Assembly (NCBI GenBank): GCA_937899725.1
Contig: CALCCA010000008.1
Coordinates: forward strand, 1-64,000
Direction: 5' to 3'
DNA from: an uncultured Halomicronema sp.
GTDB taxonomy: Bacteria > Cyanobacteriota > Cyanobacteriia > Phormidesmidales > Phormidesmidaceae
Length of the DNA: 64,000 nt
The notes below the pieces were generated by a model that was not told where the DNA came from, did no database searches, and saw only the letters and a program-made list of their open reading frames with translations. Below are positions 1 to 64,000 of this stretch, in pieces (the stretch's first letter is position 1; each line of letters opens with the position of its first letter). The translations under genes were made by a program, and so were the position numbers.

Positions 1-1
1 C

Positions 2-112
2 CAGATGTTTGAGAGTGAAGCGGAACTGGCTTATCACGTCGTTGAGGGACTCGAACATCGAGGTGAAAGCCACGGCCACACAACTCAGTATGTTAGTGTC
101 AAGACCACTTGA
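2..112 (+). CDS. 3' end of an unidentified gene cut by the window edge
   Basis: An open frame enters from the left edge and stops at TGA 110-112. It encodes about 36 residues that look protein-like, with an acidic start (MFESEAELAYHV) and a His-rich middle (HRGESHGHTT). I do not recognise the family. The next features are insertion-sequence remnants, so the tail could belong to an intact gene or to one damaged by insertion. A frame this short with no visible start is weak evidence on its own. Confidence 0.35.
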   Translation, partial: QMFESEAELAYHVVEGLEHRGESHGHTTQYVSVKTT

Positions 113-128
113 TTAACCGTTATATACC

Positions 129-374
129 TCAGCTTCTTATGCCGTACCTACTTAAGTCGTCTCGCTCATAGGCTTGTTTCCATTTACTCAAGGCTCCCAA
201 GGACACCTCCAAGATCCCGCTAATGGTCTCGTAACCATAGTCTTGATAGATCAACTTGACCGCTAGCGCTTTCTTCACTTGGCGAGTATCACGTTCGATG
301 CCGATAAAGGTCTTGAGTTCTTCTATTGCCTTAGTTTTGGCAGGTAAAGTTTGAAGGGACAGCATGAATTGCAA
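129..374 (-). pseudogene. IS630-type transposase, N-terminal helix-turn-helix fragment
   Basis: The 81 residues form a winged-helix/helix-turn-helix DNA-binding region of the kind found at the N terminus of IS630-family transposases (VKKALAVKLIYQDYGYETISGILEVSLGALSKWK). In this family a DDE domain must follow. Here the frame stops and, 17 bases on, runs into a different gene's tail, so the catalytic half is missing. The DDE fragment at 644-1015 is on the same strand but lies upstream of this piece, so the two cannot be one intact gene in order. It may be a first reading frame of a two-frame element that lost its second frame. Confidence 0.6.
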
Positions 375-479
375 ACCTCGGTATCAGCATTTAGGCATAT
401 CCCGTAATTATACTGATACGTTTTCACGAGTCATTCCGGATTGCTATATCTGTAGCCGGAATCTAGAGAATTGGTATGA

Positions 480-623
480 GTGCTCGGAGACCGAGAGTTC
501 CATAGTCCAAAACTGGCTGAATGGCTTGATTCACGGGGGATTGCCTTTGCCTTGCGACAAAAGAAAGACCTGCATTTCAAGACCGCTGTTGACGCTGAGT
601 ATCAGATTGTGAAAGACCTATAG
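480..623 (+). pseudogene. IS4-type transposase, C-terminal DDE fragment
   Basis: Reading from 480, the frame gives VLGDREFHSPKLAEWLDSRG and continues through ALRQKKDLHF to a TAG at 621-623. GDREFHS...LAEWL and (F/A)LRQKK are typical of the second catalytic Asp region of IS4-family transposases in cyanobacteria. A stop (TGA 477-479) lies directly before the homology, and no start or first Asp is visible, so this is a decayed fragment of about 47 codons. It lies between two IS630-type fragments of opposite orientation. Confidence 0.6.
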
Positions 624-643
624 CAATCCGCGGATAGATCTGG

Positions 644-1015
644 TCAGTTAATGAAGGCTTGGTCAACGACTTGTCGAAACGGTTGGCCGGATTGAATCTG
701 TTTTCGCATCCGATGCTTCAAAACGAACCACTGATGTTCGATCGGATTCAAATCGGGGGAATAAGGCGGGAGAGACAAGAGATCACAGCCGGCCTGTTGA
801 ATCAGCGCTTCAATGCGCCCGCCTTTGTGAAACGAGGCATTATCACAAATGATGACACTCCCGTAGGGCAGCGCTGTCAAGAGCTGTTCTTCTAACCAGG
901 TTTCGAAGACGGCGCGGTTACAGTACCCTTCATCGGTGAGCGGAGCCATCAATTGATGCTGATACCAGAAATCTGGGCCGATTGGGCAACTCAACTGATG
1001 GCGCTCAAACCCCAT
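644..1015 (-). pseudogene. IS630-type transposase, C-terminal DDE fragment
   Basis: The 123 residues carry the second half of an IS630-family catalytic domain: ICDNASFHK (second Asp) and LPPYSPDLNPIEHQW (the DE signature), preceded by LMAPLTDEGYCNRAVFETWLEEQL. The helix-turn-helix and the first Asp are missing. The first 15 or so residues do not resemble the family, so homology probably begins near base 970, and the ATG at 1015 is not a true start. The copy is truncated and presumably inactive. Confidence 0.75.
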
Positions 1016-1191
1016 AAACGACTCTATTTTCAGCGCGGTTTACAGGCTCTATCGCTCATGCAGCAAGCTCTTTAGCTAGGTTGTCACCCGGTTAGGCTCT
1101 GAAATTCAGTAAAACCGACGGCTGGGCGCGATCGCTCAACCGCTTGCTCCGGTCTGCCACCATTACTATTCCCGTGTTTGTACGGAAATGT

Positions 1192-2313
1192 TTATGCCTG
1201 CACTGAAATGACCAAATTATCCCGATGCACCGCCGTATCCGCCCCGGCGTAGCCCAAAATCTGAGGGATTTCTTCGGAGCGGTGACCCAAGATTTGCGCC
1301 AGCTCAATGTGACTGTAGTTGGCAATGCCGCGCGCAATTTCCTGGCCTTGCGCATCACAGAGCTGCACTGAAGACTGGCGCTCAAATTCCCCTTCAATTT
1401 CAGTAATGCCAGCGGGCAAAAGCGATTTGCCACTGTGTTGAATGGCCCGCACTGCCCCCTTGTCTAAATACAGTTTGCCAGCCGGTACCAAGCTTTGAGC
1501 AATCCATCGTTTGCGGGCGTTGGCCACAGTTGACTTGGGGGAAAACTGAGTGCCTAAATCGGCCCCAGCCATGATCTGAGCGATTTTTTCGGGATGCTGA
1601 CCATCGGTAATCACCGTGCAAACGCCCGCATTGGCAGCGATGCGAGCGGCTTCAATTTTGGTCACCATACCGCCCGTGCCCCATTGACTGCCGCGATCGC
1701 CAATACTGACCTGTAAATCTTCGAGTTGCTCGACCCGCTCGACAATGTGAATAGGCTGCGCGTCAGGATGCTGGCGCGGATCAGCAGAATAGAGTCGATC
1801 GACATCGGTGAGCAAAAACAGCCAGTCGGCGCCAATCAAACTGGCCACCTGCGCCGACAGCGTATCGTTGTCACCAAACTTGAGTTCTTCAATCGCCACC
1901 GTATCGTTTTCATTCACGATGGGAATCACGCCCAACTGCAGCAGCTGACGAAACGTGCGGTAGCTATTGACGTAGCGCGATCGCTGCACCAGATCAGTGC
2001 GCGTGAGCAGCACCTGAGCGATCGGCTGATTCAAGGAAGAAAAAAAGTCGTCATAGACTCGCATCAGCCGGCCTTGACCCACTGCCGCCACCGCTTGCTT
2101 CATCGCCATATTTTTGGGTCGTTCAGACAGATTGAGGCGCGCGCAGCCCACCCCCACCGCTCCCGAAGAGACGAGAATCACCTGATGGCCTTCAGCTCTC
2201 AGCTCAGAGAGCATTTCAACCAGACTGGCAATCACCGAAATCGCCAGATTTCCAGTCGCCTTAGTTAAACTCGACGTGCCAATTTTGACCACCAGGGTCT
2301 GCGGCTTTACCAT
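1192..2313 (-). CDS. proB: Glutamate 5-kinase
   Basis: This enzyme catalyses the first step of proline synthesis, ATP-dependent phosphorylation of L-glutamate to glutamyl 5-phosphate, in the cytoplasm. The 373 residues match the usual two-domain length. An amino-acid-kinase domain (about 1-260) has VVKIGTSSL at the start, [22 protein letters not shown] in the active site and [12 protein letters not shown] near its end. A PUA domain (about 280-365) follows, as in long-form ProB. The ATG at 2311-2313 gives the conserved N terminus. proA is not next to it; the gene stands alone between insertion-sequence debris and an oppositely placed gap. Identification is firm. Confidence 0.95.
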
Positions 2314-2535
2314 GGTGTTACCTATGCCTGCTCAAGCAGCCATCATAGACAGGCCCGTCGGTTTTGTGAAGGGTCGGCAAAACAGTGGAGATAGCTGACA
2401 CCAATTCTCTGAAACCAGGCGACAAATCTGCCCCCCGGCCCCTAGGCTCCCCTGCGTTGCCAAGTTTTTATCGGGAGTCCGATCACTGAGGATGGGGATT
2501 ACACCGCACCCCGAGAGCCACGGATTAAGAGAGAC

Positions 2536-3300
2536 TTACGCGGGTTTATAGGTGCTGCGCATCGTCACGTTGACGCCTTCTTCTGACTGGGCCAAAATCA
2601 GCAGCGGTGTGGGCTTCGCTTTTTGATCCCAATGCATGTTGGCCAAGCGCCCTTGAATCGTGGGCTGCCAGGTGCCGCCTTCGGCTTCTGGGCTGAGAAA
2701 GGTCTCAATGCAGTCAATGATCTGATTAATCGTGCTGGAAGTGGATTGCGTCGGTAACTTGGCCAGCTTAATTTCAATCCGAAACAGAATGCGCGTTTTC
2801 GAGCCCAACGCTTCGCTGGTTTTGTAGACCACATCAAAAATCTGGTCGATTTGCCGGGCTTTAGCCGCAATGCCCACCATGCCCGAGTCCGCCGGGCGCG
2901 ATCGCAGAGCGACAGCGAGTTCTTGTTTGACCTTGATTTTGAGCTGATTCACAATTTGGAAGTGGAACATTTCTTCTTCCATCCGCAGCCGCAAATAATC
3001 AAGGTTGAATTCTCGCGAGTGAATCAGATCGGGATTTTTCTCCATCTTGCTGATGGTGCCGGTGGCCATCTTGACCCGCTTTTGCAGTTCGCCGTTTTTG
3101 TACTCAGCAAACTTCAGCTTCTTGCGCATCTGGTTGTTCTGCACTTGCGTCAAGATACTGACGGCGAGCAGTAACACAAAGAGGACGCCAGAGGTCACCA
3201 TCCACATATTCAGGCTGTTGCTAACAGCCGGAGGCGGCTCAGGCGCTGGTGCTGGCGCTTGAGCGATAATTAGACGGGTCTGAACAGGAGAAAATTTCAT
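2536..3300 (-). CDS. Membrane-anchored coiled-coil protein of unknown function
   Basis: This 254-residue protein has a Pro/Ala-rich N terminus (APAPAPEPPPAV), one membrane segment (about residues 32-53, VTSGVLFVLLLAVSILT) and a charged helical region (about 55-105, KKLKFAEYKNGELQKRVKMATGTISKMEKN) that may form a coiled coil. A mixed soluble domain follows. The topology suggests a single-pass protein with its bulk on one side of the membrane. I do not recognise an enzyme motif; it looks like a conserved cyanobacterial hypothetical protein. It is on the same strand as the M15 peptidase upstream, but 140 bases separate them, so co-transcription is uncertain. Confidence 0.75.
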   Translation of the reverse strand: MKFSPVQTRLIIAQAPAPAPEPPPAVSNSLNMWMVTSGVLFVLLLAVSILTQVQNNQMRKKLKFAEYKNGELQKRVKMATGTISKMEKNPDLIHSREFNLDYLRLRMEEEMFHFQIVNQLKIKVKQELAVALRSRPADSGMVGIAAKARQIDQIFDVVYKTSEALGSKTRILFRIEIKLAKLPTQSTSSTINQIIDCIETFLSPEAEGGTWQPTIQGRLANMHWDQKAKPTPLLILAQSEEGVNVTMRSTYKPA

Positions 3301-3440
3301 GGCTAAAAGGGACTGATCAACTCGACTGGTAAGATGCCCTACGAGCGTTCTAGATAAATTATCCCGGCAAGGGACAAATCAACTCTTCTATGTGTAAGTT
3401 GCCCGAAACCGGTCTTAGGCGGATCATCAGGCACTGAGGT

Positions 3441-5102
3441 TCAGTGAGTCCACCGAGAACGAGTGCCCCTGGCATCTAAATGACAGATGTAAGGAAATTG
3501 CGTGTAGCGTCCGAGGCCGCCCGGCCACCACGGGTCTAACGCCCAATACAGTTGCCGACCGGTAAGTCCATCACAGTAGAAGTCGATCGCATCCCCCAGC
3601 AGGTGTCGGCTCATAGAAGCCCCACCCGCTGCCGCATTAGCCGCCGGTGGCCGATACCAACTGGTGATGAAGAAAGGCCGACCAATGCGATCGCGAGCCT
3701 CTTGGGCCAGGGTAGCGATTCTCACGATACCGTTGACCGTCGCCTGATCAGGCGGAAGACGGGCACCGCCGCGAGTCGCCTCGGCCCAGGTAAAGTTGCC
3801 ACTGGGCAAAATCGAGGCGGCTAGCTGCAGATTATTCGGTGTCCACTGCTGAGGACGCGCTGGCGGCATCGCGGGCACGGGTGGGGGCATCGCTTCCACC
3901 GCATTGCGGTTGGCCCGTTCCATCCGGCGCACGTCGGCTAACAGCGATTGCACACCCGGAATACGGCCCTCTAACCGCCGCCAAAGAGTCACCAGCCGAA
4001 TCAGGGCTTCTCTTTGATCCGCATCGCCAGTGTAGGTGGTGGGCACCGTGGCCCAAAAAGTCAGCAGCGCTTGGTCAATTTGGGTCGCAGCAGCGGTCAT
4101 GGCTTGCGGATCTGGGGCACTGTTGACCAAAACTTGCGGATCAAGCCCGAGCGCTTGAATGGCGGTGGTGCGTGAGTCGAGCCCTTGCCACAGGCGATAG
4201 CCCTCAGTCAGAGAAAAGCGTTGGTCACCTTGGCCGCGATAGCGCTCAGGGAGACGCTGAACAAACGCAATCAGAGCCGGATCGATGATTTCAATGTTGG
4301 TTTCGCTGCTGAAGGGATCGGTGGCGGCCAGCACTCGGATGGCTGCCTCACGAGAGTCGAGTTCGCGCCACAGCTGCACTAAGCGAATGAAGGCCTCACG
4401 CTGATTGGGATAGCCAGAGAAATAGCGATCGGCCTGCGAAATAAAGTCCACTAGAGCCTGATCTAACTGGACTTCGTTGGGATTGCCGGTATCATCCACC
4501 TCAATCAGGGTAGCGATCGCCGCCGCATGAGTATCAAGTTTGCGCCAAAGCCGCACGGCTTCAAGCAGGGCCTCGCGCTGAAAGGTAAGACGACTATAGT
4601 TTTCAGGAATGCGTTCGACAAAGGCTAACAGGGCCTGATCGAGAGATGCCAGGTTTTTAGGCAGTTGCTCAGCACTGTAAGCAATGGCGAGATCGGCTAA
4701 GTAAGCCTTGAGCAGGGCTTGATCATCGACGGGCTCTAGCCGCGCTGCCGAGGCGTCGCTGACCGGCGGACTGTAGCCTTCAGCGATGGCTTGCAAAAAG
4801 CGATCGCTATACCGTCCCGCAGCGGCATCCCAGAGGTCTTTGCCCTGCCAACCCTCAGCAATCAGCTGGTTAGTCAGGCTGCGAACGGTATTGGCAGCAT
4901 ATTGCACCTGCTCGGGAAACGTATTGACCTGATCGGGTGGGATGCGGTTGGCGGGGGCAATGCCCAAGCCCGTTTCGCCGTCGGTGAGGGGTGGGGTGCC
5001 TTGAGTGGCATACAGTGCTGCTAAGACGGATTTATGAATGCCCGAGCGAGCCGCTTCAATCAGATAGTAATCGTTACGCTGATCGGGAGAACGCTGTGCC
5101 AT
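3441..5102 (-). CDS. M15-type peptidase with N-terminal repeat region
   Basis: The C-terminal 130 residues match the D-Ala-D-Ala carboxypeptidase-like M15 group (Peptidase_M15_3): ITSWYRPP, then SRHLLGDAIDF with the zinc-binding His and Asp, and a late His in YICHLDARG. The expected role is hydrolysis of peptidoglycan peptides. Ahead of it lie four copies of a unit of about 75-90 residues with consensus (L/I)DQAL..F......Y....QREA...V.LWR.LD...AAI..L. The first 100 residues (YYLIEAARSGIHKSVLAALYATQGTPPLTDGETGLGI) resemble part of a lysozyme-like helper domain. No signal peptide is visible. I chose ATG 5102 (MAQRSPDQ) over an upstream TTG at 5129. Confidence 0.8.
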   Translation of the reverse strand: MAQRSPDQRNDYYLIEAARSGIHKSVLAALYATQGTPPLTDGETGLGIAPANRIPPDQVNTFPEQVQYAANTVRSLTNQLIAEGWQGKDLWDAAAGRYSDRFLQAIAEGYSPPVSDASAARLEPVDDQALLKAYLADLAIAYSAEQLPKNLASLDQALLAFVERIPENYSRLTFQREALLEAVRLWRKLDTHAAAIATLIEVDDTGNPNEVQLDQALVDFISQADRYFSGYPNQREAFIRLVQLWRELDSREAAIRVLAATDPFSSETNIEIIDPALIAFVQRLPERYRGQGDQRFSLTEGYRLWQGLDSRTTAIQALGLDPQVLVNSAPDPQAMTAAATQIDQALLTFWATVPTTYTGDADQREALIRLVTLWRRLEGRIPGVQSLLADVRRMERANRNAVEAMPPPVPAMPPARPQQWTPNNLQLAASILPSGNFTWAEATRGGARLPPDQATVNGIVRIATLAQEARDRIGRPFFITSWYRPPAANAAAGGASMSRHLLGDAIDFYCDGLTGRQLYWALDPWWPGGLGRYTQFPYICHLDARGTRSRWTH

Positions 5103-5143
5103 AGCCCTGAATCCTGTCAATATCCCCAAAGTGTAGGACGTTT

Positions 5144-5941
5144 ATGGAAAATTCTCCGGTGCCATTGCAAGAATCTTCGCCTCCGGCATTAACCAATATC
5201 CGCCTAGTGGCGACTGACATGGATGGCACGCTGACTCAGACCGGGAAATTCACCCCCGCTCTCTTGCGAGCGCTGACCGATTTAGCCACAGCTGAGATTC
5301 CTACTGTGATTGTGACAGGGCGCTCTGCGGGCTGGGTACAGGGCATCGCCACCTACCTGCCGGTAGTAGGAGCAATCGCAGAAAATGGTGGCGTGTGGAT
5401 CCCAGCCGACTCGGGAGAGCCCCTGCCGCTGGTGGAGATCTCGGCGATCGCTCCGCATCGCGATCGCCTGGCGCACGTCTTTGCTCAGCTCCAAGCCACC
5501 TTTCCCGATTTGCAGCCCTCCACCGATAACCAGTTCCGCCTCACGGATTGGACCTTTGATATCGGTCAGCTCACACCCGCTGATCTGACCAGGATTAACC
5601 AGACCTGTCAGGCGGTGGGCTGGGGGTTTACCTACAGTACGGTGCAGTGCCATATTCGCCTGGCGGCACAAGACAAAGGCGTCGCGCTGCAGCGAGTATT
5701 GCAGCAGCAGTTTCCCACAATCACCGCCCATCAGGTCGTGACAGTGGGCGATAGTCCCAATGATGAGGGTTTGTTCGAAGCGGAGCGGTTTCCGCTCTCC
5801 GTCGGCGTTGCCAACGTGCAGCACTACTGCGATCGCCTGCGCCATCTGCCCACCTTCATCACTGCCGGTGCTGAGGTGCAAGGGTTTCAAGAACTGGCTC
5901 AAGTCCTCTTACGGGCAAAATCTAGCGCGGCGGCTCCGTGA
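5144..5941 (+). CDS. HAD superfamily (Cof/type IIB) phosphatase
   Basis: The protein is a haloacid-dehalogenase phosphatase of the Cof-like class, which usually removes phosphate from sugar phosphates or nucleotides. Motif I is ATDMDGTLT (residues about 24-32) with both catalytic aspartates. Motif II is the Thr of TVIVTGR. Motif IV is VGDSPNDEGLF near the C terminus. A cap domain of about 100 residues sits between motifs II and III, as in type IIB enzymes. The 265-residue length is typical. It is divergent from the M15 peptidase, and the two starts are about 40 bases apart, so they share a promoter region. The substrate cannot be read from sequence. Confidence 0.85.
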   Translation: MENSPVPLQESSPPALTNIRLVATDMDGTLTQTGKFTPALLRALTDLATAEIPTVIVTGRSAGWVQGIATYLPVVGAIAENGGVWIPADSGEPLPLVEISAIAPHRDRLAHVFAQLQATFPDLQPSTDNQFRLTDWTFDIGQLTPADLTRINQTCQAVGWGFTYSTVQCHIRLAAQDKGVALQRVLQQQFPTITAHQVVTVGDSPNDEGLFEAERFPLSVGVANVQHYCDRLRHLPTFITAGAEVQGFQELAQVLLRAKSSAAAP

Positions 5942-6020
5942 TCTGGCTCCCCAGACAAGCTTGGCCACGTCGGCAGATTTGTCAGGGCGGGTGAGGGCGG
6001 TGGGCCAGAAGGTTGAATAA

Positions 6021-6134
6021 TACCAATTCGCTGAATTTGGACTACACATCCAAAAACCGTGTAGCCCCCTTCGACACGGGGGCAGCAACAGCGGGGGATC
6101 TTCGATCTGTAGCGCTACTTTGCAGAACTGGTAT
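6021..6134. repeat. MITE-like element in a 331-bp gap
   Basis: The gap 5942-6272 holds no convincing gene. Within it, ATACCAATTC at 6021 and GAACTGGTAT ending at 6134 form a near-perfect inverted pair (9 of 10), each with TA-rich flanks. Between them are two further hairpins: CTACAC/GTGTAG (6042-6064) and CCCCC/GGGGG (6065-6082). A short non-coding element bounded by terminal inverted repeats fits a miniature inverted-repeat element. A partly similar sequence, ACCAATTCTCTGAA, occurs near 2402 in another gap. Confidence 0.35.
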
Positions 6135-6272
6135 AACCCGGAACATGAAATGAACGGCAGGGAATCGACCCACCCGACGCGGCGTTGATTGCCAGAATAT
6201 GCATTGCAGCAAATCCGTATCACATGAGAGCACCTTGCCTGGCTTCCTCAGTCGATAGCGGCATGACTGACA

Positions 6273-7772
6273 TCATTCTGGAGGCATATCCTCAAGGGCG
6301 TGAAAGAGGTCAGCTGTGTCGGTGTGGTTTGCCCAATCGTGACGCTGACCATCACGCCAGACCTGGGGCAGTTCGTCTGCTTGGGGCTGCAGCGCCAGGG
6401 TTTTACCTTGGGAGCCCTGATATTCCACCCGGTCATCCATGACGGTGAGGCGCGATCTCGCTAACACTTGCTGCCGAAAGTCCACAAAGTTACCGTGGGT
6501 GGCTGATTCCCCCACTTCTAGAACAAACCCAGCCGGTAAGACATGAAGCGCTAGCCAGGTTTGTTCCGTTTCGACAAAGGTAACTGCTGACTCCGTATCC
6601 ACACGCCCCGCTGGCAACGTCAGCTCGGGCGGCGCCGCACCTTGCCAAATCAGCAGATTTTCATACTGAGCGATGGTGTGAGGGCCAGCGGCTGAGAGCT
6701 GCAACTCATCGCTGCCAGCACCGGCGGCGACGGCTAAGCCCAAGCCTTGCCAGTCGCCGCCAGTCCCCCGCGCGAGACTACCGAGCTGATAGGTGCGACC
6801 GAGGTAGAGCGTTTCATAAAAGGCGGGGCCGTAGAGACCGGGCAGCCAGTTCTCATAATGCGGGTGAGTGCGGCGGACTTCTAACGGACGAGCAAACGCT
6901 CGATGCGCTAGCTGCAAAACCGGCGCGGGAGGCCGATAGTCGCTGGTGAGGGCATACAGCCAGTCATTTTCTAAGGTTTCTGGGGGCGATCCCTGGCCAA
7001 AATACAGCCAGAAAAAGTGAGCAGCGCTGTCACTATCCACTCGTTTGGCCGGAAACGTCCAGCTGCCCCGCCAGTATTTTAGGGCCGCCGTGAAAAAGAG
7101 CCAATCGAGCGCGTCTGCGGCCAGTTGCTGCACCTCTGGATCGGCAGCAAAGTCATAGAGATTGAGATAGGCCGCTGTGGTATGACCGTGGTAGATCGAG
7201 CTATCCCATTCGCCCATACCAATATCGAGCAGGGTGGAGACATAGCGCTGCAGATGAGCTTTATAAAGCTGACGGGTGGCTTCGTTGCCAGTTTCCTCCG
7301 CCATCAGGTAAACCGAAGTTTCTCGCATGGCGCGCAGATTATCAGTGTTGCGGCAGTCGACCAGCGTCGTGCAGTCGTCTTGAGAATTCGACCAAAATTT
7401 GCGAGGTGGGTTGGCGGTTTGCGTCAGCGGGTCAGTACGGGTGAGCCAATCCATCGCGCGATACATGCGATCGCGATAGTCAGCGTCTAACTGATCGCCA
7501 AAGGCAAAATACTTTCTGACTTGGCCCTTGAGCACAAAGCTCGAATAGAGGTCGATCTCGAAGGTTTCGACAGCTTCAGGATCAGGCTGTTGCAAAAAGG
7601 CCAATGCCTCTGCTGCTTGGTCATTACCCGCCCATACATCCGCCAAGGCGCGGGGATAGGAATTTTTCTCATATTCGTAGGCAATGCTGCCAAAGGTCTC
7701 GGGTGCCGTCAGCAAATGCCAGGCCCAGTTAGCCCGAATATGAAAGAGCAGACAGACCATGCATTCCATCAT
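6273..7772 (-). CDS. Uncharacterised protein, possible alpha/alpha-toroid fold
   Basis: This 499-residue protein is rich in Trp, Tyr and helical segments (SIYHGHTTAAYLNLYDFAADPEVQQLAADALDWLF). The last 150 residues are predominantly beta-like. A helical toroid followed by beta sheets is the layout of some polysaccharide lyases and related glycan-active proteins, but I see no diagnostic catalytic motif, so function is open. The N terminus looks incomplete: the chosen ATG begins MMECMVCLLFHIRANWAW, no signal peptide follows, and the frame stays open upstream to about 7860 without an ATG. It may be 5'-truncated or use an unrecognised start. It is not close to other genes on its strand. Confidence 0.7.
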   Translation of the reverse strand: MMECMVCLLFHIRANWAWHLLTAPETFGSIAYEYEKNSYPRALADVWAGNDQAAEALAFLQQPDPEAVETFEIDLYSSFVLKGQVRKYFAFGDQLDADYRDRMYRAMDWLTRTDPLTQTANPPRKFWSNSQDDCTTLVDCRNTDNLRAMRETSVYLMAEETGNEATRQLYKAHLQRYVSTLLDIGMGEWDSSIYHGHTTAAYLNLYDFAADPEVQQLAADALDWLFFTAALKYWRGSWTFPAKRVDSDSAAHFFWLYFGQGSPPETLENDWLYALTSDYRPPAPVLQLAHRAFARPLEVRRTHPHYENWLPGLYGPAFYETLYLGRTYQLGSLARGTGGDWQGLGLAVAAGAGSDELQLSAAGPHTIAQYENLLIWQGAAPPELTLPAGRVDTESAVTFVETEQTWLALHVLPAGFVLEVGESATHGNFVDFRQQVLARSRLTVMDDRVEYQGSQGKTLALQPQADELPQVWRDGQRHDWANHTDTADLFHALEDMPPE

Positions 7773-7998
7773 GAGAGCAACCCAACGACAGTTTCTGGGG
7801 TGGCAAACACCCCGCTTGTATTGTGACCGCAGGCAGAGAGAATTGGCTAGAGCCCCCGCAGCGAGGCTGCATGGTGAGACTCACAACGGTCGCCAAAATG
7901 AGCCAATTTAAATTGCGATCGCTGAAAGAAAAACTTTCATAAGCAAGACTTTAACGTTACGATAAGTAAAGCGACGCTCATAGACGTAGGAAAGGTTC

Positions 7999-8397
7999 AT
8001 GACTGGCTTTATTCGAGGCTTATTTGGCCGCAAAAATCAGCAGACTCGCGCTGCTCAACCCAAGCAAACGGGTGCTTTTTTCTTGAACGAAGATGACGCT
8101 AAGACGTTTGGCGATATCGATTATATGCGCTCGAATAAAGTGGTTAAGCGCACCTTTGCCCGCAAGCGCGGTGCTGAAGAGATGGAATCTGTGCGGCAAA
8201 TTTCGGCCATGGAAATGAGCGAACTGGACGAAAAAGGGATTGTGAACCAGCCCAAGAAAGCTGCCTCATCATCTTCGTCTTCATCTTTTCAGTCCGCCCC
8301 TCAGGCCAGTAAGTCTGAATCGCCCCGTCGGAGTTCTAACACTGACACCAGCATGGATATGTTCCGCAATATGGCGAAGGACATTAAAAAACGGTAG
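7999..8397 (+). CDS. Small conserved cyanobacterial protein, disordered C terminus
   Basis: The protein has 132 residues with a short basic amphipathic start (MTGFIRGLFGRKNQ), a conserved-looking core (GAFFLNEDDAKTFGDIDYMRSNKVVKRTFARKRG) and a low-complexity Ser-rich tail ending in basic KDIKKR. A good ribosome-binding site (AGGAAAGG at 7988-7995) precedes the ATG. A terminator follows at 8431-8464, so it is a monocistronic unit. I recognise it only as a cyanobacterial hypothetical protein; no enzymatic motif is visible. Confidence 0.8.
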   Translation: MTGFIRGLFGRKNQQTRAAQPKQTGAFFLNEDDAKTFGDIDYMRSNKVVKRTFARKRGAEEMESVRQISAMEMSELDEKGIVNQPKKAASSSSSSSFQSAPQASKSESPRRSSNTDTSMDMFRNMAKDIKKR

Positions 8398-8430
8398 AGG
8401 TTAAGGCCGCCTGAAAAATCAATGGAAAAA

Positions 8431-8464
8431 TGAGCGAGGTAGTGTCAATCTGCCTCGCTTTTTA
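8431..8464 (+). terminator. Rho-independent terminator
   Basis: GCGAGG (8434-8439) pairs with CCTCGC (8453-8458) and is followed by a run of five T (8459-8463). It lies 35 bases downstream of the small cyanobacterial protein gene, in the right orientation to end its transcript. Confidence 0.75.
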
Positions 8465-8632
8465 ATTGACCGCGATCGCGTGTCGTCAACGCTGGCCTCT
8501 GTGCTCAGGTTAGGTCAGATGCTCTGCCTACCGGGAGAGGCCAGTACCGGGATGCGGCTGAACGATCATGCAGTCAAACCGCTCTCTAAGCTCAAGTTTG
8601 GGTCACCCATAGTTAGTGCCGCCTGTCAAGCC

Positions 8633-10260
8633 AACTCTGAACAGTCATTTCCAGGGGTGGGGGGGCGCTTCTGCAGGTGGGTTGGAGGCCTTTACTGAGT
8701 TGCTCAGTTACCTGCTGATTGATACCGGTATGGCTTTTGTGCTGATTCAGCATTTAGACCCCAATCAGCCCAGTGCTCTGAGTGAGATCATGGCGCGAGC
8801 GACGCCGATGCCGGTCAGCGTGGCGGCTGACGGCCTCACAGTAGCGCCCAATCAGGTATATGTGATTCCGCCCAATTGGGGAATGACGATCGCGGCGGCG
8901 GGGTTGCGGCGGCGGCCCCGCCACCCCAATGAGGTGATCAATCGAGTTGTCGACATCTTCTTTGAATCGCTCGCTCAAGAACGGGGTCATCAGGCGATCG
9001 CGATTGTGCTGTCAGGTCATGGTGACGATGGCACCTTAGGGAGCGAAGCAATTAAGCATCACCATGGCCCAAACGACCGCCTCAGCCCAAAGCGGCAGTA
9101 TGCCCCACCGCGCGATCGCGACCAGCCAGGTCGATTTTGTCTTAGCACCGGAGGAGATGGCGCAGACGCTGGCCGATATCGGCAGCCATCCTTATCTCAA
9201 TGGGGCCGATTTGAGCGATATCGTGGTGACCGATACGATACCGCAGAGCAAGATACCTTTACGGCGATTCTTACTTTGCTCCGGTCGAGAACTCGGGTCG
9301 ATTTCTCACAGTACAAACCGACAACGCTCAAACGACGCATGGCGTTCCATGACTTGGAGAACTTAGCCGCGTATCAGCACTATTTGCAAGCGCAACCAGC
9401 CGAACTCGAAGCCCTCCATCAGGAGATCTTGATCAATGTCACGAGCTTTTTTCGCGATGCAGAAGCCTTTGAAGCCTTAAAGACAGAGGTGTTTCCCGCC
9501 TTGCTGCGGGGGCGCGATCGCCACGATCCCATTCGCATTTGGGTGGCGGGGTGTTCCACCGGCGAAGAAGCCTATTCCATTGCGATTTGCTGGTTAGAGT
9601 ATTTGGCCTATCAGACGTTTAATCAGCCGATCCAAATTTTTGCGACGGATATTATCAGCGAAGCCGCCGTCGAGGCGGCTCGCCGGGGCATTTATCGCGA
9701 GGCGCAGATTGCCGATGTGGCTCCCGACCGATTGCAGCGCTTTTTTGTCGCCGTTGAGCAGGGGTATCAGGTTAATTCCACCGTGCGCGAGCTGTGCATT
9801 TTTGCCCGCCAAAATTTAACCAGCGATCCGCCGTTTTCTCAACTCGATCTCGTGAGCTGCCGCAACGTGTTGATTTACTCTGGGTCAGCCTTGCAGGCGA
9901 AGGTTTTGCCGATGTTTCACTACGGCTTAAAAAACCCATGGCTTTTTGATGCTGGGGTCATCCGAAACGGTGGGAGACTCCAGCGATTTATTTTCAGCAG
10001 ACCCGGCAGCAACGCCGATTGTGGTGTCGGTCTCAACGGCTTGGTTAATGAGTGCTCGCCATCAGCATACCGGGGCAGCCGTGCTTTGGCTGCTGAGAGA
10101 TATCACCCAGCGCCAACAAACCACTCAACAACTACGGGCCGCCTGTGACCAATCAGAGCAGCAATTAACGACTTGCACCGTCGAACTAGCCCACGTTAAA
10201 GCGCAGCTTCGACAAGAGATTATCGCCCGTCGTCAAGCGGAACAGGCCCAGACAGAGTGA
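8633..10260 (+). pseudogene. Degenerate CheB-CheR fusion protein gene
   Basis: Pieces of a CheB methylesterase-CheR methyltransferase-PAS fusion are scattered across frames. The CheB start NSEQSFPGVG (from 8633) shifts frame in a run of seven G (8659-8665) into GASAGGLEAF. CheB continues to LSGHGDDGTLGSEAIK and shifts near 9057 into ITMAQTTASAQSGSMPHRAI. A further shift near 9240 returns to the CheR frame (EEILINVTSFFRDAEAFEAL, WVAGCSTGEEAYS, LVSCRNVLIY). Another near 9938 leads into GFLMLGSSETVGD. After LFSA most of the linker and PAS region is missing, and the tail LLRDITQRQQ ends as a helical stretch with no kinase domain. At least four frameshifts and a large deletion make this a pseudogene. 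No partner chemotaxis genes are nearby. Confidence 0.85.
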
Positions 10261-10404
10261 CCGCCTTGAGGTCACGATAGGGAACCGAGGTCTTTCTGAC
10301 CTCAGGCGGAGCGATCGCCGACGCTTGAATGCGGATACGCCTAGCCAGATTGGCGAGCGTACAACTAAATTTTGGGCGCGTCCATCCCTGCGGCCAGCGA
10401 TCGC

Positions 10405-11253
10405 CTAGGGGAGCTGCAAGTCGTTGATCAGCTGTTTAATGCGATCGGGGGTCAGGGCCGTAAGGCCCGGCAATACCAGACTGGCCCCAGCGGCCCTTAA
10501 ACCGGCGGCATATTTATCCGCATAGGTCTCATCGGCAGCGACGACGTGGGGCGGCAAGATACCCACCCCGATCCACGTGGCGGTAGGCCGCTGCTGCCGA
10601 GCCTGTTGAACGGTGTGCATATCGGCGACGGTATCGCCGATGTAAAGCACAGGAACGTCGGTTTTGCCCGCACTTAGCTGCTCCGCTACTTGAAAAAAGC
10701 CCGTGGGGTCAGGCTTGCCAGGGGCATCATGCATCGCAACGAGTAGAGGCTCCGCTAACCCGAGCCGTCGTTCGAGCACAAAGACCGCAGAGCCGCGAGT
10801 CGCCCCGCTAAAAAACCCCCAAGCCATGTGAGCCTGAGTCAACTGCTCAAAATAAGGGGCGCTGACCAGCAGCGGCTCCTGTGAGATGTAGCCTGTCCAC
10901 TGCGCCGGGTCGTCAAGCTGGGGGCCGCGATAGCGCTGCTGAAAAAAGTCAACCAGTGCCTCATAGCTCAGCGTGAGATCAGTCCGGGGCTGGCCTTGGG
11001 TTTCAAAATAGCGATAAATCAATTCCTGCGATGCTTCCCAGTCATTGTTCCACCGGCCTTCTGCCTTCAAGGCGTCGATCGCGGCAGCAGTGGGGCGATA
11101 GCGGCCCTGGGTAAACGATTCCACAGTGTCGGCCAGGGCGCGGCGGTAGGAGCCACCGACATCTCGAATGACGCCGTCAATATCAAACACGGCGATCGCT
11201 TTTAAGGGCATAACTGAAGTCATCTCGTGAGTCTCTGAAGGGCCAGCTGCCAT
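10405..11253 (-). CDS. HAD superfamily hydrolase, TIGR01548-like
   Basis: The 282-residue protein begins its HAD fold at AVFDIDGVIRDVGGSYRRALADTVE, a signature shared with the cyanobacterial TIGR01548 group. Both motif I aspartates are present. The motif II region is FFSGATRGSA, the lysine region is APGKPDPTGF, and motif IV is VLYIGDTVADMHTV. Members are predicted small-molecule phosphatases; the substrate is not established to my knowledge. The start is uncertain: ATG 11253, ATG 11223 and ATG 11211 are all in frame ahead of the first conserved residue. It is divergent from the PSRP-3 gene. Confidence 0.85.
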   Translation of the reverse strand: MAAGPSETHEMTSVMPLKAIAVFDIDGVIRDVGGSYRRALADTVESFTQGRYRPTAAAIDALKAEGRWNNDWEASQELIYRYFETQGQPRTDLTLSYEALVDFFQQRYRGPQLDDPAQWTGYISQEPLLVSAPYFEQLTQAHMAWGFFSGATRGSAVFVLERRLGLAEPLLVAMHDAPGKPDPTGFFQVAEQLSAGKTDVPVLYIGDTVADMHTVQQARQQRPTATWIGVGILPPHVVAADETYADKYAAGLRAAGASLVLPGLTALTPDRIKQLINDLQLP

Positions 11254-11289
11254 GGTTTGGACATTACAGATTTACCGACTTAGGATATT

Positions 11290-11643
11290 ATGGAGGACTG
11301 TAGTTTTGGAAGGGGGTTTGCGGTGGAGGTTGTATTAGAAACTGAGGCCAGGTTTGTCTTAAAGGTGCTTTGGTTAGATAAGGATGTCGCCCTAGCAGTT
11401 GACCAAGTGGTCGGTAAGGGCACCAGCCCACTGACAGCTTATTTTTTCTGGCCGCGTAACGACGCGTGGGAACAAATGAAAACTGAGCTGGAAGGCAAAA
11501 GTTGGATTTCTGAAGAAGAGCGGGTCGGGTTACTCAACACCGCCACTGAAATCATCAACTACTGGCAAGAAGAAGGCAAAGGCAAACCGATGCGTGTTGC
11601 CCAAGAGAAATTTAAAACCGTCTTGTTTACCGGTAGTTCGTGA
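11290..11643 (+). CDS. Ribosomal protein PSRP-3/Ycf65 (cS23)
   Basis: This is the cyanobacterial and plastid 30S subunit protein PSRP-3 (Ycf65). The core [41 protein letters not shown] is diagnostic, and the C-terminal helix ([22 protein letters not shown]) fits as well. The first ATG (11290) adds an atypical [15 protein letters not shown] at 11323 ([16 protein letters not shown]) follows an excellent ribosome-binding site (GGAAGGGGG at 11308-11316) and may be the true start. A strong terminator follows at 11702. Confidence 0.9.
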
Positions 11644-11701
11644 TGACGGCGGGCGCCCAAGCGTCCTGGCCCTACCGGTAGCTAGATGCTGTATTAGCCA
11701 T

Positions 11702-11738
11702 AAAAAAGAGGAAGCGATTATCGCTTCCTCTTTTTTAT
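11702..11738. terminator. Bidirectional terminator between PSRP-3 and atpC
   Basis: AAAAGAGGAAGCGA pairs perfectly with TCGCTTCCTCTTTT around a tight loop, with A-runs on the left and T-runs on the right. The two flanking genes converge, so this single hairpin can end transcripts from both sides. Confidence 0.9.
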
Positions 11739-11774
11739 TAAAACTGATGTCGCTGAGTCGTCAGCTGACTTAAT

Positions 11775-12185
11775 TTAGCCGACTGAACCACCCGCCGCTT
11801 GTAAGCGAGCTCGAGCTTTTTGCAAAGCCTGCCGCGCTTGCAACGCTGCTTGGCGATCATCTGATGACGTCGCCGTCATGGTTGCCTGGGCCGTCTCAAA
11901 GGCAGAACGAGCATCATCCTGATTGATGCTGTCGCCCCGCTCAGCACCTCTCACGAGAATCGTCACTTCATCATTATCAACTTCAGCAAACCCGCCCATG
12001 AGGGCGATCGCCACCCAGTCTTTGGCAGGACGCACCCGCATCACGCCGACATCCAAGGCCGTCATGAGGGGAGCGTGACCACTCAAAATACCGAGTTGCC
12101 CGGTGGTACTGGGCAAAATCACTTCTTCAGCTTCTGCATCCCAAACTGTCTGGTCGGGAGCAATCACACGCACGGTTAGAGACAT
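11775..12185 (-). CDS. atpC: ATP synthase F1 subunit epsilon
   Basis: The epsilon subunit is part of the central stalk of F1 and restrains ATP hydrolysis. The 136 residues have the N-terminal beta-barrel (SLTVRVIAPDQTVWDAEAEEVILPSTTGQLGILSGHAPLMTALDVGVMRVR) and two C-terminal helices, the usual size for cyanobacteria. It lies 81 bases downstream of atpB on the same strand, as in the separate cyanobacterial beta-epsilon operon. A hairpin with a T-run sits between the two genes and could reduce atpC expression relative to atpB. Confidence 0.95.
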   Translation of the reverse strand: MSLTVRVIAPDQTVWDAEAEEVILPSTTGQLGILSGHAPLMTALDVGVMRVRPAKDWVAIALMGGFAEVDNDEVTILVRGAERGDSINQDDARSAFETAQATMTATSSDDRQAALQARQALQKARARLQAAGGSVG

Positions 12186-12221
12186 TGTGAATTAAACCGC
12201 TCTCTTGCAAAGATAACCATC

Positions 12222-12256
12222 AAAAACAGAGTCGGCTGCAACCGACAGCCGACTCT
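12222..12256 (-). terminator. Intercistronic hairpin between atpB and atpC
   Basis: On the minus strand an 11-bp perfect stem (AGAGTCGGCTG/CAGCCGACTCT, 12228-12256) is followed after one base by five T (12222-12226). It has the form of a Rho-independent terminator but lies inside a two-gene operon, so it probably acts as a partial terminator or an mRNA-stabilising 3' end for atpB. Confidence 0.65.
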
Positions 12257-12266
12257 CGAAGTTCGC

Positions 12267-14211
<1,945 letters not shown>

Positions 14212-16353
14212 ATGGCTCAAGCAGCAGACGTCTCTCCAACGGTGGATTTTAGCGATCCTCAATACTTTTTAAATCGGGAGCTGAGCTGGCTCGAGTTCAA
14301 CGATCGCGTGCTCCACGAAGCCAACGACTCCCGTACTCCATTTTTAGAGCAGCTCAAGTTTGCTGCGATTTATAGCTCTAACCTAGACGAGTTTTTCATG
14401 GTGCGCGTCTCTGGGCTGATGGATCAGGTCAGCGCGGGCATTCGGACCAAAACCGCCGATGGCCTGAGTCCGGCTGAGACGTTGGCAGCCATTCGATCGC
14501 ACTTAAAACCCAAGCTGCAGGCCCAGCACAGTTTATTTCAAACCGAGCTGCGACCCCAGTTGCAAGCGCATGGCGTGTATCTGCTGGACTATGCCGAACT
14601 CAACGCCAAACAGCAAAAGTACTTAGAAGACTACTTTGAGAAACAAATCTTCCCGGTGTTGACGCCTTTGAGTGTCGATCCGGCCCACCCGTTTCCGCGC
14701 CTGTCGAATCTGAGCCTGAACCTGGCGGCATCAGTAACCAATCCAGAAACTAAGGTGCAAAAATTTGCCCGCATCAAGGTGCCCAATAACCTGCCTCGGT
14801 TCATTAGCTTGCCAGCAGAGCTCACCACCGGTGCAGGGACAATCTGGATGGGGACGACACTCGAAGAAGTGATCGCCAACCATCTCGACTTTCTGTTTCC
14901 GGGCATGGAAGTGTCGGGACATTATCTGTTTCGGATTACGCGGGATGCCGACTTTCCGGTGCGCGAAGATGACGCCGATGATCTGCTAGTTGCCATGGAA
15001 GAAGAGATCAGCAAGCGCCGCTTAGAGGGCTTTGTCTGCCGCCTCGAAATTGAGCAATCCATGCCGCCCGATCTGCGCGAGGGCTTGATGCAGGAGTTGA
15101 AGGTCGCAGAGGAGGATATCTATGAACTGTCTGGGGTACTGAATCTCAAAGACCTGTTCTTTTTTCTCTCGATGCCGCTGCCCGAGCTGAAAGATAAACC
15201 GTGGAACGCGCTCGTGAACCCCCGATTGAAAGGCGTCGATCACGGTGAGGAAAGTGTCTTTGGGGCAATTCGCAAAGGCGACATTTTGCTGCACCATCCC
15301 TACGAGTCGTTTGCCTCGTCGGTGCAGACCTTTATTGCCCATGCCGCCCGTGATCCTCGCGTCCTCACCATCAAGATCACGCTCTACCGTACGTCCGGCG
15401 ATTCGCCCATTGTGCAGTCGCTGATTGCCGCAGCCGAAAACGGGAAGCAGGTAGTAGCGCTGGTCGAAATCAAAGCCCGCTTTGATGAGCAAAACAATAT
15501 TATCTGGGCACGCAAGTTAGAAGATGCGGGCGTGCACGTGGTCTATGGTGTGGTGGGGCTGAAAACCCATACCAAAACGACACTGGTCGTCCGTCAAGAG
15601 GGCGATCGCCTGCGCCGGTATGTCCACATCGGCACCGGCAACTACAACCCCAAAACCTCAAAGCTGTACACCGACCTCGGTATCCTCAGCTGCCGCGATG
15701 AACTGGGCGCCGATCTGACCGATCTGTTCAACTTTTTGACGGGATATTCGCGCCAAGCCAACTATCGCAAACTGTTGGTTGCCCCGTTAACCCTACGAAA
15801 GCGGATGCTGCAGCTGATCGATCGCGAGATTGAGCATGTGGAACAGGGTCAGCAGGGTCGCATTATCGCCAAAATGAATTCCCTGGTGGATGCGGAGATG
15901 ATCCAAGCGCTGTATCGGGCCTCTCAGGCCGGGGTGCAAATTGATCTGATTATTCGCGGCATCTGCTGTTTGCGACCGGGTGTGCCGGGCGTTAGCGACA
16001 ATATTCGCGTGCTTAGCATCATTGGTCGATTTTTAGAACATGCCCGCATTTTTTACTTCACGAATGATGGTGCCGAAGAGATTTACATTGGTAGCGCCGA
16101 TTGGATGCCGCGTAACCTTGATCGCCGCGTTGAAGCCATCACCCCGATTGAAGAACCAGCCGCCGTGCAAGAGCTGAAGGACATTGTGGATATTATGCTG
16201 ACGGACAATCGCCACGCCTGGGAACTCGATGCGGATGGAGTCTTCACCCAGCGCACTCCCGGCCCGGATGGCGACAGCCGCAGCACCCATGATTTGTTGA
16301 TGGAGCGCGCCGTCAAGCGCGATCAGAGCGGTACGATCGACAGCATCAGCTAG
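14212..16353 (+). CDS. ppk1: Polyphosphate kinase 1
   Basis: PPK1 reversibly polymerises the terminal phosphate of ATP into polyphosphate. The 713 residues have the usual four-domain layout. The N domain opens with YFLNRELSWLEFNDRVLHEA and SNLDEFFMVRVSGL. The head domain follows. The catalytic C domains contain HHPYESF, ALVEIKARFDEQNNI, the phosphorylated-His region VVGLKTHTKTTLVVR, and YVHIGTGNYNPKT. The C terminus has YIGSADWMPRNLDRRVE. The gene stands alone. The window contains a large phosphatase-like gene 32 kb away, but no Pho operon. Confidence 0.96.
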   Translation: MAQAADVSPTVDFSDPQYFLNRELSWLEFNDRVLHEANDSRTPFLEQLKFAAIYSSNLDEFFMVRVSGLMDQVSAGIRTKTADGLSPAETLAAIRSHLKPKLQAQHSLFQTELRPQLQAHGVYLLDYAELNAKQQKYLEDYFEKQIFPVLTPLSVDPAHPFPRLSNLSLNLAASVTNPETKVQKFARIKVPNNLPRFISLPAELTTGAGTIWMGTTLEEVIANHLDFLFPGMEVSGHYLFRITRDADFPVREDDADDLLVAMEEEISKRRLEGFVCRLEIEQSMPPDLREGLMQELKVAEEDIYELSGVLNLKDLFFFLSMPLPELKDKPWNALVNPRLKGVDHGEESVFGAIRKGDILLHHPYESFASSVQTFIAHAARDPRVLTIKITLYRTSGDSPIVQSLIAAAENGKQVVALVEIKARFDEQNNIIWARKLEDAGVHVVYGVVGLKTHTKTTLVVRQEGDRLRRYVHIGTGNYNPKTSKLYTDLGILSCRDELGADLTDLFNFLTGYSRQANYRKLLVAPLTLRKRMLQLIDREIEHVEQGQQGRIIAKMNSLVDAEMIQALYRASQAGVQIDLIIRGICCLRPGVPGVSDNIRVLSIIGRFLEHARIFYFTNDGAEEIYIGSADWMPRNLDRRVEAITPIEEPAAVQELKDIVDIMLTDNRHAWELDADGVFTQRTPGPDGDSRSTHDLLMERAVKRDQSGTIDSIS

Positions 16354-16664
16354 CACCCCGTGCAGAATGTAGAGTCAAGTATTGTAGAGAATTGATCGGT
16401 GCATAGCGATTTAATTTGCCGGTGCGATCGAAATTTAAACATTGGGCGGATCACCTCAGAAACTGGGGATCTGCGCTTCAAAGAGCCTCCTGACAGAAAT
16501 TTTTTTTCAGGGGTTGGCAGTGCCCCCCCTGGGATCGAGACGCTAGTATTGAGCCACCTCCTCAAGCGGCCTCATGGCTTTCAAGACTTGCGCCACCGAA
16601 TCGCCGCCGCTCCGAGTTGCCTGTTGATCGCCGTCCTGACCATCCGCCGCCGCCCCCTCAGGGC
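16354..16664. other. 311-bp gap between ppk1 and the XPB gene
   Basis: The two flanking genes converge here. I found no coding frame with family resemblance, no clear T-tailed hairpin and no RNA motif. A poly-T stretch (TTTTTTTTC near 16500) is the only notable composition feature. Confidence 0.4.
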
Positions 16665-18350
16665 TTAACTCTCCCAAAATTGGATATGGTATCGATAGCC
16701 TTGTTCAGTCAGAAAGAGTTGTCGATGCTGGGCAAACTCCTCCTCACAGGTGCGCAGCGACACCAGGGAATAAAACTGTGCGCTCCGCCCGTCTTGCTTG
16801 GGCCGCAAAATTCGCCCTAACCGCTGAGCTTCTTCTTGCCGAGACCCGTATTTGCCAGAAACCTGAATCAACACATCCGCATCGGGCAGGTCAAGGGCAA
16901 AGTTGCCAACGCGGGAGAGAATGAGGCCAGAAATTTTACCGCTGCGAAAGTCGGCATACAGACGATCACGTTCAGTTTGACGAGTCTTGCCCGTAATCAG
17001 CGGAAAGTCAACGCCCTGAGCAATCGCCTTAAGCTGATCCAGATATTCCCCAATAATCAAGATCCGATGACCGACGGCCTGAGATAACAATTGTTTTACC
17101 ACCGCTAGCTTGAGTGGATTCTCAGCCGCGATGCGAAACTGATAGCGACGGCCCGCTGTCGCATAGTCCATTTGCCGGGCTGCCGTTTGAGGAATGCGGA
17201 TTTCAGTACAGTCGGCAGCGGCAATAAACCCCTGTCCTTCTAACTCGCGCCAGGGCACGTCATAGCGTTTGGGGCCGATGAGGGTAAAAACATCGCCTTC
17301 TCGACCATCTTCGCGAATCAGCGTCGCCGTTAGCCCCAGCCGCCGCCGGGCCTGGAGTTGAGCCGTAATCCGAAAGACCGGTGCGGGCAGCAGGTGTACT
17401 TCGTCATAGATGATTAAGCCCCAAGATTGCTGATCAAAGAGCCCAAGATGCAGGAAGTCATCCTCTTGACTGGCCCGATAGGTGAGGATTTGATACGTCG
17501 CTAAGGTGACTGGGCCAGTGGCTTTGTGTTGGCCGCTGTATTCAGCGATTTGTTCTGCGGTCAATGTGGTCTTATCGAGCAATTCTCGTTGCCACTGGTG
17601 CACGGAGGTGAGACTGCTGGTGAGGATCAACGTGTGCTGTTGGATGGCAGTCATGGCGGCCATGCCCACCATGGTTTTCCCCGCCCCACAGGGCAACACA
17701 ATCACCCCGCTACCACCTTTGGCCTGTCCCGCTTGGTAGAACAGATCGGCTGCAGTCTTTTGATAGGGCCTGAGTTGAAAGGGCGTACCGGTGCGGGTGG
17801 TGGGCAATAGTGCCAGCGGCAGCTCGTCGCCCGTGAGGTAACCGGCCAAGTCTTCGGCCGGATAGCCCGCCGTGAGCAGGGCCTGTTTGAGGACTCCCCG
17901 ATGGCCCAGAGCGATCGCAAAGGTGGTGGGCGACTGGCGTTTTCCCAATAGCGGCCCTACTTGCTCATGGCGTTGCAAGAGTTCGGCGAGCGGCTGATCG
18001 GCGACCTGTAGGTCGAGATTGCCCCCGGTTCCCGCTGTAATCGTGGTGAGGCCATAGCGCTGACCCAATGCGGCTAATTCTTGTGCGATCGACTCGGGGG
18101 CCGGATATTTGGCGTGATCTTGCAGCGCCGCCACCATGGCCGCCACCGGCATCCCAGCGGCGCGAGCATTCCAAATGCTGAGGGCACTGAGACGATAGGT
18201 GTGAATGTGTTCTGGACTTTTGATCAGTTCGGCAAAGGGCGCGATCGCCGCTTGCGCCGCCTGCGCTTTAGGCGCATGTACATCTAACAGAACGGTGCGA
18301 TCGCTCTGAATAATCAGCGCATTGTCGGGAAAATAGTCCATCCGGTTCAA
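16665..18350 (-). CDS. XPB/Rad25-like DNA helicase
   Basis: This 561-residue protein is a bacterial homologue of the repair and transcription helicase XPB, a superfamily 2 DNA translocase. The N-terminal 190 residues hold a damage-recognition-like region. The helicase core has RPYQKTAADLF, Walker A LPCGAGKTMVG and Walker B IIYDEVHLL. It also has LGLTATLIREDGREGD, whose RED triplet is the XPB-specific RED motif. The second lobe has GKTRQTERDRLYADFRSG, VGNFALDLPDADVLIQVS and QRLGRILRPK. Its start overlaps the stop of the DUF1971 gene by four bases, a translational-coupling arrangement. With the Helicase_C_3-type gene further upstream it forms a same-strand unit like the XPB neighbourhood of mycobacteria. 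Confidence 0.92.
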   Translation of the reverse strand: MNRMDYFPDNALIIQSDRTVLLDVHAPKAQAAQAAIAPFAELIKSPEHIHTYRLSALSIWNARAAGMPVAAMVAALQDHAKYPAPESIAQELAALGQRYGLTTITAGTGGNLDLQVADQPLAELLQRHEQVGPLLGKRQSPTTFAIALGHRGVLKQALLTAGYPAEDLAGYLTGDELPLALLPTTRTGTPFQLRPYQKTAADLFYQAGQAKGGSGVIVLPCGAGKTMVGMAAMTAIQQHTLILTSSLTSVHQWQRELLDKTTLTAEQIAEYSGQHKATGPVTLATYQILTYRASQEDDFLHLGLFDQQSWGLIIYDEVHLLPAPVFRITAQLQARRRLGLTATLIREDGREGDVFTLIGPKRYDVPWRELEGQGFIAAADCTEIRIPQTAARQMDYATAGRRYQFRIAAENPLKLAVVKQLLSQAVGHRILIIGEYLDQLKAIAQGVDFPLITGKTRQTERDRLYADFRSGKISGLILSRVGNFALDLPDADVLIQVSGKYGSRQEEAQRLGRILRPKQDGRSAQFYSLVSLRTCEEEFAQHRQLFLTEQGYRYHIQFWES

Positions 18351-18652
18351 GTCAGGAGTTCGGGACTTGCCTGCCGATAAAACTCAACATAAAACCGCAC
18401 ACCGCCGTGGGGCAAGACTGCATGTTTAATGGTGGGTTCCACCACACCATAGCGTCCAGAGTCGAGCACTAGCTCCTCAACAACTAGCTCCAGTATCCGA
18501 TCGGTCAGGTTCCCTTCGAGCACCATAATCCTGGCCCAAACAGCCGCCTTGGTCTGATGAGCTCGGAATAACCCGCTGGGCATCGATCCCTCTGTGAACT
18601 CAGTGGTTTTCTGGTAGGGCACCACGTCAAGAGGCCGCATTTTCATCGCCAA
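18347..18652 (-). CDS. DUF1971 (YeaR/TehB N-terminal-like) cupin protein
   Basis: The 101 residues match DUF1971, a small cupin-like domain: VVPYQKTTEFTEGSMPSGLFRAHQTKAAVWARIMVLEGNL, then GVVEPTIKHAVLPHGGVRFYVEFYR with the conserved His. Relatives include YeaR and the N-terminal domain of TehB, linked to nitrate/nitrite or tellurite stress; biochemistry is unclear. The stop overlaps the XPB start by four bases, so the two are almost certainly co-translated. Why a cupin sits inside a helicase operon is unexplained. Confidence 0.85.
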   Translation of the reverse strand: MAMKMRPLDVVPYQKTTEFTEGSMPSGLFRAHQTKAAVWARIMVLEGNLTDRILELVVEELVLDSGRYGVVEPTIKHAVLPHGGVRFYVEFYRQASPELLT

Positions 18653-18780
18653 TACGTCAGAAATATATTCAGAAAACTTTTCCCATCATCCACCGTAGAT
18701 CACGACTAACCACACGGCCAGCTTCTGAGGCGTTGGGCAATAGGCTACCATGCTGCTGTCGTGAGCCCGGCGAGCGATCG

Positions 18781-20664
18781 CTACCGAGCCGACCCATTAT
18801 TCAGCGGCCAGCTATAGCCCAGCTTTCGCAAGCCATTGCGAAAGCGCGTCTCCTGGTCGAGCAACACCACCAGCTGCCGTTCTCCGGCCAGTTGACAATA
18901 CTTCTTTGTCCGCGAATCGTGGGCAATTTGCGCCGCTAAGGCGGCGTCCGCACAGTCAATCAGTCGGGCCATACCCTGATCTTGCAGACTCTCAGACCGC
19001 CGCCGACAGTCGGCAAAAAACTGTTCGACGGTTTTGGGCAGGGCTGCAACACTGGCCTGAGTCAAAAAGTCATAAAACTCTTGCAGGAGATGTCCCGCTT
19101 CAGCCGCCTTTAACGCAACCTCGCGATCCAATTTCCAGACCGCATCAGCGGTTTGCCGAGTGAAGGTCTCCATCATCAAACTTTCTGCCGCACTGAGCGG
19201 CGCACCCGTCAAAACGAGATCTAAGTTGGGCAGCACTGTGAGCTTGCTGGCCGTCGTGATGGGAGCTGCCGTGTAGGTGTCGGTCAACCCGAAGCAAAAC
19301 GCCCCTAGCGCATTGATACGAAAAGCCAGTAGGCCATCGTAGCGACTCAAAAACGAGAGATCATCGGTACCCCAAAAATCGTCTAGGTGATCGCGGGGGG
19401 CATCATAGGGCGGGATGTAAGCGACATCTAAAAATCCCAGGGTAGCGGCATACTCCAACAAAAAACACTTCAGGTAAGCGTCTTGCAGAATGCTCCAGCG
19501 TCCCGCAGCATCATAGAGATGGCCGTAACCCGGTTCGCAAATGTAAAGACTCTCAGGATTGCGACTGACCTCAAAGGACTGGTCGCTCGCGATCATGTAG
19601 CGCTTGAGATCAACCACGTTTACCCATGCACCGACCGGACACTGACTCAGAGCCGTCATAATATGCATCCGGCGTCCGCTCACGGCAGTGAGACTGCGCT
19701 TGCCCTTGCCCGTTTGACCTTTGATCGATTCGACCCGACGCAGCTCATCTAAAAAGGTGGTTTTGAGCCACTTTTTCCAGAGCGCCTTGAGCGTTTTAGC
19801 CGCAGTGGCTCCCATCGCTTTTTGGCCGGTTTTCGTCAACTGCAGTTTTTTCCCATCCAGGCTGGCGAGGCCCCCGGCTTGCAACAGCATCACCCAGGCA
19901 AAGGGTTTAATGGCTCCAATGGGATCGTGGTAATCGTCATCAGGTTCATCGGTCTCGCTGTAGTAGTCACCCCTCTGTAGCAACGGCGAGATCGCAGTCA
20001 GCGTGGCCTTACTCGGCATTAATGTCTTGTCGCTGACACTGACTTTACCCAGATGGATGAGTCGCAAAATGGCCATGAAGTCTTGTTGAGCAGCTTGCTC
20101 AGTAGACTCAGATACCACGTCAATATCGTTGACTTTCACCATCGACTGGCGCTGTTCGTAATCAAAGTACCGCCGCCGCACCTGAAAGTGTTGGGGCGGG
20201 TCGGCGCTGCTGCGCAGGGTTAGTGCCTGGGGCGGCGGCACGAACTGCTGGAGCTGATGTCGAAGCTCCTCGGGTAAGAGTGAGGATGTGGCATAGGCAC
20301 TGATGGGGTAGAAAAACAAATCGAGCTTGGCGGCAGGCCGGTTATAGCTGTAAATAGAACTCCGGTCATGCCACTGGGGCAAGGCTCCATACTTAGCTCG
20401 AAACTGCTCAGCCTGATGGCGGCCCTCGGTGAGATAAACGGCTTCGGCAACGGCAGCTTGCTGCAGCTCATCGAGGGTTTGCCAGAGATTTTTCAGCCCA
20501 GCTCCTAACAGGTAGTTGGCAATGGCATTCACCAGTTCCGCCTTGCGGGTCGGTTTTTCCTGCAGGGGTAGGAGTGACAAAAGTTTTTTGAGTTCATCGA
20601 CCGTCCGAACGGTTAAGCCTTCTTGGACGGTTTTGAGGATGTATTGGTTAGTGGAACCTGCCAT
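18781..20664 (-). CDS. Helicase-associated protein (Helicase_C_3-like), XPB partner candidate
   Basis: This protein of about 627 residues has no Walker motifs. Early residues (VDELKKLLSLLPLQEKPTRKAELVNAIANYLLG) resemble a SAP/winged-helix DNA-binding start. The middle holds a long helical region, and the C-terminal part (LTVLPNLDLVLTGAPLSAAESLMMETFT) has the character of the XPB/Ssl2-like helicase-associated domain (Helicase_C_3). In mycobacteria a gene of this family lies next to the XPB gene, as here, which supports the assignment. I chose ATG 20664 (MAGSTNQYILKTV); an in-frame GTG at 20769 would add 35 poorly conserved-looking residues. It is 128 bases upstream of the DUF1971 gene. Confidence 0.75.
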   Translation of the reverse strand: MAGSTNQYILKTVQEGLTVRTVDELKKLLSLLPLQEKPTRKAELVNAIANYLLGAGLKNLWQTLDELQQAAVAEAVYLTEGRHQAEQFRAKYGALPQWHDRSSIYSYNRPAAKLDLFFYPISAYATSSLLPEELRHQLQQFVPPPQALTLRSSADPPQHFQVRRRYFDYEQRQSMVKVNDIDVVSESTEQAAQQDFMAILRLIHLGKVSVSDKTLMPSKATLTAISPLLQRGDYYSETDEPDDDYHDPIGAIKPFAWVMLLQAGGLASLDGKKLQLTKTGQKAMGATAAKTLKALWKKWLKTTFLDELRRVESIKGQTGKGKRSLTAVSGRRMHIMTALSQCPVGAWVNVVDLKRYMIASDQSFEVSRNPESLYICEPGYGHLYDAAGRWSILQDAYLKCFLLEYAATLGFLDVAYIPPYDAPRDHLDDFWGTDDLSFLSRYDGLLAFRINALGAFCFGLTDTYTAAPITTASKLTVLPNLDLVLTGAPLSAAESLMMETFTRQTADAVWKLDREVALKAAEAGHLLQEFYDFLTQASVAALPKTVEQFFADCRRRSESLQDQGMARLIDCADAALAAQIAHDSRTKKYCQLAGERQLVVLLDQETRFRNGLRKLGYSWPLNNGSAR

Positions 20665-21061
20665 ATCTCTGCCGTGATTCAGAACTCCCTGCTTTGAGGC
20701 TAACTCAAAAATTCGCACCCAATGCGCCACCCCATGTAAATGGCTCCCATCAGCCATCAGGTCGGTCACTTCACTGGGCTAACTATCAGCGCAAAGGCCA
20801 ACGGTCACGAAAAGGCGTCTCGATTAGCACTCGTCCCCTAGCGCATCGGGTCTGCCCCTTTACCGACTCACGCAAAACAGACTAGCCAGCAGCGATCGCC
20901 ATTGCCGTCGTCTGTGGTGATTGGTCGTACTCGCTCTGCAGCCACAAGTTGTCGTTCAGTCCGCCCCAGTGGGCGAAAGAATATTGAATAATAGGGGTCT
21001 AAGCGCAGTTGCCCAGCTAATTGTGCTCCGGTTGCCGTTCGTCTAGCCCTTGCGTGAAAAA

Positions 21062-24000
21062 ATGCCCAGCGCCTTTCTTGACCGTCTGCACAGCCCCGAT
21101 CGCCCCGTTATCGTCTTTGATGGCGCAATGGGCACCAATCTGCAAGTACAAGAGCTAACCGCCGCTGACTTCGGCGGGCCGGAGTATGAAGGCTGCAACG
21201 AGTATCTGGTCTTTACGAAACCCGAGGCGGTTGCCAAAGTACATCGGGGCTTTTTGGCGGCTGGGGCGGACGTGATTGAAACCGATACCTTTGGCGGCAC
21301 ATCAATCGTCCTCGCCGAATACGATTTGGCCGATCGCGCCTATGAACTCAACAAAACGGCGGCGGCCCTAGCCAAGCAGGTGGCGCAAGAGTTTTCGACC
21401 CCCGCACATCCCCGTTTTGTGGCGGGTTCGATGGGGCCAGGCACCAAGCTACCAACCCTCGGTCACATCGACTTTGACACGCTGAAAGCGTCTTATATCG
21501 AGCAAGCCCAAGGCCTGATCGACGGCGGCGTCGATCTGATGTTGGTCGAAACCTGTCAGGATGTGCTGCAGATCAAAGCGGCCCTCAACGCCATCATCGA
21601 AGTCTTGGCAGAACGGGACATACATCTGCCGCTGATGGTTTCCGTCACGATGGAACAGCAGGGCACCATGCTCGTGGGCACCGAAATGGCGGCAGCGCTA
21701 GCAATCTTGGAGCCCTATCCCATCGACATTTTGGGGCTCAACTGTGCCACTGGGCCAGACTTGATGAAAGATCACGTCAAGCATTTGGCAGAGCAGTCGC
21801 CCTTTGCGATTTCCTGCATTCCTAATGCCGGTCTACCCGAAAATGTCGGTGGTCACGCCGTTTACCATCTTTCACCGATGGAACTGCGGCTGGCGCTGAT
21901 GCATTTTGTCGAAGATTTGGGCGTGCAGGTGATTGGCGGCTGCTGCGGCACGCGCCCTGACCACATTGCCCAGCTGGCGGAAATTGCCCAGGAACTACAT
22001 CCCAAAGCCAGGCCCGTGCGGGGGCAGGGGGGCAAGGGGGCCGAGGGGCAAATCTCAACTGTGCTCCCCCATTCCCCCACTCTCCCGCTCCCCGACCCCC
22101 GGCCCGCTCTCGATTATGTGCCGTCTGCCGCTTCTATCTATAGTCCACAGGCCTATGACCAAGACAATTCCTTTTTAATTGTGGGCGAGCGGCTCAACGC
22201 CAGCGGTTCCAAAAAATGCCGCACGATGTTGAACGACGAAGATTGGGATGGGCTGGTGGCGCTGGCGCGATCGCAGGTCAAAGAGGGGGCGCACGTGCTA
22301 GACGTCAACGTGGACTATGTCGGCCGCGATGGCGAACGCGATATGCACGAGCTGGTGGCGCGCCTGGTCACCAACGTGACTCTGCCGCTGATGCTCGACT
22401 CCACAGAATGGCAAAAAATGGAGGCGGGTCTCAAGGTTGCCGGGGGCAAGTGCATTCTCAACTCGACCAACTATGAAGATGGCGAAGAGCGCTTTTTGAA
22501 AGTGCTGGAACTCGCCAAGACTTATGGGGCGGGCGTCGTTATCGGCACCATCGACGAAGACGGCATGGCACGCACCGCTGAGAAAAAGTTTCAGATTGCC
22601 CAGCGGGCCTATCGGACCGCCCTGGAATATGGCATTCCGGCACGGGAGCTATTTTTTGACACGCTGGCGCTGCCGATTTCCACCGGGATTGAAGAAGATC
22701 GGGTGAACGGCCAGGAGACCATCGAATCAATTCGCCTGATTAAAGCCAACCTGCCGGGCTGTCACATCATGCTGGGGGTTTCGAATGTTTCCTTTGGTTT
22801 GAATCCGGCGGCGCGGGTGACGCTGAACTCCATCTTTTTGCACGAAGCGATGCAGTTGGGATTAGATGGGGCGATCGTTAGCGCGGCGAAGATTTTACCG
22901 CTGGCCAAAATTGACCCGGATCATCAGAAGATTTGCCGCGACCTGATTTACGATCGCCGCGAGTATGACGGCGACATCGTCACCTATGACCCCCTCACGA
23001 AACTCACCACCTTGTTTGAAGGCAAGAGTTTGAAAAAGAAAGAGGCGATCGCCAAAGATCTGCCCATTGAAGAACAGCTCAAACAGCACATTATTGACGG
23101 TGAACGTATCGGTTTAGAAGATGCCCTGGCCAAGGCGTTACAGCAGTATGAGCCGCTGACCATTATCAACACCTTTTTGCTCGACGGCATGAAGGTGGTG
23201 GGCGAACTATTTGGCTCTGGTCAGATGCAGCTGCCCTTTGTGCTGCAGTCGGCACAAACCATGAAGGCGGCAGTCGCCTACCTGGAGCCCATGATGGAAA
23301 AGTCCGACAGCGACAGCTCGGGCAAAGGCAAATTTATCATTGCCACGGTCAAGGGCGACGTGCATGACATCGGCAAAAACCTGGTCGATATCATCCTCTC
23401 GAATAACGGCTACAAGGTGGTGAACCTGGGGATCAAGCAGCCGGTGGAGAATATCATTCAGGCCTATCGCGAGCACGATGCCGACTGTATTGCCATGAGC
23501 GGGCTGTTGGTGAAATCGACCGCCTTTATGAAAGACAACCTGGCGACCTTTAACCAGGAAGGGATTCGCGTGCCGGTGATTTTGGGCGGCGCGGCGCTGA
23601 CGCCAAAGTTTGTGCATGATGATTGCCAAAACACTTACCAGGGCAGAGTGGTTTACGGCAAAGATGCGTTTGCGGATTTGCATTTTATGGACAAGCTGAT
23701 GCCTGCGAAAGCGGCGGGCAATTGGGATGATCTACAAGGATTTTTAGATGAGGCCGGCCAGGCGGAATTTGGCGATCGCTCGACCAATGGTGCCGCCCCG
23801 ACGACTGATAAATCCAGCTCCGAATCCGAGCAAGCGGCGGCTGATGTGCCTCTCGTTGTCGATACCCGTCGCTCTGAAGCGGTGGCGATCGACATTCCGC
23901 GACCGGTGCCGCCATTTTGGGGCACTAAGATTCTCAATCCCGCCGATATTCCCTTAGCCGAAGTGCTCGATTATTTAGACCTGCAGGCTCTGTTTGTCGG

Positions 24001-24730
24001 GCAGTGGCAGTTCCGCAAAGCCAAGGAACAGTCGCGGGAAGAATACGACGCCTTTTTGCAAGAAACGGTGCACCCAATTCTCGACACCTGGAAGGCTCGC
24101 GTGCTCTCGGAGCCGCTGCTGAAGCCACAAATTGTATATGGCTATTTTCCCTGCTTGGCAGCGGGGAATTCGCTGCATATCTATGATCCAGCGGTGATGA
24201 CAACGGAAGAGAAAGCGCCTGAACCCATCGCGACATTTACCTTCCCCCGACAAAAGTCGCTGCGCCGTCTCTGCATTGCCGACTTCTTTTTGCCTCAAGA
24301 TCAGGCTAAACCCAGTCAGTTTGATGTATTTCCAATGCAGGCGGTGACCGTGGGCGAAGTGGCCACAGAGTTTGCCCAAAAGCTATTTCAGGCTGACCAA
24401 TATACTGATTACCTCTACTATTACGGGCTGTCGGTGCAAACGGCGGAGGCCATGGCTGAGTGGTGCCATACGCGCATTCGGCGCGAGTTAGGCTACGGCG
24501 ATTTAGAACCCGATACCCTGCGGGAGATTCTCCAGCAGCGCTATCAGGGTTCACGCTACAGCTTTGGCTATCCGGCCTGTCCACACATTCCCGATCAATT
24601 CGTGCAGCTAGAACTGCTGCAGACCGATCGCATCGGCATGTTGATGGATGAAAGCGAACAGCTATATCCCGAACAATCGACCACCGCGATCATCACCTAT
24701 CACCCGGTCGCGAAATATTTCAGTGCTTGA
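21062..24730 (+). CDS. metH: Cobalamin-dependent methionine synthase
   Basis: MetH transfers the methyl group of 5-methyltetrahydrofolate to homocysteine via methylcobalamin. The 1222 residues contain all modules. The homocysteine domain starts [10 protein letters not shown] and has zinc-site cysteines in LGLNCATGP and [10 protein letters not shown]. The pterin domain has [16 protein letters not shown]. The cobalamin domain has [14 protein letters not shown] with the cobalt-ligand His. The reactivation domain ends with [15 protein letters not shown] Gly/Pro/Ser-rich stretch is inserted in the linker after the first domain (22012-22105). No cobalamin riboswitch was recognised upstream. ATG 21062 is preferred over TTG 21050. 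Confidence 0.96.
22012..22105 (+). repeat. G-rich/C-rich low-complexity insert inside metH
   Basis: A run of G-rich followed by C-rich sequence encodes [14 protein letters not shown]...[14 protein letters not shown] in the linker between the homocysteine and pterin domains. The reading frame is kept. A C-rich tract of similar composition occurs at 53640-53716 outside any gene, suggesting a mobile low-complexity sequence tolerated in protein linkers. Confidence 0.55.
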
Positions 24731-24877
24731 AAACCTGAATGCGATCACGCAGTCATCATATTTTCCACGCTTTGCCCTGAATTCTTCTAGTCTGCCGTTC
24801 TGATCCATAGCGCTACAGAACCTGTAAGAGCACTTTAAGATTCTGATATGGCAGCGCTCGGTGCAACGGAGAGCTAA

Positions 24878-25993
24878 ATGATGAAACTCTCAGATTGGAT
24901 TAGTCTAATTTGCTTTGTGATTGCCCTGGTGATCATCTGGGAGTTTCGGGCGATTGTGCTGCTGGTGTTTGCGGCGGTGGTGTTAGCGATCGCCCTCAAT
25001 AGTTTTGCCCGGCGCCTAGTGAAACGGCTGCGTCTGGTGCGATCGCGGGCCGTACTGCTCACGATGGGGTCAGTCATTGTGGTGCTGGGACTGTTCACCG
25101 TACTGGTGTTGCCGCTGTTTGTGGGGCAGTTTGAACAGCTCTTAGCGCTGATTCCCGATGGGTTTAACCGGCTCGATGTGTGGGCCGATGACATGCTGAC
25201 AAATCCGCCTAGCTGGTTACCCGAGGGCATCACAGCGTGGGAAATTCCGGGATTATCGAATCTGGTGGAACAGTTTGCCAACTTGGGCAGCCAATTTTTT
25301 GGCAATTTTGTCAGTTTCTTTTCGGGGTCAGTCATCACCCTACTGCAGTTCCTCTTGCTCATTGTTTTGACAATTATGTTTTTGAGCGACCCGCAGGCTT
25401 ACCGCAACTTGCTGCTGCGCTTGTTTCCCTCTGGGTATCGTCGTCGGGCCGATGCCATTTTGACCAAATGCGAATGGTCGCTGCTGTGCTGGCTGGGCGG
25501 AGTGTCGATCAACTCTCTCTTCGTTGCCACCCTGAGCTTTGTCGGGCTGGTGCTGTTGCAGGTGCCCTATCCCTTTGCGAATGCGATGCTGGCCGGTTTA
25601 TTCAACTTTATTCCCAATCTGGGCCCGGCGCTGAGCGCAATTTTTCCGATCATTGTGGCGCTGTCTCAGTCGTTTGGCAGCGCGATCGCGGTGCTGGTGC
25701 TCTATGTCATGATCCAAAATTTAGAGAGCTACTGGTTTAGTCCCATGATGATGCAGCGCCGGGTATCGCTCTTGCCCGCCGCCACCCTCATCGTGCAGCT
25801 CTTTTTTGCCAATTTTTTAGGCCCTGTGGGGTTGATTTTGGCCTTGCCGCTGGCCGTCGTTTGCAAAACGTGGATTGAAGAAGCCTGGATTGTGGATGTG
25901 CTGGACCAGAAGCCAGCCCCCCTCCCGGTTACGGCGGTGGACTCTCCAGCGCTGACAGAACCCAATCAGGACCCTGACTCAGAACCAAATTAA
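24878..25993 (+). CDS. AI-2E family membrane transporter
   Basis: The 371-residue protein belongs to the AI-2E transporter family (PF01594): about eight membrane segments with paired N-terminal helices (WISLICFVIALVIIWEFRAIVLLVFAAVVLAIAL), an amphipathic central region (PSWLPEGITAWEIPGLSNLVEQF), and the conserved FNFIPNLGPALSAIFP loop between late helices. Family members export small molecules or act as Na+(Li+)/H+ antiporters; the substrate here is unknown. It follows metH by 147 bases on the same strand, but no functional link is implied. Confidence 0.88.
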   Translation: MMKLSDWISLICFVIALVIIWEFRAIVLLVFAAVVLAIALNSFARRLVKRLRLVRSRAVLLTMGSVIVVLGLFTVLVLPLFVGQFEQLLALIPDGFNRLDVWADDMLTNPPSWLPEGITAWEIPGLSNLVEQFANLGSQFFGNFVSFFSGSVITLLQFLLLIVLTIMFLSDPQAYRNLLLRLFPSGYRRRADAILTKCEWSLLCWLGGVSINSLFVATLSFVGLVLLQVPYPFANAMLAGLFNFIPNLGPALSAIFPIIVALSQSFGSAIAVLVLYVMIQNLESYWFSPMMMQRRVSLLPAATLIVQLFFANFLGPVGLILALPLAVVCKTWIEEAWIVDVLDQKPAPLPVTAVDSPALTEPNQDPDSEPN

Positions 25994-26085
25994 GCGTCAC
26001 GATGCCAGCCCATCAGCCATGCCCACCCATCATCCGTCCAAGCTCCGGTCAAACTCCTAGCGCGCCAAAGCACCGTTGGGATTGA

Positions 26086-26859
26086 TTAACGAGGGACAAC
26101 CAGCTGCGCCGCTTCGTTGAAAAATAGGCGACGCAGGCCGCTCGTCACCAAAATTGCCGCCAACAGATCAGAAAAAGCCAGCATAAACATAATCAGCATC
26201 TGATACAGCGCAGCATTGAGCGGATCAACGCCCCCCAGCAGTTGCCCCGTAATGATGCCTGGCAGCTTCACAATGCCGACCACCATCATGGCGTTAATGG
26301 TGGGAATTAACCCTGCCTTGATCGCGGCTGTGCGATACGCCGCGATCGCCTGCGCGGGGGTAGCCCCTAAGCTCAGATGGGTTTCGATTTCGATGTGATT
26401 TTGTTGCAAATTGCTGACCAAGCGATCGCCCGCGATGGTCGCTGACGTCATCGCGTTGCCCAGCACAATCCCCGTCAGCGGAATCACATATCGCGGCTCA
26501 TACCAAACCTCTGGGCGAATGATAAAACCCGTAGTGTAAATCACGGTCAGGGCGGTGCTGGTCAGTAGCGAGCCGGCCAACACCGGCAGCAGTCTGCTCA
26601 AGCGCTTGCCAATGCGATTGCGGGCCACTACCGTAGCGATCGCGAGCATCACCAGCAGTACAGCCAAAATACTGAACGGGTTGCGCCAGGCAAATACGAT
26701 GGCCAGCAGATAGCCGACCGCCAGCAGCTGAAAGGCCGTACGGGCGGTGGCATTCAGCAGTGTGAGTTCGAGCCCTAACTGCTGCCAGCGAGCGAGGGCG
26801 ATCGCGGCCACCATAAACAGCAGCGAAAAGGACAACTGCAGCAGACCCAGTTCAATCAC
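26086..26859 (-). CDS. fetB: FetB-like ABC transporter permease (UPF0014)
   Basis: This 257-residue protein with about seven membrane segments matches the UPF0014/FetB family, the membrane half of the FetAB exporter linked to iron homeostasis and oxidative-stress resistance in E. coli. Family signatures seen are YVIPLTGIVLGNAM, GDRLVSNLQQNHIEIETHLSLGATPAQA and KLPGIITGQLLGGVDPLNAALYQML. The ATPase partner FetA is not next to it, so it must be encoded elsewhere or the protein pairs with another ATPase. Start ATG at 26857-26859. Confidence 0.85.
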   Translation of the reverse strand: MIELGLLQLSFSLLFMVAAIALARWQQLGLELTLLNATARTAFQLLAVGYLLAIVFAWRNPFSILAVLLVMLAIATVVARNRIGKRLSRLLPVLAGSLLTSTALTVIYTTGFIIRPEVWYEPRYVIPLTGIVLGNAMTSATIAGDRLVSNLQQNHIEIETHLSLGATPAQAIAAYRTAAIKAGLIPTINAMMVVGIVKLPGIITGQLLGGVDPLNAALYQMLIMFMLAFSDLLAAILVTSGLRRLFFNEAAQLVVPR

Positions 26860-27218
26860 GGCAGAACGCTTTAAATAACGCCGCTAGCATACTGGATTGC
26901 TCCTAACAGCGCTGGCAAACAGACGCACAGGATTTATTTTTTGCCAGGGAAATAAATTAATCCATTGAGCTGAATCAATGGATGAGCGCCAAGACTCTTA
27001 CTTAACAGATGTTTAAGATCAACAGAGATTAACTGTATTTTTCTATACTATTGTTAAGAGCGCTGAAATGCGCATCTTGATTCCCTGTCATGTAACGGGA
27101 CGATGCCGACCAGCCGATATCAGTGAAATTCTGAAATTACCAATTTCCTGGACGCGCTCTCCGCTTGCACTCAAGCGGATTTGGTGGGTTTTTATCCATA
27201 AGAGGCAAGGGTTTCGTA
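26860..27218. promoter_or_regulatory. Divergent intergenic region between fetB and the ABC1 kinase gene
   Basis: The 359 bases hold no credible gene. They contain a perfect 9-bp hairpin, ATCCATTGA/TCAATGGAT (26960-26983), in an AT-rich stretch without a T-tail. Two diverging promoters must lie here. The AT-rich segment around 27000-27060 (AACTGTATTTTTCTATACTATTGTTAAG) is the most promoter-like, probably for the kinase gene. Confidence 0.4.
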
Positions 27219-28937
27219 ATGCAGGCTTCGCTATTTCGCTCCAAAATCTATGATCCGGCTGTCGTGGCGAGGTTTTACAGCCGCCGCCCCTGGAAAGTAC
27301 TCTGGCGTTCGATACAAGTGCTCTGGTGGGTGGGTAGTTTTGTCTTAGGCTTGCAGAGCGATCGCTGGTTGGGCAAAAAAGATAAAAATTTAGAGAAACG
27401 TGCGGTTCAGCTGCGGCAATTGCTGACGCGATTGGGGCCGACGTTCATCAAAGTCGGTCAAGCGCTATCCACTCGTCCTGACCTAGTCCGTAAAGATTTT
27501 TTAGAAGAGCTGACTAAACTACAAGATCAGCTGCCCCCATTTTCGACTGACTTGGCCATGGCCATCGTCGAGCGAGAATTGGGCTACACGGTCGAAGAAG
27601 TTTTCAGCGAAATTTCTCCTCTGCCAGTTGCTGCAGCCAGTTTAGGGCAGGTTTATCAGGGGCGGCTCTACAACGGTGACGAGGTGGCGATCAAGGTGCA
27701 GCGCCCGAATCTGTTGCCGATTATCACCTGCGATCTCTTCATCATGCGGTTGACGGCTCGGGTGTTAGGCCCGCTCCTACCGCTGAACTTAGGTCACAAC
27801 CTGGTTCTTATCGTGGATGAGTTTGGCACCAAACTGTTTGAAGAAATTGACTATCAGAATGAAGGCCGTAATGCCGAGCTGTTTGCGGCTAACTTTCAAG
27901 ATGACCCAACCATCAAGGTGCCGAGCATTTATTGGCGCTACAGCACCCATAAAGTCTTGACTCTGGAATGGATTCACGGCTTCAAGCTGACGGATATTGA
28001 CAAAATCCAAGCCGCCTCGCTCGATACCAACGACCTGATTGAAGCTGGCGTCACCTCAGGCCTGCAGCAGCTGTTGGAATATGGCTTCTTTCACGCTGAT
28101 CCGCACCCCGGCAATTTGTTCGCGATGGCCGATGGTCGCATGGCCTACATTGATTTCGGCATGATGGATCAGCTCGGCCAAGACACGAAAGAAACCTTGG
28201 TGGACGCGGTGGTGCACCTGATCAATCAGGATTATTCCAACTTAGCGGCGGATTTCGTCAAGCTGGGCTTCCTCACGCCCGATACTGATATTCAGCCGAT
28301 TATTCCGGCACTGGAAATGGTGCTAGGCGATGCGCTGGGGGCGAAAGTCCGAGACTTTAATTTCAAAACCACCACCGATCGCTTCTCGGAGTTGATGTAT
28401 GAATATCCCTTCCGCGTACCGGCAAAGTTCGCGCTGATTATTCGCTCACTGGTGACTCAAGAAGGAGTCGCCTTGAGCCTCAATCCCGACTTCAAGATTG
28501 TCGATATTGCCTACCCTTACATTGCCCGACGATTGCTGCGGGGTGAGACGCCCTCACTGCGCCGTCGCCTGCTAGAGGTGCTGTTTAAGGACGGCAAGTT
28601 CCAGTGGCAGCGCTTAGAGAACCTGCTACAAATTGCCCGCAATGACGAAGATTTCGACATTTTGCCGACGGCCAGCCTAGGGCTGCAGTTCCTCGTGTCA
28701 GAAGATGGGCAATACATTCGCAACCGCCTCATCATGGCGATTACGGAAGACAATCGCCTGCACACTGAGGAAGTGCAAAAACTGTGGAACCTGGTCAAAG
28801 ATGACGTCACGCCGTCCAAGATGCTAGGCGTCGCGTGGAACGCGATCTTGCAAACCTCGGTAGAGCGTGCGACTGATTTGCTGCCGCCGCCGGTGGCCGC
28901 TTTAACAGCCAGCTTGCAGCCGACCAAAGCATCTTGA
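27219..28937 (+). CDS. AarF/ABC1/UbiB-family atypical kinase
   Basis: This protein of about 572 residues is an ABC1 (UbiB/AarF) kinase-like protein. In cyanobacteria and plastids these affect prenylquinone and lipid metabolism. Signatures are the KxGQ segment (FIKVGQALSTRPDLV), the Ala-rich loop with the lysine (AAASLGQVYQGRLYNGDEVAIKVQRPN), HADPHPGNLF and YIDFGMM. The C-terminal 200 residues are helical and probably peripheral to membranes. ATG 27219 (MQASLFRSKIYDP) follows AGAGGCAAGGG, a good ribosome-binding site; an ORF start at 27165 would add 18 atypical residues. Confidence 0.93.
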   Translation: MQASLFRSKIYDPAVVARFYSRRPWKVLWRSIQVLWWVGSFVLGLQSDRWLGKKDKNLEKRAVQLRQLLTRLGPTFIKVGQALSTRPDLVRKDFLEELTKLQDQLPPFSTDLAMAIVERELGYTVEEVFSEISPLPVAAASLGQVYQGRLYNGDEVAIKVQRPNLLPIITCDLFIMRLTARVLGPLLPLNLGHNLVLIVDEFGTKLFEEIDYQNEGRNAELFAANFQDDPTIKVPSIYWRYSTHKVLTLEWIHGFKLTDIDKIQAASLDTNDLIEAGVTSGLQQLLEYGFFHADPHPGNLFAMADGRMAYIDFGMMDQLGQDTKETLVDAVVHLINQDYSNLAADFVKLGFLTPDTDIQPIIPALEMVLGDALGAKVRDFNFKTTTDRFSELMYEYPFRVPAKFALIIRSLVTQEGVALSLNPDFKIVDIAYPYIARRLLRGETPSLRRRLLEVLFKDGKFQWQRLENLLQIARNDEDFDILPTASLGLQFLVSEDGQYIRNRLIMAITEDNRLHTEEVQKLWNLVKDDVTPSKMLGVAWNAILQTSVERATDLLPPPVAALTASLQPTKAS

Positions 28938-29015
28938 TCGGGGTCCCGCGACCGATATAATAATCGGAGCTTGAGCTTTCCCTATAAATCTATCGTCCAC
29001 CCGAGGTCGTTTTCT

Positions 29016-29378
29016 GTGTACTCCCAGCCGCCCTACATTTTGATCCTTGCGGGTTTCTTAGCGGCGATCGCCGCAGGTTCAGCGTTTAGCGCCTCTCTAC
29101 AGCAGGCAACGCAAGCTTGGGCTAAAGATCCTGGAGCCAGCTCTTTAGAAGACATTCGCGGCCTCTCTTTGCAGCTGCCGTACTTGGGTATTTGCATTGG
29201 CGTTTGTGTCTCTCTCGCGTCGGGCATTCAATTCTTCGGCTTTTCGGCCAAGGTCGGCTACGCCCTAGGCGGCGTGCTCACGGCGTTTATGGCCTGGCTG
29301 GTGTGGCGACAGCTCGGCGTGATTTTGTCAGAACTGCAGCAAGGCGGTTCCAAAGCGCTTGATCTAGATAGTTTCTAG
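29016..29378 (+). CDS. Small membrane protein of unknown function
   Basis: About 120 residues with three likely membrane segments (YILILAGFLAAIAAGSAF; LGICIGVCVSLASGIQFFGF; VGYALGGVLTAFMAWLVW) and a short C-terminal tail. It looks like a conserved cyanobacterial hypothetical protein; no functional motif. I prefer GTG 29016 (MYSQPPYILILAG); a TTG at 28971 would add 15 residues. It follows the ABC1 kinase by about 80 bases and could be co-transcribed with it. Confidence 0.65.
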   Translation: MYSQPPYILILAGFLAAIAAGSAFSASLQQATQAWAKDPGASSLEDIRGLSLQLPYLGICIGVCVSLASGIQFFGFSAKVGYALGGVLTAFMAWLVWRQLGVILSELQQGGSKALDLDSF

Positions 29379-29620
29379 CGTCAGAACGTTTACTGACGAT
29401 CACGGTTCGAGCAACCGGCTCATTTCATGGCGGTCTCAGCGTCAATTGCCAATCGCCTTGAGAAATTTCTGGCCCAGCAGAGACTCATCGAAACGGAACC
29501 TGGGGATGTTCCGCAGTGATGAACTTCCGGTTGCGGCCGAAACCCGGATTCACAGTACCGGTATATGCTTTCTCAAAAGTCGCGTCAGATTACGCTTGAG
29601 CCATCCATCACTGGTAGCCT

Positions 29621-30595
29621 GTGGGATTTTTGGCCCAGATTTATCTACCTTTGTGTGGCGGTGTTTTGCTCGGCATCGTTGCGAGTTTTTTGCTGTCATT
29701 GCCCCGACGACAGCAGGGACTCAACCGGCCCCTGCAGCATCAGGTACCAGCCTACTTAGGGCAATTTTTATTTTGGGTAGGCGTGCCGGGCAGTCTGATC
29801 CACTTTTTGCGGCAGGCTGATTTATCGGGTGGTGTTTGGGTCGCACCGTTGATGGCCTGGGTCACCTTTGTGATCGCTCTCGGGCTGGCGTGGCTCTGGC
29901 TGCAGCTATCGGCTCAGTCCCGATCAGCTCCAGCGAAAGGGGCTTTTTTGCTGTCCGCAATGGTGGGCAATACGGGGTACATCGGCTACCCAGTGATTTT
30001 GCTCTTGCCGCAGTTGGGCACGACCTATTTTGGCTGGGCGGTGTTTTATGACCTGCTCGGCACGGTATTTGCGGCCTATGGGTTAGGGGCGATGATTGGC
30101 ACCTATTATGGTGCGAGCCAATCGGCAATGCGATCGCGAGCACCCTGGCAGCAGAGTGTCATTGCGCTCGCCAAAACCCCGACGATTCCGGCCTTTTTGT
30201 TCGGGCTGGCGCTGCGACCAGTGGCGTTTCCGGTCTGGTTAGATCGGGGCCTACAGGGCTTTGCTTGGTCGATGGTGATTTTGTCGTTAGTGCTCATGGG
30301 GATGCAGCTGCAGCAGCTGCGATCGTGGCGTCAGGTGCCCCCGGCATTACAAGCTACGGTAATTCGTCTGGCGATCGCACCAGCCTTGGTAGGCGTGTTG
30401 TTAACGCTGGTGGGCATCACTGGCGCACCGCGTTTGGTAATCGTGCTGCAGGCGGGCATGCCTTCGGCCTTTGCCACGCTGGTGTTGGCGGAGACGTTCA
30501 AACTGGATCGCGACCTGGCCGTGACCTGTGTCGGCGTCAGTTCTGCTCTGCTGTTGCTAACGCTGCCCCTCTGGCTGTGGTGGTTTCCCGTTTGA
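29621..30595 (+). CDS. AEC (auxin efflux carrier) family transporter
   Basis: The 324 residues form ten or so hydrophobic helices in the two-bundle layout of the AEC/membrane transport protein family (PF03547). Landmarks are FLFWVGVPGSLIHFL, FLLSAMVGNTGYIGYPVILLLPQLG in the first half, and QAGMPSAFATLVLAETFKLDRDLAV in the second, which carry the family's substrate-site prolines and glycines. Bacterial members move malate or related organic acids; the substrate here is unknown. It begins with GTG. The 242 bases before it (29379-29620) contain nothing recognisable. Confidence 0.88.
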   Translation: MGFLAQIYLPLCGGVLLGIVASFLLSLPRRQQGLNRPLQHQVPAYLGQFLFWVGVPGSLIHFLRQADLSGGVWVAPLMAWVTFVIALGLAWLWLQLSAQSRSAPAKGAFLLSAMVGNTGYIGYPVILLLPQLGTTYFGWAVFYDLLGTVFAAYGLGAMIGTYYGASQSAMRSRAPWQQSVIALAKTPTIPAFLFGLALRPVAFPVWLDRGLQGFAWSMVILSLVLMGMQLQQLRSWRQVPPALQATVIRLAIAPALVGVLLTLVGITGAPRLVIVLQAGMPSAFATLVLAETFKLDRDLAVTCVGVSSALLLLTLPLWLWWFPV

Positions 30596-30727
30596 GGATG
30601 GTTGGGTGCGATCGCCGCTTGCTTATCCCCAGAAATCGATGAATCCTGGCGGCAAGACAACCAGATCGAGAATGAAGTCTGCCCTTAGAATGAGCTGACA
30701 GCCTGACCAGCCAAAGGGTGATCAACC

Positions 30728-31225
30728 GTGCCGCCATCCCTGAGAGATCCAGATCGATCGCACCCGTCCACTCAAGCTTTACCGATTCTCGTCCTGGCTT
30801 CCCACCGCTGGTATCGCGGGCTCAGTCGCTACGCTGCCACCCTGCTGCTACTTGGTGGAATGGGCACCCTGGCCCTGGCTTTGCCCGCCCGCAGTGCGAT
30901 CTCGGGAGTGTCGCGATCGCGCCCGGCTGTCTCCAGCACTCCCTTCAGTTCAGCACCGCCCCCGACAGCTGGGATATTGGCCCAACGACCAGCTGCACCT
31001 GCCAGCAGTCGCTCTGCCCCACCCCCGGCAGCGCCGTCGGTGGCGTGGCTGATTGTGATGCCGTCGGTGCCGATTGTGGGCGGCGCGTGGATTTATTTCA
31101 CCCGGCGACTGTTTGGCACGGGCGACGTGATGAAGACAGAAAGCCGCTCTCTTGACGCGAGGCCAGAGCCTTCATCTTGTGAACCGCCGCTGGCTCAGGA
31201 TGACAATGCTGACACGGACGTCTAA
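30728..31225 (+). CDS. Pro/Ser/Ala-rich membrane protein, unknown function
   Basis: The 165 residues have two hydrophobic segments (about 36-54, ATLLLLGGMGTLALALPA; about 105-121, VAWLIVMPSVPIVGGAWIYF) joined by a low-complexity linker rich in Ala, Pro and Ser. This could be a signal anchor with a second transmembrane helix and a cytoplasmic acidic tail. No family recognised. It begins with GTG. A 10-bp inverted repeat overlaps its stop codon. Confidence 0.55.
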   Translation: MPPSLRDPDRSHPSTQALPILVLASHRWYRGLSRYAATLLLLGGMGTLALALPARSAISGVSRSRPAVSSTPFSSAPPPTAGILAQRPAAPASSRSAPPPAAPSVAWLIVMPSVPIVGGAWIYFTRRLFGTGDVMKTESRSLDARPEPSSCEPPLAQDDNADTDV

Positions 31226-31247
31226 ACAGTATTGGGCCTGTTTAGAC
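31220..31247 (+). terminator. Inverted repeat overlapping a stop codon
   Basis: GTCTAAACAG (31220-31229) pairs perfectly with CTGTTTAGAC (31238-31247). The TAA stop of the preceding gene is within the left arm. There is no long T-run after it, so it may act as a weak terminator or as an operator; the right arm also carries one of four local TAGACTC copies. Confidence 0.4.
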
Positions 31248-31540
31248 TCTGTATAGACTCCAAGAAATTTTGGTCATCAAGGCCGTGATGCTTTTTGGAG
31301 AGAGACTTTCGAGGCTCAAGTTTGCCCCTTGAGTCCTCAGGGAAAGCGATCTGCTCTAACGCTTTAGGAGGTGATCATCGTCTCTTGAGTCGTTGGCCCA
31401 TGGTTGTGTTCTGACTACCTCAGATTAAGCGCAGCGGTTGCTGCACCAATCGCGGTACAGGCCACGATTACCACGACAAGTTTCTTCGTCATCAGCAATA
31501 AATGGCAGCTGGTTTGCGGCGTCCTGGAAAAGTCACCTGC

Positions 31541-31577
31541 ACTGTAGACTCTACAGTTCACTAGAGAATCTAGACTC
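31541..31577 (+). promoter_or_regulatory. Operator-like dyads before the multicopper oxidase gene
   Basis: ACTGTAGA-C-TCTACAGT (31541-31557) is a perfect palindrome. Overlapping it, CTCTA-N8-TAGAG (31549-31566) resembles the spaced dyads bound by MerR-family metal sensors of the CadR/PbrR type. The heptamer TAGACTC occurs at 31545 and 31571 and also at 31243 and 31254 in the same 424-bp gene-poor stretch. The location 73-109 bases before the oxidase start suits metal-responsive control. No regulator gene is present in the window. Confidence 0.45.
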
Positions 31578-31649
31578 AGAGTATCCAAGCTTTGGGGCAC
31601 TGTGCTTTGTCAATGGCTTATCGCCTCTGACAGCAGGTGAATCGTACTT

Positions 31650-33125
31650 ATGACAGCAATCAATCGTCGTACATTCTTGACTTGGGGCCTAACGGGAACT
31701 GCCGCGTTCTTATCTACCCGCTGCGCGAACAGCCTAACGTTTGGCAATCCTCGCACAGCCTTTTCCTCAACTGATAGACTGCCGACTCATCATTTTAGTC
31801 AATCAGGCCTTTTGGAACTGTCTTTACAGGCTCGTCAACAACCGGTGCCATTAGGCAATCAAACGGCCACCCTACTGACTTACAACGGTCAAGTTCCTGG
31901 GCCTATCTTGGAGGCAAAGACGGGGGATACCGTTCGTATCGACTTTGAAAATCAGCTAGCACAAACCACCAATCTGCATTTTCACGGGCTCCATATCCCG
32001 CCAACAGGCAATGCGGACAATGTCTTTCTCGCAGTACCATCAGGCGCAACCCAGCGCTATGAATTTGTGGTACCTGGGCAGCATCCGGGGGGACTCTTTT
32101 GGTATCACCCTCATCATCATGGGGTCGTGGCCAAACAAGTTTTTGGCGGACTGGCAGGCCCCTTGATCATTCGGGGACAAGTCGATGAGATTCCCGAGGT
32201 GCGAGCAGCTGAGGAAGCGATTTTAGTACTGCAAGATTTTGACCTCAACCGCCAAGGGCAGCCGCGTGAGCCCATGCCCATGTTTCGACGATGGGGACGA
32301 CAAGGCAACCTGATGACAGTGAATGGCGAACTCATGCCCACCCTGACCATTCCTCAATCAGGGTTATTACGTGTGCGACTCTTGAATGCCTCTCCCTCTA
32401 GGATTTACAGACTCCGCCTCGACAATCATCCCTGGCATCTGATGGGGCTGGATGGTGGCACCTTGCCTGACCCCGTTGAGATCGAAGAAGACTTGACTTT
32501 AGCGCCCGGAGAACGGGCCGATATTTTGGTGCCGGGCACCCGTGAACCCAATCGTTATTCATTGCTGAGTCTGCCTTACGACCGAGGCATTACAGACATG
32601 ATGGGGGGAATGGGCGGCCAGCATCACCGCAGAGCTGGCATCGATCACGCTCCTCGTGAGATTGCCCGACTCCAATATGGCGAGACGACAACTGTGGTGC
32701 CACTGCCCAAAACGTTGATACCGACAACCCCGCTGCCCGAGCCCATCAGACGTCGTGAATTTGTGCTTGACCATGGGATTGATCACGGTCATTCCTTTTT
32801 AATTAATGGGCGGGGATTTGACCATCACCGGGTTGATACGCCAGTCCAACTTGGCACGGTAGAAGACTGGCGCATTATCAATAAAGCCGGGATGGATCAT
32901 CCTTTCCATGTTCATACCAATGCTTTTCAAGTGCTCAGTCGCAACGGTCAGTCCTTTCCGTTTCAGGTCTGGAAAGATGTGGTCAATGTTAAAGCCTATG
33001 AGTCTGTTGACCTACGCATCGCGTTTAACGATTTTCCTGGTAAAACGGTCTATCATTGCCACATTCTTGACCACGAAGACCAAGGCATGATGGGAATTCT
33101 AGAAATTCAGCCAGCATCAGTCTGA
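31650..33125 (+). CDS. Multicopper oxidase (CueO/laccase-like)
   Basis: The enzyme is expected to oxidise Cu(I), other metal ions or phenolics while reducing oxygen to water, outside the cytoplasmic membrane. The N terminus has a Tat-like signal (NRRTFLTWGLTGTAAFLS). All copper sites are visible: NLHFHGLHI and FWYHPHHHG in domain 1, DHPFHVHTNAFQVL and VYHCHILDHEDQGMMG in domain 3, the last carrying the type-1 Cys, His and Met. A short Met/Gly/His insert (MMGGMGGQHHRR) near residue 315 recalls the Met-rich copper-sensing segment of CueO. The 491 residues fit the three-domain family. Regulation by metal is suggested by the upstream dyads. Confidence 0.93.
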   Translation: MTAINRRTFLTWGLTGTAAFLSTRCANSLTFGNPRTAFSSTDRLPTHHFSQSGLLELSLQARQQPVPLGNQTATLLTYNGQVPGPILEAKTGDTVRIDFENQLAQTTNLHFHGLHIPPTGNADNVFLAVPSGATQRYEFVVPGQHPGGLFWYHPHHHGVVAKQVFGGLAGPLIIRGQVDEIPEVRAAEEAILVLQDFDLNRQGQPREPMPMFRRWGRQGNLMTVNGELMPTLTIPQSGLLRVRLLNASPSRIYRLRLDNHPWHLMGLDGGTLPDPVEIEEDLTLAPGERADILVPGTREPNRYSLLSLPYDRGITDMMGGMGGQHHRRAGIDHAPREIARLQYGETTTVVPLPKTLIPTTPLPEPIRRREFVLDHGIDHGHSFLINGRGFDHHRVDTPVQLGTVEDWRIINKAGMDHPFHVHTNAFQVLSRNGQSFPFQVWKDVVNVKAYESVDLRIAFNDFPGKTVYHCHILDHEDQGMMGILEIQPASV

Positions 33126-33313
33126 AGCAATCATCCCGGTGATCATCTCCAAAGCATCGGAATAAATCATCGATCCGGCTCAATTCTGAACGGGTATCCC
33201 ATCACCACACGCTATGGCCCAAAACACCGAAGGCTGACAGCTTCATCCGCTGGCTAGCCAACAAGGCAAGCGTTGAGAATTAGTACAAATGTTGTTACCT
33301 TAGTACCACTCAA

Positions 33314-34864
33314 ATGCGGAGTGATGCGGTGCAGGGTTTACTGTGGGGCCTGGTGGGATTGGCATTGGGCGGAGCGATCGCGACTCTCCTGCTGCAACTG
33401 CGGGTACAAACTATTCGCGATCGCGCCCAAGCCGACGTCGTGGCCGATCGCGCCAGCGCCTACGAACGCCTGCAGCAGCAAGAGCGACAGATTCAAGACC
33501 TGCAGGCCACGGTACAAGATCGGGAAATGCGCCTCGAAGCGGTTCAGGCGAACTGGCGTCAAGAAGCCACCCTGCGGGCCACAGCCGAAGCCCAATTCGA
33601 GCAAATCACCCAGGTCAGACAGCAGCTACAGGCACGCGATATCCACCTACAGCAGCTGCAGCAGAGTTACGTCACCGTGCAATCGCAGCTGACCGAAGCA
33701 CAAACCCGTCTGCAGCAAGAACAAGCGCTCAGCCAGGAAAAACAGGCGCTGTTAGATCAGGCCCAGCAGCGTCTCACCGATGCGTTTAAGGCGCTATCGG
33801 CGGATGCCCTGCAGCGCAACTCGCAATCCTTTATGCAGCTGGCCGAGACAATTTTGGCCAAGTTTCAAAGTCAGGCTCAAGGAGACTTGGGCCAGCGACA
33901 GGCCGCGATCGCGGCGTTGGTGAATCCCTTACACCAGTCGCTGCAGCAGGTGAGCGGCCACCTTAAAGAGCTGGAAACTGCCCGTACCGCGGCCTATAGC
34001 ACCCTGACCGAGCAGGTCAAATCTCTGGCAGTGGCGCAAACGCAACTGCAGGGCGAAACTGCCAACCTGGTCAAGGCGCTGCGATCGCCCACAGTGCGAG
34101 GTCGATGGGGCGAGATTCAGCTGCAGCGGGTCGTCGAAATGGCCGGCATGGTGGAATATTGTGATTTTCGACAGCAGGCGACCGCTGAGACCGAGGCGGG
34201 CCGACTGCGCCCCGACATGGTCATTCAGCTGCCCAACCAGCGGCAGATTGTGGTGGATTCTAAAGCGCCGCTGCAGGCTTATTTAGAGGCGCTAGAGATG
34301 ACGGATGACAGCGGTAAGCGCGATCGCCTGCAGCACCACGCACGGCAAATTCGCACCCACTTGACTCAGCTCGGCAGCAAAGGCTATTGGGAGCAGTTTC
34401 AGCCTGCACCCGAGTTTGTAGTGCTGTTTTTGCCGGGGGAAACCTTCTTTAGCGCCGCGCTGGAGCAAGATCCAGGTCTGATTGAATTTGGGGTAGATCA
34501 GCGGGTGATTCTGGCCACGCCAACGACTCTAATTGCTCTGCTCAAAGCCGTTGCCTACGGCTGGCGGCAAGAAAAGCTGGCTGAAAACGCCCAGCAGATC
34601 AGCAGCTTGGGCAAAGAAATGTACGATCGCACCTACACGCTCATTTCCCATATGGGCAAGCTGCGTCGGGGATTGGATAGCAGCGTTGATGCCTTTAATA
34701 AAGTCGTCGGGTCTCTGGAGTCACGGGTGCTGGTGACGGCTCGCAAATTCAAAGATTTGGGAGCGGCTTCGGGGGACGAGCTAGAAACCGTGGAGACTCT
34801 GGATAGAATGCCGCGATCGCTGACAGATTTGGGCCACGCTCCCCTGCCCGACATTTCTGAGTGA
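33314..34864 (+). CDS. rmuC: DNA recombination protein RmuC
   Basis: RmuC proteins limit recombination-driven inversions and are predicted to have a restriction-endonuclease-like fold. The 516 residues begin with a membrane anchor ([21 protein letters not shown]), continue with a long coiled coil (about 25-165, rich in Gln/Glu/Arg) and end in the RmuC domain with [37 protein letters not shown] and [22 protein letters not shown]. Length and order match the family. It stands 190 bases after the oxidase with no obvious link. Confidence 0.93.
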
Positions 34865-34987
34865 AGGTGATGGCGACAGGCCAAGGCATCGTGCGGCGTC
34901 GAGCCCCTGGTCATCGGGGTTAACTGTGGCCCGCAAAATTCAGTGTTGCATCATGGATATACCGCCTCCTTCAAAGCCCGAAAATCC

Positions 34988-35860
34988 ATGAACCAGAGAA
35001 CTCAATATTTATTGGAACTAGCAAAACGCAATGTCAAAGCTTACATTGCCAATTCAAAAACTAAAGCAGCCATGGTTGCAGGCTCGGTTGCAGAAGGGCT
35101 GTGTGATGAGTACTCCGATTGTGACATGAGCATCTATTACGACGAATTACCTTCCGACGAAGAATTACAGCTTGCGCGTCAACAGAATCAAGGTTCAGAA
35201 CGGCTCTGGGTTTTAGGCGATCGCAAAGCGGGGGGATTCGCTGAGAGCTACTTTGTGAGCGGTGTTGAGTGTCAGTTTGGTCATGTGACGATCGCCCAAT
35301 GGGAAAAAGATATCTCAAATATCTTGGAAGGACACGACATTCAATCCCCGTTAGTCAAAGCGTTGTCCGGAACGCTGGTGGGCATTCCACTATACGGTGA
35401 GACACTCATTCAGCGATGGCAAACCAAAATAGCGAATTATCCCGACGAACTCGCCCAGAAGATGGTTGAACATTACCTGAAGTTCTTCGCGATTTGGGGA
35501 ATGCAGGAAAAGTTCGCCCAGCGAGATGCAACGCTTTGGTACTATCAGATTTTGGTTGAGTCAGCCCAAAATCTGCTCGGCGTACTGTCTGGGTTGAACC
35601 GCTTGTATTATTCGACGTTTCAGTTCAAGCGGATGAACAGGTTTATTGCACAAATGGAGATTGCGCCGGAGAATCTTGCCGTTCGTCTGGAAAGGCTGTT
35701 TCGTCAGGAACCTGCAGTAGCGGTCAATCAGCTTGAAGCGCTGGTTAGAGAAACCGTAGAGCTGGTGGAGGTTAATCTACCTCAAGTGGATACATCGGCA
35801 GCCAAACGAAGATTAGGCTGGAGGCAGCAGCCGTGGCAATTCAATGCCGCAAATCGGTGA
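34988..35860 (+). CDS. Nucleotidyltransferase-fold protein
   Basis: About 290 residues with the DNA polymerase beta-like nucleotidyltransferase signature GSVAEGLCDEYSDCDMSIYYDE (GS...DxD, residues about 33-54). The rest is helical and could bind a small substrate, as in aminoglycoside nucleotidyltransferase-like and DUF4037-like proteins. No toxin-antitoxin partner is adjacent. The substrate is unknown. I chose ATG 34988 (MNQRTQYLLELAKRN) over 34943. AT-richer codon use than its neighbours hints at different ancestry, but this was judged by eye. Confidence 0.7.
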   Translation: MNQRTQYLLELAKRNVKAYIANSKTKAAMVAGSVAEGLCDEYSDCDMSIYYDELPSDEELQLARQQNQGSERLWVLGDRKAGGFAESYFVSGVECQFGHVTIAQWEKDISNILEGHDIQSPLVKALSGTLVGIPLYGETLIQRWQTKIANYPDELAQKMVEHYLKFFAIWGMQEKFAQRDATLWYYQILVESAQNLLGVLSGLNRLYYSTFQFKRMNRFIAQMEIAPENLAVRLERLFRQEPAVAVNQLEALVRETVELVEVNLPQVDTSAAKRRLGWRQQPWQFNAANR

Positions 35861-36085
35861 GGCATTGCCAGGTAATAATCGTGCTGCAGCAAACGTGCTT
35901 GCTTGCTTTGTTCGGGTTCAGAAAAGTTGCCTTAGCTGAACGTGATCGTTGACCATTCACGGGCAGATCAAACTGGCATGAATTCACCTTTAGCCATGCA
36001 CAACCCCCACGGCTCTGCTTCAACGGGCTAGGTGTCACCTGAACGCTGATTCTGATGTCGATGACTTCCGCAATAGGTTGAACCG

Positions 36086-36994
36086 ATGGCTGGCGATCGC
36101 CCTCACTTTATTCTGATATTTCTTGATGGGGTCGGTCTGGGCTCAATTCAGGCTACCAATCCGCTAGCCATAGCCGCCCACACTCCGTTTCTCGCCAGCC
36201 TACTGGGCACTTCGTTAACCACGGGACTCAACATCGTTCAGTCAAAACTCGTTGCGAAGCCCATTGACGCCTGCTTAGGGGTGCCGGGCCTGCCGCAGAG
36301 TGCCACTGGCCAAACGACCCTCTACACCGGGCAAAATGCCGCTCAGTTTCGCGGTCAACATCAAACCGGGTTCGCCAACGGGTCACTGCGGCAGCTGATT
36401 ACTGCCCACGGCTTATTCAAGCAGGTGATCGCTCATGGCGGCACAGCGACCCTCGCCAATCTGTATTCGCCCGCTTATTTTGAGGCGATCGCCCAGCGGC
36501 GCATTCGCTATGCCGTGGGTACGCTGCTCAATCTCACGGCGGGTTTACCCTTTCGCATGCAGAGTGAATATGAGCAGGGGGAAGCCATCTTTTGGGACAT
36601 TACCGGTGAGCATGCCCGCTTTCGCGGCATCGCCGCTCCGCCGATTTCGCCCCAAGAGGCAGGAGTGCGATTGGCGCGACTGGGGCAACGCCATACGTTC
36701 ACCCTGTTTGAATGCTTTGCACCGGACTATGTCGGCCATCAGCAAGACTGGCCGGCAGCGATCGCAGTGCTGCAGCGGATTGATCGCTTTGTGGAAAACC
36801 TTGTGGAAAATCTAGCCACGAATGTAACCCTGGTCATCACCAGCGATCACGGCAACATCGAAGATTTATCAACGAAACGCCATACCTTTAACCCGGTACC
36901 ACTCATTGCGATCGGCCCCCAGGCCATCAATTTTGCGGCAGCGACTGATTTAACCAGTATTGCCCCCATCCTCTTGCCTGCCTGCCGTTGCTGA
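36086..36994 (+). CDS. Metalloenzyme (alkaline phosphatase/phosphoglycerate mutase) superfamily protein
   Basis: The 302 residues show the metal-binding start ILIFLDGVGLGS, the nucleophile-region QSATGQTTLYTGQNA (a Ser/Thr after Gln), a late DYVGHQQDW, and TSDHGNIEDLSTKRHT. This order fits the metalloenzyme superfamily (PF01676) that includes cofactor-independent phosphoglycerate mutase and phosphopentomutase. It is much shorter than iPGM (about 510) and lacks its large insert, so it is probably an uncharacterised cyanobacterial phosphatase or phosphotransferase. The C terminus is short (LLPACRC). Confidence 0.8.
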   Translation: MAGDRPHFILIFLDGVGLGSIQATNPLAIAAHTPFLASLLGTSLTTGLNIVQSKLVAKPIDACLGVPGLPQSATGQTTLYTGQNAAQFRGQHQTGFANGSLRQLITAHGLFKQVIAHGGTATLANLYSPAYFEAIAQRRIRYAVGTLLNLTAGLPFRMQSEYEQGEAIFWDITGEHARFRGIAAPPISPQEAGVRLARLGQRHTFTLFECFAPDYVGHQQDWPAAIAVLQRIDRFVENLVENLATNVTLVITSDHGNIEDLSTKRHTFNPVPLIAIGPQAINFAAATDLTSIAPILLPACRC

Positions 36995-37120
36995 GACCAG
37001 CACCAGACCATTCACAGAAAACAGTCCCGATTGAAAAAGTGAACTTTTCGACTCAAGCTTTCTGTCACCTGCCCTAGCGCGATCGCCAAAATCAGGCCAG
37101 AACAGGCAGCATTCTACGAC

Positions 37121-37327
37121 TTAAGCCGCGACATCAAATAACGTATCTAAGTAAATACGAGAAGTGACGCTGTCCTTCCGCCCATTCTGCAAGAGGAATA
37201 ACGAAACAGCTGCTGAAAACACGCGATCTTGGTCCCAAGTCGGATGACCTTCTAAAAAGTCAGCGAGGGAATTATGCAGTTCTTCAGGGATTTCAGAAAG
37301 GATGCTGATCTGGCGGTGCATATTCAA
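37121..37327 (-). CDS. DUF2811 protein
   Basis: The 68 residues match the cyanobacterial DUF2811 family: ISILSEIPEELHNSLADFLEGHPTWDQDRVFSAAVSLFLLQNG, followed by a conserved YLDTLF end. Function is unknown; it resembles small DNA-binding or regulatory proteins only in size. It lies alone at the edge of a 660-bp non-coding region that holds a DnaA-box cluster. Confidence 0.85.
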   Translation of the reverse strand: MNMHRQISILSEIPEELHNSLADFLEGHPTWDQDRVFSAAVSLFLLQNGRKDSVTSRIYLDTLFDVAA

Positions 37328-37675
37328 ACTCCCAGTTGATAGTTAACGTTTGTATAATCAAGCTATTTTTTGCGACTAAAAATTGGCGTGACAAAATGAG
37401 CTTTGTCACGGACTCACACCCTGCACCTATTGAATTCACAAAAAGCTTTTAACCCTGAGCCAGGGTCAACCCAGTTGGGGATGAATCGAAAGTAGATTTC
37501 CTGCGATGGCCTCAATCATTAATGCTTTAACGATTGGCCCCAGGCACAAAAGCGGCTCACCTCAACCAGTCGCTACATTGTGCGCTGAAGGGGGTATGAC
37601 CTGTCAACGCAACGTTTGTATTACTTGCGCTTTATATTTTCTTAAGATTTACCATGTCAAGCGACTTGTAAGTAA

Positions 37676-37900
37676 TTTTCCGCATTTTTTGCTTGATTTT
37701 CGCTGTGATCTTGGCTCATCTAGGCTGTGGAAATCGAATTAGGGTCGCGGATGAAGATCACGTGTCTAGCGCGATTGATCTGTGGAAAACCTGTGGAAAA
37801 CTAGACCCTGTTGGGGAAAACAATCAGAGTCATTGTGGAAAAAGTATGAACGGGCATGAAAGACTGATTTTTTTAAATTTGAGGCAATAAGTTTCAAGGT
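37676..37900. other. DnaA-box cluster, candidate replication origin
   Basis: The region 37328-37989 has no credible gene. It holds three exact TGTGGAAAA boxes (37781, 37792, 37834) and one TGTGGAAAT (37726), all on the plus strand, with a weaker TGGGGAAAA (37812) and a reverse-strand TTTTCCGCA (37676). TTTTCCACA/TGTGGAAAA is the DnaA box form common in cyanobacteria. An AT-rich stretch (GATTTTTTTAAATTTGAGG, 37865-37883) lies next to the boxes and could be the unwinding element. dnaA, dnaN and gyrB are not in the window. Confidence 0.55.
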
Positions 37901-37989
37901 TCGTAACGTTTTATTGCTAAATCCCCTCATTTTCTAGGTCGCCTCCTATTTTTTGGTGCCCAGGCTCAGATTCATCTGGCTACTGGCAC

Positions 37990-38715
37990 TCAAATCGCGA
38001 GGTCAGCAAGGCCGAGATAGCGGATGGCTGGAGGCGTCACCTCAAAGCGACAGGGCAAGACTTCGACACCTGCCGCGATCGCCGTGCGCAGCAGTTCCCC
38101 ATAGGTGGGGTCTTTTTCATCGCCGGGAGCAAAGGCAGTGCAATCACCGCGATTGATGAAATACAGCATCACCGCTCGGGCTGCAGGCAGCAGCTGGGTC
38201 AGTTCCCTCAAATGCTTTTGACCGCGGGTAGTCACCGTATCGGGAAACAGGGCCAGCGTCTCTTGAGCCCAAGTCGTGTTTTTGACCTCAATATAAATGG
38301 GGCGATCGCCCGTTCCCGTTAGCAAAAAATCGATGCGGCTTTTGCCGTCAGTGCCATACTTGACCTCCGAACGAATCTCGTCGTAAGGACCTAATTGCGG
38401 CAAGAGACGATGTTCGAGCACTGACCTGACGACGCGGTTGGGCAAAGCGGTGTTGGCCCCTGCCCAGGTGGCGACCGTGTCATTAACGGCAGAGAGTTCC
38501 CAAGTGTAAGCCAGCTTGCGCTTAGGGCTGGGATTGTGAGACACCATGACTTGGCCGCCGATATGGCAAACGCCGGTCATGGGGCCGGTGTTGGGGCAGT
38601 GAGCCGTAATGACTTCGCCAGACTCAAGCTCAATATCAGCGAAAAACCGCTTGTAGCGCTTGAGCAATTTGCCTGCATACAGGGTGGGAAAAGGATAATG
38701 CCAGTCTTGGGTCAT
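37990..38715 (-). CDS. sfsA: Sugar fermentation stimulation protein SfsA
   Basis: The 241 residues match SfsA: the N-terminal OB-like region (LLKRYKRFFADIELESGEVITAHCPNTGPMTG) and the nuclease-like core (EVKYGTDGKSRIDFLLTG, YIEVKNTTWAQ, FPDTVTTRGQKHLRELTQL). The D...ExK arrangement (RIDFLL...IEVKN) is the restriction-nuclease-like fold motif; biochemical role is not settled (DNA binding is reported for E. coli SfsA). Standard length. It reads toward the candidate origin region. Confidence 0.93.
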   Translation of the reverse strand: MTQDWHYPFPTLYAGKLLKRYKRFFADIELESGEVITAHCPNTGPMTGVCHIGGQVMVSHNPSPKRKLAYTWELSAVNDTVATWAGANTALPNRVVRSVLEHRLLPQLGPYDEIRSEVKYGTDGKSRIDFLLTGTGDRPIYIEVKNTTWAQETLALFPDTVTTRGQKHLRELTQLLPAARAVMLYFINRGDCTAFAPGDEKDPTYGELLRTAIAAGVEVLPCRFEVTPPAIRYLGLADLAI

Positions 38716-39073
38716 AGCAATAATATTGATTAGGGCAGCGATCGTGGGTGTCGCACTCCAGAGATAGTGACTCGTGGAGGCAACTGACGGAACCCAGAGC
38801 CTGTTCTCTCTCGTTCCTGAGCCAGCATCTTGAGCTGTCCCTGACGAGCATCTGCATCAGCGTAGACCTGACGACTCTGATCAGTACAGCCACCATTCTG
38901 CAGCCTGGCGGAACTTGGCTTTTCTCTCTCCCCAGAAGTGTTGCATGACGACTCCAGCTTGATTTGCTGCGTCCAGCAACCCTCCGTGCTCGGTATGCAG
39001 CAGTGAAGGTAGGGCAAGGCAAGTGCCCGGTTTCCAACGATGCCGCGATCGCGATGGGAAATCCAGCTGTTGC
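38716..39073. other. 358-bp intergenic region
   Basis: Frames on both strands are open for 60-95 codons but none resembles a known family, and their composition is Ser/Arg/Gln/Cys-rich in the way of non-coding frames. No T-tailed hairpin or RNA gene was recognised. It must contain the sfsA promoter. Confidence 0.4.
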
Positions 39074-39727
39074 CTATTGCAGCAGCGCTTGCCAGGTGGC
39101 GGGGCCCACAACACCATCAGCTACTAACTCGACGCTAGCTTGAAAATCTTGAACTGCGGCTTCTGTGGCCGGGCCAAAAATGCCATCAATGGCACCTTCG
39201 TAAAAGCCCCGGCTGTCTAACGTTTCTTGTACGCGGGAGACTGCAGGCCCCGTCATGCCGACTCTAAGGGTGGGTAAAGCCACCGGAGCATCAGGGGTAT
39301 CGGTCGCGCTATCAGCATCGCCGGTCGCCGTTGCCGGGACATCAGGCGGGGTGAACTCAGTAGAAGGACTGGGCAACAGGGCTTCCCAGGTGGCGGGGCC
39401 AACAATGCCATCACTATTGAGTCCCACATCGGTTTGAAAGGCTTGGATCGCCGCCTCGGTCGAGGTCTGATATTGGCCGTCTACGGGGTCGTCGAAATAT
39501 CCCAATAGCGCCAGCATGGCTTGAATTTCTGAAACCGCACTGCCGGTACTGCCCATGCGCAACGTGGGGCGCGTCGTGGCTTGGGCGATGTGGACTGCAG
39601 GGGCCGCGATCGCCCCTGAGGCTGAGCCCATAGCCGCAATGCTGAAAGGCGTCACGATCAAGCCCAATAGAAAAACCGGGCTCAGACATCGTTGTGGCAA
39701 CCGGGGGGAGATGAAAAGCCGAGTCAT
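39074..39727 (-). CDS. Secreted protein with two peptidoglycan-binding domains
   Basis: After a signal peptide (MTRLFISPRLPQRCLSPVFLLGLIVTPFSIAAMGSASGAIAAPA) come two PG_binding_1 modules of about 60 residues: LRMGSTGSAVSEIQAMLALLGYF...GIVGPATWEALL and LRVGMTGPAVSRVQETLDSRGFY...GVVGPATWQALL, joined by a Pro/Thr/Asp-rich linker. The protein should sit in the periplasm bound to the cell wall. No catalytic domain is attached. ATG 39727 is preferred because an AGGA precedes it and it starts the signal peptide; 39790 would add 21 residues. Confidence 0.87.
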   Translation of the reverse strand: MTRLFISPRLPQRCLSPVFLLGLIVTPFSIAAMGSASGAIAAPAVHIAQATTRPTLRMGSTGSAVSEIQAMLALLGYFDDPVDGQYQTSTEAAIQAFQTDVGLNSDGIVGPATWEALLPSPSTEFTPPDVPATATGDADSATDTPDAPVALPTLRVGMTGPAVSRVQETLDSRGFYEGAIDGIFGPATEAAVQDFQASVELVADGVVGPATWQALLQ

Positions 39728-39891
39728 GGGTTTCAAGATCCTGATGAGAGTGGTCAAGGCGTGCATTAGTGAGCAGTTGTCGCCGGTCAATCAGCCGCTG
39801 AGCAGCCGAGTCAGGGAATATACTTGCGCATTCTCTGAGCAAATATACCGGCAAATTCCCTATAGGGTACCGTGGAGTCTCAGACCGCAAG

Positions 39892-40716
39892 ATGTTTTCT
39901 ATGGTTTCTTTCCGAAACAGCCAATTTCAGGCAATTTTAATGGGCCTGGTGATTGCCGATGCGGTGAGTCACGGGCAAATGCCGTGGGGCCGATCGATGG
40001 CAGCACGGCCATCGGTGCGACCCGGCCTGACCCGATGGTCCGGCCCTGTGGAGAGCGATCGCTGGTGTCATCGCATCGTGACTCAGCTGCAATCAGGCCA
40101 TGCGGAGCACCCTCAGCCTGGTGCACCAGAGTTGACAGAGCCGCTTGGGGTGGCCAGTCTGTTAGCCACTTTGCCGACACGGCTATGGCAATTAGATCAA
40201 CGTCCTCAGCCAGAAGCCCTCAGCCAGCCATCGCCGTCAGCTCTGAGAGATGCTGTCTTGGTAGTCTTTGATCACAGCTTGGTGGCCGCACTCAATCACG
40301 ATGTTCTGGCTTTGACAGCGCTCATTCGTACGGTGAGGGACGCTGCAGAGGCTGAGCTTGACCCCCTATCCCAAACTTTAGTCATCGGCTGGCAACACGT
40401 GCTGGCGACCCCTGGCAATTTTGAACTGGCGGTGGGGCAAAGCCTGTATACCGCGTCACCAGCTGTGGGGCTGCCGGTGTTGACCGGAGTTTTGAGTGCC
40501 GCCTGGGGGGGCGAAAACCGCCTCCCAATCGCACTGCGCCAACTGCTGGCAACGCCCCCGCCGAGCTTACGGGATTGGCTATGGCAACGTTGGCAGATCA
40601 CTGATGCAGCTAGCCTTCGCACTCTAGCCCAAGGACTTTGGCAACAATGGTCGGGCAGCCATGTCACTGAGGGGTCAGAGCCCCCAACCATCGCCGTTCA
40701 GCCGGTGTTCACATGA
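39892..40716 (+). CDS. ADP-ribosylglycohydrolase-like protein
   Basis: The 274 residues have the outline of the ADP-ribosylglycohydrolase fold: a start helix FQAILMGLVIADAVSHGQ, an Ala/Leu-rich all-helical middle, and SPAVGLPVLTGVLSAAWGGENRLPIALRQLL, which corresponds to the family's G.L.GA..G...IP segment. Several metal-binding acidic residues of active enzymes are not apparent, so it may be a degenerate member. It is divergent from the peptidoglycan-binding gene. Confidence 0.55.
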   Translation: MFSMVSFRNSQFQAILMGLVIADAVSHGQMPWGRSMAARPSVRPGLTRWSGPVESDRWCHRIVTQLQSGHAEHPQPGAPELTEPLGVASLLATLPTRLWQLDQRPQPEALSQPSPSALRDAVLVVFDHSLVAALNHDVLALTALIRTVRDAAEAELDPLSQTLVIGWQHVLATPGNFELAVGQSLYTASPAVGLPVLTGVLSAAWGGENRLPIALRQLLATPPPSLRDWLWQRWQITDAASLRTLAQGLWQQWSGSHVTEGSEPPTIAVQPVFT

Positions 40717-41070
40717 GGGGTGAGGAAACCCTGATCGCTCGATTTAAGGACGTCTATAATGACTGCACGGTCTCCTTTCTGAAACCCCATACTGATACCT
40801 GTGACTAAATTTGTAACCGGCGGCCCCGAAGTCAGCTCAGACGATACCGTAAAGATACTGACATTGGGATACCGTTTGGTTGACTATAGCCCAACGCGAG
40901 GTGGCGACTGTGTTTGATTTCTGGCTAAGTGGGGCATCTTTAAGCGACTTCCAATACGGCCGAGATGGTTTGATACTGCGTGTAGACAGTTTGATGACAA
41001 TAGATTGCTGTTTAGACAAGGAGCTGGCATCAACCCTCCTTGTCAATCGTTAGGTCACCCCCCTATTGCG
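40717..41070. other. 354-bp gap upstream of pgpH
   Basis: No coding frame with family resemblance. ATACCGT is repeated at 40843 and 40870, but no clear operator, T-tailed hairpin or riboswitch is seen. It must contain the pgpH promoter. Confidence 0.4.
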
Positions 41071-43647
41071 ATGGCCATGAAAAAGATTTGGCGGTGGATT
41101 CAGCAAATTGACCGGCTACAGCCACCGGCGGAACGTCAGGAGACGTCCCTAAATTCTGGTAACCTGCTCAAACCAGCTGGGCTCAAGTCGGTGCAGCCAG
41201 GGTTACCCCAGCCCCTGCGCGCGTGGCATCGGCGTCGCAACCCCGACATTTTTGATCCCCTGCCGTCTTTGCCACCGCAAGCCAAGCGCAATCGCTGTTT
41301 GCTGGACTTGACCAAACGTCCCTGTGTGCGCCCGACGATCGCCTTTACTCTGGCAGTACTCACCCTGACCGCCGCGATGGGGCAGCGCTATTATCGCCAG
41401 CCCGAATTGCAGGTAGGCACCCTCTCCCCCAAAACGGTGCTCGCTCCTGACGACGCCTCAGTGGTCGATCAACAAACAACGGAGGAGCAGCGTTCAGCCG
41501 CTCGTAATGGGGCAGTGCCAGTTCTCGTGCCAGATCCGACTGTCAATGAGCGCATTACGAACTCGCTCGACAGTCTCTTTAATCAGGCAGAGATTGTGCG
41601 AGAGCAAGCGGGGCAGTTCCCATTATTTGACGGTCGGCAGCTGTCTACTTCGACGCAAACCTACATTCGGGAGTCGCCAGCCGCCGATTGGGATCCGGTG
41701 TGGTCAATTGTGACCGCCGTGGCGACCGACGCCCTTGACACCAATAACGCCCGAACAAATCTCACGACGTTGCTGACCCAACGGGATGATTATCAGACCT
41801 TAGATGCACGGCAGCAGCAGACCGCCCGCGGCCTCGTGCGCTATCAGCAACTCCAGTCGGCGATGGATCTGCAAGCGCTGCAAATCGTGATCGAAACGGC
41901 CCGAGCCGATTTTCAGAATGCGGCGACTGACCTTGAACGTCTAGCGCAAGCGGAGCGGGGGGTACCCAATGATCCGGCGTTATTACGCCTCGAAGAGGCT
42001 GAATGGGCCACAGTGCAGCAGCAAATTCGCCAAACGCTCGATCAAATGCTGCTACAGGGCATCGCTGAGGGTGTCCCCATTGAGCTGTTAGCGATCGCCG
42101 CCGCCAATCAGCTCAACACCAGCATTCCGAAGAGTGCGCAAGAACTAGCGCAAAATCTACTCGTCGCAGTACTAGAGCCCAACCTGATCAAAGACGCAGA
42201 GAGAACTCGGGAAAAAGCCGAAGCGGCCGCCGAACAGGTGGCAGAAGTCAGAGTCTCCGTGCGAGCCAGCGAACCGATTGTGATTCAAGGGGAAGAGATT
42301 AACCAATCGGCTTTTGTGTTGTTAGACCACTTTGAACTGAGTCAGCGCCGTCTCAACATTTGGGGGCTGATTGGGTTTGGCGTGATCATGACTGGGGGCG
42401 TCATCGCCTTTCTGCTGGTTGATCGCGCCGTGCGACCGGGCCTCCGGAGCCAAGACCACGGCCTGATTTTCTGCATCTTGCTGGGCGTCTCTGGCCTGAG
42501 TGTGCTGGGCTTTGCCGTGTATAGCCTGCCCGCGGTGGGGCTCTTAGCGAGTAGCTTTTACGGATCGACCCTGGGAGCGACCCTAGTGGCCCTGCTGGCT
42601 GTGTTATTACCCATTGGCACCAATGTCAGCATTGTGCCCCTACTCGCGAGTGCGGCTGGTGGCTTGGCCTGCAGCGTCGTCGCCCCGCGCTTGCGATCGC
42701 GCGAAGAATTGGCGCTACTGGGCGGCATTGTCGGGGTCATTCAAGGGGCAGCATACCTGGGCCTGACCTGGATGCTTAACCCCGTCTCCCTGTCGACTTG
42801 GTATCTGCCGCTGACGGGGGCAGTCTTGCAGGGCATCTATGGCATCGTTTCCAGCGTCGTGGCCCTGGGTCTGAGTCCGTATCTAGAACATTTGTTTGAC
42901 TTAGTCACACCGATTCGGTTGGCGGAGCTGTCGAGCCCCAATCGCCCCTTGCTACAGCGCTTAGCGTCAGAAGCCCCCGGCACCTTTCAACACACGCTGT
43001 TTGTAGCTTCGTTGGCCGAAGCAGCGGCCCGTGCCCTGCGCTGCAATGTGGAATTAGTCAGAGCCGGTACGCTTTACCATGACATTGGCAAAATGCATGA
43101 CCCCCAAGGGTTCATCGAAAACCAGATGGGCGGCCCCAACAAGCATGACGACATCAACGACCCTTGGGTCAGCGCCGAAATCATCAAAAAGCATGTCAGC
43201 CAGGGGATTGTGATGGCCCGTCGCTGTCGTCTACCCAAAGCTGTGCAGGCCTTTATCCCAGAGCATCAGGGCACGATGCAAATCAGCTATTTTCATCACA
43301 AAGCGCTGGAATTGAGCAAAACTGACACCAACATCGTCGTCAAAGAACCGGATTTTCGCTATCCCGGCCCGATTCCGCAGTCACCCGAAACGGGTATTGT
43401 GATGCTGGCTGATTCTTGTGAAGCGGCACTGCGCTCTTTAAAAGATGCGTCTCCCTCCGAAGCATTAGCGATGGTGAATCGGATTCTGAAGGCGCGGTGG
43501 CGCGATGGGCAGATGGTGGATTCGGGTCTCACCCGTGAGCATATGGGCATGATTGCCCAGGTCTTTGTGCAGGTGTGGCAACAATACAACCACAAGCGCA
43601 TCGCCTATCCCAAAAGCGTTTTTAATCCGGTAGCGGGGCGGTCTTGA
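41071..43647 (+). CDS. pgpH: 7TM-HD family phosphodiesterase PgpH
   Basis: PgpH proteins hydrolyse the second messenger c-di-AMP at the membrane. The 858 residues show an N-terminal membrane helix (PTIAFTLAVLTLTAAMGQRYY), an extracytoplasmic helical 7TMR-HDED domain (about 110-430), seven membrane segments (about 430-640) and a C-terminal HD domain with HTLFVASLAEAAARAL, LYHDIGKMHDP, INDPWVSAEIIKKHVSQG and IPEHQGTMQISYFHHKAL. All HD metal ligands appear present. I chose ATG 41071 (MAMKKIWRWIQ) instead of 41005. It implies c-di-AMP signalling, known to influence night survival in cyanobacteria. Confidence 0.92.
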   Translation: MAMKKIWRWIQQIDRLQPPAERQETSLNSGNLLKPAGLKSVQPGLPQPLRAWHRRRNPDIFDPLPSLPPQAKRNRCLLDLTKRPCVRPTIAFTLAVLTLTAAMGQRYYRQPELQVGTLSPKTVLAPDDASVVDQQTTEEQRSAARNGAVPVLVPDPTVNERITNSLDSLFNQAEIVREQAGQFPLFDGRQLSTSTQTYIRESPAADWDPVWSIVTAVATDALDTNNARTNLTTLLTQRDDYQTLDARQQQTARGLVRYQQLQSAMDLQALQIVIETARADFQNAATDLERLAQAERGVPNDPALLRLEEAEWATVQQQIRQTLDQMLLQGIAEGVPIELLAIAAANQLNTSIPKSAQELAQNLLVAVLEPNLIKDAERTREKAEAAAEQVAEVRVSVRASEPIVIQGEEINQSAFVLLDHFELSQRRLNIWGLIGFGVIMTGGVIAFLLVDRAVRPGLRSQDHGLIFCILLGVSGLSVLGFAVYSLPAVGLLASSFYGSTLGATLVALLAVLLPIGTNVSIVPLLASAAGGLACSVVAPRLRSREELALLGGIVGVIQGAAYLGLTWMLNPVSLSTWYLPLTGAVLQGIYGIVSSVVALGLSPYLEHLFDLVTPIRLAELSSPNRPLLQRLASEAPGTFQHTLFVASLAEAAARALRCNVELVRAGTLYHDIGKMHDPQGFIENQMGGPNKHDDINDPWVSAEIIKKHVSQGIVMARRCRLPKAVQAFIPEHQGTMQISYFHHKALELSKTDTNIVVKEPDFRYPGPIPQSPETGIVMLADSCEAALRSLKDASPSEALAMVNRILKARWRDGQMVDSGLTREHMGMIAQVFVQVWQQYNHKRIAYPKSVFNPVAGRS

Positions 43648-43851
43648 GGCGGCGGCGCAACAATCACCTAAACTAGCGTGCTGGCGGTCATGGGATGAGG
43701 CATCAAAAAAGCGATCGCCTAAACTAGCGGCAACCTTGGCCTGCCGTAATTCCTCAAACGTTAAGTCATGGCAAGCTTGATGATGTTTCTGTGAACTTTT
43801 GAGGCACACTTAACTGCTGGCTATCTACCAAGCGCTAAAGGAGACTGCACC

Positions 43852-44730
43852 ATGCCAAAGGCAAAAGCTCTGGGAAATACCTTCTTAAAAGCATCCCCTA
43901 TTTCCTCGCAGGATTTGAGCAATAAAGAAAAAATCTACGTGCCTGAAGGCCATGAGTTTTTTTTCTATCGCTACGCACCAGATAGAAACCAGCATGTTTT
44001 TATGGAACTGGCCTCGCCGCTCACCACCTTAGACGGGGTGACTCGGCTGCAAAATGTTTATGGCTATGATCCGCACATCCAGATTGAGGGTGAGCCCGAC
44101 CAGCCAACGGGGGGAGCCGGGGGCCGACTGGATACCACTAAGCTGATTAAGTTGAATGTGCCTTACTTTCAACAAAACGATAACGACTCCAGCGTATTTG
44201 GTGCAGGTTGGCGACAGTGCAATACGACCAGCAACTGCATGCTAGCGGACTATTTATTGCAAGGGGCGCTCACAAAAGCGGCAAAAAACAAAGGGTACCG
44301 CGAGCCCGAATCAGTCTACATGCGGATTGTGGCCAAATATGGCGACACCATTGACCATGCGGCCCAGACGTCAGCGCTCAAAGAAATTGGCATCAATTCT
44401 TATTTCAGCTATTCGGTTTCTTCTAAAGATGTGATGTTGTCTCTGAGCTATGGCATTCCAGTGGTGGTGGGGTTTGCCTACAAGAGCAGCGGTCACATTT
44501 GCGTCATTACGGGCCATGATCCCGTCAAGCGGGTCTTTCTCGTGCATGATCCCTATGGCATTCGCTACGGGGCCAGTGATTCTTACGACGTCAACGCTTG
44601 GGCCGCCTTTGACCCATATTCCTATGGCACGATGCAGCAGATCTATTGGGATATGGGTAACGAAGCAGGCTGGGGCCGAATTGTCACCAGCGTTAACGGT
44701 AAGCCGACGGGGCTGCCAACCGGATTGTAA
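43852..44730 (+). CDS. C39-like cysteine peptidase family protein
   Basis: The 292 residues contain a papain-like C39_2 domain in the C-terminal two thirds: NVPYFQQNDNDSS...WRQCNTTSNCMLADYLL with the catalytic Cys, SSGHICVITGHD with the His and VHDPYGIRYG with the Asp. The first 100 residues hold a separate domain (EKIYVPEGHEFFFYRYA) that resembles a small cell-wall or ligand-binding module. No signal peptide is obvious. A peptidoglycan or secreted-peptide substrate is plausible but not shown. Confidence 0.82.
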   Translation: MPKAKALGNTFLKASPISSQDLSNKEKIYVPEGHEFFFYRYAPDRNQHVFMELASPLTTLDGVTRLQNVYGYDPHIQIEGEPDQPTGGAGGRLDTTKLIKLNVPYFQQNDNDSSVFGAGWRQCNTTSNCMLADYLLQGALTKAAKNKGYREPESVYMRIVAKYGDTIDHAAQTSALKEIGINSYFSYSVSSKDVMLSLSYGIPVVVGFAYKSSGHICVITGHDPVKRVFLVHDPYGIRYGASDSYDVNAWAAFDPYSYGTMQQIYWDMGNEAGWGRIVTSVNGKPTGLPTGL

Positions 44731-44742
44731 ACAGTCTTGGTT

Positions 44743-44973
44743 ATGCCTCAATTTGAGCACTCTCAACCGCTCTGCAGCGGAGCCCAGCTCATCAATCTCA
44801 GTAGAGGCAGAGCCCGGCTCGAAAATAGCGTACCGATCGCCGGGACTTGGCAGGGCCAAACCCTGACAGCAAACGGTTCTGTCCTAGGACGTTATTTATT
44901 GGCGAGTCCCTCAGATTTTGACCGGCTGCCGCCTGCGGCTGCAGGACTGACGGTTGGCAAATTCAAACTCTAG
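44743..44973 (+). CDS. Possible small protein after the C39 peptidase
   Basis: A 76-codon frame starts 12 bases after the peptidase stop and reads as reasonable protein (LINLSRGRARLENSVPIAGTWQGQTLTANGSVLGRYLLASPSDFDRLP). The beta-rich composition and tight spacing suggest a real downstream gene, but I recognise no family and the length is borderline for chance. Confidence 0.35.
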   Translation: MPQFEHSQPLCSGAQLINLSRGRARLENSVPIAGTWQGQTLTANGSVLGRYLLASPSDFDRLPPAAAGLTVGKFKL

Positions 44974-45112
44974 CAGCTTAAAAAACCATCAAATGCTGTG
45001 GCGATGCCGCCAGAACAGCGTATGCTTACTGGTCGAGGGCGGTCACTGAGCTGCTGTCGATCGCGGCGACGCCAACTGGCTCGGGCGATCGCAGTCCGCG
45101 CCAAACCAATGA

Positions 45113-46459
<1,347 letters not shown>

Positions 46460-46544
46460 GCCCCAAAGTGACCTACTGCGATCGCCCGTCACGGATAGAC
46501 CGACTATGCTGGAAGTAGTTTTGTTTATCCGCGAGGGGCGATCG

Positions 46545-47018
46545 ATGAAAGCAGTGCAATCGAGGCTCAATAACCGACGTAGGAGCTGGTGGGGGCTGCC
46601 GATCAGTGCGGCGCTCCTAGCGACTGGGGCGGCACTACCCCATGAACCGGCAGTCTCCCTGCAGCCCTTGCAGTTAGCTGACATTGATATCAATATTCCC
46701 GTGATTGTGGTGCCTCGTGGTCGCACCCAAATTGACCGGGAAGTGACGGTACGATTCATTGCCCGTGGGGATGACTGGGCCACCATTTATCTAGATGGCA
46801 ACTTCTTATTCCGCGCGGCCAACACCCGTCGCACCTATTCTGTCACGCTTGAGCCAGGCGCCTACTATTTAGAAATCACCGGCATTACCCGGTTTGATAG
46901 TTGGGGCGCCGGATATTTAGATGTGGGTCGCGACGACGCCAACATCGTGGTCGTGCGCTACGGCCAAGATACGGGCATTCAGGTGGCGGGCAATGATCAG
47001 ATTTGGTTCCCCGAGTAA
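46545..47018 (+). CDS. Secreted beta-rich protein, unknown function
   Basis: About 157 residues start with a signal peptide (MKAVQSRLNNRRRSWWGLPISAALLATGAALPHEPAVS). The mature part is beta-rich (VTVRFIARGDDWATIYLDGNFLFRAANTRRTYSVTLEPGAYYLEITG), similar to a PEGA- or carbohydrate-binding-like sandwich, ending QVAGNDQIWFPE. ATG 46545 follows GCGAGGGGCG. It is 85 bases behind eno. Function is unknown; I am not aware of a characterised homologue. Confidence 0.65.
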   Translation: MKAVQSRLNNRRRSWWGLPISAALLATGAALPHEPAVSLQPLQLADIDINIPVIVVPRGRTQIDREVTVRFIARGDDWATIYLDGNFLFRAANTRRTYSVTLEPGAYYLEITGITRFDSWGAGYLDVGRDDANIVVVRYGQDTGIQVAGNDQIWFPE

Positions 47019-47216
47019 GGATGGGGCGGAGCGATCGCCCGCCTGCAATATGCCTCATACCAACTCGGCAAAATAGCGCGACGGGGTTCATGGTTAGCAA
47101 TCATGAGCCCCAAGCTCCCAGCAGGTTCTTGAGGTTTGTGGGCATCGTTTAACGCCAGCACCAAGACAGTGGCAAAATAAATCAGTTATGCACCTGATTA
47201 CAGGAACTCTTTGACC

Positions 47217-47960
47217 ATGCAAGCCCAACTTCAAACGGCATTTGCCCAAGGCCAAGCGCTAAAAATTATTAGCGGTCTGACTAATTTTGATCGCGATCGC
47301 GTGGCCGCAGTGGTGCGCAGCGCCGACCGCGGCGGGGCCACCTTCATTGACATTGCTGCTGATGCCGCTCTCGTACAAATGGCAAAAGCGCTGACCGATT
47401 TGCCAATTTGCGTGTCTGCGGTGGAAGCAGCGGCCTTCTTAGCGCCGGTTGAGGCCGGCGCTGACCTAATCGAAATCGGCAACTTTGACGCATTTTATGC
47501 CCAAGGGCGACGGTTTGAGTCTGCTGAAGTGTTAGCCCTGACCCAAGAGACCCGACAGCTGTTGCCCACGATCACGCTCTCGGTCACCGTGCCTCACATT
47601 TTGGCCTTGGATGAACAGGTGCAATTGGCTGAAGCCCTAGTGGCAGCAGGGGCTGACATCATTCAAACCGAAGGTGGCACGAGCAGTCAGCCGACCCACA
47701 GTGGCACCCTCGGCCTGATTGAAAAAGCGGCTCCTACTCTAGCCGCAGCGCGGGAAATTTCGCGGGTGGTGTCGGTGCCGGTGTTATGTGCGTCGGGTCT
47801 GTCAACGGTCACTGCACCGATGGCGATCGCGGCAGGTGCAGCGGGTATCGGGGTCGGCTCTGCGGTGAACAAGCTCGACAATGAGCTGGCAATGGTGGCA
47901 GCCGTCCGCAGCTTGGCCGAGGCGCTGAAAACGGTACAATGCCCCGCGATCGCTCACTAA
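47217..47960 (+). CDS. ycf23: DUF561/Ycf23 TIM-barrel protein
   Basis: The 247 residues match Ycf23 (DUF561), a TIM-barrel protein shared by cyanobacteria and red-algal plastids: ALKIISGLTNFDRDRVAAVVRSADRGGATFIDIAAD, PVEAGADLIEIGNFDAFYAQGRRF, AGADIIQTEGGTSSQP and a phosphate-binding-like end IAAGAAGIGVGSAVNKL. Activity is unknown; a role in signalling or metabolism is not established. The ATG at 47217 is preferred to a TTG at 47211. A terminator follows at 48057. Confidence 0.9.
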   Translation: MQAQLQTAFAQGQALKIISGLTNFDRDRVAAVVRSADRGGATFIDIAADAALVQMAKALTDLPICVSAVEAAAFLAPVEAGADLIEIGNFDAFYAQGRRFESAEVLALTQETRQLLPTITLSVTVPHILALDEQVQLAEALVAAGADIIQTEGGTSSQPTHSGTLGLIEKAAPTLAAAREISRVVSVPVLCASGLSTVTAPMAIAAGAAGIGVGSAVNKLDNELAMVAAVRSLAEALKTVQCPAIAH

Positions 47961-48056
47961 TCAGAGCCATGATGCCTGCCTTGGCCAGTAGTTGCGAGGA
48001 AACGGTGGCCTGATATCGCTTTTAGGTGAACCAGAAAACCGCAATTTTGGCAAAAA

Positions 48057-48080
48057 AAAGCCCAGCAATTGCTGGGCTTT
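48057..48080. terminator. Palindromic terminator after ycf23
   Basis: A 24-base perfect palindrome (AAAGCCCAGCAA and its complement) is preceded by eight A and followed by TTT. This is a standard Rho-independent terminator, with flanking A and T runs that allow use from both sides. The next gene, on the minus strand, converges. Confidence 0.85.
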
Positions 48081-48290
48081 GGCTTAACTGTTGGATTCAC
48101 AGTTTGGATTTATATTTTGGATTTATATAGCTCTATAGTTGCTGTTTAAGATAACCTTTTTGAACGAAAACGGCGCGGCTTTTCTCAAATCTGATACATG
48201 CCTTAGCATTTCTCTCAGCCAGAGAGAAATCCGTACTCTCGCTGAATTCAGTTCAACGCTTTGATTCACGTCTCATAAACTCTGGTAAAT

Positions 48291-48340
48291 GCCGTATTGC
48301 CCCTGAATTCCGCCTCCAGTGAGGACAGGGGCAACACGGC
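48291..48340. other. Long hairpin downstream of the phosphatase-like gene
   Basis: GCCGTATTGCCCCTG (48291-48305) pairs at 14 of 15 positions with CAGGGGCAACACGGC (48326-48340). An inner CCTC/GAGG pair (48313-48324) extends it. It has no T-tail, so it may protect the 3' end of the phosphatase mRNA rather than terminate it. The rest of the gap 48081-48424 contains nothing recognised. Confidence 0.5.
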
Positions 48341-48424
48341 ATTCAAGGGTTGAAAGCCCAGATGGCAGACACAGCGGCTCTGCAATAGGCATCCCCATCA
48401 GAGCCAGCTGTTGCCATCTCGACG

Positions 48425-51400
48425 TTAGGCAAAGGTGATCTCAGTGATCGCGCCGCTGCCGCCGAGGTTCACTACCAGCTTGCTGACGTCGGTTTGGTTA
48501 ATCTCGACGAGGCCTGCCTGACCGTTGCCGGTCATCACGATGTCGAGGCTGCCCAAAGAGGCCCCGTCAGCGCCGTAGAGATCGATGGAGCCGGGTTCCT
48601 CTGTGTCGAGGAAGCCGACGCTATCAATGGCCACCAGTTCATCCCAAATGAACTCCAGGGTGCCGCCACCGGCATTGTCATCGGGATTATCGCTGTTGCC
48701 GTCTTCCGACAAAATCAAGACTAGGCCAGCGGTATCGCTGCCCAAATCACCATCGCCACCGGTTGGGTTAGCCGAGTCAAACAGCATGGCTGCCAGGCCA
48801 TCGGTCGTCACGGTCAAGCCGGAGAGCTGGTCAGTAATGACGGTCCCCGCAGTGAGCCCCTCACCTTCAAAATCGAGCGCAGGGGTGGCTAAGTCGAAGA
48901 AGACAGACCCCGAGTGCTCAATCGAGCCGGCAACGGGCGCAAATCCGCCCTCAGTGGTGAAGGTGAAATCAGTCTCATCGACGATAGCAAAACCTACCTG
49001 GAAGTCTTCGTTAACCGGCTCAGCATCACTGTCAGCACCCACTAACGTGAGGCCAGCCGCCGATGCTAGCAGCGCGGTATCCAGCGCAACGCTGGTGACG
49101 CCCGACTCAACGGTGAATTCACTCTCACCCGAGAGCTCAGCATCAATGCGGGCGTCGCCGACGTCGGCTCCGATCAGCGCGTCATTACCCAAAACGCCTG
49201 CCAACTCGGGCGAGACCAGCAGATCAGCCTCATCCAACAGCAGCGTATCGCCCTCAGCCGACAGCAGCGTATCGCCCTCAGCCGACAGCACGCCGGGGTT
49301 GCCGACATCAAACAAGGGTGCATTGAACGTGATGGTATCGGCGACAAAGAAACCGCTGGCATCATCACTAACCCGTGCCGGGTCAAAACCAATCGAAAAA
49401 TCACCGACTTCGAGATCAAAATCACCAATTGCGGCCGCGACTTCTGGAGCAACGCCAAAGAGGGTTTCGTACATCACCCGGTAGATGTCAGTATTGTCTG
49501 TCGTGTCGGGCAGCAGATCCGCATTGAGACCATAGGTCTTAGAAACGATGCTACCGGCGACGTCAGACCGGGTAGCCCAAGCGACGCCAAAGTCAAAGAC
49601 ATCGCCATCGGCATCCGGTGCGCCGGTGGTGAAGGGCTCAAAGACATCGGTGCTGAAACCCGGCACATCGTTGCTGCCGTCAGTATCATCCAACTGCACC
49701 AGCACCCCATCGGCGCCAGGGCCAAAGGCTTGAGTTTCCGCCTGTACACGGATGGTGTCGTCCGATTCCGGTTCAGTTAACCCAAAGGTACCGGCCCCAA
49801 TCGGCACATCATCCACTTCTAAGCCGCCCGCATCGGAGTCAGCGGCGGTGATGATCAGCGTATTGGGGTCAGTGTTGTCCACAAAATCCATAGCGACGCC
49901 GATCGCTTCATCCGCCCGAATCGCTGCGGCGATGGTGCCCGCCGCATTGTTGTCGTTGGCAAAGTTATCCGTGGCTTCTTCTTCCATCACGAGGAAAAAG
50001 CCGTCGGGATCCGCATCCAAAATGGGCAACGCCACCTCTAGCATCTCGGCGATCGTGGGCGGATTCGGATTGAGGGGTGGCTGACCGTAGAAAATCAAGT
50101 CGCCATTCTCATCCACAAAGCCGTCACGGCGCAGTTCGTCTTCAAAGAAATCGTTGTAGGTATCTTCTGCCCCGAAAATGCCCAGCAGCTTGTCGGTATC
50201 GTCGGTGTTAACGGCCAACAGGTCATCGCGAGTAAAGACCACGGTGTAGCCAGCGGCTTCTGCCTCTTCAATCAGGTTGCGACCATCTTCGCGGGTACCT
50301 TCTTCACCAAAGACGCCGATGGTGCCGACCGGCAAGTAATCGGTCTCTCCCGCCCCGAGGATGACGTCTGGGCGCTGATCAAGAATCTCGGCGGTGATTT
50401 CTTCGGTCGCGCCGCGATTATCCACATCGGCGAGAAATGCCCCAGTCCCGGGCTCCGCGATGAAGCCGGAGTTGATGACGCCGATCGCTTTGCCCGCCGC
50501 CTGGGCTTCCTGCATGATGGTGTCGGGCCGACCCGAGAGGGAAACGATTTCTTCACCGCCCTCATCGACCGGTGCATCAAACCCAAAGCTACCAGCAAAG
50601 GGCTTGACCCCATAGGCGTGGACGACAGCCCCGCCGTTAGACGTGCCGACCAGGCGATCGTCCATGTGACCCAGATAAACGCTGGCATCACTCATCTGAT
50701 CCCAGTTCAGACGACCATCGGTGCCCACAGAAGCAAAGCGAGCTGCCGCATAGTGCGAGGGGCTGGTGCCGTCGGGGTGAATGAAGATGACGTTGCCGAC
50801 ATCGGCAGTGGGTTCCGGAGCCTGACGCGCATCGAGGTCATCGGGCACACCCTCAGGCGCAGCCAAGCTGACGCCAAACAGGCTCTCGTACATCAAGCGG
50901 TAGATGCCGGTATTGTCGATGGTGGACCCTAGGCGATCGGCCCCTTCGCCAAAGGCTTTAGTAACAATGCTGCCGGCAAAGTCGGGTAAGCCAGCCCAGG
51001 CCACGCCAAACTCGTAAACGTTGCCGTTGGCAGCCGGAGCGCTGACAAAGGGAGCCGTGTCGCTGCCCGTGGTGCCATCAAAAGGAACGGTGATGCCACT
51101 GTTGTTGCCATCCGCGTCGAGTTGGCGTTGGGTGGTGAGGGTGCCAACGGTTTCACCAGAGACGTCGTCGATTTCGAGGGAACCGCCGGCACTATCTGCG
51201 GCTGTGATGACAAACGTGTTGGGATTGACGTTGTCGATAAAGTCTTGAGCAACGCCGATCGCCGCATCGGCCCGCAGGGTGGCATCAATGGTGCCGCGAG
51301 CATTGTTGTTGTTGCCGAAGTTGTCGGTGCCTTCTTCCTCCAGCACAATCATGAAGCCGTCTTCTTCTTGGCTAAAGCGGTCGAGGTCGAGGGTGGCCTG

Positions 51401-52177
51401 CAACATTTCGGCCACAGTGGGCGGATTTTCGTTGCCGGGCTGACCGTAGGTGATCAGCTCACCGGTGTCGTCGACAAATCCCTCGGCAATCAACCGTCCC
51501 TCGGGCACATCGTTGTAGGTGTCTTCAGCGGCAAAAATACCGAGGACTTTTTCGGTATCGGCAGACAGGCTCTCCAGATCTTCGCGCGTGTAGACAACGG
51601 TATAGCCCAGCGCTGCCGCTTCTTCAATGAGGTTGCGACCATCTTCGCGAGTGCCTTCTGTACCGAAGAAGCCCACAGTGCCCACCGGCAGGTAGTCAAC
51701 TTCCCCAGCGCCCATGATGACGCTCACGCCCGACGCCACGATTTGCGCCGTGATGCCCTCGCGATCGCCCCGACTTTCCGCATCCGCCAAGAAAACGCCC
51801 GTACCGGGTTCCGCAATAAAGCCGGAGTTAATCACGGCAGTGGGGCGGCCCGCCGCGATCGCCTCTTCTAAAATCGTGGCGTCCGTGGCCGAGCCGTCAA
51901 CATTTTGGCCCTGCAGCGCCGCTAATGACGCATAGGCTTCACCATTTTCATCAAAGCCATAGCTCGGGGCCGTGGCCTTGATGCCGTAGGCATGCACCAC
52001 CGCCCCGGCATTCGAGGTAGCCACAATCGCATCATCCAGGTGTCCTAAATACACCGATGAGTAGGGGGCTTCATCCCAGTTGAGGCGACCGTCGGGACCC
52101 AGAGACTCGACCCGAGCTGCCGCAAAGTGAGACGGATCGGCACCATCGGGATGTATAAAGATGACGTTACTGGTCAT
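48425..52177 (-). CDS. Large protein with two alkaline-phosphatase-like domains
   Basis: About 1250 residues contain two homologous alkaline-phosphatase-like domains (about 1-440 and 460-905), then a 340-residue tail. Each domain has IFIHPDG.(D/S)PSH(F/Y)AAAR with the first metal Asp, TSN(A/G)GAVVHAYG where the Ser aligns with the E. coli nucleophile Ser102, EEE.TDNF.N.NNA and VI(I)TAADS. By eye the zinc-site histidines of PhoA (His331, His370, His412) align with N, S and a non-His residue in both copies. The tail ends in a beta-rich anchor-like region (GTLEFIWDELVAIDSVGFLDTEEPGSIDLYGADG). No signal peptide is seen. The protein is strongly acidic. ATG 52177 follows GGAG. Confidence 0.83.
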   Translation of the reverse strand: MTSNVIFIHPDGADPSHFAAARVESLGPDGRLNWDEAPYSSVYLGHLDDAIVATSNAGAVVHAYGIKATAPSYGFDENGEAYASLAALQGQNVDGSATDATILEEAIAAGRPTAVINSGFIAEPGTGVFLADAESRGDREGITAQIVASGVSVIMGAGEVDYLPVGTVGFFGTEGTREDGRNLIEEAAALGYTVVYTREDLESLSADTEKVLGIFAAEDTYNDVPEGRLIAEGFVDDTGELITYGQPGNENPPTVAEMLQATLDLDRFSQEEDGFMIVLEEEGTDNFGNNNNARGTIDATLRADAAIGVAQDFIDNVNPNTFVITAADSAGGSLEIDDVSGETVGTLTTQRQLDADGNNSGITVPFDGTTGSDTAPFVSAPAANGNVYEFGVAWAGLPDFAGSIVTKAFGEGADRLGSTIDNTGIYRLMYESLFGVSLAAPEGVPDDLDARQAPEPTADVGNVIFIHPDGTSPSHYAAARFASVGTDGRLNWDQMSDASVYLGHMDDRLVGTSNGGAVVHAYGVKPFAGSFGFDAPVDEGGEEIVSLSGRPDTIMQEAQAAGKAIGVINSGFIAEPGTGAFLADVDNRGATEEITAEILDQRPDVILGAGETDYLPVGTIGVFGEEGTREDGRNLIEEAEAAGYTVVFTRDDLLAVNTDDTDKLLGIFGAEDTYNDFFEDELRRDGFVDENGDLIFYGQPPLNPNPPTIAEMLEVALPILDADPDGFFLVMEEEATDNFANDNNAAGTIAAAIRADEAIGVAMDFVDNTDPNTLIITAADSDAGGLEVDDVPIGAGTFGLTEPESDDTIRVQAETQAFGPGADGVLVQLDDTDGSNDVPGFSTDVFEPFTTGAPDADGDVFDFGVAWATRSDVAGSIVSKTYGLNADLLPDTTDNTDIYRVMYETLFGVAPEVAAAIGDFDLEVGDFSIGFDPARVSDDASGFFVADTITFNAPLFDVGNPGVLSAEGDTLLSAEGDTLLLDEADLLVSPELAGVLGNDALIGADVGDARIDAELSGESEFTVESGVTSVALDTALLASAAGLTLVGADSDAEPVNEDFQVGFAIVDETDFTFTTEGGFAPVAGSIEHSGSVFFDLATPALDFEGEGLTAGTVITDQLSGLTVTTDGLAAMLFDSANPTGGDGDLGSDTAGLVLILSEDGNSDNPDDNAGGGTLEFIWDELVAIDSVGFLDTEEPGSIDLYGADGASLGSLDIVMTGNGQAGLVEINQTDVSKLVVNLGGSGAITEITFA
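49238..49285 (-). repeat. 24-bp perfect tandem duplication in the phosphatase gene tail
   Basis: Two identical adjacent 24-bp units encode LSAEGDTL twice in the region following the second phosphatase domain. The duplication keeps the frame and looks recent. Confidence 0.85.
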
Positions 52178-52195
52178 AAACTGGCACTCCATCAA

Positions 52196-53005
52196 TTAAT
52201 AGTAAAAAGGGGCTTTGCTCAGGCTCAATAATCAGAGCAAGAAAAGACACTAGAGCAAGGAAGTCTCAAGTCAACTTCCAACGCCAAGCATTGCAGCCTG
52301 ACATTGTCTAACGAAGATCCCTAAGTAAAGAAGGCTTTAATAATCAAAATATTGGCGACATTAATCCTTAGAAAAAACCGCCAAAAACCTTTTCAGCAAA
52401 GGATTATTCTTATTTTTACAGGCTGACTCTACAGAGCATTTAGCGAAGTCTATCAGAAGCCAGCTGAGTATTTTTGCTGGATTCTTATTAAACAAAATCT
52501 ATCGTTAAAGTTGACTCAAAATCACTAAAGACCCAGGGCATTTAGAAACATCAATACCTCTCAAAAAAAGCCAGAACTTATTTAGGAATATCAATCCTCA
52601 CCTAAGATTATTTGTGATGACAAAATTCAAATTTTGCCGGCAAGGAATCAGATGGTGATGGGTTCAACGCTTTGACCAACTGCCAGGTGTTAGGGAGTCG
52701 AGAGTTCTCACTCAGTCCAGCGTCCTGATGCCAAGTGGTGGCTGGGTGGGGTGGGGCAAGGCCCGTCCGCAGGGCTCTCTAGCCTGCGCATTGCCAAGGT
52801 CAGTTAGCGGGCATCACGCTAGGCGATCAGACTTCTGATGAGGAGGAGCACCGACAGCTGGGTAAGCCAGCAAGGGCGATCACTCAGTTCCGCAGTCCTC
52901 AGGTTTTCCCCAACGGCTCAACTTAAGTCAGACAATTGCTCACGTTAGAACTCACAGGGGGGAGGCGCAATGATTTAATAGGAACGTTCATTTGCATGAC
53001 CCACT
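52196..53005. other. 810-bp intergenic region, AT-rich near the phosphatase gene
   Basis: The left half (52196-52620) is AT-rich and presumably holds the phosphatase promoter. I looked for PhoB-type direct repeats (CTTAA-like spaced by 3) and did not find a convincing set. The right half is GC-richer with TCAGACTTCTGA near 52827 as a short dyad. The last 30 bases precede the zinc-ribbon gene and lack a strong ribosome-binding site. No gene was recognised. Confidence 0.4.
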
Positions 53006-53581
53006 ATGGTGCAGTGCCCGAAAGAACTAAAGACAGCGCTCACAGCGGGGACCCTCGCCGGGGGGCTCGCAGCCCAATGTTGCCCTGACTGTGGCGGGGC
53101 CTGGATTCGGCCTGAGCACTATGCCGAATGGCAAGCAGAGCAGAGCATTGACCCCGATGCTGAACCCCACGTAGCCCAGGTGCCCAGTCAGCTGTCAACT
53201 GACTTTACGCCCCCGTCACTCGACAATCGAGCGGCCCTGTGCCCCGACTGCAAGCACTATCTGGTGCGAGGGCGCATTCAGCTGAAAGAGTTGATGTTTT
53301 TTGTCGAGCGCTGTCCTAACTGCCAGGGCTATTGGTGCGATCGCGGCGAATGGGACGTACTGCAACAGCTCCAGCTTGATCAACATCTCAACTATATTTT
53401 TAATGACCAGTGGCAGGCCCAGGTCAAAGCGCTCGATCTCACCATTCGCGAAAAGGCCGCCACTATTGAAAAGCTGGGACCCGAGATTGCCGACAAGATC
53501 TTTGAACTCGCGACCTTGTTAGAAGATCATCCCAATGGTGACTTTGGCGTGGCCTATTTAATGCGCCGCTTTGAGGAATGA
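53006..53581 (+). CDS. Protein with two TFIIB-type zinc ribbons
   Basis: The 191 residues contain two zinc-ribbon half-motifs: CCPDCGGAWIRPEHYAEW (residues about 25-42) and a complete ribbon LCPDCKHYLVRGRI...CPNCQGYWCDRGEWDVLQ (about 77-120). The arrangement fits the zf-TFIIB family of small bacterial proteins, of unknown role. The C-terminal 60 residues are helical and charged (NDQWQAQVKALDLTIREKAATIEKLG). The first Cys of the N-terminal ribbon may be Cys4. The gene is monocistronic or begins a unit with the ABC ATPase. Confidence 0.78.
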   Translation: MVQCPKELKTALTAGTLAGGLAAQCCPDCGGAWIRPEHYAEWQAEQSIDPDAEPHVAQVPSQLSTDFTPPSLDNRAALCPDCKHYLVRGRIQLKELMFFVERCPNCQGYWCDRGEWDVLQQLQLDQHLNYIFNDQWQAQVKALDLTIREKAATIEKLGPEIADKIFELATLLEDHPNGDFGVAYLMRRFEE

Positions 53582-53639
53582 TAGGTAGGTGCTAGGTCTT
53601 TTCCCCATCCCGACTCTGGCGCGTTGACCATCGGACAAT

Positions 53640-53716
53640 GCGTGCTCTCCCCTGCTCCCCCACCCCCTTGCCTTATGCCCCGCTCTCCCTTGCGCCCGCG
53701 CTCCCCTGCTCCTCAG
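53640..53716. repeat. C-rich low-complexity tract before the ABC ATPase gene
   Basis: CTCCCCTGCTCCCCC-like pyrimidine-rich sequence fills the space between the zinc-ribbon gene and the ABC ATPase. It has the same style as the insert in metH. It is open in the frame of the following gene and would extend it by 50 residues (MRALPCSPTPLPYAPLS...), but this is not conserved protein and no start was taken there. Confidence 0.6.
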
Positions 53717-53787
53717 TACCTGGAAATTGGCCAATCAATCTTTCGACTTATCTATCAATTGCCACTGCTCCCCTGATTAACTCACCG

Positions 53788-55422
53788 ATGTCTGATTGCC
53801 TGCTGACTCTGAATCACTTTTGCGTGGCCTATCCGGGGACAACCACTTGGGCAGTAGATGATGTATCGCTGACCCTCGCGCCCGGCGACATTTTGGGACT
53901 GGTGGGCGAATCGGGCTGCGGCAAAAGCACCTTGGGACGAGCAGCGTTGCGGCTGCTTCCTCGCGCCACCCAGATCAAAGGCGAAGCCATTTTTGAAGAC
54001 CGCTCGATTCCGGCGATGTCGGCACAGGCACTACGGCACTTTCGCGGTGAGGCAGTGTCGCTAATCTTTCAAGATCCGATGACGCGGCTTGATCCGCTAA
54101 TGACGATTGGCGATCACTGTTTAGAAACGCTGCTGGCCCACGAGTCCCAACTGTCACGGGCCGAAGCCAAGGCGCGATCGCTGGCCGCGCTAGAGTCTGT
54201 CAGCATTCCCGCCGATCGCTGGAGCCAGTATCCCCACGAATTCAGCGGCGGTATGCGGCAACGCGTGGCGATCGCCCTGGCATTGGTGCTAAATCCCAAA
54301 CTGATCGTGGCCGACGAACCGACGACCAGTCTGGATGTCACAGTGTCGGCACAGATTCTGGATGAGTTGACCCGCCTCTGCCGCGAACGCCACATGGGGC
54401 TGATTTTGATTTCCCATGATTTGGCGCTGGTGGCGGAATATTGCGATCGCGTCGCCGTCATGTACGAAGGCCAACTGGTGGAACTGGGCAGCTCGCAACA
54501 GGTCTTGCAACAGCCCGAGCATGCCTACACCCAATCGCTGCTCAAGTCCGCGATCGAGCTGCAGCAGGCCGACATTCGTGACGAAATCTCACCGACCGCT
54601 GCGCCCCTGCTGGAAGTTGAGAATCTGCAAAAGCACTACACCTTAGAAGCGAATCCCCTGGCTCGCCTGTTGGACCAGCAAGCCAATCGCGCCATCAAGG
54701 CGGTGGATGACGTGTCCTTTCAGCTGTATCCTGGCGAAATTTTGGGGCTGGTGGGCGAGTCGGGCTGCGGCAAAAGTACCCTCTCGCGGACGGTGCTGCA
54801 AATCATTCCACCCACAGCAGGGCAGGTGCGCTTTTTAGGAGCAGACATCACCAATCTGTCGCGGGCTGAGCTGCAAACCCAGCGGCGCGACATGCAGATG
54901 ATCTTTCAAGACCCGCACGCCTGCTTAAATCCCATGATGACGGTGGGCCAGGGCATCGGCGACCCGCTGCGAATTCACCACTTAGGCACTCCGGCAGAGA
55001 TTAAGCAACAGGTGCAGGCTATGATGCAGCGGGTCGGCCTCACCCCAATTGCGGAGTACCTTGATCGCTTCCCCGGTGATCTCTCCGGCGGGCAGCAGCA
55101 GCGCGTCGCGATCGCCCGCGCCCTCATCACCCGGCCTAAGCTGGTGGTCTGCGATGAGCCGGTCAGCATGTTGGACGCCAGCATTCAAGCGCAGGTGCTA
55201 TCGCTAATGCTGCAGCTTAAAGAAGAATTCGACCTCACCTACCTCTTCATCACCCACGATCTCTGGGTGGCCCGCTATTTATGCGATCGCATCGCCGTCA
55301 TGGAGGCAGGCAAAATTGTGGAAATGGGCCATACCGAAACCATCTTCGAGCGGCCTCAACATCCCTACACCAAGGTTTTGCTCAAGGCAGCCCCGCTGCT
55401 GGCGACCCAGCCAACTTCATGA
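53788..55422 (+). CDS. Double-domain ABC transporter ATPase (DppD-DppF-like)
   Basis: The 544 residues contain two ATP-binding cassettes in tandem, as in fused oligopeptide/nickel transporter ATPases. Domain 1: GLVGESGCGKSTLGR, EFSGGMRQRVAIALAL, LIVADEPTTSLDVT, ISHDLALV. Domain 2: GLVGESGCGKSTLSR, DLSGGQQQRVAIARAL, LVVCDEPVSMLDAS, ITHDLWVA. Both have the C-terminal extension typical of this subfamily (EHAYTQSLLKSA, QHPYTKVLLKAAP). No permease or binding-protein gene is adjacent, so the partner membrane proteins lie elsewhere. ATG 53788 (MSDCLLTLNHFCVAYPG) begins the conserved protein. Confidence 0.9.
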   Translation: MSDCLLTLNHFCVAYPGTTTWAVDDVSLTLAPGDILGLVGESGCGKSTLGRAALRLLPRATQIKGEAIFEDRSIPAMSAQALRHFRGEAVSLIFQDPMTRLDPLMTIGDHCLETLLAHESQLSRAEAKARSLAALESVSIPADRWSQYPHEFSGGMRQRVAIALALVLNPKLIVADEPTTSLDVTVSAQILDELTRLCRERHMGLILISHDLALVAEYCDRVAVMYEGQLVELGSSQQVLQQPEHAYTQSLLKSAIELQQADIRDEISPTAAPLLEVENLQKHYTLEANPLARLLDQQANRAIKAVDDVSFQLYPGEILGLVGESGCGKSTLSRTVLQIIPPTAGQVRFLGADITNLSRAELQTQRRDMQMIFQDPHACLNPMMTVGQGIGDPLRIHHLGTPAEIKQQVQAMMQRVGLTPIAEYLDRFPGDLSGGQQQRVAIARALITRPKLVVCDEPVSMLDASIQAQVLSLMLQLKEEFDLTYLFITHDLWVARYLCDRIAVMEAGKIVEMGHTETIFERPQHPYTKVLLKAAPLLATQPTS

Positions 55423-55472
55423 GCGGAGAGCCAGAAGATGCCGCCGGTGCATACAACAGCTCATCCAATAAG

Positions 55473-55512
55473 AACTGCTGCAGAGATCATGATGGTGATC
55501 TCTGCAGCAGTT
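55473..55512. terminator. 17-bp perfect hairpin between convergent genes
   Basis: AACTGCTGCAGAGATCA (55473-55489) pairs perfectly with its complement at 55496-55512 around a six-base loop. The ABC ATPase and SSS symporter genes converge on it. No T-run follows on either side, so it is not a textbook terminator, but its length suits a shared transcript end or RNA protection. Confidence 0.6.
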
Positions 55513-55560
55513 GGCATTGTTGACCAGACAAGATGGTGGCCAATCTCGTAATCGAACCGT

Positions 55561-57063
55561 CTACAGGGCGCTCACCTCCTCGCGAAGTTGAGCGCGATCC
55601 TGTTCAGCGGTGAGCGGATTGTAGGTGAGCTTAGACCCAATCACAAAAGCAATCAGCCCCACCAGCGGACTAATCAAAGTTGGAAACCCATCAAAATCCA
55701 GCGTGAAGAGATCATTGGGAATATAAAACAGTGTGTTCTCAATGCCAAACATGGTGGGCATCAGCGCAAAGAACACCAGGCGAGTCACCGAGCCCGCAAT
55801 AATGCAGGCCAACGCCCCCTGCCGAGTCGCTTGCACCCAGAACAAGCCCCCCAGCAGCGGCACCACCAACCCCGCAAAGCCCAAGTCAAACCCCAGCAGT
55901 AGCAGCACCCCCGTCTGCGGTACCCGCAAGCCTAAAAAGACGCCCAGCAGCGTAATGACGATCGCCATCAACCGCGTCACCAACAACAGGCGATCGCCCC
56001 CCGCGCCCCCGTGGGTCACCCCATGACGAATACCAAACACGTTGTGAGCCAACACCGAAGAAGTGCCCAAGATCGCCCCATCGGCGGTGGAAAGCGAAGC
56101 GGATAAGATCGCTGCCAGCACCATTAGCCCCAACACTGGCGGCACCACATTTTGCAACAGGGCAAACAGCACCGGGCCATCCGCGACCACACCTGCCTGT
56201 TCCAAAATGCCGCCAGCCGACAAAGCCATAATCGAAAAAGGAATGCCGATAATCAAAGTGCCAGCCGAGGCGGTGAAGCAGGCTTTTTGCGCCGTTTCAG
56301 GACTTTCTGCAGCAAAAATTCGAGCCATAAAGTCGATCGCCACCATGTTGCCAAATCCCAGCGCCAATAAGCTGGCCCAGTTAATCGCGGCACCGGCCCC
56401 CACCGAAGTGAGCTGCTCTAATGCCAGCGGCCCCATGCCCGGCGCAATCTCTAGGCCAAAGTTGGTAGCGACATAAGCAAGCAAGCCAAACGTACCCACA
56501 ACAGCAATCAAAATCTGGATCGCATCGGTATAGGCCACGGCAAAGAGACCACCCGAGACGGTGTAGGCAAAGACGAGAGCCGCCAGCAAGGTAATGCCGC
56601 CAACATAGCTCATGCCCAAAAACGTTTGGAACATGAAGCCCCCCGCGACCAAGTTGCCCGCCAGCAAAAAGGAAAAGCTGATGGACATGATGAAGGCGGC
56701 CATCAACTCCACCAAGCGCCCATACTTCACCCGATAAAAATCAGGAATCGTGATCAGCCCCATCCGGTTCATGGGCTTGGCTAAAAACGTACCGGTCAAA
56801 AACAAGCACAGCGATAACCCAATGGGTAAAGCCGCCCCTGCCCAAAAGCCAAATTCTGCGGATAAATCGGTGTTGCCCAAGGTGGCATTTGAGTCAACGG
56901 ATTGAGCCATTAACGTGGCCGCCGCTAACGGCAAGGACAGCCCTCGACCGGCCACCAAAAAATTGACGCTGTCGCCTTTAATCTGCCTAGATGCCCAGAC
57001 ACCAACACCTAAAGTGCCTAAGAGAAAAGTAATAATTCCCCACGAAAACACGCTATGTTCCAT
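55561..57063 (-). CDS. Sodium:solute symporter, probably guanidine-linked
   Basis: The 500 residues form about 13 membrane helices in the LeuT-like fold of the SSS family (PF00474): start FSWGIITFLLGTLGVGVWASRQ, early FLVAGRGLSLPLAAATLMAQSVDSNATLG (sodium-site region), ITIPDFYRVKYG, VSGGLFAVAYTDAIQ (a classic SSS motif) and ILSASLSTADGAILGTSSVLAHNV. The family includes urea, proline, pantothenate and acetate carriers. Its leader carries a guanidine-I riboswitch, from which I infer that the substrate is guanidine or a related guanidino compound. No guanidine hydrolase or carboxylase gene is nearby in the window. Confidence 0.85.
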   Translation of the reverse strand: MEHSVFSWGIITFLLGTLGVGVWASRQIKGDSVNFLVAGRGLSLPLAAATLMAQSVDSNATLGNTDLSAEFGFWAGAALPIGLSLCLFLTGTFLAKPMNRMGLITIPDFYRVKYGRLVELMAAFIMSISFSFLLAGNLVAGGFMFQTFLGMSYVGGITLLAALVFAYTVSGGLFAVAYTDAIQILIAVVGTFGLLAYVATNFGLEIAPGMGPLALEQLTSVGAGAAINWASLLALGFGNMVAIDFMARIFAAESPETAQKACFTASAGTLIIGIPFSIMALSAGGILEQAGVVADGPVLFALLQNVVPPVLGLMVLAAILSASLSTADGAILGTSSVLAHNVFGIRHGVTHGGAGGDRLLLVTRLMAIVITLLGVFLGLRVPQTGVLLLLGFDLGFAGLVVPLLGGLFWVQATRQGALACIIAGSVTRLVFFALMPTMFGIENTLFYIPNDLFTLDFDGFPTLISPLVGLIAFVIGSKLTYNPLTAEQDRAQLREEVSAL

Positions 57064-57112
57064 CGCTAGTTGCTCCAGATTTCAACATCATAAAACTGCA
57101 CAAATAACCATC

Positions 57113-57270
57113 AAAAAAGCCCGAGAGAAACCTGTGACCTTATACAGGTCAACAGATATCTCCCGGGCTTTTATCCCTCCGTGAACCAACTTGGGCTGTA
57201 CTCAACCAAGCTGGCCTGTATCTCTTGGACCGAACACTTTATCAATAGACAAAGCTGGAACCCTAGATAC
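57113..57270 (-). promoter_or_regulatory. Guanidine-I (ykkC) riboswitch with overlapping terminator
   Basis: On the minus strand, 57270 to 57113 holds the conserved ykkC-class core in order: CTAGGGTTCC (57266-57257), GGTCCAAGAG (about 57231-57222), then GGGATAAAAGCCCGGGAGA (about 57177-57159). The P1 arms GUAUC (57270-57266) and GAUAU (57160-57156) can pair. GCCCGGGAGA is also the 5' arm of a terminator whose 3' arm TCTCTCGGGC is followed by six T (57118-57113). Binding guanidine would hold GCCCGGGAGA in the aptamer and allow read-through, an ON switch. The symporter ATG follows about 50 bases after the T-run. Confidence 0.93.
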
Positions 57271-57570
57271 AAAATTTAGTTTTTCTGCAAGACTATCTCC
57301 GCACTAGAATTCCTAAAATTTGAGAACTAAATATTTCTTTTATTTCAGGAATCTATATATTAGATATCAGGTGATCTTGGAGAAATAAGTATCTCTGAAT
57401 ACGATTTACCCTCCAGTGATGTCAGCATCTCTTGACTCATGCACTGTCTTTTTGATGCGATCAATTGCTGACGTTGGTGATGACTTTACACTCAAAAGCA
57501 TGGTGCAGTCCCCTTTGAGCGGCAGTGAACGGAAAGCGAACGATATGATGACGAAGTAGCTGGAGAGCGT

Positions 57571-58086
57571 ATGACTTCCGAACCGCGATCGCCGTCAAAC
57601 CAGGAATCAGAGTCTGATCGAGCGATTGAGCGAGAAATTCGTCACGGTCAAAAGTTTTCGATGGCGGCGGCGATCGGACAAGAGGCAGGTGATTTTCTCA
57701 AGGGGGAATCGCCAGTCCCCAAGCTGTTGCAAGTTAAAAATGAGCTGCGGGGTTTTGTCGGCCAGCATTTGGTCGATCCGGCGGGCGCTCTGCAGGCGGT
57801 TGTGCAAGAGCTGATTCAGTCTGACGATGTCATTTGCAGTCGCCATTTTGACGCGCCGCTGCAGGCGTTGATCGAGCTGTTGCGCCCCATGACCGTTCAA
57901 GATGTGCTGTTGCAAGACTTGGTGCGGCGGGTGGACATGCGCTGGGGCGAGATCTACGGCGAAAGACCGCGCTTCCAGCGTCCAGGCCAGCCCCCCGACC
58001 CAGAAGATGAGTACACCTACGAATCAGTACGGCAGCAGTTAATCGCGCTATTGGCGATCGCTGAGCAACCACCATCTTCTCGATAA
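57571..58086 (+). CDS. Conserved cyanobacterial protein of unknown function
   Basis: The 171 residues are mainly helical and acidic (ELRGFVGQHLVDPAGALQAVVQELIQSDDVICSRHFDAPLQALIELL). No catalytic motif or membrane segment is visible. It resembles a conserved cyanobacterial hypothetical protein. It precedes the methyltransferase gene by 15 bases, so the two are almost certainly one operon. The 300 bases before it contain the divergent symporter leader and both promoters. Confidence 0.7.
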   Translation: MTSEPRSPSNQESESDRAIEREIRHGQKFSMAAAIGQEAGDFLKGESPVPKLLQVKNELRGFVGQHLVDPAGALQAVVQELIQSDDVICSRHFDAPLQALIELLRPMTVQDVLLQDLVRRVDMRWGEIYGERPRFQRPGQPPDPEDEYTYESVRQQLIALLAIAEQPPSSR

Positions 58087-58101
58087 AGTGCCCGTTTAGC
58101 G

Positions 58102-58587
58102 ATGCCTGAGCCGACCGCGCCCCGTCCCGATATTGCCTACATTCCCACCCCATTGGATGCCGTGGAAGCCATGCTGCAGCTAGCGCAGGTCGGCCCGCAG
58201 GACGTGCTGTATGACTTGGGCTGCGGAGATGGCCGTCTGCTGATTCGGGCCGCGCAGCGCTGGGGCACTCGCGGCGTCGGCGTTGATCTTGATGCCACCT
58301 GTCTGGACGCTGCGCGAGCGACCGCCCAACAGGCGGGAGTGGACCACTTGATCACGCTGCAACAGGGCAATTTGTATGAGTGTGATGTCAGCGCCGCGAC
58401 GGTGGTGACGCTGTATCTGCTGCCGCATCTGAATCTGCGGTTGCGACCACGACTCTGGCAACAGCTGCGATCGGGCGCGCGCGTCGTGTCGCATCAGTTT
58501 GACATGGGTGATTGGCAACCTGACCAGATCAGGGAGCTGCGACCTTCTGAAGAGGAGTCAACGGTTTATCTCTGGCGGATTTCGTAG
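58102..58587 (+). CDS. Class I SAM-dependent methyltransferase
   Basis: The 161 residues carry the SAM-binding motif I VLYDLGCGDGRLLIRAA and the acidic motif II GVGVDLDATCLDAAR. The small size and DLG(C/S)GDGR with VTLYLLPHLNLRLRP...VVSHQFDMGDW fit a group of small bacterial methyltransferases related to FAM173-like lysine methyltransferases. The substrate is not known. It is tightly coupled to the upstream hypothetical gene (15 bases). Confidence 0.85.
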   Translation: MPEPTAPRPDIAYIPTPLDAVEAMLQLAQVGPQDVLYDLGCGDGRLLIRAAQRWGTRGVGVDLDATCLDAARATAQQAGVDHLITLQQGNLYECDVSAATVVTLYLLPHLNLRLRPRLWQQLRSGARVVSHQFDMGDWQPDQIRELRPSEEESTVYLWRIS

Positions 58588-58673
58588 CGCGATCGCGGAA
58601 TTAAGCTAGCCGCTGAGTGAGCATCGGCCAGCACCCTGCCTCTAGGAAACGAGTGAACCGAGAAGCGCGTTTG

Positions 58674-58772
58674 TGCAACAGGCTGTTGCCGGTTTAGCCC
58701 AGGGAAAGCAAGACGTTGGCACTGATCAGCACATTTTCACCAAGCCTAAATATTGTGCAACAGGCTGTTGCA
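58674..58772. repeat. Two TGCAAC-N5-GTTGCA palindromes in a 437-bp gap
   Basis: TGCAACAGGCTGTTGCc (58674-58690) and TGCAACAGGCTGTTGCA (58756-58772) are two copies of a near-palindromic 17-mer. Two more occur at 59859 and 60203. The rest of the gap 58588-59024 contains no gene or T-tailed hairpin that I can support. Confidence 0.7.
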
Positions 58773-59024
58773 GGTTTTGACGGCATTGAGCGATCGCCCA
58801 GCAACCTCACCGGTTCATCAAGTGTGTTGCTGAATCAGACCAAGACACCCGATCGATTCACACCGGTATAGCGGCAAGACCTTGATGTCTTCAGTGATAC
58901 TGCGGCAGCATCAAAAATTTTTGTCCTGAAACATTTTACGAGGCGAGAAATAGTGACTAACAGCCCGTCGCACCTGTGTCCTAGCGATGGACTGAGTCTG
59001 TTCAGCACACGGAGTCAATCGTCT

Positions 59025-59603
59025 ATGTTTATGAACCGTTTTGCCCTGACCCAGGTGCGATCGCTCACCCTGATAGCGGCGGGGGCATCAGCGCTGCTGG
59101 CAGGTTTCAGTCAACCCAGTGCCGCCCAGCCGTTTCCTGATCGCACGTTTGGGTGTTCAGTGCCAGCCGGTTATTTGCAAGACGACCCTTCTGGCCTCGG
59201 CACCCAGCGGGCCAACGCGCTAATTGTGACCCCCACTGGCCCCGCTGGCATCCCCGTGCAGGGCAGCCTTGCCATCTTTTCTCAGGTGGGAAACACCAGT
59301 GGGCAGGGGCGCTGCATCTTCTATAGTCAGCGGCTCAATTCCTTTAATACCAACGCTCATAGCGGCTGGGTATTGGATGTGGGCTCAACCGCATTTTCGC
59401 TGCCAGCGATTTGCTTTCATCCACCCGGCGGCTTTTGCGGCACGATGTATCCGGGTACGGCTGTCGCTGGGGGCCTACCAGCAGGCTACAACTCTTACGA
59501 GGTCTTTCCCCTGGCTAACGGATACACCTCTGCGACCACGGCGCTAGCCAATCTGACAACGAGCATTGCTGGCTATACCAATGCTCTGACTATTCGCGAT
59601 TAG
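59025..59603 (+). CDS. Secreted protein of unknown function
   Basis: About 192 residues with a clear signal peptide (MFMNRFALTQVRSLTLIAAGASALLAGFSQPSAAQ). The mature part starts PFPDRTFGCSVPAGYLQD and contains four cysteines (FGCSV, GRCIF, ICFHP, GFCGT) that could form two disulfides in the periplasm or outside the cell. Pro, Gly and Thr are abundant. No family recognised. An ORF start at 58953 would add 24 unlikely residues. The stop codon lies within a 30-bp HIP1-centred palindrome. Confidence 0.65.
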   Translation: MFMNRFALTQVRSLTLIAAGASALLAGFSQPSAAQPFPDRTFGCSVPAGYLQDDPSGLGTQRANALIVTPTGPAGIPVQGSLAIFSQVGNTSGQGRCIFYSQRLNSFNTNAHSGWVLDVGSTAFSLPAICFHPPGGFCGTMYPGTAVAGGLPAGYNSYEVFPLANGYTSATTALANLTTSIAGYTNALTIRD

Positions 59604-59625
59604 ACCGCGATCGCGGTCTAATCGC
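59596..59625. repeat. 30-bp perfect palindrome centred on HIP1
   Basis: GCGATTAGACCGCGA (59596-59610) is followed directly by its exact reverse complement to 59625; the centre is CGCGATCGCG. It overlaps the stop codon of the secreted protein gene. Such HIP1-centred palindromes may be sites of structure or recombination. Confidence 0.8.
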
Positions 59626-59652
59626 TGACGACAACTGCAACGCCCGAACGCC

Positions 59653-59688
59653 TATCCCAGTCCCCACACGGTGCCTGGGATACTTTTT
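59653..59688 (+). terminator. Rho-independent terminator after the secreted protein gene
   Basis: TATCCCAG (59653-59660) pairs with CTGGGATA (59675-59682), followed after one base by TTTTT (59684-59688). It is correctly placed 50 bases downstream of the stop. Confidence 0.75.
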
Positions 59689-59858
59689 GGCAGGCTCTCT
59701 GACGCCAATCATTTGATGGCCAGAATGTCGCAGTCACAGCGAGTGACCGCAGCAGTTAAGTGACAATAATTCATTTATACTAAAATGCTCTAGAGGATAG
59801 CAACAGACCGGTCTCTGTTCTGGCCGGGTGAGTCGGTTCGTTCCAGCAACTCGAATTG

Positions 59859-59875
59859 TGCAACTGTCTGTTGCA
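59859..59875. repeat. TGCAAC-N5-GTTGCA palindrome before the DUF1016 gene
   Basis: TGCAACTGTCTGTTGCA ends 27 bases before the DUF1016 start, a typical operator distance from the start codon. It matches the two copies at 58674 and 58756 and a fourth at 60203-60219 within the gene (TGCAACAGGTTGTTGCA). Confidence 0.6.
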
Positions 59876-59901
59876 GAGTTTAGGCAGGTTAACCAGCCCC
59901 T

Positions 59902-60972
59902 ATGACGACGCTGATCCCGTTTCAAGGCCCAGATTACGAAAATCTGCTCACCGACCTCAAAGATCGCATTCGGCAGGCGCGGGTCAAAACGGCGCTGGCG
60001 GTCAACCGGGAGCTAGTCGTGCTCTATTGGCAAATTGGGCAAGATATTTTGCAACGGCAAACCGCCCAAGGCTGGGGCAGCAAGGTCGTTAATCGCATTG
60101 CCAAAGATCTGCGCCGCGAGTTTCCCGATATGAAGGGCTTCTCACCGCGCAACCTGCACTATATGCGCGCCTTCGCCGAAGCCTATCCCGATAGCTCAGT
60201 GCTGCAACAGGTTGTTGCAAATTTGCCCTGGGGCCATAATGTGCGGCTGATGGAAGCGGTCAAAGACCCTGAGGAGCGACTCTGGTATGCCCGACAGGCG
60301 ATCGCCCACGGCTGGAGCCGCAACGTTTTGTTGACGCATGTCGATAGCCAACTCTACGGCCAGCAGCGCGATGCGGTGGTGGATAACTTTGAGCACACGT
60401 TGCCTGCGGCGCAGTCTGATTTGGCCCACGACCTGATTAAAGACGCCTACACCTTTGACTTTTTGACGATTTCGCCCGACCTGCAAGAGCGGGATGTGCA
60501 GAAGGCGCTGGTCGATCACATTCGCGACTTTTTGCTAGAGCTGGGTGTGGGGTTCGCCTTTGTCGGCAGTCACTATCACCTAGAGGTCGGCGATCAAGAT
60601 TTTTACGTTGACCTGCTCTTTTATCACTTGCGGTTGCGTTGTTTCGTCGTCATTGATCTGAAGATGGGCGACTTTCAGCCTGAGTTTTCCGGCAAGATGA
60701 ATTTCTACGTATCGGCGATCGACGATCGCCTCCGCCACGCCGACGATAATCCCACCATTGGGCTGATTCTCTGTCGCGGCAAAAACAAGGCGATCGCCGA
60801 ATATGCCCTGCGCGATCTGCAAAAGCCAATTGGCATTTCCACCCATCGGTTAGCTAAAGAACTGCCCGACCCGCTCAAGCCCGAACTGCCTTCAGTCGAG
60901 CGCCTCGAACAGGAGCTGACGACCGTTGATCTCGACTTGCCGGCCCCGCCAGATGTGCCTGCCGAATCCTAA
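59902..60972 (+). CDS. DUF1016/YhcG-family PDDEXK nuclease
   Basis: The 356 residues match the YhcG/DUF1016 family. The N-terminal domain (DUF1016_N) has VNRELVVLYWQIGQDILQRQ, GWGSKVVNRIAKDLRREFPDMKGFSPRNLHYMRAFA and PWGHN. The C-terminal PDDEXK nuclease (PF06250) has VGSHYHLEVGDQDFYVDLLFYHLRLRCFVVIDLKMGDFQPEFSGKMNFYV, including the D...(D)LK core (FYVDLLF, VIDLKMG). These proteins are implicated in DNA processing or phage/mobile-element biology; function is not settled. No companion restriction genes are present. A TGCAAC-type palindrome lies inside the gene and one just upstream. Confidence 0.93.
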   Translation: MTTLIPFQGPDYENLLTDLKDRIRQARVKTALAVNRELVVLYWQIGQDILQRQTAQGWGSKVVNRIAKDLRREFPDMKGFSPRNLHYMRAFAEAYPDSSVLQQVVANLPWGHNVRLMEAVKDPEERLWYARQAIAHGWSRNVLLTHVDSQLYGQQRDAVVDNFEHTLPAAQSDLAHDLIKDAYTFDFLTISPDLQERDVQKALVDHIRDFLLELGVGFAFVGSHYHLEVGDQDFYVDLLFYHLRLRCFVVIDLKMGDFQPEFSGKMNFYVSAIDDRLRHADDNPTIGLILCRGKNKAIAEYALRDLQKPIGISTHRLAKELPDPLKPELPSVERLEQELTTVDLDLPAPPDVPAES

Positions 60973-61033
60973 AGCGGCAAGCCAACGGCAGTCGCAGGGC
61001 AAAACTCTGGTCGGCGGTGGCGATCGCCGGCGA

Positions 61034-62296
61034 CTACGGATCAGGCCAGCTAGCCTCGATCTCGCTCAGTACTGCCTCGGCCTCAGTGCCGCCCACATAA
61101 TCCACCATACCCGTCCAAAAGGTGCCGGTGCCCACGGCACCGGGCATCAGATCCGAACCGTCAAAGCGAATCACATCGGCCTCTTGCAACACTGCCGCCT
61201 GATTGCGCGTCAGCACATCGGGGTAGGCGTCTAAACTCACTTGCTCATGGGGCGTGATGTATCCCTCACCGGCCCAGAGGTTATGAGCTTCGACACTGGC
61301 CAGATGCTGCATCAGGGCCGTCGCCGCCGGTGTGTCGTTGAATTGGCCGTAGACAATACCGCCGACCAGCACCGGATTGCCCTGACTCGGCTGGATGGGA
61401 GGCAAAGCAAACACATCCACCGTTTCCTCAGGCACCAAGCCACTCGGCAAAAAGTCGCTGATGAAGCTGGCCTGCCGGTGCAGATAACACCCAGGCGACT
61501 CAGTGAATAATGCCTGAGGCGAATCGCCGAAGGGAATGCTAATCGCCCCCGTTGCGCCACCCTGCACTTGATTGGGATCGCGGACAATTTCGCCAAAGGT
61601 ATTCAATGCCTGGGCGATCGCAGGATGGTCAAAGGGAATCTCGTGGGCTACCCACTGGTCATAGATCTCTGGCCCCGCCTGCCGCAGCAAGATTTCTTCG
61701 AGCCAGTCGGTGCCCACCCAGCCGGTCGCTGCGCCACTTTCCAAACCGATGCACCAGGGTGTATGGCCATTGGCAATCATTTGCTGGGTCAACACTTCAA
61801 GGCCATCCCACGTCAGGGGAATGGTATAGCCAGCAGCGGTAAACGCTTGGGGGTTGTACCAAACCAAACTTTTGACATCGGCCCGCATCCACACGCCGTA
61901 AAGCTCATCGTTGCTGCTGGCCAGATCGAGCCAGTAGGGATCATAGGCATCTTCCAAATCGGCGCGGGGCTGAGGCACCAGATCGCCCTGTTGGGCAAAG
62001 TCGAGCATCAGTCCCGGTTGCGGAAATAGCGCAATATCCGGCGCATCGCCTGAGTCCACACGGACGGAAATCAGCGTGGTAAAGGCGTCGGTGCCTTCGT
62101 AGACCACCTCAATGCCGGTGGCTTCGGTAAAGGGGGCGATCGCGGCCATTAGCTTCTCTTCGCCATTCCCGGTCAGCGTGCCGAGAATGGTCACGGTCTC
62201 GGGAGCGTTGCCGCCGGACTCACCGGAGGGCTGGCAGGCCACCGCGAAGCTCCCAGCACACAATAATAGAAAGAACCAAGCAGTTTTATTCGTCAT
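61034..62296 (-). CDS. ABC sugar transporter substrate-binding lipoprotein
   Basis: The 420 residues begin with a lipoprotein signal (FFLLLCAGSFAVAC, lipobox FAVAC with the lipidated Cys about 21) and continue as an extracellular solute-binding protein family 1 (MalE/AglE-like): TVTILGTLTGNGEEKLMAAIAPFTEATGIEVVYEG, APDIALFPQPGLMLDFAQQGDL, VWYNPQAFTAAGYTIPLTWDGLEVLTQQMI and WCIGLESGAATGW. It probably binds a disaccharide or glycosyl-polyol outside the cytoplasmic membrane. No permease or ATPase genes are next to it, so it is an orphan within the window. Confidence 0.88.
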   Translation of the reverse strand: MTNKTAWFFLLLCAGSFAVACQPSGESGGNAPETVTILGTLTGNGEEKLMAAIAPFTEATGIEVVYEGTDAFTTLISVRVDSGDAPDIALFPQPGLMLDFAQQGDLVPQPRADLEDAYDPYWLDLASSNDELYGVWMRADVKSLVWYNPQAFTAAGYTIPLTWDGLEVLTQQMIANGHTPWCIGLESGAATGWVGTDWLEEILLRQAGPEIYDQWVAHEIPFDHPAIAQALNTFGEIVRDPNQVQGGATGAISIPFGDSPQALFTESPGCYLHRQASFISDFLPSGLVPEETVDVFALPPIQPSQGNPVLVGGIVYGQFNDTPAATALMQHLASVEAHNLWAGEGYITPHEQVSLDAYPDVLTRNQAAVLQEADVIRFDGSDLMPGAVGTGTFWTGMVDYVGGTEAEAVLSEIEASWPDP

Positions 62297-62347
62297 CGCA
62301 CCCTGCCTGCGGTTTAGTCAGTTTGCAAGATTGGTTGAGGAAAAGCT

Positions 62348-63781
62348 CTAACACTGCCACAAGCAGGCCACTTGCTCTTTATGCTCGGGACACTGCAAAA
62401 TATAGCCTGTCCCCAAATCACCCCAGGTAAAGGGTACGTGGTCGTCGGATGCTAATTCAAAGATCAGAGTGTTCATGGCATTATCGCAGGTAGGACATCG
62501 GGGGTATTCAACTGCTTGCACCCAGTGAGGCCAGCCTGCTAGTTTATCCCCTTCAAATGGCATCATCGCCGCATCAATCATGAATTCTGCGACAACCATG
62601 TCCTGTACAGAGCACTGCTCGCGTTCGTCCATGTAGATCCAATCGTCAAGATCTTTTATCAAATCTGAATCTTCTAGAATTTTGTCGGTTGCGACTTTGA
62701 AAAGCTCATCGTAGGTAATCGACACTCCTTGAACCTCCACTTCACCAGTCCAGTCGGGATAGTCGCTCATGTACTGCCATCCCACAATGACTTGGGAGTG
62801 AAACTGTTTTTCAGATTCCTGTTTCTTTGAAATGGAATCACTTTGGATTTTAGGGATTCCGACAGTTGAAGGTGTTCTACTGGGCTGAACAATTCTGAGA
62901 AGTTGGTAGTCTGAGGACGTTAACCATCCCTCGCAGTCAGCGTCACTGGTGCAATAAAAAAACTGAAGCAACCCCTTGCCAAACTTATCGGCCAAAGCTG
63001 CCGGTAGCTGATCGAGATTGAGCTGGAAGAAAAACTGCATAGGTTCTTGACAGTGCGAACAAATCGGCCAAGCTTCATCGACTCCTAGCCAGGGATAACC
63101 GCCAAATTTAGAGGCCGTTTGATCGCCATCTCTGATTTCAACAAGCGGCTTCCAAGCAGATCTTTGGAAGTGCGAAACTTTGGCTTCGACCATGCTCAAA
63201 GTTTCGTAGCGGCTAATGCTGCCATCTGGCAAAACCGTATCCGCCAACTTGACATCAGTAGTGTTTGCTCCAGCTAAGTTCGCGCCGGTAAAATTGGCAT
63301 GGCAAAGATTAGCATCCGACAAATTGGCGTTGGTTAAATCCGCATTTTGGAAGTTAGCGTTGCGTAAGTCGGCCCCTCTCAGATCAGCAGAGACTAAAGC
63401 TGCACTCACCAAAATAGCTTGCTGACAGTCGACTGCACGCAGGTCGGCTGTCGCTAGGTTCGCGCCGGTAAAATCAGCTTCACCCAAAAAAGAAGATCGC
63501 TTTGGCAATGCACTTGCTACATGAAACTCTTGACAAAAACTAGCTCCCTGCAAATCAGCAAACTTGAAGCTGGCTCGCCTTAAATTAGCGTCGATAGTTG
63601 CGTTTCTCAAAATGGCGTGATCAAAGTTGGCTTCTCGCAAACCGCAATTTGAGAAATGAGCACTGCTAAAGTCTGCTCTGCTGAGATCTACACGCCGAAA
63701 TTTATCTGAGTAGCGGAGTTCTATACCCTGAAAATTTCGCTCTCCGTCCTGGTATCGCAGCAGTAGTTCCTCAGCTCTCAT
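62348..63781 (-). CDS. Pentapeptide-repeat/DUF1963 fusion protein
   Basis: The 477 residues have two parts. Residues about 13-190 are pentapeptide repeats of A(D/N)LXX type (ADFSSAHFSNCGLREANFDHAILRNATID; ANLCHANFTGANLAGANTT), which form a right-handed beta-helix. Residues about 215-477 match DUF1963 (YwqG-like): SKFGGYPWLGVDEAWPICSHCQEPMQFFFQLNLDQLP, and a C-terminal FTWGDLGTGYILQCPEHKEQVACLWQC. Several Cys pairs (CSHC, CPTC) may bind zinc. No signal peptide. Function is unknown; pentapeptide repeats often mimic DNA or act in protein contacts. The stop of lepA is 28 bases further along the top strand from 63781. Confidence 0.85.
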   Translation of the reverse strand: MRAEELLLRYQDGERNFQGIELRYSDKFRRVDLSRADFSSAHFSNCGLREANFDHAILRNATIDANLRRASFKFADLQGASFCQEFHVASALPKRSSFLGEADFTGANLATADLRAVDCQQAILVSAALVSADLRGADLRNANFQNADLTNANLSDANLCHANFTGANLAGANTTDVKLADTVLPDGSISRYETLSMVEAKVSHFQRSAWKPLVEIRDGDQTASKFGGYPWLGVDEAWPICSHCQEPMQFFFQLNLDQLPAALADKFGKGLLQFFYCTSDADCEGWLTSSDYQLLRIVQPSRTPSTVGIPKIQSDSISKKQESEKQFHSQVIVGWQYMSDYPDWTGEVEVQGVSITYDELFKVATDKILEDSDLIKDLDDWIYMDEREQCSVQDMVVAEFMIDAAMMPFEGDKLAGWPHWVQAVEYPRCPTCDNAMNTLIFELASDDHVPFTWGDLGTGYILQCPEHKEQVACLWQC

Positions 63782-63808
63782 CGCCCTAAATTTTCCGAGA
63801 TAATTTAG

Positions 63809-64000
63809 TTAGGTCAGCTTCAGCACTGCCATAAACGCATCCTGAGGCACATCGACCGTACCGATCGCCTTCAGGCGTTTCTTACCCTTGGCTTGCTTTT
63901 GCAACAGTTTTTTCTTCCGGGAAATGTCACCGCCATAGCACTTCGACAACACGTCTTTGCGTAGGGCCGGGATGCTCTCACTGGCGACCACGCGACTGCC
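63809..64000 (-). CDS. lepA: Elongation factor 4 (LepA), C-terminal part
   Basis: The frame runs from the right edge to a stop at 63809 and ends [54 protein letters not shown], the highly conserved C-terminal domain of LepA (EF4), a translational GTPase that acts on the ribosome. Only the last 63 codons are in the window. It is upstream of the pentapeptide-DUF1963 gene on the same strand with 27 bases between, so the two may be co-transcribed. Confidence 0.95.

Follow-up and report, generated by a model that had tools for sequence, protein, structure and literature searches.

A riboswitch-controlled one-gene unit on the minus strand of the window (the whole 64,000-nt stretch of DNA analysed, from an uncultured Halomicronema sp., the host) probably encodes a Na+-coupled importer of guanidinium, in the form of a sodium:solute symporter of the SSS family. 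We infer the substrate, the coupling ion, the inward direction and the ON polarity of the switch. The importer proposal follows from the linkage of the symporter to guanidine catabolism in several lineages, and the polarity from the established behaviour of guanidine-I riboswitches, which are ON switches, together with the mutually exclusive pairing of aptamer and terminator. The first-pass annotation had suggested a guanidine uptake carrier, and this candidate gains comparative support at the sequence level from linkage to guanidinase operons, recurrence, co-occurrence and the frequent absence of the ABC importer from other genomes with the symporter.

Riboswitch, terminator and symporter gene in the window

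Comparison of the window with all 4227 Rfam families by cmscan gave RF00442 Guanidine-I as the sole above-threshold match, aligned over the full model (1-107), and the 3′ core of the aptamer, CACGGAGGGAUAAAAGCCCGGGAGAU, agreed with RF00442 at all positions. Variants of ykkC subtype 2 respond to ppGpp, PRPP and other ligands, and one nucleotide was reportedly used by Nelson in 2017 to tell the ykkC subtypes apart; in the Rfam scoring used here Guanidine-I was the best and only riboswitch match, no rival Rfam riboswitch family scored at the leader even at relaxed thresholds, and relatives of the leader lie in guanidinase operons. The terminator hairpin (57168-57119; GCCCGGGAGA...TCTCTCGGGC) is followed by a T run at 57118-57113, and the segment 57175-57105 folded with a stability that none of 200 shuffles equalled. 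Because its 5′ arm, GCCCGGGAGA at 57168-57159, is the final stretch of the aptamer and overlaps the aptamer 3′ end, aptamer and terminator are mutually exclusive, and this arm is kept after nearly all cyanobacterial orthologue aptamers, with G-U and compensating changes. A consensus terminator scan gave no hit, probably because it restricts the geometry of stem and tail.

At the level of sequence, the leader is thus confirmed as a match to the guanidine-I riboswitch family with an aptamer-coupled terminator, for which guanidine binding and read-through are predicted. The ykkC/guanidine-I core in correct order and the terminator sharing sequence with the aptamer, both read by the first-pass annotation from the letters, were borne out by the full-length Infernal match on the minus strand (80.8 bits against a family threshold of 63) and by the −39.6 kcal/mol hairpin, and its interval, 55561-57270, was correct within a few bases, the aptamer actually starting at 57277.

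The controlled gene encodes a 500-residue protein that scored well above the Pfam SSF cut-off (106 bits against 22.8) and has an SSS fold in its predicted model, so that its earlier assignment to the SSS family holds. The next gene past its stop codon is a convergent Opp/Dpp-type ABC ATPase, which together with the hairpin at 55510-55475 suggests that the riboswitch-symporter unit is monocistronic. Further along the window (48425-52195, minus strand) lies a 1256-aa protein in which the alkaline-phosphatase domain PF00245 occurs twice in tandem, apparently through internal duplication.

Table 1. Features of the riboswitch-symporter unit, in window coordinates
Feature	Position	Strand	Evidence
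Guanidine-I riboswitch aptamer	57158..57277	(-)	RF00442, 80.8 bits, gathering 63, E 8.4e-13
Intrinsic terminator (expression platform)	57113..57172	(-)	-39.6 kcal/mol, z -8.6
Sodium:solute symporter gene, 500 aa; proposed Na+-coupled guanidinium importer	55561..57063	(-)	PF00474, 106 bits
Asp57 codon, first core helix break; proposed substrate-site carboxylate	56893..56895	(-)	invariant in 33 orthologues
Asp244 codon, second helix break; proposed substrate-site carboxylate	56332..56334	(-)	invariant in 33 orthologues
Ser325-Thr326 codons, predicted Na2 sodium site	56086..56091	(-)	aligned with PutP S340/T341, invariant
Hairpin directly after the stop of the symporter gene, flanked by convergent genes; likely unit end	55475..55510	(-)	direct sequence reading

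Linkage of the symporter to guanidine catabolism

The host genome contains two guanidine-I riboswitches, the second of which (contig C175, 10706-10840) heads a canonical guanidinase operon in the order riboswitch, gdmH, hypA, GS, hypB, SBP, permease and ATPase, where the last three genes specify an ABC importer and GdmH scores 825 bits against the Synechocystis guanidinase of known structure (7ESR/7OI1). The GS gene between hypA and hypB encodes a type III glutamine synthetase (L003:12537-13898, 572 bits). As the genome also encodes urease, the organism is predicted to take nitrogen from guanidine via the guanidinase route, and given the second riboswitch with its complete guanidinase/ABC operon, the symporter, for which the host genome holds no further significant match, would be a second, separately switched uptake route. 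Our guess is that the two coexisting importers differ in affinity or energy cost.

Among 390 sampled cyanobacterial genomes, 44 have an orthologue of the symporter (E <= 1e-60), nearly all 67-88% identical to it. In 26 of these 44 genomes the symporter is immediately preceded by a guanidine-I riboswitch (in the window, at loci among L036-L056, and at L058, L059, L073 and L077), three of these riboswitches being detected only by a custom covariance model, with L050 and L053 weak among the three. Six others (L065, L066, L070, L079, L080 and L081) have a riboswitch followed by a gdmH-hypA-hypB-symporter operon, bringing the orthologues with a riboswitch ahead of the symporter or its gdmH operon to 32 of 44, so that the pairing of riboswitch and SSS gene is indeed conserved in other cyanobacteria, across several families. 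The riboswitch-headed four-gene operon also occurs in Xenococcus PCC 7305, Myxosarcina, Pleurocapsales, Spirulina and others, and L055, L056 and L058 each have a divergent, back-to-back pair of riboswitches, of which one serves gdmH and the other the symporter. In Prochloron, Hormoscilla and L075 the linkage of gdmH and symporter persists with no riboswitch detected, and 11 of the 44 orthologues adjoin no riboswitch or gdmH; nevertheless, none of the 44 genomes lacks both gdmH and a guanidine-I riboswitch.

Several loci depart from this pattern. In the Acaryochloris group (L067, L069, L076 and L082), riboswitch-less orthologues sit behind another gene, GPH/sucrose-symporter-like in L082, which we read as regulation lost or changed; NtcA-type boxes 5′ of riboswitch-less orthologues were few and not informative. 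The guanidine-I-like leaders at L050:3089-3207 and L053:1285-1406 (47.7 and 39.7 bits with the custom model) precede intact symporters and have an altered terminator arm, and may be decaying or altered in ligand. Two cyanobacteria from separate families have a glutamine riboswitch (RF01739) near their guanidine operon (L066:8563-8638 and L080:4566-4658). On a contig labelled as a Chloroflexaceae MAG (L126), the riboswitch-gdmH-hypA-hypB-symporter operon is of cyanobacterial type and its alignments are broken, which we read as transfer, mis-binning or decay.

Co-occurrence points the same way as gene order. In comparisons that ignore the shared ancestry of the genomes, gdmH was present in 39 of the 44 symporter genomes versus 122 of the 346 others (Fisher p 7e-12), and among the gdmH-bearing genomes tested the ABC binding protein was missing from 18 of 39 with the symporter versus 8 of 94 without it (p 3e-6). 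The binding protein was searched for with the host SBP as query at E <= 1e-40, a setting that distant ABC systems could escape, and the genomes lacking it include the single-contig assemblies G024 and G193. The symporter thus seems to substitute for the ABC importer in guanidinase genomes, a pattern that functional replacement predicts.

Orthologues in Actinomycetota and haloarchaea are 49-62% identical to the symporter. In Mycobacteriaceae (L160, L162 and L163) the symporter comes right after a guanidine-I riboswitch and gdmH is divergently oriented, and in two further actinobacterial loci (L129 and L156) the riboswitch is followed by gdmH and then the symporter. Guanidinase activity is inferred from a Thr-Trp residue pair, T97/W305 (T105/W313 in N. 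inopinata; PMC11410670), and both residues were present in the cyanobacterial and actinobacterial GdmH neighbours read, except at L126, where an Arg occupies the marker in a broken alignment, and L164, which is incomplete with T97 unread. At L129 and L156 a conserved protein of 560-595 aa, alike at the N-terminus, is encoded 3′ of the symporter (L129:9633-11420 and L156:10654-12330); the L129 copy had no Pfam or NCBIfam match and the L156 copy no Pfam match, and at L129 urease alpha follows further 3′.

The haloarchaeal relatives (53-62% identical) lie a few kb from a ureohydrolase gene in nearly all loci read, and no riboswitch was found at the haloarchaeal loci tested. The loci L130-L158 share a conserved cluster in which a symporter relative is paired with an arginase-family ureohydrolase; at L130 a MazE/PhoU-domain regulator separates the two. 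In the haloarchaeal ureohydrolase a Glu replaces the guanidinase Trp305, so this enzyme may act on another guanidino compound, and the pairing suggests that the wider symporter family may carry such compounds as well. Applied to the host, this would mean that the symporter takes up a larger guanidino compound, such as agmatine, guanidinobutyrate or methylguanidine, which occurs together with guanidine or gives rise to it, and that guanidine itself is only the inducing signal; larger solutes are indeed common among SSS carriers. We regard this as unlikely, because the partner enzyme in cyanobacteria and Actinomycetota is a specific guanidinase with T97/W305, characterised guanidinases barely use other guanidino compounds (PMC11410670), and the symporter replaces the ABC importer within the guanidinase operon itself.

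Fold and predicted substrate site

The AlphaFold2 model of the symporter (pLDDT 85.5, pTM 0.86) had SLC5/SSS members as all of its top PDB matches, and the nearest solved fold was that of the Na+/choline transporter CHT1 (TM 0.81), with DUR3 at no more than 0.66. By sequence, too, CHT1 ranked first among solved chains (106 bits, about 24% identity), whereas DUR3 gave no sequence match at E 0.001. The likening of the carrier to urea importers in the first-pass annotation is accordingly weaker than an analogy with cation carriers. These comparisons bear directly on whether the symporter imports or recaptures urea, which is the product released by the guanidinase, is a substrate for the urease present, and is carried by DUR3, itself an SSS member. 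We consider this quite improbable, since CHT1 is structurally the nearer relative, urea import would leave the replacement of the guanidine ABC importer unexplained, and the invariant aspartates described below fit a cation.

The symporter is 19-23% identical to E. coli PutP, PanF and ActP and missed all equivalog cut-offs (for PutP, 105.9 versus 515.5), and the proline-specific Tyr140 of PutP aligns with Leu133; identity as a proline (PutP), pantothenate or acetate symporter is ruled out by these cut-offs and residues. In an SSS tree the symporter clade stood apart from the E. coli members, with outgroup branches so extremely long that rooting was not drawn. LeuT-fold carriers hold their substrate at broken core helices, and in the model these breaks fall at residues 56-57 and 242. 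Asp57 and Asp244 may therefore be the substrate-site carboxylates, an arrangement that would suit a cationic substrate, and carboxylates at broken helices together with an organic-cation relative such as CHT1 would fit guanidinium. Asp57 is not the counterpart of PutP Asp55, as the alignment puts it two residues on, at PutP Ser57, which the title of the study cited for it describes as critical for proline affinity.

Ser325 and Thr326, invariant in 33 orthologues, correspond to the S340/T341 pair of the PutP Na2 sodium site (PMC3866251). This conserved site argues against export of guanidine for detoxification in the manner of Gdx/SMR proteins, as SSS members are Na+-driven uptake symporters. 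Exporters are the commonest guanidine-I riboswitch targets in other bacteria (PMC12186494); here, however, the operon partner is catabolic and the symporter gene replaces an importer that has a binding protein, making export most improbable.

Proposed uptake route and relation to known systems

Taking the evidence for a guanidinium importer together, we propose that in the absence of guanidine the aptamer 3′ end, GCCCGGGAGA, would pair with the downstream arm and form the terminator ahead of the start codon, and that with guanidine bound the aptamer would retain this strand, blocking the terminator and allowing the symporter to be transcribed. The symporter would then accumulate guanidinium using the Na+ gradient and, guanidinium being a cation, the membrane potential as an added driving force; active accumulation is plausible given the Km of 13.6 mM reported for guanidinase (PMC11410670). 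The separately riboswitch-controlled Ni-guanidinase, GdmH with its HypA/HypB helpers, would convert guanidine to urea and ammonium, and urease would convert the urea to ammonium for assimilation. In other cyanobacteria the carrier would work from inside the guanidinase operon in place of the ABC importer, while the host keeps both.

More broadly, we lean slightly towards the view that the SLC5/SSS clade found in cyanobacteria, Actinomycetota and haloarchaea comprises carriers that use Na+ to transport guanidinium and, in haloarchaea, also other guanidino compounds, in which two invariant aspartates on broken core helices hold the cation, and which repeatedly replaced the ABC importer in riboswitch-controlled guanidine catabolism.

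Guanidine turnover has been recognised chiefly through riboswitches and its importers have hardly been studied; in the literature covered, ABC systems and an APC permease figure as importers or candidates (PMC12186494, PMC11410670), and a 2025 paper states that potential guanidine importers had not been addressed by any study (PMC12508155). The literature searched contained no SSS carrier tied to guanidine or its riboswitches, although an entry in the tables of key guanidine papers is possible, and the symporter very probably represents a kind of guanidine importer not characterised before. A widespread SSS clade tied to guanidinase offers a concrete single-gene importer candidate. If the proposal is correct, guanidinium joins the known SLC5/SSS substrates, a secondary carrier replaces an ABC system in many cyanobacteria, symbiotic ones included, and a guanidine-inducible import module becomes usable in cyanobacterial nitrogen engineering.

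The gdmH operon of Synechocystis PCC 6803 has in common with the present system the riboswitch class, the guanidinase, the HypA/HypB-type chaperones and the pathway, and the host has such an operon too. The Synechocystis operon includes an ABC importer, whereas the host has a secondary SSS carrier under a riboswitch of its own, and in the relatives with a symporter operon the three ABC genes are replaced by the SSS gene. The comammox Nitrospira operon likewise places a riboswitch-controlled, ATP-independent carrier beside guanidinase (PMC11410670), but that carrier is an APC-superfamily permease with predicted H+ symport, in contrast to the SSS/SLC5 carrier with predicted Na+ symport described here, which often appears as the substitute for the ABC importer in cyanobacteria.

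The SMR-family Gdx exporters (ykkC/sugE type) also move guanidinium under guanidine-I riboswitch control, but they are four-helix H+ antiporters acting in export, as opposed to a symporter with a LeuT-like core and a predicted import function. CHT1 (SLC5A7), the closest solved fold, carries an organic cation; a Trp in its first broken helix aligns with Ser55 of the symporter, which instead has carboxylates at 57 and 244. Within the same superfamily, which includes E. coli ActP, PutP and PanF have the Na2 Ser-Thr pair in common with the symporter, and PutP differs at the residues replaced by Leu133 (Tyr140) and Asp57 (Ser57).
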